NCBI GenBank assembly: GCA_029263395.1
Contig: JAJCXO010000253.1
Coordinates: forward strand, 1-64,000
Length of the DNA stretch: 64,000 bases
DNA from: Acidobacteriota bacterium
GTDB taxonomy: Bacteria > Acidobacteriota > Thermoanaerobaculia > Multivoradales > J023
Direction of reading: 5' to 3'
Shown here one piece after another: positions 1 through 64,000 of the stretch. The first letter of the stretch is position 1; every line of letters starts with the position of its first letter. Position numbers and translations under genes: made by a program. Under the pieces are notes generated by a model, which had not been told where the DNA came from, ran no database searches, and saw only the letters and a list, made by a program, of their open reading frames with translations.

Positions 1-129
1 CGACGCTCATTCTCTGAACATCAACCCCGGTTACCCGAAGGGCGCCGACCCTGCAACCTCTTGGTAATGTCAGGCTGAACGATGTCGGCGCTCGCCTTTG
101 ACAAAAGCTATTAAACACTTCCAACCTGA

Positions 130-405
130 CTTTTCGCATCACTCGATCATGACGATCTACATGACGGCTCGGAAGCTCCTTGCAATACCCCCAGTCAACC
201 CCGTTATCCAGCGGTGGTAGGCAACTCGGCTAAGTCTCGAAGCCTTGGGTTTGGGCAACTAAATCGTGTGTTCTATCGCCATCTCGAATACGGATTAGAT
301 CGCACTGAAGCGGTACGAGAGGCCATGCTCGAATTGCGAGCAATCCATCCTCATCCCTACTCTTGGGCGCCATTCATCTTGATTGGCAAGCCTACCGATA
401 CCTGA
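130..405 (+). pseudogene. C-terminal remnant of a CHAT-domain (caspase-like) protein
   Basis: The open frame from about 130 to the stop at 405 ends in FYRHLEYGLDRTEAVREA followed by HPHPYSWAPFILIGKP. This is the usual end of CHAT peptidase domains (FYRHL...A...AQLEL...HPYYWAPFVLIG). The catalytic His and Cys blocks that should lie upstream are not readable in any forward frame, because stops interrupt positions 1-129. The only start-like codon in the frame is a GTG at 214. I read it as a decayed 3' fragment of a gene that began to the left of the window. The gene at 644 is a plausible former neighbour, since small regulatory-like proteins of that kind often sit beside CHAT genes. It could also be a small intact gene of unknown role. 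Confidence 0.5.
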
Positions 406-643
406 AATTGCCTGCTGGCCTCGGTTCGTTATCTGGCCGTCATGTGTATCGTCATATTGAGCGCATCTAATAGCAGCAAGTTAGGGCTAGACAACGCAAG
501 ACATTGCCCAACACGATGTTCTTTGACCTATCTAGCAGTCGATCCTACACTTCGGTCGCGGATTGGTTTCAAGTCCCAGGCTCGTGGGTGGTGCCGACAA
601 GATCCGAGTCCGATTCGGCACCAAATGGATGGAGGATCTCTTC

Positions 644-1051
644 ATGTCACGCTTCGATAGCGCAAGCCAGCTAATGCAACGCACGAGACGAACCGCCAAG
701 TTGGTCTTCGATACCGCTGCAAGACAACACACTGCCGGCTCTAGGGGTCACGAAGCGACAAGTCGCCATTTGCTGTTCGAGGTTGAAGACTTGTGCCTGG
801 ACCTGCGTCTCGATGCGGCTCCAACGTCGGACTTGAAGGTCGTCGTTGGTCAGTTGGCAGACCGCATGGATCCACTCAAACCGCTAGCTGGCCTCCCGGT
901 CTTGCTGATTGCTGGCGGGACCTGTCTGGCGCAGACGGTCAGCAATCGGTTGGGCGAATTCCAAGTCGAGTTCGAGCCGAGCAACGACGATATGCGTATC
1001 TGTTTGCCGCTGGGTGAGACGCAATTGATCGAAGTTCCGATGAATCCCTGA
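644..1051 (+). CDS. Small hypothetical protein with carboxypeptidase-regulatory-like C-terminus
   Basis: 135 residues from the ATG at 644. This start is chosen because GGAGGA at 631-636 lies seven bases upstream; earlier in-frame starts at 563 and 629 have no such site. The C-terminal half reads LAGLPVLLIAGGTCLAQT then SNRLGEFQVEFEP, the pattern of a short beta-sandwich segment in which an attribute is named and a 'G-x-F' strand follows. I recognise this from small proteins that accompany ECF sigma factor and CHAT/TPR gene clusters, but no biochemical role is known to me. There is no signal peptide or membrane segment. The upstream CHAT remnant fits the idea that this is the surviving member of such a cluster. 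Confidence 0.65.
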   Translation: MSRFDSASQLMQRTRRTAKLVFDTAARQHTAGSRGHEATSRHLLFEVEDLCLDLRLDAAPTSDLKVVVGQLADRMDPLKPLAGLPVLLIAGGTCLAQTVSNRLGEFQVEFEPSNDDMRICLPLGETQLIEVPMNP

Positions 1052-1086
1052 GCATCCACTGATGCAGACCGACCAGGCCACGTGAC

Positions 1087-1131
1087 GTCCGAAACACAGT
1101 GGTCCGAAACACAGTCTCGTCCGAAGCACAG
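1087..1131 (+). repeat. Three short tandem repeats, unit GTCCGAAACACAGT
   Basis: Copies lie at 1087-1100, 1102-1115 and 1119-1131, the last with one substitution (GTCCGAAGCACAG). They sit just after the stop of the small gene ending at 1051. They could be a direct-repeat protein-binding site or simple slippage; nothing in the sequence decides between these. Confidence 0.6.
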
Positions 1132-1201
1132 CCTAGCCGGTGGCGTCAGACCAACGGTCCTTCACCCAGACCTCCGAGACACAACTCGCAAATTGAAGCC
1201 T

Positions 1202-1265
1202 GCCCCGGAGAGGCGCGGTACGACTCGCATCGTGCCAGCCGTTGGTCCGGTCGCCTCTCCGGGGC
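1202..1265. other. Nested hairpin with perfect 14-bp outer stem
   Basis: GCCCCGGAGAGGCG at 1202-1215 is perfectly complementary to CGCCTCTCCGGGGC at 1252-1265. Inside the 36-nt loop, GGTACGA (1217-1223) can pair with TCGTGCC (1230-1236) with one G-U pair. There is no T-run after it, so it is not a standard intrinsic terminator. It could be a structured RNA element, an mRNA-stabilising 3' structure for the gene ending at 1051, or a DNA element. Confidence 0.55.
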
Positions 1266-1633
1266 TTGCTCCATAGTCTACTTCGAACCGATACTCGACA
1301 CCCAACCGTATGGTGTACGCCTGCACAAGTGAATCACCCAATCAGGAAAAAAGAAACTCCTACTGCGTCATAGCTATCGTGACATTCCTGTTGTCTCATG
1401 GTCGAGGCACCGAGACCGAACACTTGAGCACCAGCTATTGCCTCGCTTTCGATTAGAACTATCCGTTTTCCACCCTCTCTCAGGCCTGCCAGGGCTCGTC
1501 TTACACAGAGTAGCAGCGCTCTGACGATAAGACGTAACTTTCTCGGGCTCGAGAAAGCCAAAGCTAGCGGAAGGGAAGGATCAAACGGACACTAGAAGTA
1601 TCGATGCGGAACCATTCTGGAGGGATGAGCGAG

Positions 1634-3004
1634 ATGAACTCTTTTGGAAGCCTAGACCACCTTCGTCACAGCCCGTCAACATTGAGTCCAGAATTCCTCG
1701 AACTCACAAAACAACTCGCAAGCGAGTCCCGGGGGAACCGAAGTGTCGACCAGCAGGTTGATACTCGTGCTCACAGGAATCCCTCAGCGACCGTCCAGAC
1801 ACGGCCAATCTCTCAAGCGCAGCGCATGGCTATTATCAGTGAGGTTACCGGTGGCATAGCTCACAATTTCAACAACTTGTTGACAGGTATCATCGGCTTT
1901 AGTGATCTGATGGCGCAAGAGGCACCAGGGCGACAGGTCAACTCAAGATATATAGAAAGAATCTCTCAAGCGGCACAACGCGGCGGCTTGTTAGTCCAGC
2001 AACTTCTGGCCTTCAGCCAACAGCAGTTGCTTTCTCCAGAGCCGCTCCAATTGAATCGGTTTGTGACCGATAGCGCCCAACAATTGCGCGAGTCAATGCT
2101 CCATGGTTCGGACCTCCGTCTCGATCTCGAGACGTGGCCAAAGTTCATCGATGCCGATCCAGGAGGGATTCATCAAATTATTGACAGTCTCACGACGAAT
2201 GCTCTTGAAGCGATGCCAGACGGCGGAACGCTGACGATACGGACCCGCGCACTCGAGATCGACAATTTCTCGGTGCAGCATTTCAGCATTCCACAAGGCA
2301 AATACATGGTGCTTGAGGTAGAAGACACCGGACAGGGTATTCCGGAGAATATTTATGACCGAATCTTCGAACCGTTTTTCTCAACCAAGAAGGCTCTTAA
2401 CGGCACCGGCCTTGGTCTCTCAATGATTTACGGGTTGCTCAAACAAAGCGGCGGCGAGATTCGAGTCGAAAGCACTGTCGGTTCAGGGTCTTGCTTCAGA
2501 CTCTACTTCCCTCAATCAACGAGCGCAGAAGACACCGATTCTACTCTCTACCTGACTCGCCAAGAGGTCGCTTCAAGTCGAAATGCGCCAACAATACTCC
2601 TTGCCGAAGACGACCCGACCATTCAATTCATCTTGGAGGTGTTTTTGACAAAACACGGCTACGATGTCCACGCGGTTTGCAATGGTCGCGAAGGCATCGA
2701 ATTTTCGAAAACTTTTCAGGGTAACCTCGACATGCTCTTGACCGACATTGTCATGCCTGAAGTTGATGGCTTGGAGCTGGCACAACAGGCGTTGGAGAGA
2801 TACCCAGAGATCAAAGTACTGTTCATCTCAGGTTACTCTCAGGAACGAGAGATGCTGCGGGATCTACTCGGCGGACACCTCGATGTCGACTTCTTGAGGA
2901 AGCCGTTCGAGAACAAAGACCTGGGCTCCAAAGTCCAAGAGCTGATCGGCCAGGCAAACTTGAACAGCGAACGTCTTTCCGCAGCTCGACGCCCTGTAAT
3001 CTAA
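1634..3004 (+). CDS. Hybrid sensor histidine kinase with C-terminal receiver
   Basis: 456 residues. The N-terminus (about 1-65) is polar with no membrane segment or recognisable sensor domain, so the kinase is probably cytosolic. The H-box is VTGGIAHNFNNLLTGIIGF with His77. The N-box NALEAMPDGGTL, G1 box EDTGQGI and G2 box GTGLGLSM of the HATPase follow to about residue 300. A CheY-like receiver begins near TILLAEDDPT and carries the acceptor Asp371 (LLTDIVMPE) and Lys423 (RKPF). The protein should autophosphorylate and pass phosphate to its own receiver. The start at 1634 is preferred because GGAGGG at 1619-1624 stands nine bases upstream; ATG at 1604 and 1625 are also in frame. It heads a signalling island with the three regulators that follow and may feed the OmpR-type protein through an external phosphotransfer step. 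Confidence 0.9.
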   Translation: MNSFGSLDHLRHSPSTLSPEFLELTKQLASESRGNRSVDQQVDTRAHRNPSATVQTRPISQAQRMAIISEVTGGIAHNFNNLLTGIIGFSDLMAQEAPGRQVNSRYIERISQAAQRGGLLVQQLLAFSQQQLLSPEPLQLNRFVTDSAQQLRESMLHGSDLRLDLETWPKFIDADPGGIHQIIDSLTTNALEAMPDGGTLTIRTRALEIDNFSVQHFSIPQGKYMVLEVEDTGQGIPENIYDRIFEPFFSTKKALNGTGLGLSMIYGLLKQSGGEIRVESTVGSGSCFRLYFPQSTSAEDTDSTLYLTRQEVASSRNAPTILLAEDDPTIQFILEVFLTKHGYDVHAVCNGREGIEFSKTFQGNLDMLLTDIVMPEVDGLELAQQALERYPEIKVLFISGYSQEREMLRDLLGGHLDVDFLRKPFENKDLGSKVQELIGQANLNSERLSAARRPVI

Positions 3005-3266
3005 TGTTCGATCGTAGAGAGTTCCGGCCAGATCCCACGCACAAATTCGAGGTTTGCCGATCGGTTTCAGGCAGACGATTCGCGCACGCAGGAGACTCAC
3101 CCATTAATATTTGACTAATTTAGTATAACTGAGATCGTCATTCGAATCGTCATCTTGACGTTGTTCAATGTAAGTGTGAAGACACGATCGGCGGGCCGCA
3201 GAATCGAACGTTCTAATGTCTACCTCTTCCAATAACGCTCGCCGTCCGAACACGAACTGAGAACGC
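3005..3266. other. Intergenic region, AT-rich
   Basis: 262 bp between the histidine kinase and the receiver gene. It contains an AT-rich patch near 3105-3130 that could hold a promoter for the following pair, but no well-spaced -35/-10 pair was found. No gene or repeat is visible. Confidence 0.4.
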
Positions 3267-3830
3267 ATGAACACTCACCAAAATCCGCAAACAACAACGA
3301 GTCTAAACACGGCGAGCAGCCCTTCGATTCAACAACCGGAGTACCGGAAGTATCGACACCCCGATGGCGACTCTCGGCGGCCACAGGAGCCATTCAATAT
3401 TTTATTGGTCGAAGACAACCAGGACCATGCCGAATTGGTTGTACGCAGCTTCGATGATCATGCTTTCGCCACAATCACCCACATCTCGGACGGCGAATCG
3501 GCCCTCGACTACCTCTTTCGTCGAGGCCTTTACGATGACAGTGTGAAATGGCCAATGCCACAGGTGATCTTGCTCGACCTCCGACTACCAAAAGTCGATG
3601 GCTTGGACGTTCTCCACCGGCTGAGGACTTCAGGACAGTTCGATGACATTGCAGTCGTCGTCCTGACGACCTCTCATGCCGAGACCGATGTCGAACAAGC
3701 CTACCAACGGCACGTCAACAGCTACCTGGTCAAACCTCTCGACTTCGACGACTTTCATCGGCTGATGACCAACCTCGGTGATTACTGGTTGAAATGGAAT
3801 CGCTACCCTTGGCAATCGACACAGAGATGA
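3267..3830 (+). CDS. Single-domain response regulator, Rcp1-like
   Basis: 187 residues: a polar lead of about 40 residues, then one receiver domain and no output domain. Acidic pocket LLVEDNQD, phospho-acceptor Asp104 in ILLDLRLPKVDG, Thr134/Thr135 in VVLTTSH and Lys156 in YLVKPLDF are all present. The long beta-alpha loop (DYLFRRGLYDD) and the acceptor context are typical of the Rcp1 group, which works with phytochrome-type or hybrid kinases by phosphate shuttling. Its stop overlaps the start of the next gene as ATGA (3827-3830), so the two are probably translated together, and this receiver may gate the cyclic-di-GMP protein. Confidence 0.9.
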   Translation: MNTHQNPQTTTSLNTASSPSIQQPEYRKYRHPDGDSRRPQEPFNILLVEDNQDHAELVVRSFDDHAFATITHISDGESALDYLFRRGLYDDSVKWPMPQVILLDLRLPKVDGLDVLHRLRTSGQFDDIAVVVLTTSHAETDVEQAYQRHVNSYLVKPLDFDDFHRLMTNLGDYWLKWNRYPWQSTQR

Positions 3831-5932
3831 CCGCGCTCGAACACGAGGCTGTTGTGCGCGTCAGACCCCCTCAGGTCCTGTTGGTCGAAGACGAGGCAGC
3901 CCACGCTGAGCTGATTAGCCGCGGTTTCGAATCACGCGGTGATCAGATGCACCTGACGGTAGTCCACACCCTACGAGACGCTCGAGCAGCGATGGCAGAC
4001 TCGCCGCCTGACGTGGTAGTCACCGATCTCAACCTACCCGACGGCAAGGGCACTGACTTGCTGCGCAACGAAGAGGAAGAGTCCGTTCCTGTCATCGTTA
4101 TCACCGGCCATGGAGACGAGCAGAAAGCGGCAGCAGCGATCAAGGCAGGCGCTCTTCAGTATGTAGTCAAGTCGGATGCTACCCTGGCTCAGATGCCTCG
4201 AATTGCCATGGGAGCGCTACGCGAGTGGAGCGACCTAGTCGAGAAGAAGCGCGCCGAAGCCGAGTTACGCTCCAGTGAGCAACGTTATCGGTCGCTCTAC
4301 GATGAGGCCCCATCGATGTGCTTCACCGTCAACCGCAGTGGCACGGTGCTGACTGTAAATCATTTCGCATCCGAGCAACTCGGCTTCAGTGTAGGTGAGA
4401 TCATCGGCAAGCCGTTGATCGATTTGTACGAGCCAGACACGGAAAACACGATAGACGGACATACTGACCCCAAACATCTAGCGGGCTGCTTCGCAGAACC
4501 CGATCGCGTCCATCGCTGGGAAGTACGCTGTCGACGTCAAGGTGCTCCCCCGATTTGGATGCGAGCCACTGCACGTGTGGCCAATGACGTCGATGGCGAG
4601 CCACTGGCGTTGATTGTCTGCGAAGACATCACCGAAACCCGCAACAAGTCAGAACGACTCGCCTACCAGGTCAGCCATGATTCCCTCACCGGCCTAGTGA
4701 ATCGCCTCGAGTTCGAGCAACGACTGGATGGTTTGCTGCAAGCCTCGAAGAAGGCCGGCACGGAACACGTGCTGCTTTATCTAGATCTTGATCGCTTCAA
4801 AAGCATCAACGACACCTGTGGTCATCAGGCAGGCGACGAACTGCTACGCCAACTCTCGGCGTTGCTGCAGCTGAAGGTCAGGCGACGAGATACCCTGGCT
4901 CGTATCGGTGGTGATGAATTTGGAGTGCTGGTCGAACACTGCCGCATCCAGGACGCCCTGCGCGTTGCCCATTCCTTGCGCCAACTGGTCGAAGAATTTC
5001 GGTTCGTTTGGGTCGACAAGAGCTTCGCCATCGGAGTGAGTATCGGCCTGGTACCGATCACTGAGGCCAGCGAAAGCTGGACCGAACTCCTCGCAGCAGC
5101 GGATGCGGCCTGTTATGCAGCCAAGGACCGAGGCCGTAACTGGATCCACGTTTACCACGAAGATAACGCCGAAACCGAAAAGAAATATCGCGAACGGCCC
5201 TGGAGCGCACGCATCGAGAGTGCGCTGGAAGACGATCAGTTCAAGCTGTATTTCCAGCCCATCGCTTCCCTTGATGGTTCATCTGATCGTGGCCAATGTT
5301 ACGAGTTCCTGGTCCGAATGATGGACCACCAACAACACCCAGTCTTGCCAGGCGCTTTCCTACCCGCAGCTGAGCGATACAGCCTGAGTACCCGGCTAGA
5401 CCAATGGGTCGTCTCGACCGCTTTGCGCTGGCTAGGCGATCATCATGATCATCTACAGCAGCTTGACTGCTGCTCGATCAACCTTTCCGGCCAATCGATC
5501 GCCCAGCCTGAAATGGTGCAGTTCATCTTGGACAAGCTGCGTCATACCGGCGTCTCACCTCAAAAGATCTGTTTCGAAATCCCGGAGACGGTGGCCTTGA
5601 TCAATCTTTCGAGGGCGACCCGCTTCATTTCAGCGCTGAGAGCAGGAGGATGCCGCTTTGGGCTCGACGATTTTGGTAGCGGCCTTTCGTCTTTTTCTTG
5701 TTTACGCAATCTAGAAGTGGACTACGTCAAGATCGACGGTTCGTTCGTCAAAGACATCCTCGAAGACCCGATGCACTTGGCGGTTGTCAGATCCATCAAT
5801 GAAATCGGGCATTTGGCGGGCAAAAAGACGATCGCGGAATCGGTAGAGAACCGATCGGTTCTCGAGAAGCTCCAGGAGGTTGGCTTCGACTACGCTCAAG
5901 GTTTCTACATTGGCCGCCCGCAGCCACGTTAG
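3827..5932 (+). CDS. Receiver-PAS-GGDEF-EAL cyclic-di-GMP signalling protein
   Basis: 701 residues from the ATG at 3827, which overlaps the preceding stop as ATGA; an ATG at 3794 would add 11 residues inside the previous gene. Order: receiver (about 18-135, acceptor Asp67 in VVVTDLNLPDG), PAS (about 150-275), GGDEF (about 285-450) and EAL (about 460-700). The cyclase signature GGDEF is intact at 361-365. The phosphodiesterase domain reads EFL instead of EAL at 493-495 but keeps the metal and base residues I can align: Glu of EFL, Asn of NLSG, Glu of PET, the DDFG pair, Lys of VKID, Glu of AESVE and Gln of AQGF. Both activities are therefore possible. The receiver makes it a target of phosphorelay, probably the upstream hybrid kinase. 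Confidence 0.92.
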   Translation: MTALEHEAVVRVRPPQVLLVEDEAAHAELISRGFESRGDQMHLTVVHTLRDARAAMADSPPDVVVTDLNLPDGKGTDLLRNEEEESVPVIVITGHGDEQKAAAAIKAGALQYVVKSDATLAQMPRIAMGALREWSDLVEKKRAEAELRSSEQRYRSLYDEAPSMCFTVNRSGTVLTVNHFASEQLGFSVGEIIGKPLIDLYEPDTENTIDGHTDPKHLAGCFAEPDRVHRWEVRCRRQGAPPIWMRATARVANDVDGEPLALIVCEDITETRNKSERLAYQVSHDSLTGLVNRLEFEQRLDGLLQASKKAGTEHVLLYLDLDRFKSINDTCGHQAGDELLRQLSALLQLKVRRRDTLARIGGDEFGVLVEHCRIQDALRVAHSLRQLVEEFRFVWVDKSFAIGVSIGLVPITEASESWTELLAAADAACYAAKDRGRNWIHVYHEDNAETEKKYRERPWSARIESALEDDQFKLYFQPIASLDGSSDRGQCYEFLVRMMDHQQHPVLPGAFLPAAERYSLSTRLDQWVVSTALRWLGDHHDHLQQLDCCSINLSGQSIAQPEMVQFILDKLRHTGVSPQKICFEIPETVALINLSRATRFISALRAGGCRFGLDDFGSGLSSFSCLRNLEVDYVKIDGSFVKDILEDPMHLAVVRSINEIGHLAGKKTIAESVENRSVLEKLQEVGFDYAQGFYIGRPQPR

Positions 5933-6078
5933 GTACGGGTTTCTGACTACCGCTAAGTTGAGCAATTCAGCTGAATCATTATAGAATGATCGAGAGTGAT
6001 CATTCACGTGCGTCATTCTCGACCCTCGTCGAGACGCCGCGTTACTTGTGGGGAGGGATTGCTCAGCGGCAGATGACG

Positions 6079-6103
6079 CTCCCTCCAGTCAACCTGGAGG
6101 GGG
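6079..6103 (+). promoter_or_regulatory. Hairpin that could mask the Shine-Dalgarno of the OmpR-type gene
   Basis: CCCTCCAG at 6081-6088 pairs perfectly with CTGGAGGG at 6094-6101 around a five-base loop, and C6079/T6080 can extend the stem by one C-G and one G-U pair. The right arm contains the GGAGG (6096-6100) that serves the ATG at 6110. Folding would hide the ribosome binding site. Whether this operates in the cell is inference. Confidence 0.5.
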
Positions 6104-6109
6104 TGAATT

Positions 6110-6829
6110 ATGTCAAGTGTCCCTGTAGCCTGGGAATCTCGGAGACGCAGAGTCCTAGCGGTCGACGATGATCCGAGTATTCGAAAGATCGTACAGGCTT
6201 CTCTCGAGACCGCCGACCTTGAAGTATGGCCTGCCGAGTCAGGTCAACAAGCTCTAGAGATTATCGAGACTCGAGGGCTGCCGCATCTGGCAGTGATCGA
6301 TATCAAGATGCCGGGCATGACCGGTTTACAACTCTCTGCCAAGATCCAAGAATTCCTCGACCTGCCGATCATCATGCTGACTGCGGTTAACAACACGCAG
6401 ACCGAGGTCCACGCGATCAACCAATTGGCAGAAGACTACGTCACCAAGCCGTTCACGCCAGAAGTCTTGGTGGCTAGAGTCCAAAGTTTGCTGCGCAGGA
6501 TTGCCGACTTTTCCTACGCCAGCGAACCCAAGATTCAAATCGATCAGCGGTTGGCTATCGAGTTCGCTCGCCAAATTGCCTATGTCGATGGCAGAGTAGT
6601 CGAGCTCACACCGACCGAAACCAAGTTGCTCTACATCCTCATGCGAGGCGCCGGCCACACGCTGCTGACCGACTACTTGTTGCAGCGTCTTTGGCCCAGG
6701 GAGGAAGTCTTCGAGGATGCCTTGCGGACTCATGTCTACCGACTACGCAAGAAGATCGAAGCGTCAACCCGGTGTCCTAAATATGTGCTCACTCGCCGCG
6801 GTCTCGGCTACAGCTTCCCGAAACTCTAG
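6110..6829 (+). CDS. OmpR/PhoB-family response regulator
   Basis: 239 residues. The N-terminal receiver has the acidic cluster AVDDDPS, acceptor Asp64 in AVIDIKMPGMTG and Lys113 in YVTKPF. The C-terminal winged helix (about 140-237) has the family pattern LTPTETKLLYILMR ... EDALRTHVYRLRKKIE ... RGLGYSF. It is the only clear DNA-binding output in the local signalling island, so it probably carries the transcriptional response of the hybrid kinase upstream; that pairing is inferred from position only. The start has a strong GGAGG nine bases upstream, inside a hairpin. Confidence 0.93.
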   Translation: MSSVPVAWESRRRRVLAVDDDPSIRKIVQASLETADLEVWPAESGQQALEIIETRGLPHLAVIDIKMPGMTGLQLSAKIQEFLDLPIIMLTAVNNTQTEVHAINQLAEDYVTKPFTPEVLVARVQSLLRRIADFSYASEPKIQIDQRLAIEFARQIAYVDGRVVELTPTETKLLYILMRGAGHTLLTDYLLQRLWPREEVFEDALRTHVYRLRKKIEASTRCPKYVLTRRGLGYSFPKL

Positions 6830-6874
6830 AAGGATTCGAGAGCTATCGCGATCTCCTGGGAAAGTCACGACGCG

Positions 6875-7615
6875 CTACTTCTTCTGGCCTGTGCGCTTGA
6901 GGTACGCACGCAGAGCTGCGCTGCGTACCTGCTCTCGTAGGGCTGAGCTCTTGGCTAGGGTCCGAAGATCTCCGGTACGCAGTGCGTCCAAAAGCTTGAT
7001 CGCCAACGGTGGCGAGGTCTTCGGACTCTTGACGATCGCTAGCTGGATCTCTGGATTGGCCATCCACTTCCGATTGCTGGCCACCCTCTCCATCATCGCG
7101 CCAGTAGCTTGAGTGGACTTAACGAGCTCCAAAACTTCTTTATTCTCGAGCCGAGGATGGGACAGCAGGCCCAGCAAGACCTGCGGTGAATTGTCGCGCA
7201 GTAGGATCTGTCGTTCGGTGCGCGTCGCCTTGGTCGCCAAACGGAAGCGCTCGTTTGGATTCATATTGCGGATCTTGAACAGCGGCGAGTTGATCGAGGC
7301 ATCGTCGGGGTCGTCTCGCCCTTTGATCTTACGATCCAGCTCCTCCGATTGGCCGGGGCGCCAGCACAACTGGAAGGCGGTACCACAACCGGCAGCCGTC
7401 GGAAAAACCTGAATCACCTCGGCTTCGAAATCGAAGCTGAAACGAGGCGGAGCATTGGCCGTGAACGTGAGCTTCTGGTATTGCTTGAGCTCACGCTCGA
7501 GCTGAATGTAGAAGCCAGTCTGGCTCTTGACTTGTTCGAAGAAAGCTTCTACTTCAGGCACTGCCTCGAAGTCTAGCGTTGCTTTGTCATCGCTTGGTTG
7601 CAGCGTCACTTTCAT
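6875..7615 (-). CDS. Conserved hypothetical protein, PilZ-like N-terminus and helical C-terminus
   Basis: 246 residues from the ATG at 7615. A longer frame begins with GTG at 7744, but the added residues look unrelated and AGGGG lies just upstream of 7615. The first half (about 1-110) is beta-rich, with FSFDFEAEVIQVFP resembling a PilZ-type barrel. The second half is all-helical: NPNERFRLATKATR, DNSPQVLLGLLSHP, and RVASNRKWMANPEIQLAIV look like short HEAT-type repeats in which N-P and S-P break the helices. I recognise this as a conserved family in delta-proteobacteria and Acidobacteria without a tested role. Typical PilZ arginines for cyclic-di-GMP are not evident. The C-terminus is strongly basic. 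Confidence 0.8.
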   Translation of the reverse strand: MKVTLQPSDDKATLDFEAVPEVEAFFEQVKSQTGFYIQLERELKQYQKLTFTANAPPRFSFDFEAEVIQVFPTAAGCGTAFQLCWRPGQSEELDRKIKGRDDPDDASINSPLFKIRNMNPNERFRLATKATRTERQILLRDNSPQVLLGLLSHPRLENKEVLELVKSTQATGAMMERVASNRKWMANPEIQLAIVKSPKTSPPLAIKLLDALRTGDLRTLAKSSALREQVRSAALRAYLKRTGQKK

Positions 7616-7801
7616 GATCAGAGCCCCTGACGACGCTGATGGTATCCGAACCGGTTCGACATTGAACAGGCCTTTGCCATAGGTCGATCCCCTGGTCCTG
7701 ATCACGATGCAAGTGGCCAACAACTTGCTAGACTCGATTTTCACACGGACTTCTAAATGTCACGCCGATTCACTGCGTGACGGATGACCAAGGAGCACAC
7801 G

Positions 7802-8395
7802 ATGGACCGCGCCACTGGTTGGGAGATATTGACCGAATACGTTCAGGACTCAGGGTTGAGGCGCCACATGCTGGCGGTCGAGGCAGCCATGCGCTGGTAT
7901 GCCGAGCGTCTCGCTGGCGATCCCGAAAGCTGGGGACTTGCCGGGCTACTGCACGATTTCGATTGGGAGATCCACCCCACAACTGAGCAGCACCCTGCCG
8001 ATGGCGCGCCCATTCTGAGAGAGCGCGGCTGCCCCGAAGACGTTGTTAAGGCGATATTGGCCCACAACACCGCGGGCAGCGGTGTAGCTCCATCAGCAGC
8101 GATGGACTACGCCCTCTGTGCCTGCGACGAAGTCACCGGCATCATTATCGCTGGTGCGTATGTGCGGCCTCAGAAAGATGTTCGGGTGATGAAGGCCAAA
8201 TCGGTCAAACGTAATTGGAAAGACAAGCACTTCTGTGCCGCGGTGGATCGCCAAGAAGTAACGGAGGCGACGGCAGCCTTCAGTGAGCAGTGCTTCGACG
8301 GCAAACTCCAACTCTGGGAGCACATCGCCAACGTCCTGGCCGCTATGCAAGGAGTTGCGGCTGAGCTCGAGCTCGATGGTCGTATGGCGAGTTAG
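7802..8395 (+). CDS. HD-domain hydrolase
   Basis: 197 residues from the ATG at 7802, which has AAGGAG (7790-7795) six bases upstream; an ATG at 7784 lies inside that site. The metal-binding pattern of the HD superfamily is visible: His22 in LRRHMLAVE, His51-Asp52 in LLHDFDWE, and His88 in KAILAHN. This subgroup of small HD proteins has no assigned substrate; phosphomonoester or nucleotide hydrolysis is the family expectation. It reads towards the thioesterase gene with a gap of only three bases between stop codons. Confidence 0.85.
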   Translation: MDRATGWEILTEYVQDSGLRRHMLAVEAAMRWYAERLAGDPESWGLAGLLHDFDWEIHPTTEQHPADGAPILRERGCPEDVVKAILAHNTAGSGVAPSAAMDYALCACDEVTGIIIAGAYVRPQKDVRVMKAKSVKRNWKDKHFCAAVDRQEVTEATAAFSEQCFDGKLQLWEHIANVLAAMQGVAAELELDGRMAS

Positions 8396-8398
8396 GGA

Positions 8399-8893
8399 CT
8401 ATCCAACAATGTAGGTCCCGGTACCAACGGCGATAAGGGTTTGCCCATCGTTATGCAGTTCCATCCGCGTCACGGTCACTTTGTTGCCCGAGCGCAGCAC
8501 ATGACCGGTGGCCAAGAAAGCCTTCCCTATCCCCGACCGCAAATAGTCGACTCGCAAATCGATGGTTCCGATGCTCCCAAGACGAGCGATCTTGGCCTCG
8601 TTGCTCTGTCCCTCGAGCCTTTCCAACAGGCTGAGATAAGCGACTAACCCACCCACCGCATCAAGGACCGCGGAAATAACTCCACCGTGGAGCGAGCCCC
8701 GCACGTAATTGCCGACCAGCTCTTCACGGAAATCGAACTTCACCACAACCTGCCCCGAAGCCACTGCAACGGTATCAACCGGTTCGGGAGTCAGGAAATC
8801 GATCTCGAAACCCAGGGTACGGTGAAACGGAATCCGGTCCTGAAATAGCTGCAGCGCTGCCGTAAGAAAATCCATCTTGTCTGTTGGACTCAT
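8399..8893 (-). CDS. Hotdog-fold acyl-CoA thioesterase, PaaI/YigI-like
   Basis: 164 residues from the ATG at 8893, preceded by AAGGAGG with five bases spacing; the ATG at 8908 overlaps that site. The catalytic loop is RGSLHGGVISAVLDAVGG with the HGG motif (69-71) and Asp78, typical of PaaI-type thioesterases that hydrolyse acyl- or aryl-CoA esters as a tetramer. It diverges from the NRPS gene with about 230 bp between starts. It is not an alpha/beta type II thioesterase, so an editing role for the NRPS is unlikely. Confidence 0.88.
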   Translation of the reverse strand: MSPTDKMDFLTAALQLFQDRIPFHRTLGFEIDFLTPEPVDTVAVASGQVVVKFDFREELVGNYVRGSLHGGVISAVLDAVGGLVAYLSLLERLEGQSNEAKIARLGSIGTIDLRVDYLRSGIGKAFLATGHVLRSGNKVTVTRMELHNDGQTLIAVGTGTYIVG

Positions 8894-9125
8894 CGTCGCC
8901 TCCTTCATTGCGACCTTACTGCCTTAGCGATAGCGCGTCTATTTCCACGACATGGCACGCTGCATTTAGGCATACCCGCTGTCAGCTTGTCTCACACTAG
9001 GGCCCCGGTTAACATGAATTCCTCAACACGCTCTAGTATGGGGGGCATCCTACCGGTGCCTGAGCATCGGCTATCGGGTCGTTCGGAAGGAAACCGCATC
9101 CTTTCCGGCCGCCCAGTGAGACGAC

Positions 9126-18832
<9,707 letters not shown>

Positions 18833-18836
<4 letters not shown>

Positions 18837-21800
18837 GTACAGCTCGTCTGCTCCTGGACCTCCTTGACAATGATCTTCAGCTCTGGGAAGAAGCCGGTAG
18901 CATCGGCTTCCGTGGCCCCAAAGGCGCCCTGACACCAGAGCTGCGCCAGCGGTTACTGGCAGACAAGGCGGCCCTGGTCGATCTGCTTAGGAACGGACAC
19001 AAGCACGTACGCCCATCCTATTCGCAGCAGCGACTTTGGTTCCTGGACCAACTCGACCCCGGCGCGGCGACGTACAACATGCCCGACGCGGTGACCTTGC
19101 GCGGGCCATTGAATCGGGCCGCACTTGCCGCCGCCTTGACCGAAATAACTCACCGGCACGACGTGCTGAGATGCGTGTTTTCGAGCCTCAAGGGCCAGCC
19201 GATTGTGCTCATCGCACCACCCGGACCTGAATCGCTGCCCTACGTTGATCTGGCCGGGCTCAACGGCAACCAAAAGCAGGCTGAAGCGCAACGCTTGGTC
19301 GACTGTGAACTCCTACGTCCTTTTGATCTAGCCGCAGGGCCGCTGTTGCGTGCGACACTGTTACGCCACGCCCACCATGAACACGTGTTGTTGCTCAATC
19401 TCCACCACGCAGTCTCGGATGGTTGGTCTCAGGCTGTGTTGTTCCGCGAGCTCAGTGCGCTTTATCGAGCGGTGATCAGAGACCAGCCCTCGCCACTGCC
19501 ACCTCTGGCGAAACAATACGTCGACTTTGCGACCTGGCAGCGACAACGCTTGGCAGGCGAACGTCTGCAACATCAGCTCGACTCCTGGCGTCGGCAACTC
19601 GATAGCGTCCAAGCCCTCGAGCTACCGACCGACCGGCCCCGCCAACCCCGACCGCGTTACCGGGGGGCGGTGGCACCATTCAAGCTCGATGTCGAGTCGA
19701 CGACGAATCTCCGGCAACTCAGCATGACTGCAGATGCGTCTCTGTTCATGGCCCTCTCGGCTGGCTTGGCCATCTTGTTGCAGCGCTTGTCAGGCCAAGA
19801 CGAGATCCTCTTCGGCACGCCGGTCGCCAACCGACCTCGCCAGGAATTCGAGAGCTTGATCGGTTTCTTCGTCAACAGCCTGATCTTGCGCCATGAGGTG
19901 TCTGCTACGGCTCATTTTGCGCAGTTGCTAGAGCACGCCCGAAAGACCACGCTCCACGCCTTGAGTCACCAAGACCTGCCGTTCGAAAAGCTGGTCGAGG
20001 AACTGCAACCGCAGCGCGACCTCAGTCGAAATCCCATCTTCCAGGTCAGTCTGGCTTTTTTGAATGCCCCCCGAGAAAAGGTTCGACTGCCCGGTTTGGC
20101 GTTAACACCGTGGGGGTTTCAACACCACGTAGTGAGGCTGGATCTCGAGATCTTCCTATGGGAAGTCGGGCAACCAACAGGCAGGACGACCCTGGAGGGA
20201 GAGATCTACTACGACCTGGATCTCTGGGACGCGGCCACCATCCACCGCTGGATTCGCCACTTCGCCAGGCTGTTACAAGGGGCGGTGCGAAATCCGCTGC
20301 TCGAGCTTCGCCAGCTATCGATTCTGGAGCCGAGCCAACGCCACCAGATCCTCGTTGAGTGGAGCTCTCCGCAGACGATCAGCAAGCTAGAAACGGACTT
20401 CCTGCATGAGCTCGTCCGGGCGCAAGCCGACCGACGCCCAGACGCAATCGCCTTGGATACAGGCCAGCACCAGATCAGCTACCGGCAACTGACTATGCGG
20501 GTGAATCACCTTGCGTTTTGCCTGCTCTGCCTCGGTGCCGGATCTGAAGATCGGATCGCGGTACTCGTCGACCGTTCGCCACAAATGGTTGTGGCTTTGC
20601 TGGCGATTCTCGAAACCGGCGCTGCATATGTCCCTCTCGATCCAACGTACCCCAGCAATCGCCTGGAACGCATCCTCCGTGACTGCGGGGCATCGATTCT
20701 CTTGACCGAAGAGGCGGCGCCGCGTCTTCCGTTTGCCGGTCTGTCCCTGGATCTCTCGGCTGAAGGTCTCACAGCCGGGTCTGCGGTCAGCACCAACCAC
20801 AAGACAAAATCACATTCGAGTCCTCTGCCTGACCAACTCGCCTACGTCCTTTACACATCGGGTTCGACCGGCCACCCCAAAGGTGTACAGATCACCCATC
20901 GCGCCATCGGCAACTTCATACACAGTATGGCCCGCGAACCCGGGCTCGTACCGGAAGACGTCATGCTGGCGGCAACAACGATCAGTTTTGATATCGCCGG
21001 CCTCGAGCTCTTCTTGCCGCTGGTTACCGGTGCAAGAGTGCGACTGGCCGACGCCACGACAGCGGCTGACCCCTTCCGACTCGCCCGGGCACTCTTCGAG
21101 TCTCGCGTGACCGTAGCTCAGGCAACTCCATCCGGTTGGCGTAATTTGTTGACGGCCATCAACAGCTTCGGGCCTTCGGATCTTCCCCAATCGGGTAGCC
21201 GATTATCCGGGTTGAAGGCGTTGAGCGGTGGTGAGGGATTACCGCTGGACCTCGTCGATCAATTGATATCCCACGGTGCCGAGGTGTGGAATCTCTACGG
21301 ACCGACCGAAACTGCCGTCTGGTCGACTTGCCGTCGTTTGCAAAACACTCTGCGATCGCAAGGCGACCCATCCCGCGCCTTGGCGACGATCGGTCGTCCG
21401 ATCGATGGCACCTCCACCTACCTGCTCGACCGCCACCTCGATCCAGTGCCGCTTGGCGCAGCAGGAGAACTCTGTATCAGTGGCTTGGGCCTCTCTCGCG
21501 GTTACCTCGGCCAACCACGTTGGACCGCAGTGAACTTCGTCCCGAACCGCTACGGCGCGCAGCCGGGTAAGCGTTCGTATCGCACCGGTGACCTAGTGGC
21601 GCAAACCGTCGATGGCGCGCTTCATTTCCTGCAACGGATCGATCGCCAGATCAAGGTGCGGGGGTTTCGCATCGAACTGGGAGAGATTGAAGCCAGTCTC
21701 GAACAGCTCCCCAGCGTCTATCGGGCCATCGCAGTGGTGTCCGACCATCCGCACACTTCCGACAGTCTTGCTGTTTACGTGGTTCCGAACGCCCATGACC

Positions 21801-24800
21801 GTGAGACCTCTGCGGTCGAGGCCCAGTGGCAACGTCAGCATGTCGAACAATGGCGCGGCGTTTGGAACCAGATCTACAGTGCCTCAGAGCCCGGAATGAC
21901 AGAAACGGTCGACTCCACCTTCGACCTCGCTGGCTGGGTCAGTAGCTACACTGGCAACGCAATCTCGGAACCAGAGATGCGGGAATGGGTTGACCATACT
22001 GTGGATCGGATCCTGGCGTTGAAGCCCCGCCGCATCCTCGAGATTGGCTGCGGCACCGGCCTGTTGCTACATCGCCTTGCCGAGGGCTGTGACGCCTATC
22101 TGGCAACAGACCTGTCGACAAATGTGGTGTCGCGCCTCGAGCCTCAGGTGTCGTCTCTGGGGCTCGCCAACATCCAGCTTAGGCAGCAAGCTGCTAACGA
22201 CTTCAGGGGCATCCAATCAGGTCTCTTCGACACCGTCGTGCTCAATTCCGTGGTGCAGTACTTCCCTAGCCTGGAGTACCTTTCAGAAGTGTTAGGAAAG
22301 GCCGTCGATCGGGCGGCTGTCGGCGGCGCCATTTTCATCGGCGATGTCCGTAACCTGCTATTGCTCGAGTTGTTATGCGCCTCCGTCGAGTTCGCCCTGG
22401 CACCTGCTGAGCTGGAGACTAGAGACCTTGTGGGGCGAGCACGAAATCGCCTTCGGCGAGAACAAGAACTGGTGATCAACCCCCGGTTCTTCACTCAACT
22501 GGCAGCCGAGCTGCCTCGCATCAGCTCTGTCCGCATCCGCCCCAAAGCGGGGCACCACACCAATGAGATGGTGCGGTTTCGCTACGACGTCGTGCTCCAT
22601 CTCGACGGTGATGGGACGGATCGCCGCAAGCCTGCTGCCGCTCCCCTCTCTCGAGAAGTCGACTGGCGACACCTCGACGGCCTCGAAGCTATCCACGACA
22701 TCCTGAACACACAAGAGCCCTCGTCGCTGACGGTTTGTAAGATCCCAAACCAGAGATTGGCGAGCGCTCGGCACCTTCGAGAACTGCTGGACTGTCACGA
22801 CACTTTCGACTCGGTTGGTGCGCTTCGTAGAACGGTGGAGGCTTCACCCGTCGAAGGTTTGGTGCCAGAGGACTTCGAAGCACTTTGTAGCCAGCTCCCT
22901 TACAGCTGCGAAGCGAGCTGGGCTCGGACAGACAATAGCGGTTGTTATGACGTCGTTTTCTGGCTCCAGCAGGCCGGTTCGCGACCACCCATAAGCCCCA
23001 TCGTTCCGCACGACGACTCCCCGACCAGCAATGACCCACTCTACGATACGGCCTTGAGGCGACTGCTGCCAACATGGCGGGAGCATCTCGTCGCTCGCCT
23101 ACCGCCCTACATGGTGCCCACGGCGATCGTCGCCCTGAACTCTCTACCGATGACCCCCAACGGTAAAGTCGACCGCGGCACGCTGACCCGCCTAGGTGGG
23201 CAGCACAAGGGTTCCAAGGAACACTACATCGCCCCTCGCACCGCCAGCGAGATCGCATTGGCGGAAATCTGGTCGGAGGTCCTGAATCAAGAACGCATCG
23301 GCGTCGACGAAGACTTCTTCGGACTCGGAGGCCACTCGTTGCTGGCAACTCGAGTGATCTCCCGGATCCGCCAGCGTTTCGGGGTCGAAATGCCATTGCG
23401 CACTCTGTTCGAGGGCCCAAGCCTGAGTCGCCTGGCGAGAGCACTCGATCACTTCCTACGGCAGCGAGTGCGCACAAATGACCTTACCGATGCTCCTGCT
23501 GATGACGACAGCAAGGTAGTGGACAGTGTTAGTTGTTCAGACACTGACCCTATCGAGCCACAACCCCGGGATCGCAACCTGCCACTCTCCTTCGCCCAAC
23601 AACGGCTGTGGTTCTTACAGCAACTCGATCCGAGTCACACGGCATACAACATGCCGGCAGCCTATCGCCTCAACGGCTCGCTAGTGCCCACAAGGCTGGA
23701 AAGCGCGCTGACCGCGGTTGCAGCTCGCCACGAAGTGCTCCGGACTCGCTTTCCAGATGATGATGGGCGCCCTCTGCAAGTGATCTCTGAGCAGTCCAGC
23801 TGGCAGCTTCCAGTGGTTGACTTGACTGCTTTGTCACACCAGCGTCGAGACCGGGCTGCGCACCAACTTGCTGACCAGGACGCACGGCGCCCCTTTGACC
23901 TCTCCGCTGACCTACCCGTGCGAGCATTGCTAATGAGGCTCGAACCCCATCAACACATCCTGATTCTCAACTTTCACCATATCGTCACGGACGGCTGGTC
24001 GATGGGGCTATTTCATCACGAACTGGCGGCACATTACTTGGCTGCCCTGGAGCAACAATCCGCCAAGCTACCGCCATTGCTGATCCAATACGCAGACTTC
24101 GCCCACTGGCAACGACGGTGGCTCACCGGAGCTCGACTGGCCGACCAACTCAGGTTTTGGCGTCAACAACTAGCTGAGCCTACCGCCCTCGCATTACCTG
24201 CCGACCGTTCTCACCCCGCCCGTCGTACCAATCGCGGCGCTGCCCGGTCGTTTGCGCTTTCCACCGCCCAGGGTCGTGCTCTACGGTCTCTCAGTCGCGA
24301 CGCTGGTACATCGCTCTTCATGACACTGCTCACCGTGTTCAATGTGTTGCTGCATCGCCTGACGAGCCAGACGGACCTAGCGGTGGGGTCGCCGATCGCC
24401 AACCGGAATCGAGAGGAGATCGAAGGCTTGGTCGGCTTCTTCGTCAATACCCTGGTTTTGCGCAGCGACCTATCAGGAAGACCAAGCTTCCGTACACTGT
24501 TGGGGCGGGTACGAGAAATTGCGCTCAACGCTTACAGTCATCAAGACCTGCCGTTTGAGAAGCTTGTGGAAGAGCTCCAGCCCGACCGCGACTTGAGCCG
24601 CAATCCCCTCGTGCAAGTCTCGTTTGCGCTACAGAATGCCCCACGAACCAATATCGACCTCGCCGACGTCACACTCGACACTTACCCGCTCCCTATACGC
24701 TTCACTCGTTTCGACCTTGAAGTCCACCTCTGGGAAGAGGCCGGTAGCCTGCGTGGTTCGTTGCTTTACAGCACAGAGCTTTGGGATTACACCACCATCG

Positions 24801-27800
24801 AGCGCATGACTCGCCACCTCGTTCGTCTGCTCGACGAATCACCTCGAGACCCGGATTGTGCGATTGCCGAATTGTCACTCCTGGACTCCGCAGAGCAACA
24901 TCAACTGCGGATGGAGTGGGGAGCTCACCGAAGTGCGCGTCACGAATCAAGCAACTGGCGCTCGATCTCTCGACAAGTCAGGGATCATGTCGAGCATTCT
25001 CCCGATCGCGTCGCCTTGGTGTGCAGCGACACCTTCCTAAGCTACCGTCAACTCAGCCAACAAGTGCAATCCTTGGCAGATGAGCTTCATCGCCTTGGTG
25101 CAGGAGCCGAGACCAAGATCGGGCTACTCGTCAATCGTTCGCCACAGATGGTTTGGGGCTTGCTCGGTATCCTGGAGTCGGGGGCTGCCTATCTCCCGTT
25201 GGACTCGGCTCTGCCTGCCAAACGCCTCAACGAAATTCTGACCAGCTCAGGCGCTGAACTGTTGGTCACGGATGTCTCCACCGCGACCGATCTGACTATC
25301 CCCGCGTCTTGCCAGACCGTGTTCCTGGACCAGCGGCGCCCACGCACAAACCGTCAAGACCGGGACTTCGTCGAGCCCCAAGCGGGCCAGCTCGCCTACG
25401 TGATCTACACATCTGGGTCCACCGGACGCCCCAAGGGTGTCCAGATCACACACCGTGCTGTCGCCAACTTCCTTGACAGTATGGCGCACGAGCCCGGGTT
25501 GACAGCCGACGATACACTCTTGGCGGTCACGACGGTCGGCTTCGATATCGCAGTGCTCGAGTTGTTTCTGCCGCTAACCCAAGGTGCCTGTGTAGTCATT
25601 GCCAGACGTCCGGACGATCCCGATCGCCTGCAAGAGCTGCTCGTCAGATCACGTACAAGCCTGATGCAGGCTACTCCCGCTACCTGGAGTAACTTGATCG
25701 CTGCAGGCTGGCGCGGGATCCCCCACCTCCGGATGCTGTGCGGCGGTGAATCCCTCAGTCCAGACCTCGCTACAGAACTGCGGCAGCGCGGTAGTGAGCT
25801 CTGGAACCTCTACGGCCCCACCGAAACCACTATCTGGTCAACGGTAGGTCGGATAACTCCGACCGACAACACCGCAACCCCTGGCCCCCAACCGCTCGGC
25901 TGGCCGCTGGCTGCCACCAACCTCGAAGTCCTCGGACCCGGCCTTACAACAACCCCTATCGCAGGCCTTGGCGAGCTCTACATTTCGGGCGCTGGCCTCT
26001 CCCGCGGCTACCTTGCCCAGCCGGCACTCACTGCTGAGAAACTCCTACCTAATCCCTTCAACGGGCGACCAGGTGAACGCCTCTACCATACTGGCGATCA
26101 AGTACAACGTCTGGCCAGCGGCGAACTGCGATTCCTCGGCCGACTCGACCACCAAATCAAACTACGCGGCTTTCGCATCGAGCTAGGAGAGATTGAGGCG
26201 GCGCTAGCCGGACATTCGCAAGTTGGGGAGGCCGCCGTGATCTACCAAGAAACCTCCGGGGACGGCGGTGGACGACTGCTTGCCTACTTAACGTTGGATT
26301 CATCCATTCCAGTACCACCGACTGAACAAGACATTCGGCAAGAAGCTCAGCTGAAACAGTGGCGAAAGGTATGGAATGACGTCTACCAACAGTCGACGAT
26401 ACCTCCCCAACCCACCGCCCTTACCGGCTACCAATCGCCCGATGGGATGTTTGATACCTCAGGCTGGATCAGCAGCTATAGCGGAGAAGAGATTCCACCA
26501 CACGAGATGCACTGCTGGCTCGATCAGATCGTCTTGCGCATCACAGATCTCGCGCCACGTCGAGTCTTAGAGATTGGCTGTGGAACCGGCATGGTGCTGT
26601 TCCGTATCGCGCCGGGCTGCGAGTCCTATACCGCCACCGATATCTCTCCCGTCGTGCTCGAGACCCTCCAACAACGGTTGGCTAGCACAGCCCCAGAGTT
26701 GGCTCGCGTGCGCTTATTGCACCGGCCGGCGAACAGTTTCGAAGGGTTTGCCGACGGCTGCTTCGACACTGTGATTCTGAACTCGGTCGTCCAGTATTTC
26801 CCGAGCGTCGAGTACCTTCTCGACGTTCTGCGGTCGGCAATCCGCTGCACCGCTCCCGGTGGCACTATTTTCATTGGAGATGTCCGTAATCTCGCACTCC
26901 ATGAAGCGTTCTGTACGTCCGTAGAGGCCCGTCTTGCCGAACCCTCGATAACAATTGATGCCCTGCGCCAAAGAGTTCAACGTCGCCGAGTTGATGAGGA
27001 GGAATTGCTGCTCTCCCCTGCTTTCTTTGAAGCTTTGCGCGACTCCGAGTCTGAGGTCAATAGTCTCCAGATTGTGCCCAAACGCGGACGGCACCGTAAC
27101 GAGCTGAACCGCTTTCGATTCGACGCCATCTTGCAGCTCGGTTCATCCGCCGTCACTAGAACCTCCGATAACGGCCTGACCCCGTTGGAGTGGCGGCGGG
27201 ACGCTCTGACAGAGGAGCGCCTGCGTCAAGTTTTGAATCGCCCGTCCGAACGATGGGTGATCCATAATCTGCCTGATCCACGGCTGGCGTCAGACCTCGA
27301 CCTGACACGCTGTCTTGGCGAGTCGAACTTACAAGACGATGGGTTGTATACCCTATCGGCCCTCGAGAACACCCTCGTCTCACGCGTCGCCACCGGTCTC
27401 GAACCAGCTGACGTTCTCGCGCTGGGTCACCAGCTCGGGTATCGAACAGACACTCGCCTCAGCAGCGAAGGGGAACTGGGTACATTCCAAGCCTGGTTTA
27501 GCCGCTCGCCCGAAGACTCGCCAACCACAGACCTCCCCAACCGAACAAGCACGCCCGTATCCTGGCATGATTTGGCCAATGACCCCTTGCGAGGTGGAGC
27601 GGACCGGCACCTGATTTCTCAGCTCAGAACATATCTCAGCGACCGGTTGCCAGACTACATGATTCCCAATGGCTTCACTGTTCGTGAAACGCTCCCTCTG
27701 ACGCTCAACTGCAAAATCGATCGGGCGGCCTTGAACCGCTCAGCCGAAACTGATGTCGCCGATGGACGCTTCGGAGCGACCTCAACCTTCGTCGCGCCAC

Positions 27801-30800
27801 GAGGTGAGGTCCAGGAGACGCTAGCCGACATCTGGCGAGAACTGCTCGGGATCGATCGACTCAGTGCTGAAGACAATGTCTTTGAGCTTGGTGCACATTC
27901 CCTACTCGCGACTCGGTTTGTGTCACGGGTTCGCAGCACCCTCGGTCACGAACTGCCTGTGCGTACAGTTTTTGAAGCTCCAACTGTGCAGCGTTTTGCC
28001 GAAGCCCTCGAGTCGGCGGCCTTACCCCACGACGTACAACTCACGCCGCCCTTAGTGAGACAGGTGGAAGGCTCCTCGAGTGCCCTTCCCCTCTCATTCG
28101 CTCAGCAGCGCTTGTGGTTCCTGTCCCAACTGGAACCCACGAGCTCAGCCTACAACCTGCCGATGGCTTTGCGACTTGTCGGCGATCTAGACGTCGAAAG
28201 CCTAGCTTCCTGCCTGGCCGAGATCCTGCAGCGACATGCGGTGCTGCGGACAACCTTTCCAGTTGAGAACGGAGCCCCTCGACAAGCCATCGCCTGCACC
28301 GCCGCTGTCAGCCTACCAGTTGTCGATCTAACCCTTCTCAACGATCACGATGGGCTTGATGAAACCAATAAGCTGACTGGCGAGGCAGCCATCACACCTT
28401 TCGAACTCGCCACCGGGCCACTGCTTCGCCCCCTGCTGCTGCGTCGATCTCGATCACAGCACGTGCTGATGCTCACCCTGCATCATATTGTCTCGGATGC
28501 TTGGTCGCTGGATGTCTTGCGCCGTGAATTGGCAACGCTTTATGTTGACCTGAACGCAAGCCGTCCGAGTTCGTTGCCGACGCTACCTATTCAATACGTC
28601 GACTTCGCTATATGGCAACGGCGTTGGCTGAAAGGTCGCAGGCTGGAACATCAACTGGCTTACTGGCGCAAGCAACTCGACGCCCTGCCGACAGTGAAGT
28701 TGCCGCGTGACGGGTCTTCGGAAATCCGAGACACAAGCCGCCGGCGCAGCGGATCCGTCGATCGGCTGCTAAAAACCAACCTTTGCACCGCACTCACAGA
28801 GCTCGGCTCGACTTCGGGAACGTCGCTCTTCATGATGCTTCTGGGCGCCTTCGGCGCCTGGATCGGTAGGGCCACAAGACGTGACGACTTGGTGATCGGC
28901 GCACCCATCGCCAACCGCAACCGAGAAGAGACTGAAGGCTTGATCGGTTTTTTCGTCAACACCTTGGTACTTCGCATCGATCTGTCAGGGGATCCCACCT
29001 TCAACGATCTCATGGCTAGGGTCCGGGAGACCTGTCTTGGAGCCTACGCTCACCAAGATCTACCGTTCGAAAAGCTGGTCGAAGACCTCCAGCCGCAGCG
29101 GGATCTCGATCGCAACCCGCTATTCCAAATCTTGCTCAATATGCTCGAAGGCCAACGAGAAGATCCGGGCCACATGGCGGGACTAACCATGGAACCGTTC
29201 CCGGTAGGCGGCCGCTCCGAGACCAAGCTTGACGCGACCCTCCACGTCGTCGATCGTTCAGGCCGCGTCGCCCTGCATCTGATTTTCGACCGTGAGGTGT
29301 TCGACCAGACCCGTATGCTCCGGTTACTCGAAGGCCTCGAGGTTTTGCTGACTGGCGCAGTCGACCAACCTCGAGTCCCGCTGCATGAATTGCCGACTAT
29401 CTCAGCTGGACAACGCCACCAAGTGCTTGTCGAGTGGCCGGGCGAATCCTCCTCAACAAGTTCGAGGCATGAGTTTTCGATGACCCGTCCATGGGCACTT
29501 GTTGATCTGTTTGGCGAGCAAGTGACCAAGCGCCCCGACTCGATCGCTCTGACCTTCGGTTCACGAGCCCTGTCCTACGGTTTGCTCGAACGATTAGTTA
29601 CCCTGTGGGCACACCAGCTGAGACAACACCAGCTCGGGCCGGACGTCGCGGTTGGGGTGCTCTTTCGGCGCTCTCCCGAGTTGGTCGCAGCAGTCCTGGC
29701 GGTCTTCGAAGTGGGGGCGGCTTATCTTCCGCTTGACCCTCAGTACCCTGCCGACCGCTTGGCCTACCAGCTCAATGACGGTGCCGCACGTTTGGTGATC
29801 GCTGAGCCGAAACTCACCGCACGAGCTGCTCGACTTCCAGTGCCATCGATCACTCTTTCGGTGTCTCGCCAGGACCTCGAGAACTCAAGAGCGAACCGTG
29901 CAAGCAAAACACGAAAGCTCTCTCCCAACAACCTAGCATACCTAGCGTACACCTCCGGCTCGACCGGGCGCCCAAAGGGGGTGCTGGCAACCCATGGCGC
30001 TGCTGCCGCCTACCTGCAATGCTTGACCAGCGCCCACCAACTCGGTCCAGACGACATCTCTCTGCAGACCGCCGCCGTCTCGTTCGACAGCTCCTTGCGC
30101 GACATGATCGCGCCATTGCTAGTCGGCGCCAGTGTGGTGTTGGTCTCCGAGGAGGCTGCCAAGGATCCCAGCGAACTCGCAGCTGCTGCTGCGAGGCATC
30201 GTGTCTCCTGCTTACTCAGCGTGGTACCCACACTGATGGAGCACCTTCTCGGCGCTCTCGATAACAACTCAGTGCCCGCTGGATATCTACGTCTTCTGCT
30301 GCTCTCCGGCGAGAGTTTGCCGCGTTCCCTTAGTCAACGGATCGTGCGGTATTCAGGTCCCCGTCTTCGGCTGGTGAACCAGTACGGACCGACGGAAACT
30401 ACCTGTACGACGACGTCGCATCCGATTCATCTCACCCATTCCACCGAGCGTACGGCGACAGGATTTCATGCGATTGGGCGGCCCAATTCGGACACCAAGA
30501 TTGTGCTGTTGCGTCCAAACCTAGCCGCCGCAGATCTTGGCTATGCCGGCGAAGTATTCATCGGTGGGCAGGGGCTGGCACGCGGCTACGCGAATCGACG
30601 CCGGCAGACGGCCAGGGTTTTTGTTCCAGATCATTCCACCGCAAATCCCGGTTCTAGGCTCTATCGGACGGGCGATCTGGCAAGGTTCCGCTACAACGGT
30701 CAACTCGTGTTCCTTGGCCGCATCGATCGACAGCTGAAGATCCGTGGAATCAGAGTCGAACCGGGTGATATCGAGAGTATCCTCAAACAACATGCCGCAA

Positions 30801-32122
30801 TACGCGAGGTTGCGGTCATCGCCCGTCAGCTGGGGCCAGGGGATATCCGTTTGGTTGCCTTCTTGAGGCTAGAACCCCAAGACGACGCACTCAGAGCACC
30901 TTATCTGGCCGACCGATGGCGCAGATGGCTGACGCCACGGCTTCCGGCAATGATCATCCCCAGCCAATTTGTCCTCTTGGACAAGATTCCTGTGACCGCT
31001 AACGGCAAGCTAGATCGCAGGGCCCTGATGGATCTAGAGGTTTCCCCTGCTTCGAGCCCTCGAGAATCCGGCGACGCGGCTTATTCGGAAGAGACTCAGG
31101 TGCTCTTGGATATCTGGCGGGAGGTCCTCGGCGTCTCGGTGGGACTCACCGATAACTTCTTTGACGCTGGCGGACACTCACTCCTGGCTGTCCGACTCCT
31201 GGCCCTGATCGAGCAACGTCTTGCCGTCAAGCTACCCTTGTCTTCCTTGTTTCGCGGCGCGACGATCATCGATCAAGCCCAAGCCATCCACCAACCCAAG
31301 CAGCACACCACGCTGGTCGAGATCCAACCGAACCAACACGGCACGACAACACCCCAACTACCGTTCTTTGGTATTCATCCGGCGGGCGGAAACGTGCTCT
31401 GTTACGCAAATTTATCCCGCCATCTCGGCGCTGATCAACCGTTCTACGGCCTCGAAGCACGTGGCTTTGACGGCGAGGGTTTGCACCACAACATCCCGGC
31501 CATGGCCAGCGACTATCTCACCGCAATCCGCAAACGGCAGCCTTGTGGTCCTTATCGCCTCGGGGGATGGTCGATGGGCGGGCTGATCGCCTTTGAGATT
31601 GCCCAGCAGCTTCGGGCTCAGCAACAAGACGTGGCGTTACTGGCGCTGATCGACACCCGTCTACACCGGCGCGAGGGGCAAACACCCGATCCCATCGACG
31701 GAAACCAACGGTTTCAGGCTTTCGCTAGAGGTCTCGGTTTGACAACCAACGGCACACGCCTGCCAGGCTCCAGCCTCCAGCCCAGAAATGCCTTGACACA
31801 AATCTTGGAGCAAGCCAAGAGCGCGGGTTTGTTGTCCAGTGAAACGGACTTACCCCGCATCTGGCACCTATTTCGCGTTTTCGAGAACAACGTGCTGATC
31901 ATGCGGCGATACACACCCAAACCCTACTCTGGCTACGTTCACCTATTTCGTGCCGAGGAGTATCTGGAGCAAGAGTCCGAGGATTTGACCTTCGGATGGG
32001 ATCAGATAGCGATCGCTAGGTTCGAAGTTTCAGTAATCCCCGGAACTCATTCGAATATGGTTCACGAGCCACATGTACAAGCTCTGGCCGAAGTCTTGAA
32101 GTGTCAATTAAGGAGATCATGA
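18833..32122 (+). CDS. Non-ribosomal peptide synthetase 2 (three modules and terminal thioesterase)
   Basis: 4429 residues, starting with GTG at 18833 inside the upstream stop (GTGA). Order: docking-C3-A4(nMT)-T4-C4-A5(nMT)-T5-C5-A6-T6-TE. Residues 1-52 (LLLDLLDNDLQLWEEAG ... LRQRLLADKAALVDLLR) look like a TubC-type N-terminal docking domain. Condensation motifs are HHAVSDG (191), HHIVTDG (1715) and HHIVSDA (3217). Carrier serines are at 1502, 3023 and 4116. The type I thioesterase has Ser4247 in GWSMGG, Asp4274 in LIDTR and His4406 in PGTHSN, so product release by hydrolysis or cyclisation is expected. The stop overlaps the next gene's start as ATGA. No MbtH-like gene or phosphopantetheinyl transferase is in the window. 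Confidence 0.96.
18995..23482 (+). other. NRPS module 4: C3-A4(nMT)-T4, N-methylglycine
   Basis: A4 has YTSGSTGHPKG near 674, FDIAGLE with Asp720, AQATPS, LSGGEG and NLYGPTETAVW. The code reads D-I-L-Q-L-G-L-V-W-K, one step from the well-known Gly code. The inserted methyltransferase has ILEIGCGTG near 1068 and ends near 1250. It is followed by an extra segment of about 110 residues (REVDWRHLDG to YDVVFWLQ) before A10 at Lys1445. Product of the module should be N-methylglycine (sarcosine). Confidence 0.82.
23564..28027 (+). other. NRPS module 5: C4-A5(nMT)-T5, N-methylglycine
   Basis: A5 has YTSGSTGRPKG near 2192, FDIAVLE with Asp2238, MQATPA, LCGGES and NLYGPTETTIW. The code D-I-L-Q-L-G-L-I-W-K equals a published Gly code. 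The methyltransferase has VLEIGCGTG near 2578 and, as in module 4, is followed by an accessory segment. Two departures from consensus: A10 reads LNCK, Cys replacing Gly with the catalytic Lys2961 kept, and the carrier motif reads GAHSL (Ser3023) instead of GGHSL. Confidence 0.82.
28070..32119 (+). other. NRPS module 6 and release: C5-A6-T6-TE
   Basis: C5 reads HHIVSDAW, so the Gly after the structural Asp is Ala; the His pair and Asp remain. A6 has YTSGSTGRPKG near 3706 and FDSSLRD with Asp3752. The code D-S-R-S-L-S-Q-C-T-K matches nothing I know. A10 ANGK is at Lys4059 and the carrier is GGHSL with Ser4116. The thioesterase occupies about 4155-4429 with Ser4247, Asp4274 and His4406. No methyltransferase is present in this module. 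Confidence 0.8.
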
Positions 32123-34494
32123 TGCAACCGACTCTCTCCTCCGCCTCCCGGCGTCCAAGCGCGATCCTCTCGATCGTCTGTTGTCTCTTGGTGGGACTCC
32201 CAACCCTCTGCCTGGGTCAGAGAGACCCATCCACGAACGATTCTTCACCAACCGGCGACGAGGGATCCAAACAAGTAGGACGCGCCAACTTCATGGGGCG
32301 TCACCGGACTAACGCTGCGGACGTCAAGCTCCTCAATCCAGTTAGCCAAGCCTGGGAAGAATTCGAGCGCTATTTCAACAGTCCTTTCCTCGATGACCTG
32401 GAGCATTTGGGCCTGTTCTTTGGCGACTGGCAGTCCCTCGGCCCGTCGAAGTTCAAGCTCGGCCACGAGTTGACGAGTAAGTTGGGAGGGCTTGGACGGG
32501 TCAATTGCATCGCCTTGGACCCGAGTCACCCGCAACGGATTTATGTTGGCGCCGCCGCCGGTGGGCTGTGGGAATCCGATGACGATGGGCTGACCTGGGT
32601 TAAACGCACCCGCGATCCGCGAGTCATCTCGGTTTCGGACCTCGCGATCAATTCGGACAATACAGATCAGATCTTCTTACTGACTGGCGATGGCAACGGT
32701 AGCGTCTATACGCTGATCCCACATAGCCCGTCTCTCGGCGTTCTCGTCTCCGAAGACCGAGGCAAGTCCTGGGATTACACCGGCCTCAATTGGTCCGACA
32801 GTACAACGGAGTTTGGCTTCAAGTTGGTGATTGCTCCGTACGACAATTCCATGCTTTTTGTTGCCGCCAACAGCGGCCTCTACAAGTCCTCTGATCAAGC
32901 CAATACCTGGAAGAAAGTCATGGAGGGTCAGTTCAGAGACATCGAATTTCAGCCCGGAAGCACATCCGTGATGTTCGCCTCGACGACGACTCAAGTCTTT
33001 CGCTCCACGAACAGTGGTCAGACCTGGAAATCGGCCTCGATTCACCCCAACTGGGGAACCGTAACCCCCGGCAACGCAGCCCGAGTCGAGTTGGCCGTGA
33101 CCGATGCCGGTCCGGACACTGTTTATGCACTTTTCGGTGGCAAATATGGTTACGTCGGCATGTATCGTTCGGACGACGCTGCGCAGACCTTCGAGCTACG
33201 ATCGAACTCCCCCAACATATTGGGTTATAGCTACTACGCCAACGATACCGCTTCGGCTGCCAAGTACACGGCCTCCATGGCGGTCTCTCCTTTTGATCCC
33301 GATGTGGTTCATATCGGAGGCGTCAACACCTGGAAGTCGACCGATGGTGGTACTAGCTGGCACATTACCTCCTATTGGGACAACACACCTCGGCACTATC
33401 CGTTCATGCATGCAGATATCCACGCTCTCCAGGTTCGAGAGACCGGCGAGTCAACCTACGAACTCTATAGCGCTCACGACGGGGGGATCTCGAAGTCGGA
33501 AGGCGCCGGCGAAACCTGGGTCGACCTATCGAGCGGCCTAAGCATTTCTCAGACTTTTCGAATCTGCGGTACTCCGGAAAATCGACACCTGCTCTACTTC
33601 GGCGCTGAGGATAATGGCAGCAGCCGCCTACACAACTCCATCGCTCACACAGTTTCCGATGGTGACGGCGGAGAATGCCTGATCGACTACACCAACAGTG
33701 ACATCGTCTACACCACCATGCAGCAAGGCCAGCTCTTGAAATCCACCGATGGTGGCAGAACAACCCAATCGATCCGCCCTCCAGGCTCTCACAGTGGCCA
33801 ATGGGTGACGCCTTACGTCATGCATCCTACCGATCCAAAAACGTTGTACATCTGCTACACCGACCTATGGAAAACTGAGGATGCTGGTGCCACCTGGACC
33901 AACGTCACTCAGGGAGATCTGGGTACTAGCCAATGTGTCCAGATCGCAATAGCACCATCAAATCCCGATTACCTTTACGTCGCGAAACCGGCAGCGGTCT
34001 ATCGCAGCAACAACGATGGCGAAAACTGGTCGTTCAGGACCAACACGCTTCCCGACACCACACAGCTCACCGACCTTGCAGTCAGTTCCAACGATCCTGA
34101 TCATGCCTGGGTCACGCTCAGTGGCTATGCCGAAAACGAGAAGGTCTTCGAGACAAAAGACGCCGGCTACTCGTGGGAAAACGTCTCTGGTTCTTTGCCG
34201 AACGTCCCAGTCAACACCATTCTCTTCGAGAGCCCCAAGACCGAAGGTGTCTACATCGGTACAGATATCGGAATCTTCTACCGCAGCGAGCAGATCTGCC
34301 AGCAGCTCGGTATTTGCGATTGGGTCCCGTTTTCCAGAGGGCTACCGCCACTCATCGTGCTCGATCTAGAGATTTTCTACGATGACGGCGGCTGGATCCG
34401 CGCAGCCACTTTCGGTCGTGGAGTATGGGAATCCAACCTTTTCACGCCGCCGCCTTCATTGCCGAAGAACCCACCGCTGCCCTTGTCGCAATAA
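32119..34494 (+). CDS. Secreted Asp-box (BNR/VPS10-like) beta-propeller protein
   Basis: 791 residues from the ATG at 32119 that overlaps the NRPS stop as ATGA; the next codon, ATG at 32122, has better spacing from AAGGAG (32110-32115). A signal peptide is clear: a basic lead, then LSIVCCLLVGLPTLCLG. The mature part holds repeated S-x-D-x-G-x-x-W Asp-boxes: ESDDDGLTW, SEDRGKSW, STNSGQTW, STDGGTSW, TEDAGATW, SNNDGENW, TKDAGYSW. These form sortilin/sialidase-like propeller blades. Nothing marks a glycosidase active site that I can identify. The tight coupling to the synthetase gene suggests a role with the peptide (export, surface binding or self-protection), which is inference. The last 53 bp overlap the opposing cyclase gene. 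Confidence 0.88.
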   Translation: MMQPTLSSASRRPSAILSIVCCLLVGLPTLCLGQRDPSTNDSSPTGDEGSKQVGRANFMGRHRTNAADVKLLNPVSQAWEEFERYFNSPFLDDLEHLGLFFGDWQSLGPSKFKLGHELTSKLGGLGRVNCIALDPSHPQRIYVGAAAGGLWESDDDGLTWVKRTRDPRVISVSDLAINSDNTDQIFLLTGDGNGSVYTLIPHSPSLGVLVSEDRGKSWDYTGLNWSDSTTEFGFKLVIAPYDNSMLFVAANSGLYKSSDQANTWKKVMEGQFRDIEFQPGSTSVMFASTTTQVFRSTNSGQTWKSASIHPNWGTVTPGNAARVELAVTDAGPDTVYALFGGKYGYVGMYRSDDAAQTFELRSNSPNILGYSYYANDTASAAKYTASMAVSPFDPDVVHIGGVNTWKSTDGGTSWHITSYWDNTPRHYPFMHADIHALQVRETGESTYELYSAHDGGISKSEGAGETWVDLSSGLSISQTFRICGTPENRHLLYFGAEDNGSSRLHNSIAHTVSDGDGGECLIDYTNSDIVYTTMQQGQLLKSTDGGRTTQSIRPPGSHSGQWVTPYVMHPTDPKTLYICYTDLWKTEDAGATWTNVTQGDLGTSQCVQIAIAPSNPDYLYVAKPAAVYRSNNDGENWSFRTNTLPDTTQLTDLAVSSNDPDHAWVTLSGYAENEKVFETKDAGYSWENVSGSLPNVPVNTILFESPKTEGVYIGTDIGIFYRSEQICQQLGICDWVPFSRGLPPLIVLDLEIFYDDGGWIRAATFGRGVWESNLFTPPPSLPKNPPLPLSQ

Positions 34495-37471
34495 GCCCAT
34501 AGCCGAACTCATCCGCCATCTTGACCAGTTCATCCCAGGTCCGCTGTGCGGCGGCCGCCGTTTCGCCGCCGAGCTCGGCTATGGCCAAGCGTCCGTCGAG
34601 CTCCAGGCCTCGGAACCCGAGACTGCTGGACTCCCGTACCACCTCTGCCAACCGTGACCGCGCCGCACCCGGTTGGCCGTCGGCGTCGAGCATCCGCGCC
34701 GCCGACAATTCGACCGCCAACCGGACCCTCGGATTTTGACTCGCCTGAGCAGCCTCGCGAACTCGGCTGAGTGCCTCTCTAGCTTGATCGACACTGCCCT
34801 GGCTCAACAACGCGCTCACCAACACTGCTGCTGCTGCCGTTTCGCGATCCCGTCGACCACCGCTAGCGAACTCCATCGACGCCCGCCCCGCTAGGTCGAC
34901 CGCTTCTTCCAGCCGCCCCTGTGCCAAAGCCAACCGAGCACGACTTAACCGGGTCGCGGCCAACGAGCTCTTCTCCCCGGTTTCGGATCGAATCACCCAA
35001 GACTCCTCCAGGAGTTGCTCGGCACGAGGTAGATCACCCATCACCACCTGAATCTGGCCCAAGTAGTCGAGCACGTAACCCAATAAATGTTTGTGCCCAG
35101 TCTCCTCAGCGATCGCACGCGCCTTGTTGGCGAGCTCAACCGCTTCCGCGAGCTTACCCTGCTCGAAGCACACGAATCCCAAATCGAGATATCTCCAGCC
35201 CGCTCCGACGCGGTGACCGATCGTTTCAAAAATCTCCAACGCTTGACGGTTGAGCTTCTCGGCTTGTGCCAGGTCCCCCGACTCAAACAGGATCCAAGCA
35301 AGGTTCCCCAGAAACTCGGCTTCCTTCTCTCGATCACCGAGGTCACGAGCCACCGCCAGCGACTCGCTAGACATCGTCTCAGCTGAGGCCAGGTCTCCCT
35401 GCTCTTGGATCACCAGTGCCAGGTTGTCGAGAATCTCCGCCACCCACCTTCGGTTGCCAGTCTCACGATGGATCGCCAGGGCTCTGCGGTAGATCTCCTC
35501 AGCGCCGTCGAAATCGCCCCCCCATTTACGCAAGATAGCGATCGGATTGAGGACCTGAGCGACTTTGCCGCGGTCCCCGGCATCAGCAAAGAGACGCAAG
35601 GCCTCTTCGAGAGCTGTCATCGCAGCGTTGCGTCGACCGAGCTGGCGCCAAGCCCAGCCTTGCTGACGTCGCGCCTCTGCAACCAGAATCCAGGCTCCGG
35701 TCGCCTGCCCCTTCATGACCGCCTGCTTAGTTGCCTCCAGCTGGCGCTGGAAGTCTGAAACCGAGTTGGCAAGGGAAGCCTCTGCGAGGTCGATCCGGGG
35801 ATCATCGCGGATTGGCTCGGGCAGCTCGCGCAGGGCCCCGAGAGTCACTCGGGCATCGGACGGGCGCCCGGCAGAAATCTGTGCTTCGACTAGGCGGAGC
35901 CCGTACTCGATATTGTCGGAGAAGAAGTCCCAAAGCAGCTGGTAAGTATCCACCGCTTGATCCCAGTCCGCTACGGTTTCGTAGTACCTACCCTTGATCG
36001 ACAGAATCTCTTCGCGCGGCAAGCCCATTGTCAACTCGAAGGCCCGACGAGCACTGTCTGTCGCCTCACGGTCATAACCGAGCTCGGCCCACGCTTTGCT
36101 CAGTGCAGCATGAGCTACCGCGTACTCGGGATCGACCTCGACGGCACTCAGAAGCACGTCTCTAGCCGCTAACGCGTCGTAGCTCCTAAGCTTGTCCAAC
36201 CCCTCAGAATAGAACCGGGTCGCTTCGGGATTCGACGACAATGTCGCCCGCACCGCTTCAGACTCCGATTCGGTCAGATCTGCAACGTCGAGGTAACGTC
36301 TGAGCTGCCTGCCGACCCCAGAAACAAGATCGAAGAGTTCGGCCTCGCGCCCACGTTCGGGAAGCGTCGCGACTGTTGCCCCATCCCTGGTGCTTTGAAG
36401 ACTCAGGGTCAGCTGAAGTTGCTCTCCTTGATCGAGGCTGAGATACGAACCGATCAACACAAAATCGGTCCCAAGATTGCGACGAACTTTCGTCAGAGTA
36501 TCACTCGACAACGTCTCAGCCTCGCCCAGAGACAACTCCTGCCTCATGCGAGCGACGCTCTCACCGGAAATGATTCTGATCTCGCCTCCAGCGGCGAGTT
36601 CAGTCGCCACTAACTCGCTCAAAGCTGTCGCTAACCAGGCGCCGCCGCTTTGCCCGGAGAGATTCTTGAAGCTCAAGATCGCAACTGACGGACGAGCACC
36701 TCGCCGGTCGAATTGCAGGAACGCTACAATCCCCAACAACACAACAATCAACAGCAGCCCGAGGACCACCACTGAGTTCCGACGATATCGGTTGCCGCGG
36801 GCTATCCGCATCTCCGGTGGCGCCAGCAGTGGGGCCAACCCCTCCTGCCCAACTTCGAAGATTGGTGTCGGGGCCTCGACGCCCTTGAGCTGATAGGTGC
36901 CGTGGGACAGCCAAGTCAATCCTTGCGCCAATGGCTCCTCGGCTTCAACCGCTCGCCGCGCCAACTCGAAGGCGCCTTGGGTCATCAGAGTCTGGCCTCC
37001 TCGAGCCAGCGCCATCACCCGAGCCGCCAAAGGCTTGGCAAGGCCCTCGACTTCGACCGGCTTAGCGCCTCGGGCGACATCGAGATCAGAGTTACGTCTT
37101 AGATGAACCTCACCGAAGTGAATACCGGCACGAGCCACCAATTCGACACCAAACTCTTGCGACAGCATCATCAGCTCATGGTGGTAAGCCATCGCACAGC
37201 CCACCGCATCAACCGGCCGCTCAAAGAGAAACAGAAAGCCGTCGGTTTTGTCGATCTCAATGCCGTCAAACTTCTCGACCAAATCGCGAGCAAGCCGATC
37301 GTGACGGGCGAATACTTCGTAGGACCGAACGTCCCCTAGAGACTCGATCAACTCCGTGCTGCCGACCAAATCCGTCAGCAGGAGGGCACGCAACGCAACT
37401 TTGCCCGATTTGGTACCGGCTCGACGACGGGTCGGCAGACCAACTATCCGGTCTGACTGTGGACCCTTCAT
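34442..37471 (-). CDS. Class III adenylate/guanylate cyclase with membrane segment and TPR array
   Basis: 1009 residues. The cyclase homology domain (about 26-165) has the first metal Asp in LLLTDLVGST (Asp34) and a second in DKTDGFLFLF (Asp77 beside Lys75), then RAGIHFGEV. One transmembrane helix lies at about 233-253. A FlgO-like segment follows (about 261-375, PSVAILSFKNLSG ... VLIGSYLSL), then tetratricopeptide repeats from about 420 to 1000, including YRRALAIHRETGN, SLAVARDLGD, RQALEIFETIG and NKARAIAEETG. This architecture is common in Acidobacteria and myxobacteria. The cyclase is probably cytosolic with the TPR part across the membrane. The gene ends inside the propeller gene, 53 bp tail to tail. 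Confidence 0.9.
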   Translation of the reverse strand: MKGPQSDRIVGLPTRRRAGTKSGKVALRALLLTDLVGSTELIESLGDVRSYEVFARHDRLARDLVEKFDGIEIDKTDGFLFLFERPVDAVGCAMAYHHELMMLSQEFGVELVARAGIHFGEVHLRRNSDLDVARGAKPVEVEGLAKPLAARVMALARGGQTLMTQGAFELARRAVEAEEPLAQGLTWLSHGTYQLKGVEAPTPIFEVGQEGLAPLLAPPEMRIARGNRYRRNSVVVLGLLLIVVLLGIVAFLQFDRRGARPSVAILSFKNLSGQSGGAWLATALSELVATELAAGGEIRIISGESVARMRQELSLGEAETLSSDTLTKVRRNLGTDFVLIGSYLSLDQGEQLQLTLSLQSTRDGATVATLPERGREAELFDLVSGVGRQLRRYLDVADLTESESEAVRATLSSNPEATRFYSEGLDKLRSYDALAARDVLLSAVEVDPEYAVAHAALSKAWAELGYDREATDSARRAFELTMGLPREEILSIKGRYYETVADWDQAVDTYQLLWDFFSDNIEYGLRLVEAQISAGRPSDARVTLGALRELPEPIRDDPRIDLAEASLANSVSDFQRQLEATKQAVMKGQATGAWILVAEARRQQGWAWRQLGRRNAAMTALEEALRLFADAGDRGKVAQVLNPIAILRKWGGDFDGAEEIYRRALAIHRETGNRRWVAEILDNLALVIQEQGDLASAETMSSESLAVARDLGDREKEAEFLGNLAWILFESGDLAQAEKLNRQALEIFETIGHRVGAGWRYLDLGFVCFEQGKLAEAVELANKARAIAEETGHKHLLGYVLDYLGQIQVVMGDLPRAEQLLEESWVIRSETGEKSSLAATRLSRARLALAQGRLEEAVDLAGRASMEFASGGRRDRETAAAAVLVSALLSQGSVDQAREALSRVREAAQASQNPRVRLAVELSAARMLDADGQPGAARSRLAEVVRESSSLGFRGLELDGRLAIAELGGETAAAAQRTWDELVKMADEFGYGLIATRAAVGSSAMKAAA

Positions 37472-37766
37472 ATCGTCCGACCGTTCATATCGTCGACCTT
37501 ACATACGGCTGTAGATTCGCCGAAGGTAAAGAACTCATCCAGTAGATCCTGAAGTACCCAACTGTCACTGGACTAACCCCCACCACCCGAAGTGATTCTA
37601 TCGCAGAAACGAAAGGTTCGATCTCAGAAAAGAACCGCATCCGGCAGTAGCCGATGAAGGTTCAACAGTCCAACCGGACAACGATACCTTCGGGCCAGAA
37701 CAGGGACTCTACATGTACTATGATCTTGCTCGTCTTTGATGCACGGTCTTCTTTGAGGCAACGACC
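37472..37766. other. Divergent intergenic region
   Basis: 295 bp between the cyclase start (minus strand) and the SCP2-like start (plus strand), so both promoters should lie here. No reliable promoter boxes, repeats or RNA structure were recognised. Confidence 0.4.
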
Positions 37767-38183
37767 ATGAGTTTTGAGGTTTTTACTGATGAGTGGGCAG
37801 ACGCCTGGGCCGAAGAGCTGAGAGGCAGCACGTCTTATCGGGAGGCCGCGGCTCGATGGGAAGGCTCACTTGCCCTCGTCTTGACAGACGACCTATCCAG
37901 CACAGAACGCGCTGTTTTTGTTGATTTGTGGCATGGCGAGTGTAGAGCCGCAAGACGGGCAGACAGTCAAGATCTAGAACAAGCTGACTTTCTCATCCGC
38001 TCCGATGTTGCAACCTGGAAACGAGTGCTGGCGAACGACTTGGATCCGATGTTCGGCTTGATGTCCGGAAAGTTGAAGTTGGATCGCGGGAGTCTGGCCA
38101 AGCTCACGCCTTATCTGAACGCCAGTCGCGAGTTGGTGAAGGCCGCTACTCGTGTCGATAGCATCTTCCCCGACGATCTATGA
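37767..38183 (+). CDS. SCP2 sterol-transfer-like lipid-binding protein
   Basis: 138 residues with GAGG upstream of the ATG. The second half, ADFLIRSDVATWKRVLAN then MFGLMSGKLKLDRGSLAKL, has the pattern of SCP2 domains (strand, W-x-x-x-L helix, G-x-L-x-L-x-G-x-x-x-x-L). Such proteins bind lipids or acyl chains in a tunnel. It precedes the R2lox gene by 45 bp on the same strand, so the two probably form an operon. R2lox proteins carry a bound long-chain fatty acid, so a lipid carrier beside it is suggestive. No membrane or signal segments. Confidence 0.75.
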   Translation: MSFEVFTDEWADAWAEELRGSTSYREAAARWEGSLALVLTDDLSSTERAVFVDLWHGECRAARRADSQDLEQADFLIRSDVATWKRVLANDLDPMFGLMSGKLKLDRGSLAKLTPYLNASRELVKAATRVDSIFPDDL

Positions 38184-38228
38184 CGACTGAATATCCAGAG
38201 CTTCGCGACAAACAGAGCTGGAGGTGAC

Positions 38229-39131
38229 ATGGCAGCTTCCGAACAGACGGCGCGCGTCTACCAAACGACAAGTCCTCGCGGACTCGACCGCGATCTGCCA
38301 CCGATGCGTCTGTGGCGCAAGGCGAAGAAACTCGGGATCTGGGATCCAGAACAGATTGACTTCAGTCAGGACATCTTGGACTGGCGCCAGCTCAGCGACC
38401 AGGAACGCGAGTCTCTGCTCCACCTCACCAGTTTGTTCCAGGCCGGCGAAGAATCGGTCACCCTCGATCTACTGCCCCTGATCCAAATCATCGCCGCCGA
38501 GGGACGGCTCGAGGAAGAGATGTTCCTGACCGCGTTCTTATGGGAAGAAGCCAAGCATGTTGAACTCTTCCGCCGTTTCCTCGACGAGGTTGCCGATGAC
38601 CATTCGGATTTGGCGCGCTTTCATGGCCCAAATTATCGCACCATCTTTTACCAGGAGCTGCCTGAAGCGATGTCACGCTTGGCGACCGATAACTCGCCCG
38701 CGGCACAGGCCCAAGCATCCGTAACCTACAACATGATCGTCGAGGGAGTTCTCGCCGAAACTGGCTATCACGCTTATTACGCCACCTTGGCACGTAATAG
38801 CATACTGCCCGGCATGCAGCAAGCGGTATCAAACCTCAAGAGTGACGAGGCCCGCCATCTAGCCTATGGTGTCTTTCTGTTGTCGCGCCTGGTGGCCGAA
38901 GGAGGCGACGAGATCTGGCGCCTGATCGAAGACCGGATGACACTGCTCTTAGGCCCTGCAATCGGTATCATCACGGACTTCTTCGACACGTACGACCCGA
39001 TGCCGTTCGGTCTGGAACTGGAAGAATTCACCGAATTTGCGACCCGGCAATTCCAGAGCCGAATCCAGCGTATCGAGAGAGCCCGTCACCAGACGTTGGC
39101 AGAGATTTGCCAGTCCACTGGGGCAGAATAG
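38229..39131 (+). CDS. R2-like ligand-binding oxidase (heterodinuclear Mn/Fe)
   Basis: 300 residues with GGAGGTGAC before the ATG. It has the four-helix ferritin-like core of ribonucleotide reductase R2 relatives. Metal ligands are placed as Glu74, Glu107 and His110 (WEEAKH), Glu172 (MIVEG), and Glu207 and His210 (DEARH). Val77 and Tyr167 occupy the positions that form the Val-Tyr ether cross-link in characterised R2lox proteins (Val71/72 and Tyr162), so this is R2lox rather than a class Ic R2. The family assembles an Mn/Fe site, activates O2 and holds a fatty-acid-like ligand; its physiological substrate is unknown. The 5'-nucleotidase gene follows 12 bp after the stop. Confidence 0.9.
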   Translation: MAASEQTARVYQTTSPRGLDRDLPPMRLWRKAKKLGIWDPEQIDFSQDILDWRQLSDQERESLLHLTSLFQAGEESVTLDLLPLIQIIAAEGRLEEEMFLTAFLWEEAKHVELFRRFLDEVADDHSDLARFHGPNYRTIFYQELPEAMSRLATDNSPAAQAQASVTYNMIVEGVLAETGYHAYYATLARNSILPGMQQAVSNLKSDEARHLAYGVFLLSRLVAEGGDEIWRLIEDRMTLLLGPAIGIITDFFDTYDPMPFGLELEEFTEFATRQFQSRIQRIERARHQTLAEICQSTGAE

Positions 39132-39143
39132 AGGCCTGTGAAG

Positions 39144-40688
39144 ATGAGTTCCTGGTCTGATCTGATTGCCAATCAACAAATCGATAGCCTCGAGCCATCG
39201 GTGGGCCAGGAGCTGTTGCGACATGCGCTGACGGATCAGGTTCAAACCAGCGGACGGCGGGTCTTCACCAACCGCACATTGCGGCTGGGAAAGATCAAGT
39301 ACATCGGCTTTGACCTCGACTTCACGCTTGCCCACTACGATCAAGACGCATTATCGCAGCTCGCCTTTGAGCTGACACTAGATCGACTCGTGGAACGGTT
39401 TGGCTACCCCAAGGAAATCCTTGGTTCAGAATTTCGTACTCACTTCTGTCGTCGCGGCTCGATCCTCGATACGGAAGCTGGCACTGTGCTCAAAATGGAT
39501 CGCCATCGTTATGTCGGTCGGGCCTACCACGGTCGTCGCTTCGTCGAAACTGCGGAACGCTCACGGTTATACCGTCAAGAGCCAGTGAATCCCGCATCGA
39601 GCCGCTTCTACCGAGTCGACACTCTATTCGAGCTGCCGGAGGTCAATATCTTCTCTGAAGTGATCGACTTAGCGCAGCGGCGACCGCGAGTGATCACCTT
39701 AGAATCCTACAATCAGCTGTTTCGAGACACTCGGCAAGCTATCGACTCAATCCATGCTGATCACACGCTGAAGAAACATATTCTCGCTGACCTACCACGC
39801 TACCTGCCTCTCGACCCTGAATTGATCCTTGCATTGAAGCGACTAGCGCTGGGAGATCGACGACTGCTACTGATCACCAACTCGGAGTGGTACTACACCG
39901 AAGCGTTATGCTCGTACCTCTTCGATCACACCGTGCCCGACGGTAGCTGGCGGGACATTTTCGATCTTGTTGTAGTCGAGGCCAAAAAACCAGGATTCTT
40001 CCGTAAGAACCGTAACTTCGTCGAGCTCGACAACGCGGGCAACCCGGTCGGCGAAGTTGATCAACCACGCTGGGGAAAGATCTACTCAGGAGGCTCGAGG
40101 GAGAGCCTGGCGCAGCTCCTCGGGGGCCAGGGTGAAGAAGTTTTGTATGTTGGTGACCACATCTACGGTGACATCCTATCGTCCAAGCTGACGTCAACCT
40201 GGCGCACCGCATTGGTCATCAGTGAGTTGGAAGATGAGCTCGAAACTCGGCAAGAACTCTCTTCCAAACACCGACACGTCGAGGTGCTGCGCGCTGAGCT
40301 CGCCGACTCCGGCCAACGTATGGATGGGCTCCACGACATCCTGGCGCTCTATCGTCGGCTTTCCCGAGGCGACGAAAGGGCCAATGACGAAACACGCTCG
40401 ATTCGGACCCTGTCGATCGAGCGAACACAGGCTCACCTCAGCGCGCTGCGTAGCGAACACAAGGCGATGCGCCAACATGTTCGTCGGCTGCAAGGCCGAA
40501 TCTCTACCGCCATCAACCCCTATTGGGGGTCGCTCTTCAAGCAAGGAGCGAACAAGAGCCTATTCGGTAGCCAAGTCGACGACTTCGCCTGCATCTACAC
40601 GTCCAGGGTCTCGAACTTCGCCTTCTACGGCTCGAACCACTATTTCCGTGTCCTACGTGACACCATGATGCACGAAGCACCTATCTAG
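39144..40688 (+). CDS. HAD-superfamily 5'-nucleotidase (cytosolic purine nucleotidase-like, HAD-IG)
   Basis: 514 residues from the ATG at 39144; GAGG at 39131-39134 gives good spacing, while a GTG at 39138 lies too close. The nucleophile motif is GFDLDFTLAHY with Asp57 and Asp59. ITNSEWYYT is motif II, and YVGDHIYGDIL is the acidic motif IV. A helical, coiled-coil-like segment (about 375-440, ELEDELETRQEL to SEHKAMRQHVRRL) follows, as in HAD-IG proteins. It should dephosphorylate nucleoside monophosphates, probably IMP/GMP by family analogy. The TAG stop at 40686-40688 lies in the left end of a MITE-like element, so the C-terminus may have been set by that insertion. Confidence 0.88.
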   Translation: MSSWSDLIANQQIDSLEPSVGQELLRHALTDQVQTSGRRVFTNRTLRLGKIKYIGFDLDFTLAHYDQDALSQLAFELTLDRLVERFGYPKEILGSEFRTHFCRRGSILDTEAGTVLKMDRHRYVGRAYHGRRFVETAERSRLYRQEPVNPASSRFYRVDTLFELPEVNIFSEVIDLAQRRPRVITLESYNQLFRDTRQAIDSIHADHTLKKHILADLPRYLPLDPELILALKRLALGDRRLLLITNSEWYYTEALCSYLFDHTVPDGSWRDIFDLVVVEAKKPGFFRKNRNFVELDNAGNPVGEVDQPRWGKIYSGGSRESLAQLLGGQGEEVLYVGDHIYGDILSSKLTSTWRTALVISELEDELETRQELSSKHRHVEVLRAELADSGQRMDGLHDILALYRRLSRGDERANDETRSIRTLSIERTQAHLSALRSEHKAMRQHVRRLQGRISTAINPYWGSLFKQGANKSLFGSQVDDFACIYTSRVSNFAFYGSNHYFRVLRDTMMHEAPI

Positions 40689-40898
40689 GTGGATCCCATC
40701 CACAAGCGCATCGAGAACTCGGTCGATCTTGTGGGCTGCGCAGCAGCTCCAGAACTCGCCGGATCTCCTACAGGTTGCCTAAGTCCTTTTCGTGCCAACG
40801 GCTACGAGATGCCAACAGGTGCGAAGCTTAAACATGCTCGCTGCCCAAGACCTCCCTCACTGAGCCGAAAATAGTAAAACGGGACGGGATCTAGCTAG
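40683..40898 (+). mobile_element. MITE-like element, copy 1
   Basis: About 216 bp, non-coding. The right end is the 17-mer GGACGGGATCTAGCTAG (40882-40898). The left end, CTATCTAG then GATCCCATCC, is a degenerate inverted copy. The core contains CTCGGTCGATCTTGTGGGCT, CTCGCCGGATC, GATGCCAACAGGTGCGAAGC, AACATGCTCGCTGC and GACCTCCCTC, all shared with two other copies in this window. It fills the space between the convergent nucleotidase and lepB genes and ends 22 bp after the lepB stop. Confidence 0.8.
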
Positions 40899-40920
40899 GC
40901 CTAGCGACTCAAGCCTGGTC

Positions 40921-41682
40921 TCACGGCAAGTCACTGAAAAACCGGCTCCAACGAGGCTTGTAGTAGTACCAGCTCTTGCGCTCGACGGACAGCGCTACGG
41001 CAGTCGCCTGCCCCAAAATCGCTGAACGATCAACAGCACCAAAGTAGCGCGAATCGCGGCTGTTGTCGCGGTTGTCACCCATTACGAAGAACTGGCCCTC
41101 AGGCACTTCGAACGGCCCCCTGAGCTGGACTCCAGTGCCCCGGATGCGGATTGCATGTTGGCGACCGTCGACAATCTCAGTGTACAGAGCTGACGGCGGA
41201 TCGTTGTCGAAGTACCCCAGCACATCCCGTTGATCGAGCAGCCGGTAAACCGCCGGCTCACCGTTGCGGTAGAGGTGATTGCCTCTAATTTCGATGACGT
41301 CTCCGGGCAAACCGACGACGCGTTTGACCAATCGTTTGGCATCGTCCGGCGAACGCAACACGACGACATCGCCCCAAGCGGGGTCCTTCCATTGAGCAAG
41401 GCGCCAGCGGGTGAACGGAAATTTGAGATCGTAGGCAACTTTGTTGATGAAGATCCGATCACCTTCCAAAATCGTCGGCTTCATCGATCCGGTCGGTACA
41501 TCGTTCCAATCAGCTACCGCCGACCGAAACGAGAACATCACCAGACCGATCACAAACAACGGCTTGAGCCACTCGACCCAGAGTGCACGGCTACGCCGCT
41601 TCCACCGTGAGGGGGCCTCTGGCGCGCCATCTGCAGAAGGTTGATCTTCGACCGGCAATTCGTTTGGGATCTCGTTACTCAT
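40921..41682 (-). CDS. lepB: Signal peptidase I
   Basis: 253 residues. A polar N-terminal tail is followed by one membrane anchor (about 40-57, PLFVIGLVMFSF). The catalytic serine is Ser66 in VPTGSMKPTI, the general-base lysine is Lys120 in RLVKRVVGLPGD, and the box E signature is FFVMGDNRDNSRDSRYFG. It removes signal peptides from exported preproteins on the periplasmic face. It lies 37 bp after korB on the same strand and may be cotranscribed with korAB. Its ribosome binding site is weak. Confidence 0.95.
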   Translation of the reverse strand: MSNEIPNELPVEDQPSADGAPEAPSRWKRRSRALWVEWLKPLFVIGLVMFSFRSAVADWNDVPTGSMKPTILEGDRIFINKVAYDLKFPFTRWRLAQWKDPAWGDVVVLRSPDDAKRLVKRVVGLPGDVIEIRGNHLYRNGEPAVYRLLDQRDVLGYFDNDPPSALYTEIVDGRQHAIRIRGTGVQLRGPFEVPEGQFFVMGDNRDNSRDSRYFGAVDRSAILGQATAVALSVERKSWYYYKPRWSRFFSDLP

Positions 41683-41719
41683 GTTTTGCTGCTCGGATCA
41701 TGGTGAATCGCTCGGGGCT

Positions 41720-42730
41720 TCAGGCGCCCACCGTCCAAGTATCTCCAGAGTGAAGCAAACCCTCTAGGCTGCCGGTCCCCTTGGCATCGATCTCATGCTG
41801 AATCTGCGCCTGGACAGACTCCTCGAAGGGGGCCCCCTCGACCCGGCGCAGAATACCGACCGGCGTCGGGCCTGGCGGCAGCTGATGGGCCATCATGGTC
41901 GCCAAGACCGGATTGGTCTCGTCCCAGATCAGGCAGTCTTCTGCCGTTACCGAGTCACTGAGCTCGACAACCTCCAGACGCATGTCCTTCACGCGGATAC
42001 CCAGTTGCTGATTATCTCCAAAAACGACCGGCTTGCCATGCTCCAGGTAGATAGCCTGGTTGGCCCGCTCGGTCTTATTCGTCATATAGGCAAACGCATG
42101 GTCGTTGAAAATATTGCAGTTTTGGTAGATCTCGACAAAAGCAGTGCCTCGATGGGCGGCAGCTTGAGTCAAGATTTCCGTGAGGTGCTTTTGGAACACA
42201 TCAACACCTCGCGCAACAAACGTTGCACCGGCACCAAGCGCCAGGGTGAGGGGATTGAATGGATTGTCAAGCGAGCCCACCGGCGTCGAGGACGTACGTT
42301 TGCCGACCTCACTGGTTGGCGAGTACTGGCCTTTGGTGAGGCCGTAGATCCGATTGTTGAACAACAAGATCTTGACGCCAACATTACGCCGCAGGGTGTG
42401 AATCAGATGATTACCCCCGATCGACAGTGCATCCCCATCACCGGTCACAACCCACACATCGAGATCTGGCCGAGCAGTCTTGAGACCAGTAGCTACAGCG
42501 GGCGCACGGCCATGGATGGTGTGAAAACCAAACGTGTTCATGTAGTAGGGAAAACGGCTCGAGCAACCGATACCCGACACGATGACAAACTTCTCTCGCG
42601 GAATCCCGAGGGTAGGGAACAGCGACTGCACCACTTTGAGGATCGCGTAGTCACCACAACCAGGACACCAGCGGACCTCCTGGTCAGACTGAAACTCCTT
42701 ACGGGTCAAAGGTACGATCTGAGTCGTCAT
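41720..42730 (-). CDS. korB: 2-oxoacid:ferredoxin oxidoreductase, beta subunit
   Basis: 336 residues. It has the thiamine-pyrophosphate and Mg signature VVTGDGDALSIGGNHLIH, and cysteines for the [4Fe-4S] cluster at 22 and 25 (WCPGCGDY) with a further Cys in VSGIGCSSRFPYY. The length and the two-subunit partner indicate the KorAB type, which converts 2-oxoglutarate and CoA to succinyl-CoA with reduction of ferredoxin. Pyruvate cannot be excluded by sequence alone. The start ATG overlaps the korA stop by four bases. Confidence 0.93.
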   Translation of the reverse strand: MTTQIVPLTRKEFQSDQEVRWCPGCGDYAILKVVQSLFPTLGIPREKFVIVSGIGCSSRFPYYMNTFGFHTIHGRAPAVATGLKTARPDLDVWVVTGDGDALSIGGNHLIHTLRRNVGVKILLFNNRIYGLTKGQYSPTSEVGKRTSSTPVGSLDNPFNPLTLALGAGATFVARGVDVFQKHLTEILTQAAAHRGTAFVEIYQNCNIFNDHAFAYMTNKTERANQAIYLEHGKPVVFGDNQQLGIRVKDMRLEVVELSDSVTAEDCLIWDETNPVLATMMAHQLPPGPTPVGILRRVEGAPFEESVQAQIQHEIDAKGTGSLEGLLHSGDTWTVGA

Positions 42731-44631
42731 GCTGCATCCCCTTCCAAGATCTCGACGATCTTGTCCTGAATCTCGCTGCGATTGAACGGCTTACCCTGCA
42801 CCTTGGGCATCGAGATGATGTCCTTCAAGAAACGAGCCCGCAACAGCAGTGCCAATTGGCCGCTGTTCATCTCCGGCAGCAGCACATGTTCGAAGCTTGC
42901 CAACACTTGACCGACGTTCTTGGGCAGTGGACTCAGATGCCGCAAATGTGCCCGGCTCACAGTGTAGCCCCGCGCACGAGCGGCGTTGACTGCACCCGTG
43001 ATTGCTCCCAGGCTACTTCCCCAACCCAAAACCAGGAGTTTGCCGTTGGGCTCGCCGAACACTTCCATCTCTGGAATGGTGTTGGCGATGCGTTCGATCT
43101 TCTCTGCCCGCAGCCAGGTCATGCGCTCGTGATTTTCTGGATCGTAAGACACGTTACCGGTCACTTCCTGCTTCTCCAGGCCACCGATCCGATGCTCGAG
43201 TCCAGGAGTGCCAGGTACCGCCCAATTACGAGCGAGTGTCTTGGGATCACGACGGTAAGGTTGAAAGTCCTCAGCATCACTGTGGAAGTCGATCCGCAGG
43301 TCCGGTAGCTCCTCCACCTGCGGCAGCTTCCACGGCTCCGAACCATTGGCCAGATAACCATCTGACAGATAAACAACCGGCACCATGTAACGCAAGGCCA
43401 TGCGACAGGCTTCGATCGCAACATCGAAACAATCGGCGGGCGAAGCAGGTGCAATCACTGGCAACGGCGACTCACCGTTACGCCCAAACATCACCTGTAG
43501 CAGGTCTGTTTGTTCAGTTTTAGTTGGCATACCAGTCGACGGCCCAGCTCGCTGAATGTTGCAGACCACCAAAGGCAACTCGGTCATCAGCGCCAGATTC
43601 ATCCCCTCTGACTTGAGGGCGATTCCGGGGCCGCTGGTTGTCGTCACCGAGAGCGAACCACCAAACGCAGCACCCACAGCGGCGCACACTGCTGCAATCT
43701 CGTCTTCGGCTTGAAAGGTTGTCACGCCGTATTGTTTGAATCGGGCCAATTCATGCAGCACACTCGACGCCGGGGTGATCGGATACGAGCCCAGGAACAG
43801 CGGTAGGCCACTGCGCCGACTAGCAGCGACCAAACCGAGGGCGAGTGCCGAGTTACCGTTGATGTTGCGGTAGGTTCCCGGAGTCAAGTCTGCCGGCTCG
43901 ACATCGTAGCGGACTTGGAACGCCCCCGTGATGTCACAATAGTTCCAACCCGCCTTGAGGGCCTTGACATTGGCCTCGGCAATCACCGGCTTTTTGGCGA
44001 ACTTCTTATTCAGCCATTCGATGGTGTTGTCGAGTGGCCGACTGAACATCCAGTAGACCATTCCCAAGGCGAACAGGTTCTTGCTCCGATCACGACTGCG
44101 ATTGTCGAGGTCGAGTTCTTCGAGTGCCACACGGGTGAGCTTGGTGAGCTCCACCTTGAAGACCCGAAAACCGTCGAGACCAGAACCATCGAGAGGGTTG
44201 GTTTCGTAGTGGGCCTTCTTGAGGTTCCGATCGGTGAACTCGTTCGAGTTAACGATCAAAATACCGTTCGGCTTAAGGTCGGCAAGATTGGTCTTGAGGG
44301 CCGCCGGATTCATCGCCACCAACACATCCGGTACATCACCCGGAGTGTGAATGTCGTAGTCTGCGATGCGTACCTGGAACGCCGAAACCCCTGGCAAGGT
44401 GCCCGCAGGGGCCCGAATCTCGGCTGGAAAGTCCGGTAAAGTCGACAAATCATTGCCGATCATTGCCGAAGTGTTGGTGAACTGGGTGCCGGTCAGCTGC
44501 ATGCCATCACCGCTGTCGCCGGCAAAACGCACAACCACTTCGGCAATCTTCTCGGCCGCGGGGCGCTCGGCTCGCGCCTCACCGGCTGTCGCGCCAGGTT
44601 CCGCCTCTGCGGCGGGCGCAGGGATTGTCAT
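42727..44631 (-). CDS. korA: 2-oxoacid:ferredoxin oxidoreductase, alpha (fused gamma-alpha) subunit
   Basis: 634 residues. An Ala/Glu-rich lead of about 27 residues precedes the gamma domain (VVVRFAGDSGDGMQLTG to about 200). The alpha part starts near NINGNSALALGLVAASRRSGL, with SYPITPASSVLHELA, FQAEDEIAAVCAAVGAAFGG and TTTSGPGIALKSEGMNLA, and a C-terminal transketolase-like domain (LLVLGWGSSLGA). It pairs with KorB downstream (4-bp overlap). The ATG has GGAGAG about eight bases upstream. The region to 44806 holds the divergent promoters of this operon and of the phosphatase gene. Confidence 0.93.
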   Translation of the reverse strand: MTIPAPAAEAEPGATAGEARAERPAAEKIAEVVVRFAGDSGDGMQLTGTQFTNTSAMIGNDLSTLPDFPAEIRAPAGTLPGVSAFQVRIADYDIHTPGDVPDVLVAMNPAALKTNLADLKPNGILIVNSNEFTDRNLKKAHYETNPLDGSGLDGFRVFKVELTKLTRVALEELDLDNRSRDRSKNLFALGMVYWMFSRPLDNTIEWLNKKFAKKPVIAEANVKALKAGWNYCDITGAFQVRYDVEPADLTPGTYRNINGNSALALGLVAASRRSGLPLFLGSYPITPASSVLHELARFKQYGVTTFQAEDEIAAVCAAVGAAFGGSLSVTTTSGPGIALKSEGMNLALMTELPLVVCNIQRAGPSTGMPTKTEQTDLLQVMFGRNGESPLPVIAPASPADCFDVAIEACRMALRYMVPVVYLSDGYLANGSEPWKLPQVEELPDLRIDFHSDAEDFQPYRRDPKTLARNWAVPGTPGLEHRIGGLEKQEVTGNVSYDPENHERMTWLRAEKIERIANTIPEMEVFGEPNGKLLVLGWGSSLGAITGAVNAARARGYTVSRAHLRHLSPLPKNVGQVLASFEHVLLPEMNSGQLALLLRARFLKDIISMPKVQGKPFNRSEIQDKIVEILEGDAA

Positions 44632-44806
44632 ATATAACTCTCCGGGTCTTTAGGTTTGGCGCGGGAGCAGGCTACAGATACACTCCTCCCAACGGTGGAC
44701 AATAGTAGCAGAGCGTTGCTGCTCTGTCACCGAACCTCCAACCAGGCATGACCGAGCCAACGGCGACTGCCGAACTTTCGGCCCATGTCCACGTACGTGC
44801 CATCAC

Positions 44807-46909
44807 ATGCGACTGGATCGATCCTCACGGATCCCGCTGACGCGCAAGATTCTCCTGACTCTCTTGGCCGTGCCTGCTGCTGTTGGGCTGGTCCTCTGGG
44901 GTCTTGGCCTCGACTTCGGCCTGTTGGGCTCGCTGAGTCGAGCCTATGCTCTCGCCTACCTCATCGCGATCGCGATCTGGTTGCTGATCCGCGGCCTGCG
45001 GCTCTTTCTATGGCGAGTCAGTCGACGGCTGGCGTTCTCGTATTTCCTCATCGGTGTGGTTCCGTTGCCCATCCTGCTCTTCTTGTTTCTGGTTGCGGCT
45101 TATATTGGCAGCGGTTTTTACCTCGGACACGTTTACCGCGACGCCCTGGATTCAGTAGCTAATGACCTTCGTTTTGCGGCGCATCGCGACCTCGAGCAGA
45201 TCCAGCGCGGCAACATCGAGCCGATTGAGCACCCGATCCCGATCGCCTTCGCCTACTACAGCGACGGCCACAAGCTGGCCGGTAACCCAGACGCCCCCGA
45301 GCAATGGCAAGCTTGGTGGCAAGCAGAATCACCGGACTCGCTGACCTCAGACCTCGACGGTCTGCCGATTGTCGCCAATATCGATGGTTCCCCGACGCTA
45401 GCGGCGATGGTCCACGACGACACCTACAGCATCCTAGCCACTTACAGCGGCGACCTCGACCGCGAGTTGTCAGAGCGCAGTGGCATCTGGGTCGAGCTAT
45501 TCCGAGCCGACGACCCCAGCCATGATCAAAGCCACCGCATCACGATCCAGAACCGTGAATATCCGATGACGCCACCTCATTTCGAGACGGCGCGGGAAGA
45601 CTTGGCGGAATTCTTCCACCCGGACTTGGACGATCCTGGCTTCATCGATCGACCCTGGCTGACCTGGGTCGAGATTTCGGAACCATTCCTCGATCTGAAC
45701 TCGGGCAACCCCTCTGCAAAGTATATCTCAGCAACTTTGACGGCCAATCTCCGGGCTCTCTACCACCACCTGGTTTGGCGCACCTCTGAAGTCAATTTGT
45801 ACATCTACGTCACGTTCATCACGGTGGCGTTCCTACTTCTCGATATCCAGGTAGTGGCAGCGCTGATGGCTTTGTTGATGGTCTTCGGGCTGAGTCGAGC
45901 CGTGAATACCTTGAGCAAGGCGACGGAAAAGGTGCAACAAGGTGATTTCTCGACCCGCATCGAGGTCCGTCGTCAGGATCAGATCGGCGCGCTCCAGACC
46001 AACTTCAATCAGATGGCTGCCAATCTCGAGTCGTTTGTGGCATCGGCGGCTCAGAAGGAGATTCTGGAAAAAGAAATCTCGATCGCTCGAGAGCTGCAAC
46101 ACAGCCTGCTGCCGGACACTCTCGCTGCTCCGCCGGGGCTGCGATTTGCTGCCCACTTCGAACCCTCGACGACAATTGGTGGCGACTACTACGACTTGCT
46201 ACCGATGGCTGAGAACCGACTCGGAGTTGTGGTGGCGGATGTCTCCGGACACGGTTTGTCAGCCGGACTCCGCATGGCGATGGTCAAATCTGCACTCATG
46301 TTGTTGTGGGAAGAAGAAGACCGGCCGATTGCGATCCTACAGCGACTCCATGTCCTGCTCCGCGACCGCCTACAGAGCAAGCAAGGGCGGGGCTTCGTTA
46401 CCGCGACCCTGTCCGTCATCGACAGTCAAAGTGGCGAGCTGACGATCACCAACGCGGGCCATCCTCCCACCTATCTCAGACGTGGCGGCGTCGTCAGCGA
46501 GATCATGCTGCCGAGTACTCCCCTCGGTGCCCTCGGTAGTGACTTCGGTCAAACAACCCTCCAGCTCGAAGCGGGTGATGTGGTGGTCTGGCTCTCCGAC
46601 GGCATGATCGAAGCCACCGACCCTGCCGGCAACGACTTCGGCTACGATCGTTTGATCGAGGTCCTGGGCGAAGCCCCGGTCGAGCCGGCCAAAACTCGAG
46701 ATCACTTATTGGCAGCAATCCACGCCCACACCGAGGGTGGCATTCCCGAAGATGATCGCACCTTACTAGTCATGGCTTACGAACCGCTAGGCGCGGTGCC
46801 GGCCGCTTCCGAACCAGATGAAGCCGCACCAGATGAAGACGAACCAGACGAAGCCGCACCAGACGAAGACGCCCCCCAAGACGAACCATCCAGGCCGAGG
46901 TCGGCGTAA
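44807..46909 (+). CDS. Membrane-bound PP2C/SpoIIE-type phosphatase with HAMP domain (RsbU-like)
   Basis: 700 residues. Three hydrophobic helices lie in the first 110 residues (ILLTLLAVPAAVGLVLWG, ALAYLIAIAIWLLI, FLIGVVPLPILLFLFLVAAY). A periplasmic-type sensor region of about 200 residues follows, then a fourth membrane segment (LYIYVTFITVAFLLLDI). HAMP comes next (NTLSKATEKVQQGDFSTRIEV). The SpoIIE phosphatase domain has LQHSLLPD, GGDYYDLLP, VVADVSGHGLSAGL and ITNAGHPP with GIPEDDRTLLV. It should dephosphorylate an anti-sigma-factor antagonist, which is not in the window. The last 30 residues are an acidic repeat (EPDEAAPDED twice) encoded in a 133-bp overlap with the opposing transglycosylase gene. 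Confidence 0.9.
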   Translation: MRLDRSSRIPLTRKILLTLLAVPAAVGLVLWGLGLDFGLLGSLSRAYALAYLIAIAIWLLIRGLRLFLWRVSRRLAFSYFLIGVVPLPILLFLFLVAAYIGSGFYLGHVYRDALDSVANDLRFAAHRDLEQIQRGNIEPIEHPIPIAFAYYSDGHKLAGNPDAPEQWQAWWQAESPDSLTSDLDGLPIVANIDGSPTLAAMVHDDTYSILATYSGDLDRELSERSGIWVELFRADDPSHDQSHRITIQNREYPMTPPHFETAREDLAEFFHPDLDDPGFIDRPWLTWVEISEPFLDLNSGNPSAKYISATLTANLRALYHHLVWRTSEVNLYIYVTFITVAFLLLDIQVVAALMALLMVFGLSRAVNTLSKATEKVQQGDFSTRIEVRRQDQIGALQTNFNQMAANLESFVASAAQKEILEKEISIARELQHSLLPDTLAAPPGLRFAAHFEPSTTIGGDYYDLLPMAENRLGVVVADVSGHGLSAGLRMAMVKSALMLLWEEEDRPIAILQRLHVLLRDRLQSKQGRGFVTATLSVIDSQSGELTITNAGHPPTYLRRGGVVSEIMLPSTPLGALGSDFGQTTLQLEAGDVVVWLSDGMIEATDPAGNDFGYDRLIEVLGEAPVEPAKTRDHLLAAIHAHTEGGIPEDDRTLLVMAYEPLGAVPAASEPDEAAPDEDEPDEAAPDEDAPQDEPSRPRSA

Positions 46910-47583
46910 ATACGCTTCAAATAAGCGCGGGTCTCACGATAGGGCGGCACCCCCTGATAACGATCGACGGTGCCTTCGCCGGCATTGTAAGCGGCGAGGA
47001 CGCTGGCGAGATCACCGTCGAAACGTTTGCTGAGCCAGCTCAGATAACGAGCGCCAGCATCAATGGCCTTGGCTGGCTCGAACGCCTCACCTGCTTCGAG
47101 TCCAAAACGCTGCGCTGTCGCTGGCATCAACTGCATTAACCCTTGTGCCCCCTTGCGCGATACCGCCCGCGGCTTGAACGCAGATTCTGCTCGGACCACC
47201 GCGGCGATTAATGCCGGATTGAGAGCGTGACGCTCCCCCGCCCCATAAATTAGCTCGGCGTAGGGAGTGGATGGTCGCGGCTGAGATGGATCGAATCGCA
47301 GTTGGAAAACCGGGACCTCGACCACCACTTCCGGTACCTCCCCACCACGCACCACCTCATCTTCCAGAATCCGTTCGACACGCAACATCGAAACCGCCAT
47401 CTGGCCCCCGGAAAGTAATTCCAGGTGAACTTTGTCGCCATCAACCCGGTAAGTCTCGACTTTCAGGAAGCCGCCACCGGAAAAGACTACCAACTCGGCT
47501 TCGGCATCCGAAGTCCCGAACCAGATCGCTCCACAAAGCCAGATTGATCCAACAAGCACGGTGATCCCACATCGCCTTCTCAT
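46777..47583 (-). CDS. Lytic transglycosylase, SLT family
   Basis: 268 residues from the ATG at 47583; the frame also allows GTG at 47586. A signal sequence is present (GITVLVGSIWLCGAIWFG). A short beta-rich segment follows, with FSGGGFLKVETYRVDGD and LRVERI. The SLT domain (about 105-225) has catalytic Glu133 in RAESAFKPRAVS, GAQGLMQLMPATA and AYNAGEGTVDRY. It cleaves peptidoglycan to 1,6-anhydromuropeptides in the periplasm. The C-terminal tail is a Ser/Gly/Ala repeat (SSSGAASSG...), read from the same 30-bp DNA repeats that give the phosphatase its acidic tail on the other strand. Confidence 0.92.
   Translation of the reverse strand: MRRRCGITVLVGSIWLCGAIWFGTSDAEAELVVFSGGGFLKVETYRVDGDKVHLELLSGGQMAVSMLRVERILEDEVVRGGEVPEVVVEVPVFQLRFDPSQPRPSTPYAELIYGAGERHALNPALIAAVVRAESAFKPRAVSRKGAQGLMQLMPATAQRFGLEAGEAFEPAKAIDAGARYLSWLSKRFDGDLASVLAAYNAGEGTVDRYQGVPPYRETRAYLKRIYADLGLDGSSWGASSSGAASSGSSSSGAASSGSEAAGTAPSGS
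46811..46870. repeat. Tandem 30-bp repeat, two copies, coding on both strands
   Basis: Copies 46811-46840 and 46841-46870 differ at only two positions (T/C changes). On the plus strand each encodes EPDEAAPDED of the phosphatase. On the minus strand each encodes a Ser/Gly/Ala decapeptide of the transglycosylase. Confidence 0.85.
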
Positions 47584-47956
47584 CACCTTACCTTACGATA
47601 GTCAGGCGACCCGCGCCTATCCTGCTCCATTCTCCATTTATCGCCGCCATTTATCGGTGCCAGCGACCTCGGAGAGAGAGCCGGAGAGAGAGCGGAGAGC
47701 AGAGCGGCGAAGCGTTGTTGATAGCCGCTGGCCGTGCTTTGACTATGCCCTCGATGTAGTCTGAAGCCCTCTGATGGCCATCAAGAAAGAGCCGAGACCG
47801 CAAAGCGGCTTCGAATCGATTCCGATTGCCCGGGCCGTTTGAATTCTCTGGTTTTTTGGTAGAGCTCAGACGCACCTACCCCAGCAATCTCAGATATCGA
47901 GATTTGATGGACGGTTGGCTACGGTATCGAGGTTGGGAATCGACCCGTCAGCAGGC
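47584..47956. other. Intergenic region with GA-rich patch
   Basis: About 370 bp between the transglycosylase start and the transposase stop. It has a GAGA/GGAGAG-rich patch at about 47670-47705 and should contain the transglycosylase promoter. No gene is evident. Confidence 0.45.
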
Positions 47957-48982
47957 TCAGCTAGATGCTGGAGTCCACGCCACCCAATGCGCCGCCCCGC
48001 CTGCGTCGGCAAGCGGATCGATGGCATCACCGAAGCGGACGAAGGGCAGGCTTGGTGGGAAGCTGTGTTTAGGAAAGATCGCTTCGGTGACCCTGCCGAG
48101 TTTCACTTTGAGTGATGCCTCGCGAAACATTCCGACGAAGGTCCGATAGGCGAGTTTCATGCGATCACGCATTTCCCTACTGGCGGCGTGACACAACGGT
48201 TTGGGTGAGCGTTTGTGGTGGACGGAACGAGCGAAGGGATCCTGGTTACGGATGGCGTCCATCCCCAAGGGTTCGATGCCCAACTCGGCGCGCTGCGCCG
48301 CCGCCTCAGCTTCGATCTCGACGACCATCTCGGTCACGATTTTGCGACGGCTGGCAAGGGGTAGATCTTTCCAACAAGGCAGCGGTGCGAGCTGGACGGC
48401 ATAGTGTTGCATGAAGGCGCCGCGATCAATGGCTTCGATAGTGGCGCCGCGGCGGGCTGCCCGCCGTGCTGCTTGTCGTTGCGCTTCATATTCTTTGGAA
48501 CGAGCGTACCAGACGCCTTGCATCGGTTTGCCATCCATCAAGGCCCCGCCGCAGTGAAGGCCTTCCCAGTCGCGAACGCTGGCGACCAGGAATTCTTTGA
48601 CGGTGTTGCTGAGAACGTAGCGCAGGCGGCCGATCAGGGCTTCGGACTCGGGGCTGATGGGGATGAGGTGGTATCTCTCGCGCCAGAAGGAGCCGCGCCA
48701 GCCGATGATGCGACCGGCTTCACGAGCCAGGTTGCTGTTGACGAAGCCCATGAACTTGGCGAGTTGTTCAGCGTCCTCAGGGGTCAAAATCATGTGGTAG
48801 TGGCTCGAGGTTGCAACCACCGCATGAATCTTGACGGGATGCTTTTCCTGGGCCCGACCAAGGATGCCGACGAAGATGCGTCGGAACTGGTTGGTGACGG
48901 GCAGCATGTAGAAGCCGCAGACGGTTGAGGTGGAGACTTCGACGCTCCATCCAGGTGGGATGTATCTTGGTCCTCGTGACAT
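47957..48982 (-). CDS. Y1-type (REP-associated) tyrosine transposase
   Basis: 341 residues. It carries the HUH signature as His61-Tyr62-His63 in TSSHYHMILTPED, the conserved WRGSFWRERY, and the likely catalytic Tyr122 in LRYVLSNTVKEF. The region after residue 150 is long and basic and contains two short helical stretches. These features place it in the RAYT group of IS200/IS605-related Y1 proteins, which nick and join single-stranded DNA at palindromic ends. It looks intact. No close IS-type ends are visible, but the 850 bp upstream of its start is dense in short repeats, and MITE copies lie 7.1 kb to its left and 0.9 kb to its right. Confidence 0.85.
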   Translation of the reverse strand: MSRGPRYIPPGWSVEVSTSTVCGFYMLPVTNQFRRIFVGILGRAQEKHPVKIHAVVATSSHYHMILTPEDAEQLAKFMGFVNSNLAREAGRIIGWRGSFWRERYHLIPISPESEALIGRLRYVLSNTVKEFLVASVRDWEGLHCGGALMDGKPMQGVWYARSKEYEAQRQAARRAARRGATIEAIDRGAFMQHYAVQLAPLPCWKDLPLASRRKIVTEMVVEIEAEAAAQRAELGIEPLGMDAIRNQDPFARSVHHKRSPKPLCHAASREMRDRMKLAYRTFVGMFREASLKVKLGRVTEAIFPKHSFPPSLPFVRFGDAIDPLADAGGAAHWVAWTPASS

Positions 48983-49265
48983 AGGGTGTTCTCCCGAAAG
49001 TCAGCGCCTTGGAGTGCGAGGGAGCCTCCGCGGCCACGCGCCGCGTACGGCCTCTCGCCTTTTGGAGCTGGTTTCTCGAGACATCGAGGGGAGGCGACGG
49101 TTGGCCGCAAGCGCACTCGGTGCCTACACCCCTACAAAGACGGAAAAGGGCTCTCCGATCTTTTGGGTGAGGCGAAGATTGTTATCGCCGACCGGTTATC
49201 GCCGACCGAAACGGACCGAAACGGCTGGCACACTGCGATCGCACTCTGTGATCGGCCTCTGTTAT

Positions 49266-49324
49266 CGACACCGTAACCGACACGGCAGGCACCGGCACCG
49301 ACACCGTGACCGACACGGCAGGCA
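49266..49324. repeat. 26-bp direct repeat, two copies
   Basis: CGACACCGTRACCGACACGG followed by CAGGCA occurs at 49266-49291 and 49299-49324. A degenerate third copy (TGTGACCGACACGGCCGGCA) lies at about 49851-49870, just before MITE copy 2. All lie upstream of the transposase gene. Confidence 0.7.
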
Positions 49325-49362
49325 TTGCAGCACCGTGGCATTGCACCTGGGCATCGTGCGCA

Positions 49363-49436
49363 CGGTGACGCTGGTGACGGTGACGGTGACGGTGACGTCG
49401 GTGACGGTGACGGTGACGGTGACGGTGAGCGTCACC
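49363..49436. repeat. GTGACG hexamer microsatellite
   Basis: About eleven hexamer units of GTGACG with small interruptions, for example GTGACGCTG and GTGACGTCG. It keeps long spurious frames open in several directions. Upstream of the transposase gene. Confidence 0.85.
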
Positions 49437-49522
49437 TTGTGTTCGAGGCGTAATTCGCCCAAATCGGGCGAATTGTGGCCCGTTCTGGGTGATTCGCCGG
49501 AGAAACCCAGAAAACTACACCC

Positions 49523-49740
49523 GGGAGAAGACCTTTCCGTCGTCAAAACTAGGGCTCTCCCGCCGGGAGGACGCCATTCGAACGTCATAAATCACGTCAA
49601 ACGGCGGGAGAACGCCTGTCGTGCATTGGTTCAGGTGGTCCAATGGTGGGAGAAGACCTTTCCGTCGTCACAACACGTCTCCTGGTGGGGTCGGGGCGCG
49701 AGTTGAAAGGCTGGAGAGGTCTTGTCCCGCCGGCAGGGCG
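49523..49740. repeat. Short interspersed repeats, GGGAGAAGACCTTTCCGTCG-type, four or five copies
   Basis: Identical 23-base copies start at 49523 and 49648. Degenerate copies start near 49565 (GGGAGGACGCC), 49605 (GGGAGAACGCC) and 49714 (GGAGAGGTC). Spacing between the first four is about 40-43 bases. They resemble a decayed array of REP-like units beside the transposase gene, but a conserved hairpin is not clear. Confidence 0.5.
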
Positions 49741-49869
49741 CGAGTTGGGGCTAAGGGATGGCTAGCTACCGCCGCTTTCGGAGGTGTTGAGGCCGACGAC
49801 AGGTCTTCGGCTGACGGTGGGTTCCATTCCGAAGCCCTGTGACCGACACTGTGACCGACACGGCCGGCA

Positions 49870-50090
49870 CCCAAGCCCGCATCTAAGAACGCATCAAGAG
49901 CTCGGTCGGTCTTGTGGGCTGCGCCGCAGCTCCGGAAACTCGCCGGATCGCTCTCAGTATGCCCAAGCTGTTTGGGTGCCAACGGATACGAGATGCAATC
50001 AGGTGCGAAGCTCAAACACGCTCGCTGCTTGCTCGCTCCACAAGACCTCCCTCCCCGGGGCCAAATGGCAAACGGAACAGGATCTAGCCA
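49870..50090 (+). mobile_element. MITE-like element, copy 2
   Basis: About 220 bp. Shares with the other copies CTCGGTCGGTCTTGTGGGCT, GCTGCGCCGCAGC (a perfect small palindrome), CTCGCCGGATC, CAGGTGCGAAGCTCAAACAC, GCTCGCTGCTTGCTCGC and GACCTCCCTCCCCG. The right end is decayed (AACAGGATCTAGCCAG) and the left inverted repeat is not recognisable. It ends 26 bp after the stop of the ClpX-zinc-finger gene. Confidence 0.78.
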
Positions 50091-50115
50091 GCCATCGGCC
50101 TCGATCGGCTGCGGC

Positions 50116-50295
50116 TCAGGGATCGGCAGGGGTCTCGGGCTGCCATAGACGATGCTCCGCCAGGATGTCATTGCAGATCGCGACACAGTCGCCGCAGATG
50201 TAGACCTTCGGACCAGCGATCAGTCGGCTGATCTCCTGCTGCGTCTTGTGACAGAACGAGCACTTCATGGACTTGTTGGCAACGTTGTAGATCAT
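50116..50295 (-). CDS. Stand-alone ClpX-type C4 zinc-finger protein
   Basis: 59 residues from the ATG at 50295, which has AGGAGGA immediately upstream; the longer frame above it overlaps the membrane-protein gene and is not supported. Almost the whole protein is a ClpX zinc-binding domain: MKCSFCHKTQQEISRLIAGP and YICGDCVAICNDIL give C-x2-C and C-x2-C. In ClpX this domain dimerises and binds adaptors and substrates. Here the AAA+ part is absent. It ends an operon after an ECF sigma factor and a membrane protein, with 17 bp to the preceding stop. A role as adaptor or decoy for ClpXP is a hypothesis. Confidence 0.85.
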   Translation of the reverse strand: MIYNVANKSMKCSFCHKTQQEISRLIAGPKVYICGDCVAICNDILAEHRLWQPETPADP

Positions 50296-50312
50296 GTCTC
50301 CTCCTGAGTTCA

Positions 50313-50852
50313 TCAAGCAGCCAAACGGGTCTTGGAGTCGAGGGCCTGCAGGCTGTTGCGAAGTTGCAACAAGGTGTTGTGGTGACGCACAGCACGAAGA
50401 TGCATGCCATAGGCGAAACCGAACAGCACCAGGCCACAACCGCCCGCCAGTAGCCCTCCCAGCATCGCACTCTGAGCCAACCCGACCACCGCTGAACCGA
50501 CAGCAAATAGGGCGCAGAAGATCATCCCCAACCGCGCCGAGATTACCTGCTGTCGGGCATACAGCACTCGACGCTGGGTCAGCACCCAAACACAGAAGGT
50601 GATCCAACCAGCACCGATTGCGCACAACGCTCCAAACGCTATCTGGGTCCGCGGGGGTAAGCCGGGTTCAGTCAGCCACAACGAACCGACAACGACGACC
50701 ATCGCGGTCGACAGCAACAACAGCAGCACATAAGGCAGGCGTGATGCCATCGACAACTCGTCGCGCAGCAACTGCTGAACAGCTTGGACATTGAACGGTC
50801 TCGAGTCAGACTTGCGATCGTCGGACGGTAAAGCGAGGTTGTTGTTGCTCAT
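50313..50852 (-). CDS. Four-helix membrane protein, sigma-factor partner
   Basis: 179 residues. Polar N-terminus of about 38 residues, then four hydrophobic segments (YVLLLLLSTAMVVVVGSLW, IAFGALCAIGAGWITFCVW, LGMIFCALFAVGSAVVGLA, AMLGGLLAGGCGLVLFGFAYGM) and a short basic C-terminal helix. Its ATG overlaps the sigma-factor stop by one base (TGATG), so the two are translationally coupled. By position it may act as an anti-sigma factor, but no zinc-binding or ASD motif is visible. I do not recognise the family. Confidence 0.8.
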   Translation of the reverse strand: MSNNNLALPSDDRKSDSRPFNVQAVQQLLRDELSMASRLPYVLLLLLSTAMVVVVGSLWLTEPGLPPRTQIAFGALCAIGAGWITFCVWVLTQRRVLYARQQVISARLGMIFCALFAVGSAVVGLAQSAMLGGLLAGGCGLVLFGFAYGMHLRAVRHHNTLLQLRNSLQALDSKTRLAA

Positions 50853-51469
50853 CAGCTCACTCCTTCTGGCAGAGTTTCCAAAGTCTTGCGTAATAACCCA
50901 CGAGCACGAAAGAGCCTTGATTTGACGGTCCCAACCGGGATTCCAAGGATCTCCGAAACCTCTGACAACCGGAGCTCTTGGAGATAAAACAAGGTCAAGA
51001 CTTCGCGCTCGATCAGCGGCAACGACGACAAGCCGCGACGGAGGTCTCTGCCGTCTAGATCAACCGCCGAAAGCGTCGATTCGACTTCGACTTGGTCCGG
51101 ATCGACGGCGGCGTCTGGCGGCGCCGCATAACGATCCCGCAGCCGGTCCATCACCACGTTGCGGGCAATGCGATGCATCCATGGCGCCAGTCGCCCACCA
51201 TCCCGCAGGCGCGGCAGGCCACGCAGGATGCGCACCCACACCTCCTGGATCAACTCTTCGGCGATTCCGTGCTCTGGAGCCAGTCGCCGAACGTAGCCCC
51301 ATAACCTGGGATGCCAACATGCAACGAGTTCGTCGAAGGCTTGGATCTCACCCAACTGGCAACGAACCACCAGCAGTTCGTCACGTCTGGTATCGCTAGG
51401 TCTTGGATCGTCAGGTTTTGGATCTTTAGGTCTTGGATCGTTAGGTCTTGGATCGGTACGGTGTTTCAC
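50852..51469 (-). CDS. ECF-family RNA polymerase sigma factor
   Basis: 205 residues. Region 2 is AFDELVACWHPRLWGYVRRL to APWMHRIARNVVMDRLR. Region 4 is LPLIEREVLTLFYLQELRLSEVSEILGIPVGTVKSRLFRARGLL. The first 28 residues are a low-complexity lead of D-P-R-P-x repeats, coded by four 15-bp DNA units. It is coupled to the membrane protein and ClpX-type zinc-finger genes and diverges from nothing nearby; upstream on the same strand lies the lhr stop at 51547. Confidence 0.92.
   Translation of the reverse strand: MKHRTDPRPNDPRPKDPKPDDPRPSDTRRDELLVVRCQLGEIQAFDELVACWHPRLWGYVRRLAPEHGIAEELIQEVWVRILRGLPRLRDGGRLAPWMHRIARNVVMDRLRDRYAAPPDAAVDPDQVEVESTLSAVDLDGRDLRRGLSSLPLIEREVLTLFYLQELRLSEVSEILGIPVGTVKSRLFRARGLLRKTLETLPEGVS
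51395..51454. repeat. Tandem 15-bp repeat, four copies, in the sigma-factor N-terminus
   Basis: Units GCTAGGTCTTGGATC, GTCAGGTTTTGGATC, TTTAGGTCTTGGATC and GTTAGGTCTTGGATC on the plus strand, coding D-P-R/K-P-x on the minus strand. Unit number may vary between strains. Confidence 0.88.
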
Positions 51470-51546
51470 TCTCGACCTCCACTCCTACAGTCGGGAGATC
51501 GACAAAAAGGTTCACGCCAACTACTCAGGCCCACTCCATCGAACTT

Positions 51547-54500
51547 TCAATAGCGTTTCCAGAGTTTGAGCGACCGCGGTTCGCGGGTCACCCGAAAGAT
51601 CTTAGCGAGAGCTCGATGATATGGGCTGCCAACGGCGAGCTCGCCGTTGATCGTTTCGACATCGATCGACGTCAGCGGTTGGGCCTCGCGGGTCAGCAGA
51701 ACCTTGAGGACCGTCAGATAGTCGCCGAGATGAGGATGATCGGCATGGCAATGCACCTCGAGCGTTTTGCCGCGACGCTTCGAGACCAGCACCAACCGAG
51801 CGCCGTGGTACACAAGATGATTCGACGCCAAACGCGACGGCAGCGTGCCTTTCAGCCCCTCGACATCGAGCCCAGCGCACGACGCCGGATCCGCGGCACA
51901 GAGCCAAAAGATCGCATCCTGTGGCAACCCCTGCTGAAGATCGCGAAACGCCGCGTGAGACATGAACTGCAAACCGTACACGCCGTGAAAAAAGTGGCCG
52001 GCCAGTACTTCTCCGGACAACTCCATCAAGCGTAGAGCACGAAACACCCGCGACCATTTGAGAGGAGAGGGTTCGCGCTCCAACAACTGCCTGAAGACGA
52101 CGCCATAACGTTGGAGCAGGACCCGAATACGATCTTTGGCTAGCTCGTCTTGCTCGAGAGCATCCCCCGAGCCTGTCGGTTGCTCGACAGGGAACCACTG
52201 ACCAAAATACGATCGACTCGATTTCCAACGGTCAAATGTCGCCCGGCGCCGCCCCCCCCTTGCTGCCGACCTTACTGCCGAACGCTGCGTGGCGACCTCC
52301 ACCGCCTGAAAGCCGCTTTCTATCCCCTTGCGCACCGCGACGTAGGAGTCATTGGTCACCCGCCCAGTCCAGGCCAGGCGCCACAAATCTTCGCTGACGC
52401 TAGCGGTGGTGCCGCCGCTTCGTGCGCTGAGCTCGGCAAGATCTGCTTTGCCACCCTCCGGGAACAAGCCTGCCAACACCGAGTCCTGGCACTGGACGGG
52501 GGCCCCGTCCTCAGCAGCCGGCTGCTCGATCGACCCGCCATTGGCAGGCTCCATCGGTGAAACGTCGGCAGGTGAAACGTCGGTCGGTGAATCCTCGTCC
52601 GGTGATTCCTCATCCGGTGGAACCTCCGCCGCTTCTACGAACAACTCGAGGTCGGTCGGAAACGCGAACGTCAGACGTGCCTTGCCACAGCCGATCCACG
52701 AAAGATCGGTCTCTTGCATCAACGTATCGAGCCACGAGCGATAATAGGGGTCGAGCCTTGCCGGCAGAATCTCGGACTCCCATACCGCTGCCGGAGCGTT
52801 ATAACCGAAGAGCTTTTCGAGCCGGTCCTGAAGATCTTCAACGCTGGCGCCGCGATCGACGAGCCCTTGATGTGACGCCAGGAAAAGCGGCAATTGATCC
52901 GCCTCGAGTGATTCGAAAACCGGACGTTGGGAGGTCCGTAACCAACGGAGCAAGGTCTCCAGGTTGGCAGCGTCACAGACTTCAACCTTCTCGGAATCAA
53001 CAATCAGCTGGTCAATCACCACCCGCTGAGAGTCTTGCAAATTTTCGAGCAGCTGCCGCAGATCTTGCTGCCCGAACCCAAACACCGCTCGCAGGTAGTC
53101 CGGGGACAACGGGCCGTAAAAGCACACCCATTCCGCAAGTACCTGGATCAGTTGGCTCCAACGATCCTCTTCCACGATCGTTGCCGAAGCTGAAGTGTTC
53201 AGCTCCTCCAGTAGCCGCTGCACCTGTTCGAGACTTTCGTGCGAGAGCCTAGAAGCCTTCTGATCCGGATCCGCTATTGCAGCCAGGGTCACGTCCGCCA
53301 ACTCTAGCCCCAACCCTAAAAGGATGCGGGGCACGCTGTCCAAAGACACCAGGCAAGGTTGCTCGGCGCTCGGCAAACGTAAGCAGGCTGCACGATGCTC
53401 GATACTCTGGCGAATCTCGTCCTCGGAAACGTCATGGTCTCGGGCAACCGCGTGGAAGAGCTGCCCCCACTCTTCCCAGGGCACAACAACCCGTTCGCGC
53501 AGCCAGTCCACCAAGTCACTCCCAGGGCGCGGGGCATAACCCACCGCGATGCGCTGGATCTTGCTGCAGAATTGCTCAACAAGCTGCCGGGGCAAGCGCG
53601 GCCGCAGATGGGATTCGAACACAAGCTCCTTGAGCAAATCCTGCCGTAGATTGGAAACACCGGACGCCTCCGGGGAATCATCGGCGTACATGTGATGATT
53701 GGTGTGACGCCACATCAGATTCGCCGCAAATGGCGATGGTGACTGCGTTCGCACCTCGTGAATCTCGACCTTCCCCTCCTCCACCTGTTGTAGAGACAGC
53801 TTGAGGTTTTCCAAGTCGAACTCGTCTTGCAGGCAGGTGCGCCAGGTCTCGACCAACATCGGGAAGTCGCCGTAGGGTGCCACCGCCTCGAGCAGTTTCT
53901 TCGAACGCTGACGATGCAACCACAGCGGTGTCCGGTTGCGAAAACCGGCCCGTGGCAACAGCAGCGCGGTCGAGGCGTTGACCCGGAAGCGGGAGCCGAA
54001 AAATCCCGTTTGCTCGAGCTGCTGACGCAGCAATGTCTCGAGTTGCTCGGGGACAACCAAGGTCAAAACTTCCCGCGGATCGAAGCCACGTGGCAACCGC
54101 ATCAACACGCAGTCGTCATCTTGGTAGATCTCTAGCGGCTCGCCGTGTCGCTCCTGCCAAGCCGCTCGCAGGGCAATAACCCACGGGCGGTTGACGGTCC
54201 CACCCCAAAACGTGTGGAGAATGACCTGCTCCAGGCTTTCATCCCCCATCGAACCCGACGTATGTTCGATGAGCAAGCGGCGAGGATTGGGTAAACGCTC
54301 GGTCGCCGCTTTTTGTGATCGCAGGAAGTCCAACAGCTCCTGAGCTGCTGCCGGCTCCAGGCAGTAGTCCCGTCGCAGTTCAGTCTCGAGCGCAGGATCC
54401 TCCAATCGCTCTTCGACGGCTGCCAGAAACCGGGCGATCTTCTGCGAGAAGAAATGATCTCGATCCTGGGCATCCGACCGCCAGAATGGGGCCAGGGCAG

Positions 54501-56202
54501 CACCGCGCCGCGCTGGAGCCACCAACACATCATTGTGCGTCACCTTGCGAATCTGCCAGCTCTGCGCACCGAGGGTAAAGGTGTCACCGGTGGAACGCTC
54601 CCAGACGAATTCCTCATCGAGCTCACCGAGCTTGGCCATCGAATCCTCGAGGCGCAACGCGAAGTAGCCGCGATCGGCGATCGTACCGCCAGACATGTAG
54701 AGAATACGCTCGACACCCCGTCGAGCCCGCAAGGTATTGTCGATGCGATCGAACGACGCTCGCGGGCGTAGATCCCGGATCCGACTGTCGGCGTAGCGAC
54801 CCGCCAGCATGTCGACGACAAGGTCCAACTGACGGCGTTTGAGATGATGGTAGGGATAACTCGTACGCAGCGCGGCATGCAAGTCATCGATGTTCCAGGC
54901 CTCGACGACAACCATCGACAAGATCACCTGCGCCAACACATCGAGCGGGGCGATGATCGGCTGCACCGCTTCGATATCTTGGTCCAAGATGCTCTTGGCG
55001 ACTACTGCGGCATCTAGGAAGTCACGACCATGCGTAGGATAAAACACGCCACGGCTGACCTCACCGACGCCGTGGCCAGCGCGTCCGATGCGCTGCACCG
55101 CTGAAGACACGGAACGGGGTGTCTGAATCAGAATCACCTCGTCGAGAGCGCCGACGTCGATACCGAGCTCCAACGAGTTGGTTGCAACAATCGCCTTCAA
55201 TTCGCCGTCTTTGAGCCGCTTCTCCACCACTGCCCGCACTTCGCGGGACAATGAGCCGTGGTGGGAGTAACACAACTCCTCACTGGCGCCTTCGTTGATG
55301 AAGCGCGTCACCTTCTCGGTCATCCGGCGGCTGTTGGCAAACAACAGAGTCGACCGGTTGCGGCGGATCACTTCGCGGAAGTCTTCGCTCAGAGCCTGCC
55401 ACAGCGTCTCGTCCTCGATATCTAGATCGCCGCCCGCGGTCGGGTGGCGCACCCGCACATCGTAGGTTTTGGCGGTTGATGACCGCACCAGCGAGACCTG
55501 CCGTTTGACGTAGCCGACGCCGCCCTCGGTCTGCCGAAGCTCAAAGCCACCGATAAAGTCAGCGATCGTCGCCATCGGTCGAATCGTGGCGGACAAGCCA
55601 ATCCGCTGAAACTCTCCCGAAAGAGGTACCAATCGATCCACGGCGGTGATCAAGTGGGTGCCGCGCTTGGAGGCTGCGACGGCATGGATTTCGTCGAGAA
55701 TCACCGTCCTCAGCCCAGTCAAGAGACTACGGCCGCCCTTGGACGTCAGCAGAATGTTGAGACTTTCCGGAGTGGTGATCAGAATCTCGGGCGGTCGGCG
55801 CAACATACGCTGGCGCACGGATTGTGGTGTATCCCCGCTCCGGGTCAGCACTTGAATACCCGGAGTCTGCTCCCCGGCCGCTCGAAAACACTCGTTCAAC
55901 GCCGCCAACGGCGCCTGCAAGTTCCGCCGAATGTCCGTATTGAGCGCCCGCAGCGGCGACACATACAGCACCCTGACTTGCCCACTGTCCCAGGCACCCG
56001 TGAGCAGCCTGTCCAGCGCCCACAAAAATGCCGTCAGCGTTTTACCGCTGCCGGTTGGCGCCGAGATCAACATGTGATCGCCAGCCGCGATCCGGGGCCA
56101 GGACTGAGTCTGGACATCGGTTGGCTGCCCCACCTCGTCGGCAAACCATTGGCGGACGAGTGGATGGAAATGGCTGAGAGCGTGTTGATCCGAGGCGGTC
56201 AT
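51547..56202 (-). CDS. lhr: Long ATP-dependent helicase of the Lhr family
   Basis: 1551 residues from the ATG at 56202. A longer frame reaches 56571 only because the minisatellite keeps it open, so that extension is rejected. Superfamily 2 motifs: Walker A APTGSGKT (48-55), SPLRALN, TPESLNILL, DEIH (170-173), LFANSRRMTEKV, ATNSLELGIDVG and QRIGRAGHGVG. The Lhr-specific winged-helix and beta-barrel parts follow (RILYMSGGTIADRG, HTFWGGTVNRPW), then a large C-terminal region as in E. coli Lhr, with an acidic insertion (PPDEESPDEDSPTDVSPADV). Lhr proteins translocate 3' to 5' and unwind RNA-DNA hybrids, with roles in DNA repair. Confidence 0.93.
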   Translation of the reverse strand: MTASDQHALSHFHPLVRQWFADEVGQPTDVQTQSWPRIAAGDHMLISAPTGSGKTLTAFLWALDRLLTGAWDSGQVRVLYVSPLRALNTDIRRNLQAPLAALNECFRAAGEQTPGIQVLTRSGDTPQSVRQRMLRRPPEILITTPESLNILLTSKGGRSLLTGLRTVILDEIHAVAASKRGTHLITAVDRLVPLSGEFQRIGLSATIRPMATIADFIGGFELRQTEGGVGYVKRQVSLVRSSTAKTYDVRVRHPTAGGDLDIEDETLWQALSEDFREVIRRNRSTLLFANSRRMTEKVTRFINEGASEELCYSHHGSLSREVRAVVEKRLKDGELKAIVATNSLELGIDVGALDEVILIQTPRSVSSAVQRIGRAGHGVGEVSRGVFYPTHGRDFLDAAVVAKSILDQDIEAVQPIIAPLDVLAQVILSMVVVEAWNIDDLHAALRTSYPYHHLKRRQLDLVVDMLAGRYADSRIRDLRPRASFDRIDNTLRARRGVERILYMSGGTIADRGYFALRLEDSMAKLGELDEEFVWERSTGDTFTLGAQSWQIRKVTHNDVLVAPARRGAALAPFWRSDAQDRDHFFSQKIARFLAAVEERLEDPALETELRRDYCLEPAAAQELLDFLRSQKAATERLPNPRRLLIEHTSGSMGDESLEQVILHTFWGGTVNRPWVIALRAAWQERHGEPLEIYQDDDCVLMRLPRGFDPREVLTLVVPEQLETLLRQQLEQTGFFGSRFRVNASTALLLPRAGFRNRTPLWLHRQRSKKLLEAVAPYGDFPMLVETWRTCLQDEFDLENLKLSLQQVEEGKVEIHEVRTQSPSPFAANLMWRHTNHHMYADDSPEASGVSNLRQDLLKELVFESHLRPRLPRQLVEQFCSKIQRIAVGYAPRPGSDLVDWLRERVVVPWEEWGQLFHAVARDHDVSEDEIRQSIEHRAACLRLPSAEQPCLVSLDSVPRILLGLGLELADVTLAAIADPDQKASRLSHESLEQVQRLLEELNTSASATIVEEDRWSQLIQVLAEWVCFYGPLSPDYLRAVFGFGQQDLRQLLENLQDSQRVVIDQLIVDSEKVEVCDAANLETLLRWLRTSQRPVFESLEADQLPLFLASHQGLVDRGASVEDLQDRLEKLFGYNAPAAVWESEILPARLDPYYRSWLDTLMQETDLSWIGCGKARLTFAFPTDLELFVEAAEVPPDEESPDEDSPTDVSPADVSPMEPANGGSIEQPAAEDGAPVQCQDSVLAGLFPEGGKADLAELSARSGGTTASVSEDLWRLAWTGRVTNDSYVAVRKGIESGFQAVEVATQRSAVRSAARGGRRRATFDRWKSSRSYFGQWFPVEQPTGSGDALEQDELAKDRIRVLLQRYGVVFRQLLEREPSPLKWSRVFRALRLMELSGEVLAGHFFHGVYGLQFMSHAAFRDLQQGLPQDAIFWLCAADPASCAGLDVEGLKGTLPSRLASNHLVYHGARLVLVSKRRGKTLEVHCHADHPHLGDYLTVLKVLLTREAQPLTSIDVETINGELAVGSPYHRALAKIFRVTREPRSLKLWKRY

Positions 56203-56277
56203 GCGGCGGTAGTTTATGCCAGCAAGACCCGATGCTGCATCACGGCGGTGAACAGCAGCTCCGCGCTCAGATTCAAC

Positions 56278-56735
56278 CAAAGCCTCCACAGGCACTGTCG
56301 ACGCAACGATCAGGTTCAGCCAAGCCTCCACAGGCACTGTCGACGTAACGCTCAGATTCAACAAGCCTCCACAGGCACTGTCGACCCAACGCTCAGGTTC
56401 AACCAAGCCTCCACAGGCACTGTTGACGCAACGCTCAGTTGAGCAAAGGCTCCGCATGCATGTTGAGGCGACGGCCCTCCCGAGCAAAGGCTCCACAGGC
56501 ACTGTTGAGGCGACGGGCGTTCCGAGCAAAGCCTCCACACCCAGTGTGGACGCGACGCTCAGTTTGAGCAAAGCTCACACAGGCGCTGCAGACGCGGCGC
56601 TCAGTTTGAACAAAGCCCACACAAGCAGTGTGGGCGCGACGCTCAGTTGAGCAAAGCCCACACAGGCAGTGTGGGCGCGACGTTCAGTTGAGCAGAGCCT
56701 ACACTGGCGATGCCCAGAGGCCCACCGATCAGTTG
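56278..56735. repeat. Minisatellite of 40-43 bp units, about 11 copies
   Basis: Units begin CAAAGCC or CAAGCC at 56278, 56321, 56362, 56404, 56444, 56485, 56527, 56569, 56611, 56652 and 56693. Each has a centre such as CCCACACAGGCAGTGTGGG followed by CGCGACGCTCAGTTGAG. Arms co-vary: TCCACAC/GTGTGGA in unit 7 against CCCACAC/GTGTGGG in units 9 and 10. Left-hand units are more divergent. It fills the gap between lhr and the rhomboid-like gene and just reaches the latter's stop codon. Because the unit is close to 42 bp it leaves several frames open. Confidence 0.92.
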
Positions 56736-57526
56736 ACCCAGGGACCGTTCGGTTTGTCGTCGTCGTCCGCTGGCGGCTTGACGATCCGCAGCCCACTGCG
56801 ATCGCGCATCCGTTTGAGGCGTGCCTCGAGGACCTTGCGTTCGATCTTCAGCCGCAACTCGCGCAACGCACGGCGTAATCCGCCGCCCGTCAGAACCTGA
56901 TACACCACGGCAACGGCAGCACAAACCCCAAGGAATCCGGCCAGATCCTTGGTGTTGAGATAGCCCATGAAGGCAAAAAGAATTTCGAGACCTAGAAACC
57001 ACCGCGCTTTAACCGGCAGCACAAACATCAGGAGGATCGTGGCGTTGCCATAAACCGTCGCGAAGGCGGCGATCAACACGGTCAAAACCATGCTCTGGCC
57101 GCGCATCAGCACAAAGGCGTTGGGGCTGTAGAAGCCGCCAAGGTCCATCAGCAGCTGGACGCCAATCGACACCAAGGCACCAGCCCCAAACCCCCAAGCT
57201 AACAACAACCAAAACTGACGTTGCCCCAGGTAACGATAAACATCGCGGCCGAACCAGAAAATGATCAGCAGAGACAGCAGGAACCACAGCGAGCCAGCAC
57301 CCTCAGCAACGAATGGATAGGTGATGACCTGCCATAAAAATCCTTTTTGCCACACATCTCGGGACAGCTGAAACCACGACAGCAGGCCACTCGTGCCGTC
57401 GAAAAACTGCAGCGAGTAGGTGACGAACAGAACGGCGATCAGCGCCAGGATGTCCGGCGGCGGCGGTGCGGCAGAGCCACTGCCAAAACCGCTTGGCTGG
57501 CGAAAACGAGGTGGATTACCGTTCAT
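56729..57526 (-). CDS. Rhomboid-like membrane protein lacking the serine motif
   Basis: 265 residues. The N-terminus is Pro/Gly-rich, then about six membrane helices (ILALIAVLFVTYSLQFF, SLWFLLSLLIIFWFG, FWLLLAWGFGAGALVSIGVQLL, MVLTVLIAAFATVYG, ATILLMFVLPV, LAGFLGVCAAVAVVYQVL) and a basic cytosolic tail ending in D-D-D-D-K. WQVITYPFVAEGAGSLWFL resembles the rhomboid L1/TM2 region, but the GxSG catalytic motif is absent (LMRGQSMVLT in its place). I read it as an inactive rhomboid-fold protein. Function unknown. Confidence 0.78.
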   Translation of the reverse strand: MNGNPPRFRQPSGFGSGSAAPPPPDILALIAVLFVTYSLQFFDGTSGLLSWFQLSRDVWQKGFLWQVITYPFVAEGAGSLWFLLSLLIIFWFGRDVYRYLGQRQFWLLLAWGFGAGALVSIGVQLLMDLGGFYSPNAFVLMRGQSMVLTVLIAAFATVYGNATILLMFVLPVKARWFLGLEILFAFMGYLNTKDLAGFLGVCAAVAVVYQVLTGGGLRRALRELRLKIERKVLEARLKRMRDRSGLRIVKPPADDDDKPNGPWVN

Positions 57527-57560
57527 AAGTGGTGAGTCCTATTCTGATCAGCGAATTCCG

Positions 57561-58436
57561 TCAGCTGCCAGCGTTGCCCTCTTTGACCAACTCGTCTTTT
57601 GGAATCGCGCCGCTCTGAAACGCCCCGTCAGGCAAGATATCCACCAATTGGAGCTCAAAAATCAGCATACCTTCCGGTGTGCCAGGCCAGTTGCCGGCCG
57701 CCAAGTTTCCTGGGATCCACACTTGGCGCTTCTCGCCCACCACCATCAACCGGACGGCGTCGGCAAAAGGCTCCATCACCTTGCCGAGGGGAAAGGCGGT
57801 CGGACGCCCCCGCACAGTGGTTGAGTCGAACGTTTTACCGTCTGTTGTCCAGCCGGTGTAGTGCAACAGGACCGCGCTTTCGAACCCAGGAAACTCGTCT
57901 CCCCAGCCGGTCTCGAGCCGCCGTGAGTAGGCGCCGGAAGCGGTTCGCTCCGCGTCCTCCGGAGGTTTGGCAAGGCTCTCAGGAGGATTTGCGATGCGTT
58001 GGATAGCAATCAGCTCGACGTCGAACACCACGTCACCCGTCGGACCACTTTTGGGGTTCTTGGGACCGAGGCGTTCAGGGATCCAGAAGCGACGTTTTTC
58101 CCCTTCGACCATCAACTGCATGGCTTCGGCCCAGCCCGGAAAGACACTCTGAATCTCGAATACAGCTGGCTTCTCTTGACCATAACTGGTCTGAAACTCA
58201 GTGCCAGCGGCCGTCCACCCGGTGAAGTGCACCGCCACTCGATCGTTCTTGTCAGGCCTCTTGGTCCCGGTGCCCTCGGTGAGGACTGTCCAGGCCAACC
58301 CCGACGCCGAACGTTCCGCGTCCGCAGGAGCCGCAGCCACATCCTCCGGCACGGTCGGCTTACCTTGGGCAAACGCACTCGGCGCCGCAAGACCCAAGCC
58401 AAAAGACAGAGCTGCCACAGTCAGCACAGCAGCCAT
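57561..58436 (-). CDS. Exported protein with two FKBP-type peptidyl-prolyl isomerase domains
   Basis: 291 residues from the ATG at 58436, which starts a hydrophobic leader (AAVLTVAALSFGLGLAAPSAFA) with a likely cut after AFA. Two FKBP domains follow: one around VAVHFTGWTAAGTEFQTSY to VVFDVELIAI, and one around VLLHYTGWTTDGKTFDST to LIFELQLVDI. They are separated by a short linker. Expected activity is cis-trans prolyl isomerisation in the periplasm. The frame continues upstream through MITE copy 3 as far as 58739, and the leader lacks a basic n-region from 58436. An upstream start inside the element (for example ATG at 58565) is possible. Confidence 0.85.
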   Translation of the reverse strand: MAAVLTVAALSFGLGLAAPSAFAQGKPTVPEDVAAAPADAERSASGLAWTVLTEGTGTKRPDKNDRVAVHFTGWTAAGTEFQTSYGQEKPAVFEIQSVFPGWAEAMQLMVEGEKRRFWIPERLGPKNPKSGPTGDVVFDVELIAIQRIANPPESLAKPPEDAERTASGAYSRRLETGWGDEFPGFESAVLLHYTGWTTDGKTFDSTTVRGRPTAFPLGKVMEPFADAVRLMVVGEKRQVWIPGNLAAGNWPGTPEGMLIFELQLVDILPDGAFQSGAIPKDELVKEGNAGS

Positions 58437-58464
58437 CGACGCCGTCACCGTCGACTGCGCTCGA

Positions 58465-58688
58465 CTGGCTAGATTCCATCCCGCTTTGCCGTTTCCAGCT
58501 CGGGGAGGGAGGTCCCGCGGGGCGAGCAAGCAGCGAGCGTGTTTGAGCTGCTCGGCTGTCTGCATCTCATCTCCGGTGGCATCAATAGAGCTCAGGCAGG
58601 TTGCCAGAGATCCGGCGAGTTCGGAGCTGCGGCGCAGCCCACGAGACCGACCGAGCCCTCGATGCGTGCTTGGACGGGATCTAGCTAG
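58465..58688 (-). mobile_element. MITE-like element, copy 3 (inverted)
   Basis: About 224 bp, reversed relative to copies 1 and 2. The plus-strand right end, GGACGGGATCTAGCTAG (58672-58688), is identical to the right end of copy 1 although it belongs to the opposite end of the core, which proves an inverted terminal repeat. The other end (CTGGCTAGATTCCATCCCG, 58465-58483) is a degenerate copy. The core matches copy 2 closely (GCTGCGCCGCAGCTCC, CTCAAACACGCTCGCTGC, GACCTCCCTCCCCG on the minus strand). It lies 43 bp after the ABC gene stop and runs to within 30 bp of the FKBP start. Confidence 0.83.
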
Positions 58689-58731
58689 CTCTACAACACA
58701 GGATCCGATGACGGAAAACACTCGACTCGCT

Positions 58732-59580
58732 TTACTCATGATCGTGCAAACCTATCGTCTTTCTTTGGCTGTGGGCAACTTGTACGGTCGGCGAAGCCCG
58801 TGGCAAATAATGCGAGAGCTCCTCGCTCTCAAAAGCGGTTTCGAAAACGTTGGTCTGTAACAATTCGTTGGGTGGCCCAGTCTGTAGACCACCCTGCCGG
58901 TCCAGCAACCAAACCCGATCGGCAGTGCGCAAGGCCAGGTCCAGATCGTGGGTCGAAAGCAACACTGCACAGTTGGTATCAGGGCGACGCACCAGCCGGC
59001 TCAGTAGGCTCATCACCTCGACTCTACCGGGCAGATCGAGAAAAGCAGTCGGCTCATCGAGGATCAAAACCTTGGGTTCCTGAGCTAGGGCTCGTGCAAT
59101 CATGACTTTCTGCCGTTCACCGTCGGACAGGGTGGCAACATTTCGACGTGCGAGGTCGGTGACCCCGACGACGTGCATCGCTCGACGAATGACGTCTTCA
59201 TCGTGCGATCGCAGTCTCCCCGCCCAGCCGGTGTGTGGATAACGACCCAACGCCACTAAATCGTATGCAGAGAGCATGCCGGGTGCGGCGCGTTCAGGCA
59301 GTACCACCCCAACTCGTCGCGCCAGCTGATGTGGAGTCAATGCCTCGAGACTTGTCCCCATGAGCTCGACGCGGCCCTCGAGCGCTGGCTGCATACCGGC
59401 CAACGTGCGTAATAACGTCGACTTGCCGGCACCGTTGGGCCCTAACAATGCCACCAGTTCACCAGGGTCGAGTTGAACCGCGACACGCTTCAGTAAGGCA
59501 TGCGAACCCTTCCCACGGTAACCAGTGGTCAACCCGTCAGCAGCAAGCAGCGGGTGTTCAACCGAGGCTTGCTCGCTCAT
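58732..59580 (-). CDS. ABC transporter ATP-binding protein, FecE/BtuD-type
   Basis: 282 residues. Walker A GPNGAGKST (47-55), signature LSDGE (151-155), Walker B VLILDEP with Asp175-Glu176, and switch His211 in STHDLD. The helical region VVLPERAAPGMLSAYDLVALGRYPHTGW is typical of iron-siderophore, haem or cobalamin importers. Its ATG overlaps the stop of the permease gene by four bases. No substrate-binding protein or TonB receptor gene is in the window, so the cargo is unknown. Confidence 0.93.
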   Translation of the reverse strand: MSEQASVEHPLLAADGLTTGYRGKGSHALLKRVAVQLDPGELVALLGPNGAGKSTLLRTLAGMQPALEGRVELMGTSLEALTPHQLARRVGVVLPERAAPGMLSAYDLVALGRYPHTGWAGRLRSHDEDVIRRAMHVVGVTDLARRNVATLSDGERQKVMIARALAQEPKVLILDEPTAFLDLPGRVEVMSLLSRLVRRPDTNCAVLLSTHDLDLALRTADRVWLLDRQGGLQTGPPNELLQTNVFETAFESEELSHYLPRASPTVQVAHSQRKTIGLHDHE

Positions 59581-60647
59581 CGCGAAAAACTATCCTCGAG
59601 CGACCGGCGGCGAAGAATGATCGCACCGATGATTGGGGCGCCGATCAAAGCGGTAACCGCGTTGAGTGGCAGAACAGCCTGACGCCCAGGCAACTGCGCT
59701 ACCAGATCCGAGATCAAAGCGATGGTGGCCCCAGCAAGGATCGAAGCCGGGATCAAGATTCGATGATCGGCCACCCTGAAGACACCGCGCACCAAATGCG
59801 GCACTGCAATGCCCAAGAACCCGATTGGGCCGCAAAACGCGGTGACCCCTCCTGCCAACAGCGCTGTACTGACCAGAATTAGCCATCGGGCTTGGGTGAC
59901 TGCAACCCCCATCGAGGCGGCATACTGCTCGCCCAAAAGCAGTGCATTTAATGGCTTAGCTGCCAAGAAAGCGAGAGTCAGCCCGACTAAGAGAGTCGGC
60001 GCCAAAACTTGAAGCTGACTCCAGGTCACCCCGCCAAAACTACCGAAAGTCCAGGTGATGTAGGACTGGATGCGCTCGGCGAGACTGAAATGGATCAACA
60101 CCGTTACCAACGCGCTGGTGGCATAACCGAACAGAACGCCAAGGATCAACAAGGTCAAGGTCGAGACGCGGCGAGCGGCGACCATCACCAACGCCAACGC
60201 CGCTGCCGATCCCAAACTGGCAGCGGCTACCAGCCCAAAGTCTCCGACCAGCCCGAGCCCGGTCAGCAGCTGTGACGTGCCGGCGCCCACCGCCAAGAGC
60301 ACAATCGCCACCCCTAGACTGGCCCCAGCGCTGACGCCGAGCACAAACGGACCCGCCAATGGGTTGCGAAACAACGTCTGCATCAGCAGCCCACTGACCG
60401 CTAATGCCGCTCCGGCCAGGCTGGCGGTAAGAGCCTTCGGCAACCGGATACGTAACACGATACCGGACCAAGCCGGATTGTCACTTTCTCCACCCGCCAG
60501 GATCTGGACGACATCCAGCCATGGTATCGACACCGAGCCACCGGCCAGACTGGCCAGTAAACATGCCACCATGGCCATTGCCAGTGCCATCAGCAGCAAC
60601 AGCGGACGAGTCGGTGACGGATCGGGTGTCGAGCCTGGGGCAACCAT
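59577..60647 (-). CDS. FecCD/BtuC-type permease of a metallophore or vitamin B12 importer
   Basis: 356 residues with about nine to ten membrane helices. Family signatures are RLPKALTASLAGAALAVSGLLMQTLFRNPLAGP, LGVSAGASLGVA, WTFGSFGGVTW, and GPIGFLGIAVPHLVR near the C-terminus. It forms the homodimeric channel with the downstream ATPase (4-bp overlap). It diverges from the phosphofructokinase gene. A link with the NRPS product 27 kb away would be speculation. Confidence 0.93.
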   Translation of the reverse strand: MVAPGSTPDPSPTRPLLLLMALAMAMVACLLASLAGGSVSIPWLDVVQILAGGESDNPAWSGIVLRIRLPKALTASLAGAALAVSGLLMQTLFRNPLAGPFVLGVSAGASLGVAIVLLAVGAGTSQLLTGLGLVGDFGLVAAASLGSAAALALVMVAARRVSTLTLLILGVLFGYATSALVTVLIHFSLAERIQSYITWTFGSFGGVTWSQLQVLAPTLLVGLTLAFLAAKPLNALLLGEQYAASMGVAVTQARWLILVSTALLAGGVTAFCGPIGFLGIAVPHLVRGVFRVADHRILIPASILAGATIALISDLVAQLPGRQAVLPLNAVTALIGAPIIGAIILRRRSLEDSFSR

Positions 60648-60766
60648 CGGACCGGCGAGTCTATCTCGCCACCGTCTTCGTCATGGCCAATTGACCCGTT
60701 GCCACCAACTATTCTGTGGCTGAACGGTGGGAGTGACGTTCAAACCTCGATAAGCTCGGGAGCGTG

Positions 60767-62077
60767 ATGGACATCCCTTCAGTCAGCCAGCTCGACGTCG
60801 CAACCCTCGGGCCTTGCCGCATCCCGTCTCCTCTGCAACAACGGCGCGAGCAATTCACTACCGACAGCCGGGTTCTAGTGTGCGGCGAGACCGACGAAAT
60901 TGCGCCGTTTGTCGGCCACGGCCCGTTGCCGGCGTTCGAAGCCGCCGGCCCCCGCGCTGACATCTTCTTCGATCCGACCAAGCTGACCTGCGGTATCGTC
61001 ACCTGCGGCGGTTTGTGCCCAGGCCTCAACGACGTCATCCGCTCACTCTTCCTCACGTTGCGCCACGGTTATGGCGTCCAGAAAGTCCTCGGCTTCCGTT
61101 ATGGCTACAGCGGCCTGGCACCGAACCCACGGGCCAAACCGCTGGAACTCGACGCACCGACGGTCGAGAACATCCACCACAAAGGTGGCACCCTACTTGG
61201 CTCCTCCCGCGGCCATCAAGACGTCGGCCAAATGGTCGAACAGCTGCGGCTTCTCGACGTCGGCATTTTGTTCGCCGTCGGCGGTGACGGCACCCTGCGC
61301 GGTGCCCACGCGATCGCAGCGGAAGTTGCCCGACGCGGCCTCGCAATCAGCGTCATCGGCATCCCCAAGACGATCGACAACGACCTGATGTGGACACAGC
61401 GCACCTTCGGCTTCGCCACCGCCGTCGAAGCCGCCCGGTCGGTCATCCACGCCGCGCATACCGAGGCTCGGGCGGTGTGGCACGGTGTCGGGTTGGTCAA
61501 GCTGATGGGACGTCACGCTGGATTTATTGCTGCCCATGCCACCCTCGCCAGCGGCGACGTCAACTTCTGCCTGGTGCCGGAGGTACCGTTCACTCTCGAT
61601 GGCCGCGGAGGCCTGTTCGACTTGCTGGTGGCTCGGCTGCAAGCCCGTCGCCACGCGGTGATTGTGGTTGCTGAAGGAGCCGGGCAAAACTTGATCGACG
61701 GCGACGATGCTGGCCGTGACGCCTCGGGCAACCAGAAGCTCAAAGACATCGGTCGGTTCCTGCGGCAGGAACTGCGAACCCGCTGGGCCGAGCGCGAGAT
61801 CCCGATCAACGTCAAGTACATCGACCCGAGCTACATCATCCGCGGCCAGCCCGCCAATTCCGCGGATTCGAGCTTCTGCCTGATGCTCGGCCAACATGCA
61901 GTCCACGCCGGTATGGCCGGACGCAGTCACATGATGGTCGGCTTCTGGAATCACAGATTCACTCACGTACCGTTGGCCTTGGTCGCGGATCGTCCCAAAG
62001 CCCTTCGGCCACAGGGTGAAACTTGGCAACGGGTGCTCGAGGCCACCGGGCAGCCAGCGTCGATGCTCGGCACCTGA
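60767..62077 (+). CDS. pfk: 6-phosphofructokinase, ATP-type of the large-subunit group
   Basis: 436 residues from the ATG at 60767 with GGGAG just upstream; a GTG at 60764 is also in frame. Signatures: CGGLCPGLNDVIRS, GGDGT at 172-176 (Gly after Asp, which favours ATP; PPi enzymes usually have GGDDS), the catalytic base Asp204 in PKTIDND, and MGRHAGFIA. The N-terminal extension of about 70 residues and total length fit the group that includes Treponema and plant-like enzymes. It converts fructose 6-phosphate to the 1,6-bisphosphate. It starts a glycolytic run with gpmI and pgk. Confidence 0.92.
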   Translation: MDIPSVSQLDVATLGPCRIPSPLQQRREQFTTDSRVLVCGETDEIAPFVGHGPLPAFEAAGPRADIFFDPTKLTCGIVTCGGLCPGLNDVIRSLFLTLRHGYGVQKVLGFRYGYSGLAPNPRAKPLELDAPTVENIHHKGGTLLGSSRGHQDVGQMVEQLRLLDVGILFAVGGDGTLRGAHAIAAEVARRGLAISVIGIPKTIDNDLMWTQRTFGFATAVEAARSVIHAAHTEARAVWHGVGLVKLMGRHAGFIAAHATLASGDVNFCLVPEVPFTLDGRGGLFDLLVARLQARRHAVIVVAEGAGQNLIDGDDAGRDASGNQKLKDIGRFLRQELRTRWAEREIPINVKYIDPSYIIRGQPANSADSSFCLMLGQHAVHAGMAGRSHMMVGFWNHRFTHVPLALVADRPKALRPQGETWQRVLEATGQPASMLGT

Positions 62078-62112
62078 CGATTCGGCTGCTTAGATTCAGG
62101 AGACGTTCGACC

Positions 62113-62161
62113 ATGACCACCGACGCACCGTGAACCAACGCATCATGACCACCGACGCACC
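62113..62161 (+). promoter_or_regulatory. Duplicated start region creating a six-codon leader before gpmI
   Basis: ATGACCACCGACGCACC occurs at 62113-62129 and again at 62145-62161. The first copy has the better ribosome site (AGGAG at 62098-62102) but runs into TGA after MTTDAP. That stop overlaps a GTG at 62130 (GTGA) in the gpmI frame. The second copy is the in-frame ATG of gpmI. Translation may depend on reinitiation. Confidence 0.6.
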
Positions 62162-63833
62162 AAGACCTCCCCGTCCCAAGCCCGTCGTGCTGATTGTTCG
62201 CGATGGCTGGGGCCGCAATCCACATCCCGAGCATGCCGCGTTCAATGCGATCGCGCAAGCGTCGACGCCGCGCTGTGATGCGCTGCTGCGCAACTATCCA
62301 TGGACGCTGATCAAGACCAGCGGCGAGGACGTCGGATTGCCTGAAGGAACCATGGGTAACAGTGAAGTTGGCCACCAGAATCTCGGCGCGGGCCGCATCG
62401 TCAACCAAGAATCCGTGCGCATCACCCAAGCCATCCGCAGTGGCGAGTTATTCGACAACCCTGTGTTGGTGGAGGCGATCGACGGTGCCCAGTCCCGCGG
62501 CGGTGCGGTGCACTTCTTCAGCATCGCCTCCGACGCCGGGGTCCATGGCTTGTTGTCCCACCTCTACGCCTGTATCGAACTCTGCCGCAGGCGTGGCGCT
62601 CAAGAGGTTTATCTCCACCTCTTCACCGACGGTCGTGACACCGGTCCCTTCACCGGTCTCGACTACGTCCGCGAGGCCATGGCCAAGTGTGACGAGCTCG
62701 GTGTGGGTCGCATTGCGACGCTCAGCGGCCGCTATTGGGCAATGGACCGTGACAACCGGTGGCGTCGGGTACAACGAGCTTACAACTGCCTGACCGGTCG
62801 CGATTCGACTACCCCACACTTTGCCGACCCCGTCGAGGCGATCCAGGACTACTACGATCATCCGATTTCCGACAGCCAGCAAGGCGACGAATTTGTCACC
62901 CCGCGGTCGGTAGGTGACGATCCCGACGCTTCGAGGATCAAAGATGGTGACGCGGTCATCTTCACCAACTATCGAGGCGATCGTCCGCGCGAGATCTCGC
63001 GCGCCTTCGTCTTTGATCAGTTCCACGGTCACGTTGCACCATCGCCGGAAGATGGCGAGCGCGGTTTCGATCGCGGTGCCAAATTGGAGCTCACCTACGT
63101 CACCATGACCGGCTACGAAGAGCAGCTGGCCCCGTTTGTCGCGGTGGCGTTTCCCAAGCTGCCCAGGATGCCGGACACCGCCGGCGCCTATTTGGCCGAC
63201 CAGGGGCTGACCCAGTTCCGCTGCGCCGAAACCGAGAAATTCCCCCATGTCACCTTCTTCTTCAACGACTACCGTGATGCGCCCTTCCCTGGCGAAAGTC
63301 GACAGATGGCACAATCACCCCGGGTAGCAACTTACGATCTGCAGCCCGAGATGAGCGCTCGCCAAGTCTGTGACGCAGCCCTCGGACGGATCCAGGCCGA
63401 CGATCCGGACGACTTCATCCTGGTCAACTTCGCCAACACCGACATGGTTGGCCACACCGGCAAGCTGGCGGCAGCTGTCCAGGCCGCCGAAGTGGTCGAC
63501 GCGCTGGTTGGCGAACTGGTCGACGCCACCCTGGCTCGTGGCGGCAAGTTGGTGATCACTGCCGATCACGGCAACTCCGAGCAGATGTGGGATCCGGTAA
63601 CCAAGGCGCCACACACCGCTCACACCACCTTCGACGTCGAACTGATCCTGGTCGATCCAGACCGCCGCGACAGTGCCGCCGGCAGCCCGGACCAGAGTGC
63701 CACCGGCAGCCCGGATCAACCGTCCCCCGCGCTGCGGTCCGCTGGCCGACTGGCCGACGTCATGCCCACAATTTTAGATCTCATGGGTCTCGTCAAGCCC
63801 GATGCGATGACCGGACGCTCGTTGATTGTCTGA
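62145..63833 (+). CDS. gpmI: 2,3-bisphosphoglycerate-independent phosphoglycerate mutase
   Basis: 562 residues from the ATG at 62145 (GTG at 62130 also possible). Metal site 1 and the nucleophile are clear: LIVRDGWG with Asp20, MGNSEVGH with Ser73, [25 protein letters not shown], and [12 protein letters not shown] near the end. It interconverts 3- and 2-phosphoglycerate through a phosphoserine enzyme with Mn ions. Slightly longer than the usual 510-residue enzyme, partly from a Gly/Ser/Pro-rich insertion ([18 protein letters not shown]) before the last helix, which contains a short internal repeat. Confidence 0.95.
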
Positions 63834-63846
63834 GAGGAGTTTGCTT

Positions 63847-64000
63847 ATGGCCAAGAAAACCATCGCCGACATCGACGTCACGAATCGTAAAGTCTTGATG
63901 CGGGTCGACTTTAATGTCCCACTGCGCGACGGCATGATTACCGATGACCGACGGATTCGTATGGCCTTGGAGTCGATCGAGAGCGTCCTCTCCGGCGGCG
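63847..64000 (+). CDS. pgk: Phosphoglycerate kinase, 5' part (runs off the window)
   Basis: The ATG at 63847 has AGGAG upstream and follows the gpmI stop by 13 bp. The first 51 residues read [20 protein letters not shown] then [20 protein letters not shown], the classic N-terminus with the substrate-binding RVDFNVP motif. The enzyme makes ATP from 1,3-bisphosphoglycerate. The gene continues beyond 64000. Confidence 0.95.

Follow-up and report, generated by a model that had tools for sequence, protein, structure and literature searches.

A stand-alone ClpX-type zinc finger encoded with an ECF sigma factor and a membrane protein in a predicted autoregulated operon of an Acidobacteriota bacterium

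Analysis of a 64,000-nucleotide stretch of the genome of an uncultured Acidobacteriota bacterium (hereafter the window, meaning that whole stretch) revealed three tandem genes encoding an ECF sigma factor, a membrane protein and a stand-alone ClpX C4-type zinc finger. Comparison with related genomes indicated that the sigma and membrane genes form an old pair, with a promoter motif of their own, to which the finger gene was probably added within a single genus. The finger carries the features of the N-terminal domain by which ClpX receives adaptors and substrates, and it may act as a separate copy of that domain.

Results

Organization of the gene cluster

The window belongs to genome G000 (10.7 Mb in 291 contigs), which contains 63 matches to Sigma70_r2 and two to zf-C4_ClpX, one of the latter being clpX itself, on contig C177. 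The features considered here are the following.

50852-51469, minus strand: ECF sigma gene, GTG start, 205 amino acids, with Sigma70_r2 and Sigma70_r4_2 in Pfam
50313-50852, minus strand: membrane-protein gene, 179 amino acids, its ATG overlapping the sigma stop codon (TGATG)
50116-50295, minus strand: stand-alone ClpX C4-type zinc-finger gene, ATG start, 59 amino acids, PF06689
51489..51514, minus strand: candidate ECF-type promoter TGAACCT-N14-CGACT, from the motif and cross-species alignment, read as autoregulatory
46777-47586, minus strand: neighbouring lytic transglycosylase (SLT) gene, PF01464, 107.7 bits
47957-48982: Y1-transposase-like gene, 21.9 bits against a cut-off of 23, absent from the corresponding region of G001

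The presence and position of the three genes, as given in a preliminary description of this DNA, were borne out by the open reading frames, by the Pfam matches and by the same gene order in a congener (G001). The junctions it had described were likewise found: the sigma and membrane genes overlap in TGATG, and the finger gene lies 17 bases downstream of the membrane gene, its start preceded by a ribosome site (GGAGGAGAC-ATG).

Conservation of the trio in a congener

In G001, locus L033 carries the sigma, membrane and finger genes in the same order and with the same type of junction, with a gap of 18 bases before the finger, and this recurrence places the arrangement beyond chance as judged from the two sequences. 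Amino acid identity between G000 and G001 was 77, 69, and 71% for the sigma factor, the membrane protein and the finger, respectively, and the corresponding dN/dS values were 0.11, 0.22, and 0.22. For the finger, the ratio was taken over 59 codons at a dS of approximately 0.75 and indicates that the gene is under purifying selection.

In G001, an Lhr helicase gene precedes the trio and a lytic transglycosylase gene follows it; the transglycosylase gene (L033 224-1003) starts 78 bases past the finger and is 82% identical to its orthologue in the window. In G000, approximately 2.5 kb separate the finger from the transglycosylase gene, and the Y1-transposase-like gene lies within this stretch. 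The close spacing in G001 suggests that the transglycosylase gene may once have ended the operon, and the synteny common to both trio genomes implies that the adjacency of the genes represents one inherited event. Short direct repeats (GGGAGAAGACCTTTCCGTCGTC and ACCGACACGGC types, and GGTGAC runs) were observed at 49259-49871 of the window, between the finger and the Y1-transposase-like gene.

Distribution of the sigma-membrane pair

A profile search revealed homologues of the membrane protein in seven of the 148 genomes of the class (G000, G001, G006, G007, G015, G018, and G020), and in all seven a related sigma gene precedes the membrane gene; G006 belongs to the same family as G000. An eighth pair locus was found elsewhere in the phylum, in G423, where the sigma C-terminus followed by the membrane gene lies at the end of one contig and the sigma N-terminus on another, the two pieces being joined by similarity alone. 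Over the phylum, with at most nine candidates scored per genome, at least four of 396 genomes matched the membrane profile, three of them from the class, and among the membrane-protein scans of named genomes one gave no match and another matched G001 and G006 only.

The finger query had no match in the stretch examined at any of the six pair loci outside the genus, and the finger is present at two of the eight loci, both in one genus. Sequence comparison thus indicates that the sigma-membrane pair is the older core and the finger a genus-level addition. Since the pair occurs with its own promoter and without the finger at six of the eight loci, the finger is an accessory and cannot belong to the basic switch. 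Conservation of the trio among relatives, a point raised in the preliminary description, held in part: the congener keeps the trio, but at the pair loci outside this genus no finger gene accompanies the sigma gene.

The sigma factor and its promoter

In Pfam, the sigma factor matched Sigma70_r2 (58.5 bits, positions 48-113) and Sigma70_r4_2 (54.2 bits, positions 142-190), and apart from these only an overlapping r4 model scored above its cut-off, so that the protein consists of sigma2 and sigma4 only. A short tandem repeat (GATCCAAGACCTAAC type, DPRP-type) at the start of the sigma gene, at 51400-51469 of the window, lengthens its N-terminus relative to the congener.

The motif GAACCT-N14/15-CGACT was found just upstream of the sigma gene at all eight pair loci, with one match each; searched with spacers of 13 to 15 bases over 133,556 bases on both strands, it had no match away from these eight promoters. 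In the window, 19 bases separate CGACT from the sigma GTG. The best local alignment of the intergenic stretches of G000 and G001 (77 and 196 bases) was a 47-base block running from the motif to the start codon, identical at 44 of its 47 positions. According to PMC8103513, the original description of ECF promoters gave AAC at -35 and CGT at -10, and approximately 55% of the ECFs analysed are called autoregulated. From the promoter motif we conclude that the genes form a predicted autoregulated ECF operon.

The pattern TGAACCT-N13..15-CGACT was also searched across eight genomes, with the reversed pattern as control. There were 31 matches against 20 for the control; seven of the 31 are operon promoters, and the remaining 24 against 20 therefore give no clear wider regulon. 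Matches and control matches were, respectively, 5 and 3 in G000, 6 and 9 in G001, 6 and 4 in G006, 2 and 0 in G007, 7 and 2 in G015, 0 and 1 in G018, 1 and 0 in G020, and 4 and 1 in G423. A wider regulon was set aside, the genome-wide pattern being near the control level, although the counts in G015 and G423 lie above their controls. At L153 3206-4172 (G000 contig C214), one match precedes a second ECF gene, behind which comes a small membrane protein unlike that of the trio; this may be a sister system that shares the promoter preference. The 900 bases following each of the remaining three G000 matches contained no trio-type sigma or membrane gene. Sigma-like matches behind the motif were seen in L125 (G015; 33% identity) and L129 (G001; 39% identity).

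The membrane partner

The AlphaFold2 model of the membrane protein, built from eight sequences (pLDDT 78, pTM 0.55), contains a helix at residues 22-33 within a short N-terminal tail, and long helices at 39-61, 67-92, 99-126, and 130-178. These four long helices were judged by eye and read as transmembrane. The protein had no Pfam match at E<=1, just two off-target NCBIfam matches far under the cut-offs, and, in a fold search with the model, no PDB match at E<=0.001.

Class I anti-sigma domains (ASDI) are reported to comprise 101 +/- 33 residues (PMC7406223), and approximately 38 residues precede the first long helix in the model. A class I anti-sigma factor (RseA, RsiW, and relatives) was rejected as an identity for the protein, with no family match and too short a tail. 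The four modelled long helices also make it unlikely that the protein is of the single-pass RseA type, which is cut in the membrane and yields a fragment given to ClpXP. The membrane anti-sigma factor of degradable type that had been considered possible in the preliminary description thus found no backing, either in a recognised anti-sigma domain or in the modelled topology.

A few invariant positions occur in the short N-terminal helix. Judging from its position, the membrane protein may be an anti-sigma factor acting via this helix, and on the same grounds of gene position it is regarded here as a putative anti-sigma or sensor partner with a regulatory role. In G020 (contig C4, L081 4179-5807), the reading frame of the membrane partner continues with an M23 peptidase domain (55.9 bits). 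This naturally fused protein hints at a function of the partner at the cell wall.

The zinc finger and its docking residues

The finger matched zf-C4_ClpX (PF06689) with 59.7 bits, against a cut-off of 27, and the zinc-binding domain chain of E. coli ClpX (2ds5_A) with an E value of 5e-14. Its zinc cysteines are C12, C15, C34, and C37, with 18 residues between the pairs. The 59-residue open reading frame had no AAA+ match, and the protein is therefore not a ClpX unfoldase. The trio fingers keep the four cysteines together with F16, L27, I28, A29, G30, P31, V33, I35, and I46 (E. coli ClpX numbering). Of 39 core positions, 34 are identical between the two trio fingers, and 24 are common to the trio fingers and the own ClpX of G000. 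At 11 of the 39, both trio fingers have the same residue and the ClpX of G000 a different one; D37G, E38D, D41A, K25S, T32K, and I47L are among these changes, and such shared departures suggest that ClpX-type binding may be altered. Trigger factor and lambda O bind a hydrophobic region of ClpX that includes residues F16 and I46, and SspB and RssB reportedly dock there too (PMC7804408). The AlphaFold model of the finger was poor (pLDDT 71, pTM 0.33), and its best fold match was a ClpX-ClpP model (E 0.005); the fold searches with the membrane and finger models are uninformative beyond the family.

A member of the SspB family is encoded in all four genomes tested (135 bits in G000), and as these include the trio-less G006 and G007, the presence of SspB does not explain the finger. 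The C-terminal end of SspB, NVVSFSGFQKRRSGQ, is identical in G000 and G001 and may resemble alpha-proteobacterial SspB tails. In Pseudomonas, SspB is reported to bring the AlgU-MucA complex to ClpX via its C-terminal tail (PMC13251409).

Other stand-alone ClpX-type fingers

A finger profile built from the two species and searched against 396 genomes of the phylum (a set that does not contain G001) gave one trio-type finger among the matches listed, that of G000, with 149 bits. The next best match had 73 bits and lay in a frame of clpX length, as do most of the matches listed; other stand-alone fingers may lie among the listed short frames (132-280 amino acids) of G438, G424, G375, G057, G469, and G388, or beyond the matches listed. 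In the search of 148 genomes of the class, no sigma-membrane pair was found beside the finger places of G020, G061, G068, G072, G074, G075, and G091. These seven places are short-frame or low-scoring, and that of G020 was viewed by eye; the finger query gave no free finger in G061 and G091. The short frames in G019, G102, and G120 read as N-termini of ClpX; those in G057 and G079, like a second G083 match, lie outside the set of places viewed.

Some of these places hold stand-alone fingers with a different build. In G020, L034 8379-8789 encodes a 136-amino acid protein with a ClpX-type finger and a helix-turn-helix-like end (an AsnC-type match below the cut-off), and in two genomes, G072 and G068, the free ClpX-type fingers encoded at L086 1030-1452 and L087 4681-5058 bear a further set of CxxC pairs near their C-terminal ends.

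On plasmids, 151 records match the finger at E<=1e-3, some of them being true clpX, and a "ClpX C4-type zinc finger protein" is annotated on plasmids of Escherichia, Salmonella, Shigella, and Streptomyces. Free-finger genes recur on plasmids of approximately 78-115 kb of Escherichia, Salmonella, and Shigella (e.g., NZ_CP100711.1, L092). At one such place, genes for an Icd-like protein and for a Ref-family nuclease are among the neighbours, and both are also known from P1-like phage-plasmids.

Discussion

The sequences show the layout of the operon, a conserved pair with its promoter motif, the family of the finger, purifying selection on its gene and the retention of its docking residues. On these grounds, the explanation favoured here as a whole is that of an autoregulated ECF operon in which the finger would serve as a trans-acting ClpX-docking copy, and it is held tentatively, with confidence that stays below the halfway mark. 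Under this explanation, the sigma factor would read its own TGAACCT-N14-CGACT promoter and so raise the amounts of sigma factor, membrane partner and, in the genus, finger. Through the short tail at its N-terminus, the membrane partner would keep the sigma factor at the membrane for as long as no envelope signal is received. The finger would fold as a ClpX N-domain and work in trans as its mobile copy. It would thereby engage substrates, or adaptors of which SspB is an example, whose usual docking place is on ClpX; alternatively, it could form mixed dimers with the ClpX N-domain. Once the sigma factor is on, the targets of ClpXP degradation would shift, in the simplest case through a feedback brake on SspB-type adaptor delivery. 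Delivery by SspB as for AlgU-MucA of Pseudomonas is of the kind that a free finger could intercept. Weighing against this explanation are the six pair loci that lack the finger, the 11 core positions that depart from ClpX, the equal presence of SspB in trio-less genomes, the lack of a visible wider regulon, the poor finger model and the single origin of the adjacency.

The fuller claim, that a ClpX N-domain has turned into a separate sigma-controlled regulator which diverts ClpXP adaptors or substrates or pairs with ClpX, so that an envelope signal reprograms degradation, is more doubtful. The preliminary description had proposed a switch that recruits or blocks ClpXP in the degradation of an anti-sigma factor. 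The tight trio, a genuine ClpX N-domain by sequence, the retained F16 and I46, and an encoded SspB speak for part of this proposal, but no link to anti-sigma degradation was found. Such a switch does not follow from the trio, because the pair lacks the finger at six of the eight loci and the membrane protein is unlike the type that ClpXP is known to receive. The finger may nevertheless play a part in ClpXP traffic.

The main rival, which is also closest to the favoured reading, is direct action on the sigma factor. Here the finger would form a small, soluble zinc-finger dimer that binds and regulates the sigma factor, as CsfB does with its own targets, or else regulates the membrane partner, with the ClpX N-domain recruited as a second anti-sigma factor or co-sensor. 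The place of the finger in a sigma operon agrees with this, as do two published observations: the anti-sigma factor CsfB (Gin) of Bacillus, 64 residues in length, forms a treble-clef zinc-finger dimer and is most similar to the ClpX N-domain, the two being the only dimeric treble clefs to its authors' knowledge (PMC5890618), and cyanobacterial sigma70 proteins are reported to carry ClpX-type fingers, at 6.29% of accessory domains (PMC11119718), or approximately 9 of 143 by our calculation. However, CsfB and the ClpX N-domain share approximately 20% identity, and the same authors doubt both their evolutionary relatedness and a shared function (PMC5890618). In addition, the Pfam matches of the finger are to ClpX and to one off-target zinc family below the cut-off, with none to Gin; 18 residues lie between its cysteine pairs as against 15 in CsfB; and CsfB is absent from the 12 fold matches of the (poor) finger model. 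Direct action on the sigma factor is considered rather unlikely.

It is less probable again that the finger is a zinc- or thiol-responsive accessory, a sensor or zinc buffer that has nothing to do with ClpXP. A small free domain with four cysteines would suit such a role, and the other stand-alone fingers of the class carry other additions (the AsnC-type end in G020, the second CxxC sets in G072 and G068); against it, the conservation of 34 of 39 core positions between the species extends to hydrophobic docking residues that a mere buffer would not need. The lowest probability is given to a hitch-hiker, that is, a fragment or insertion between the membrane and transglycosylase genes with no role in the pathway, which appears improbable. 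The restriction of the finger to one genus and two of eight pair loci would fit this, as would the extra stretch with the Y1-transposase-like gene that the same region holds in G000 and lacks in G001, but purifying selection on the finger (dN/dS 0.22 at a dS of approximately 0.75), and its like spacing and ribosome site in both species, argue otherwise.

The pair itself constitutes an ECF system with a predictable promoter and a membrane partner that lies outside the anti-sigma families in the scans. A free finger could tie a stress response to protein destruction. If the finger acts on ClpXP, a gene for a copy of the docking domain would provide a simple means of redirecting the protease, and it would offer an approach to the "ClpX C4-type zinc finger" proteins, whose annotation goes no further than the domain name. 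If the reading as a sigma-controlled regulator is true, the trio, together with the cyanobacterial sigma-finger fusions as reported and the free fingers of plasmids, would mark the ClpX N-domain as a regulatory module that is mobile and recurs.

Comparison with known systems

A literature search of titles and abstract openings, and of full texts under open licence, yielded no paper dealing with the trio or with what free ClpX fingers do. The rpoE-rseA and sigW-rsiW operons resemble the cluster in having a sigma factor of sigma2 and sigma4, a membrane gene downstream and a promoter motif of their own (AAC at -35, CG at -10, much as described in PMC8103513); they differ in the membrane protein, since that of the trio matches no family, is modelled with four long helices and has a tail shorter than a class I domain requires. 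The N-terminal zinc-binding domain of ClpX (PF06689; 2ds5, 1ovx) shares with the trio finger its cysteine pattern, length and hydrophobic docking residues, whereas the latter lacks AAA+, has 59 amino acids in all, is changed at the charged D37, E38, and D41, and lies in a sigma operon. CsfB (Gin) is likewise a small zinc-finger dimer, of a fold related to the ClpX N-domain, that acts on sigma factors (PMC5890618), but it is described as targeting sporulation sigma factors, and the trio finger has no Gin family match and another cysteine spacing. The free fingers of plasmids are, like that of the trio, ClpX-type fingers without AAA+ and of a kind already annotated; among the matches so annotated and listed, they show 43-53% identity over part of the query, and no sigma gene is annotated around the two places examined, where the gene tables are incomplete. 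Free ClpX-type fingers on plasmids and the common ECF-membrane operons are already known, and their combination did not turn up in the literature search.
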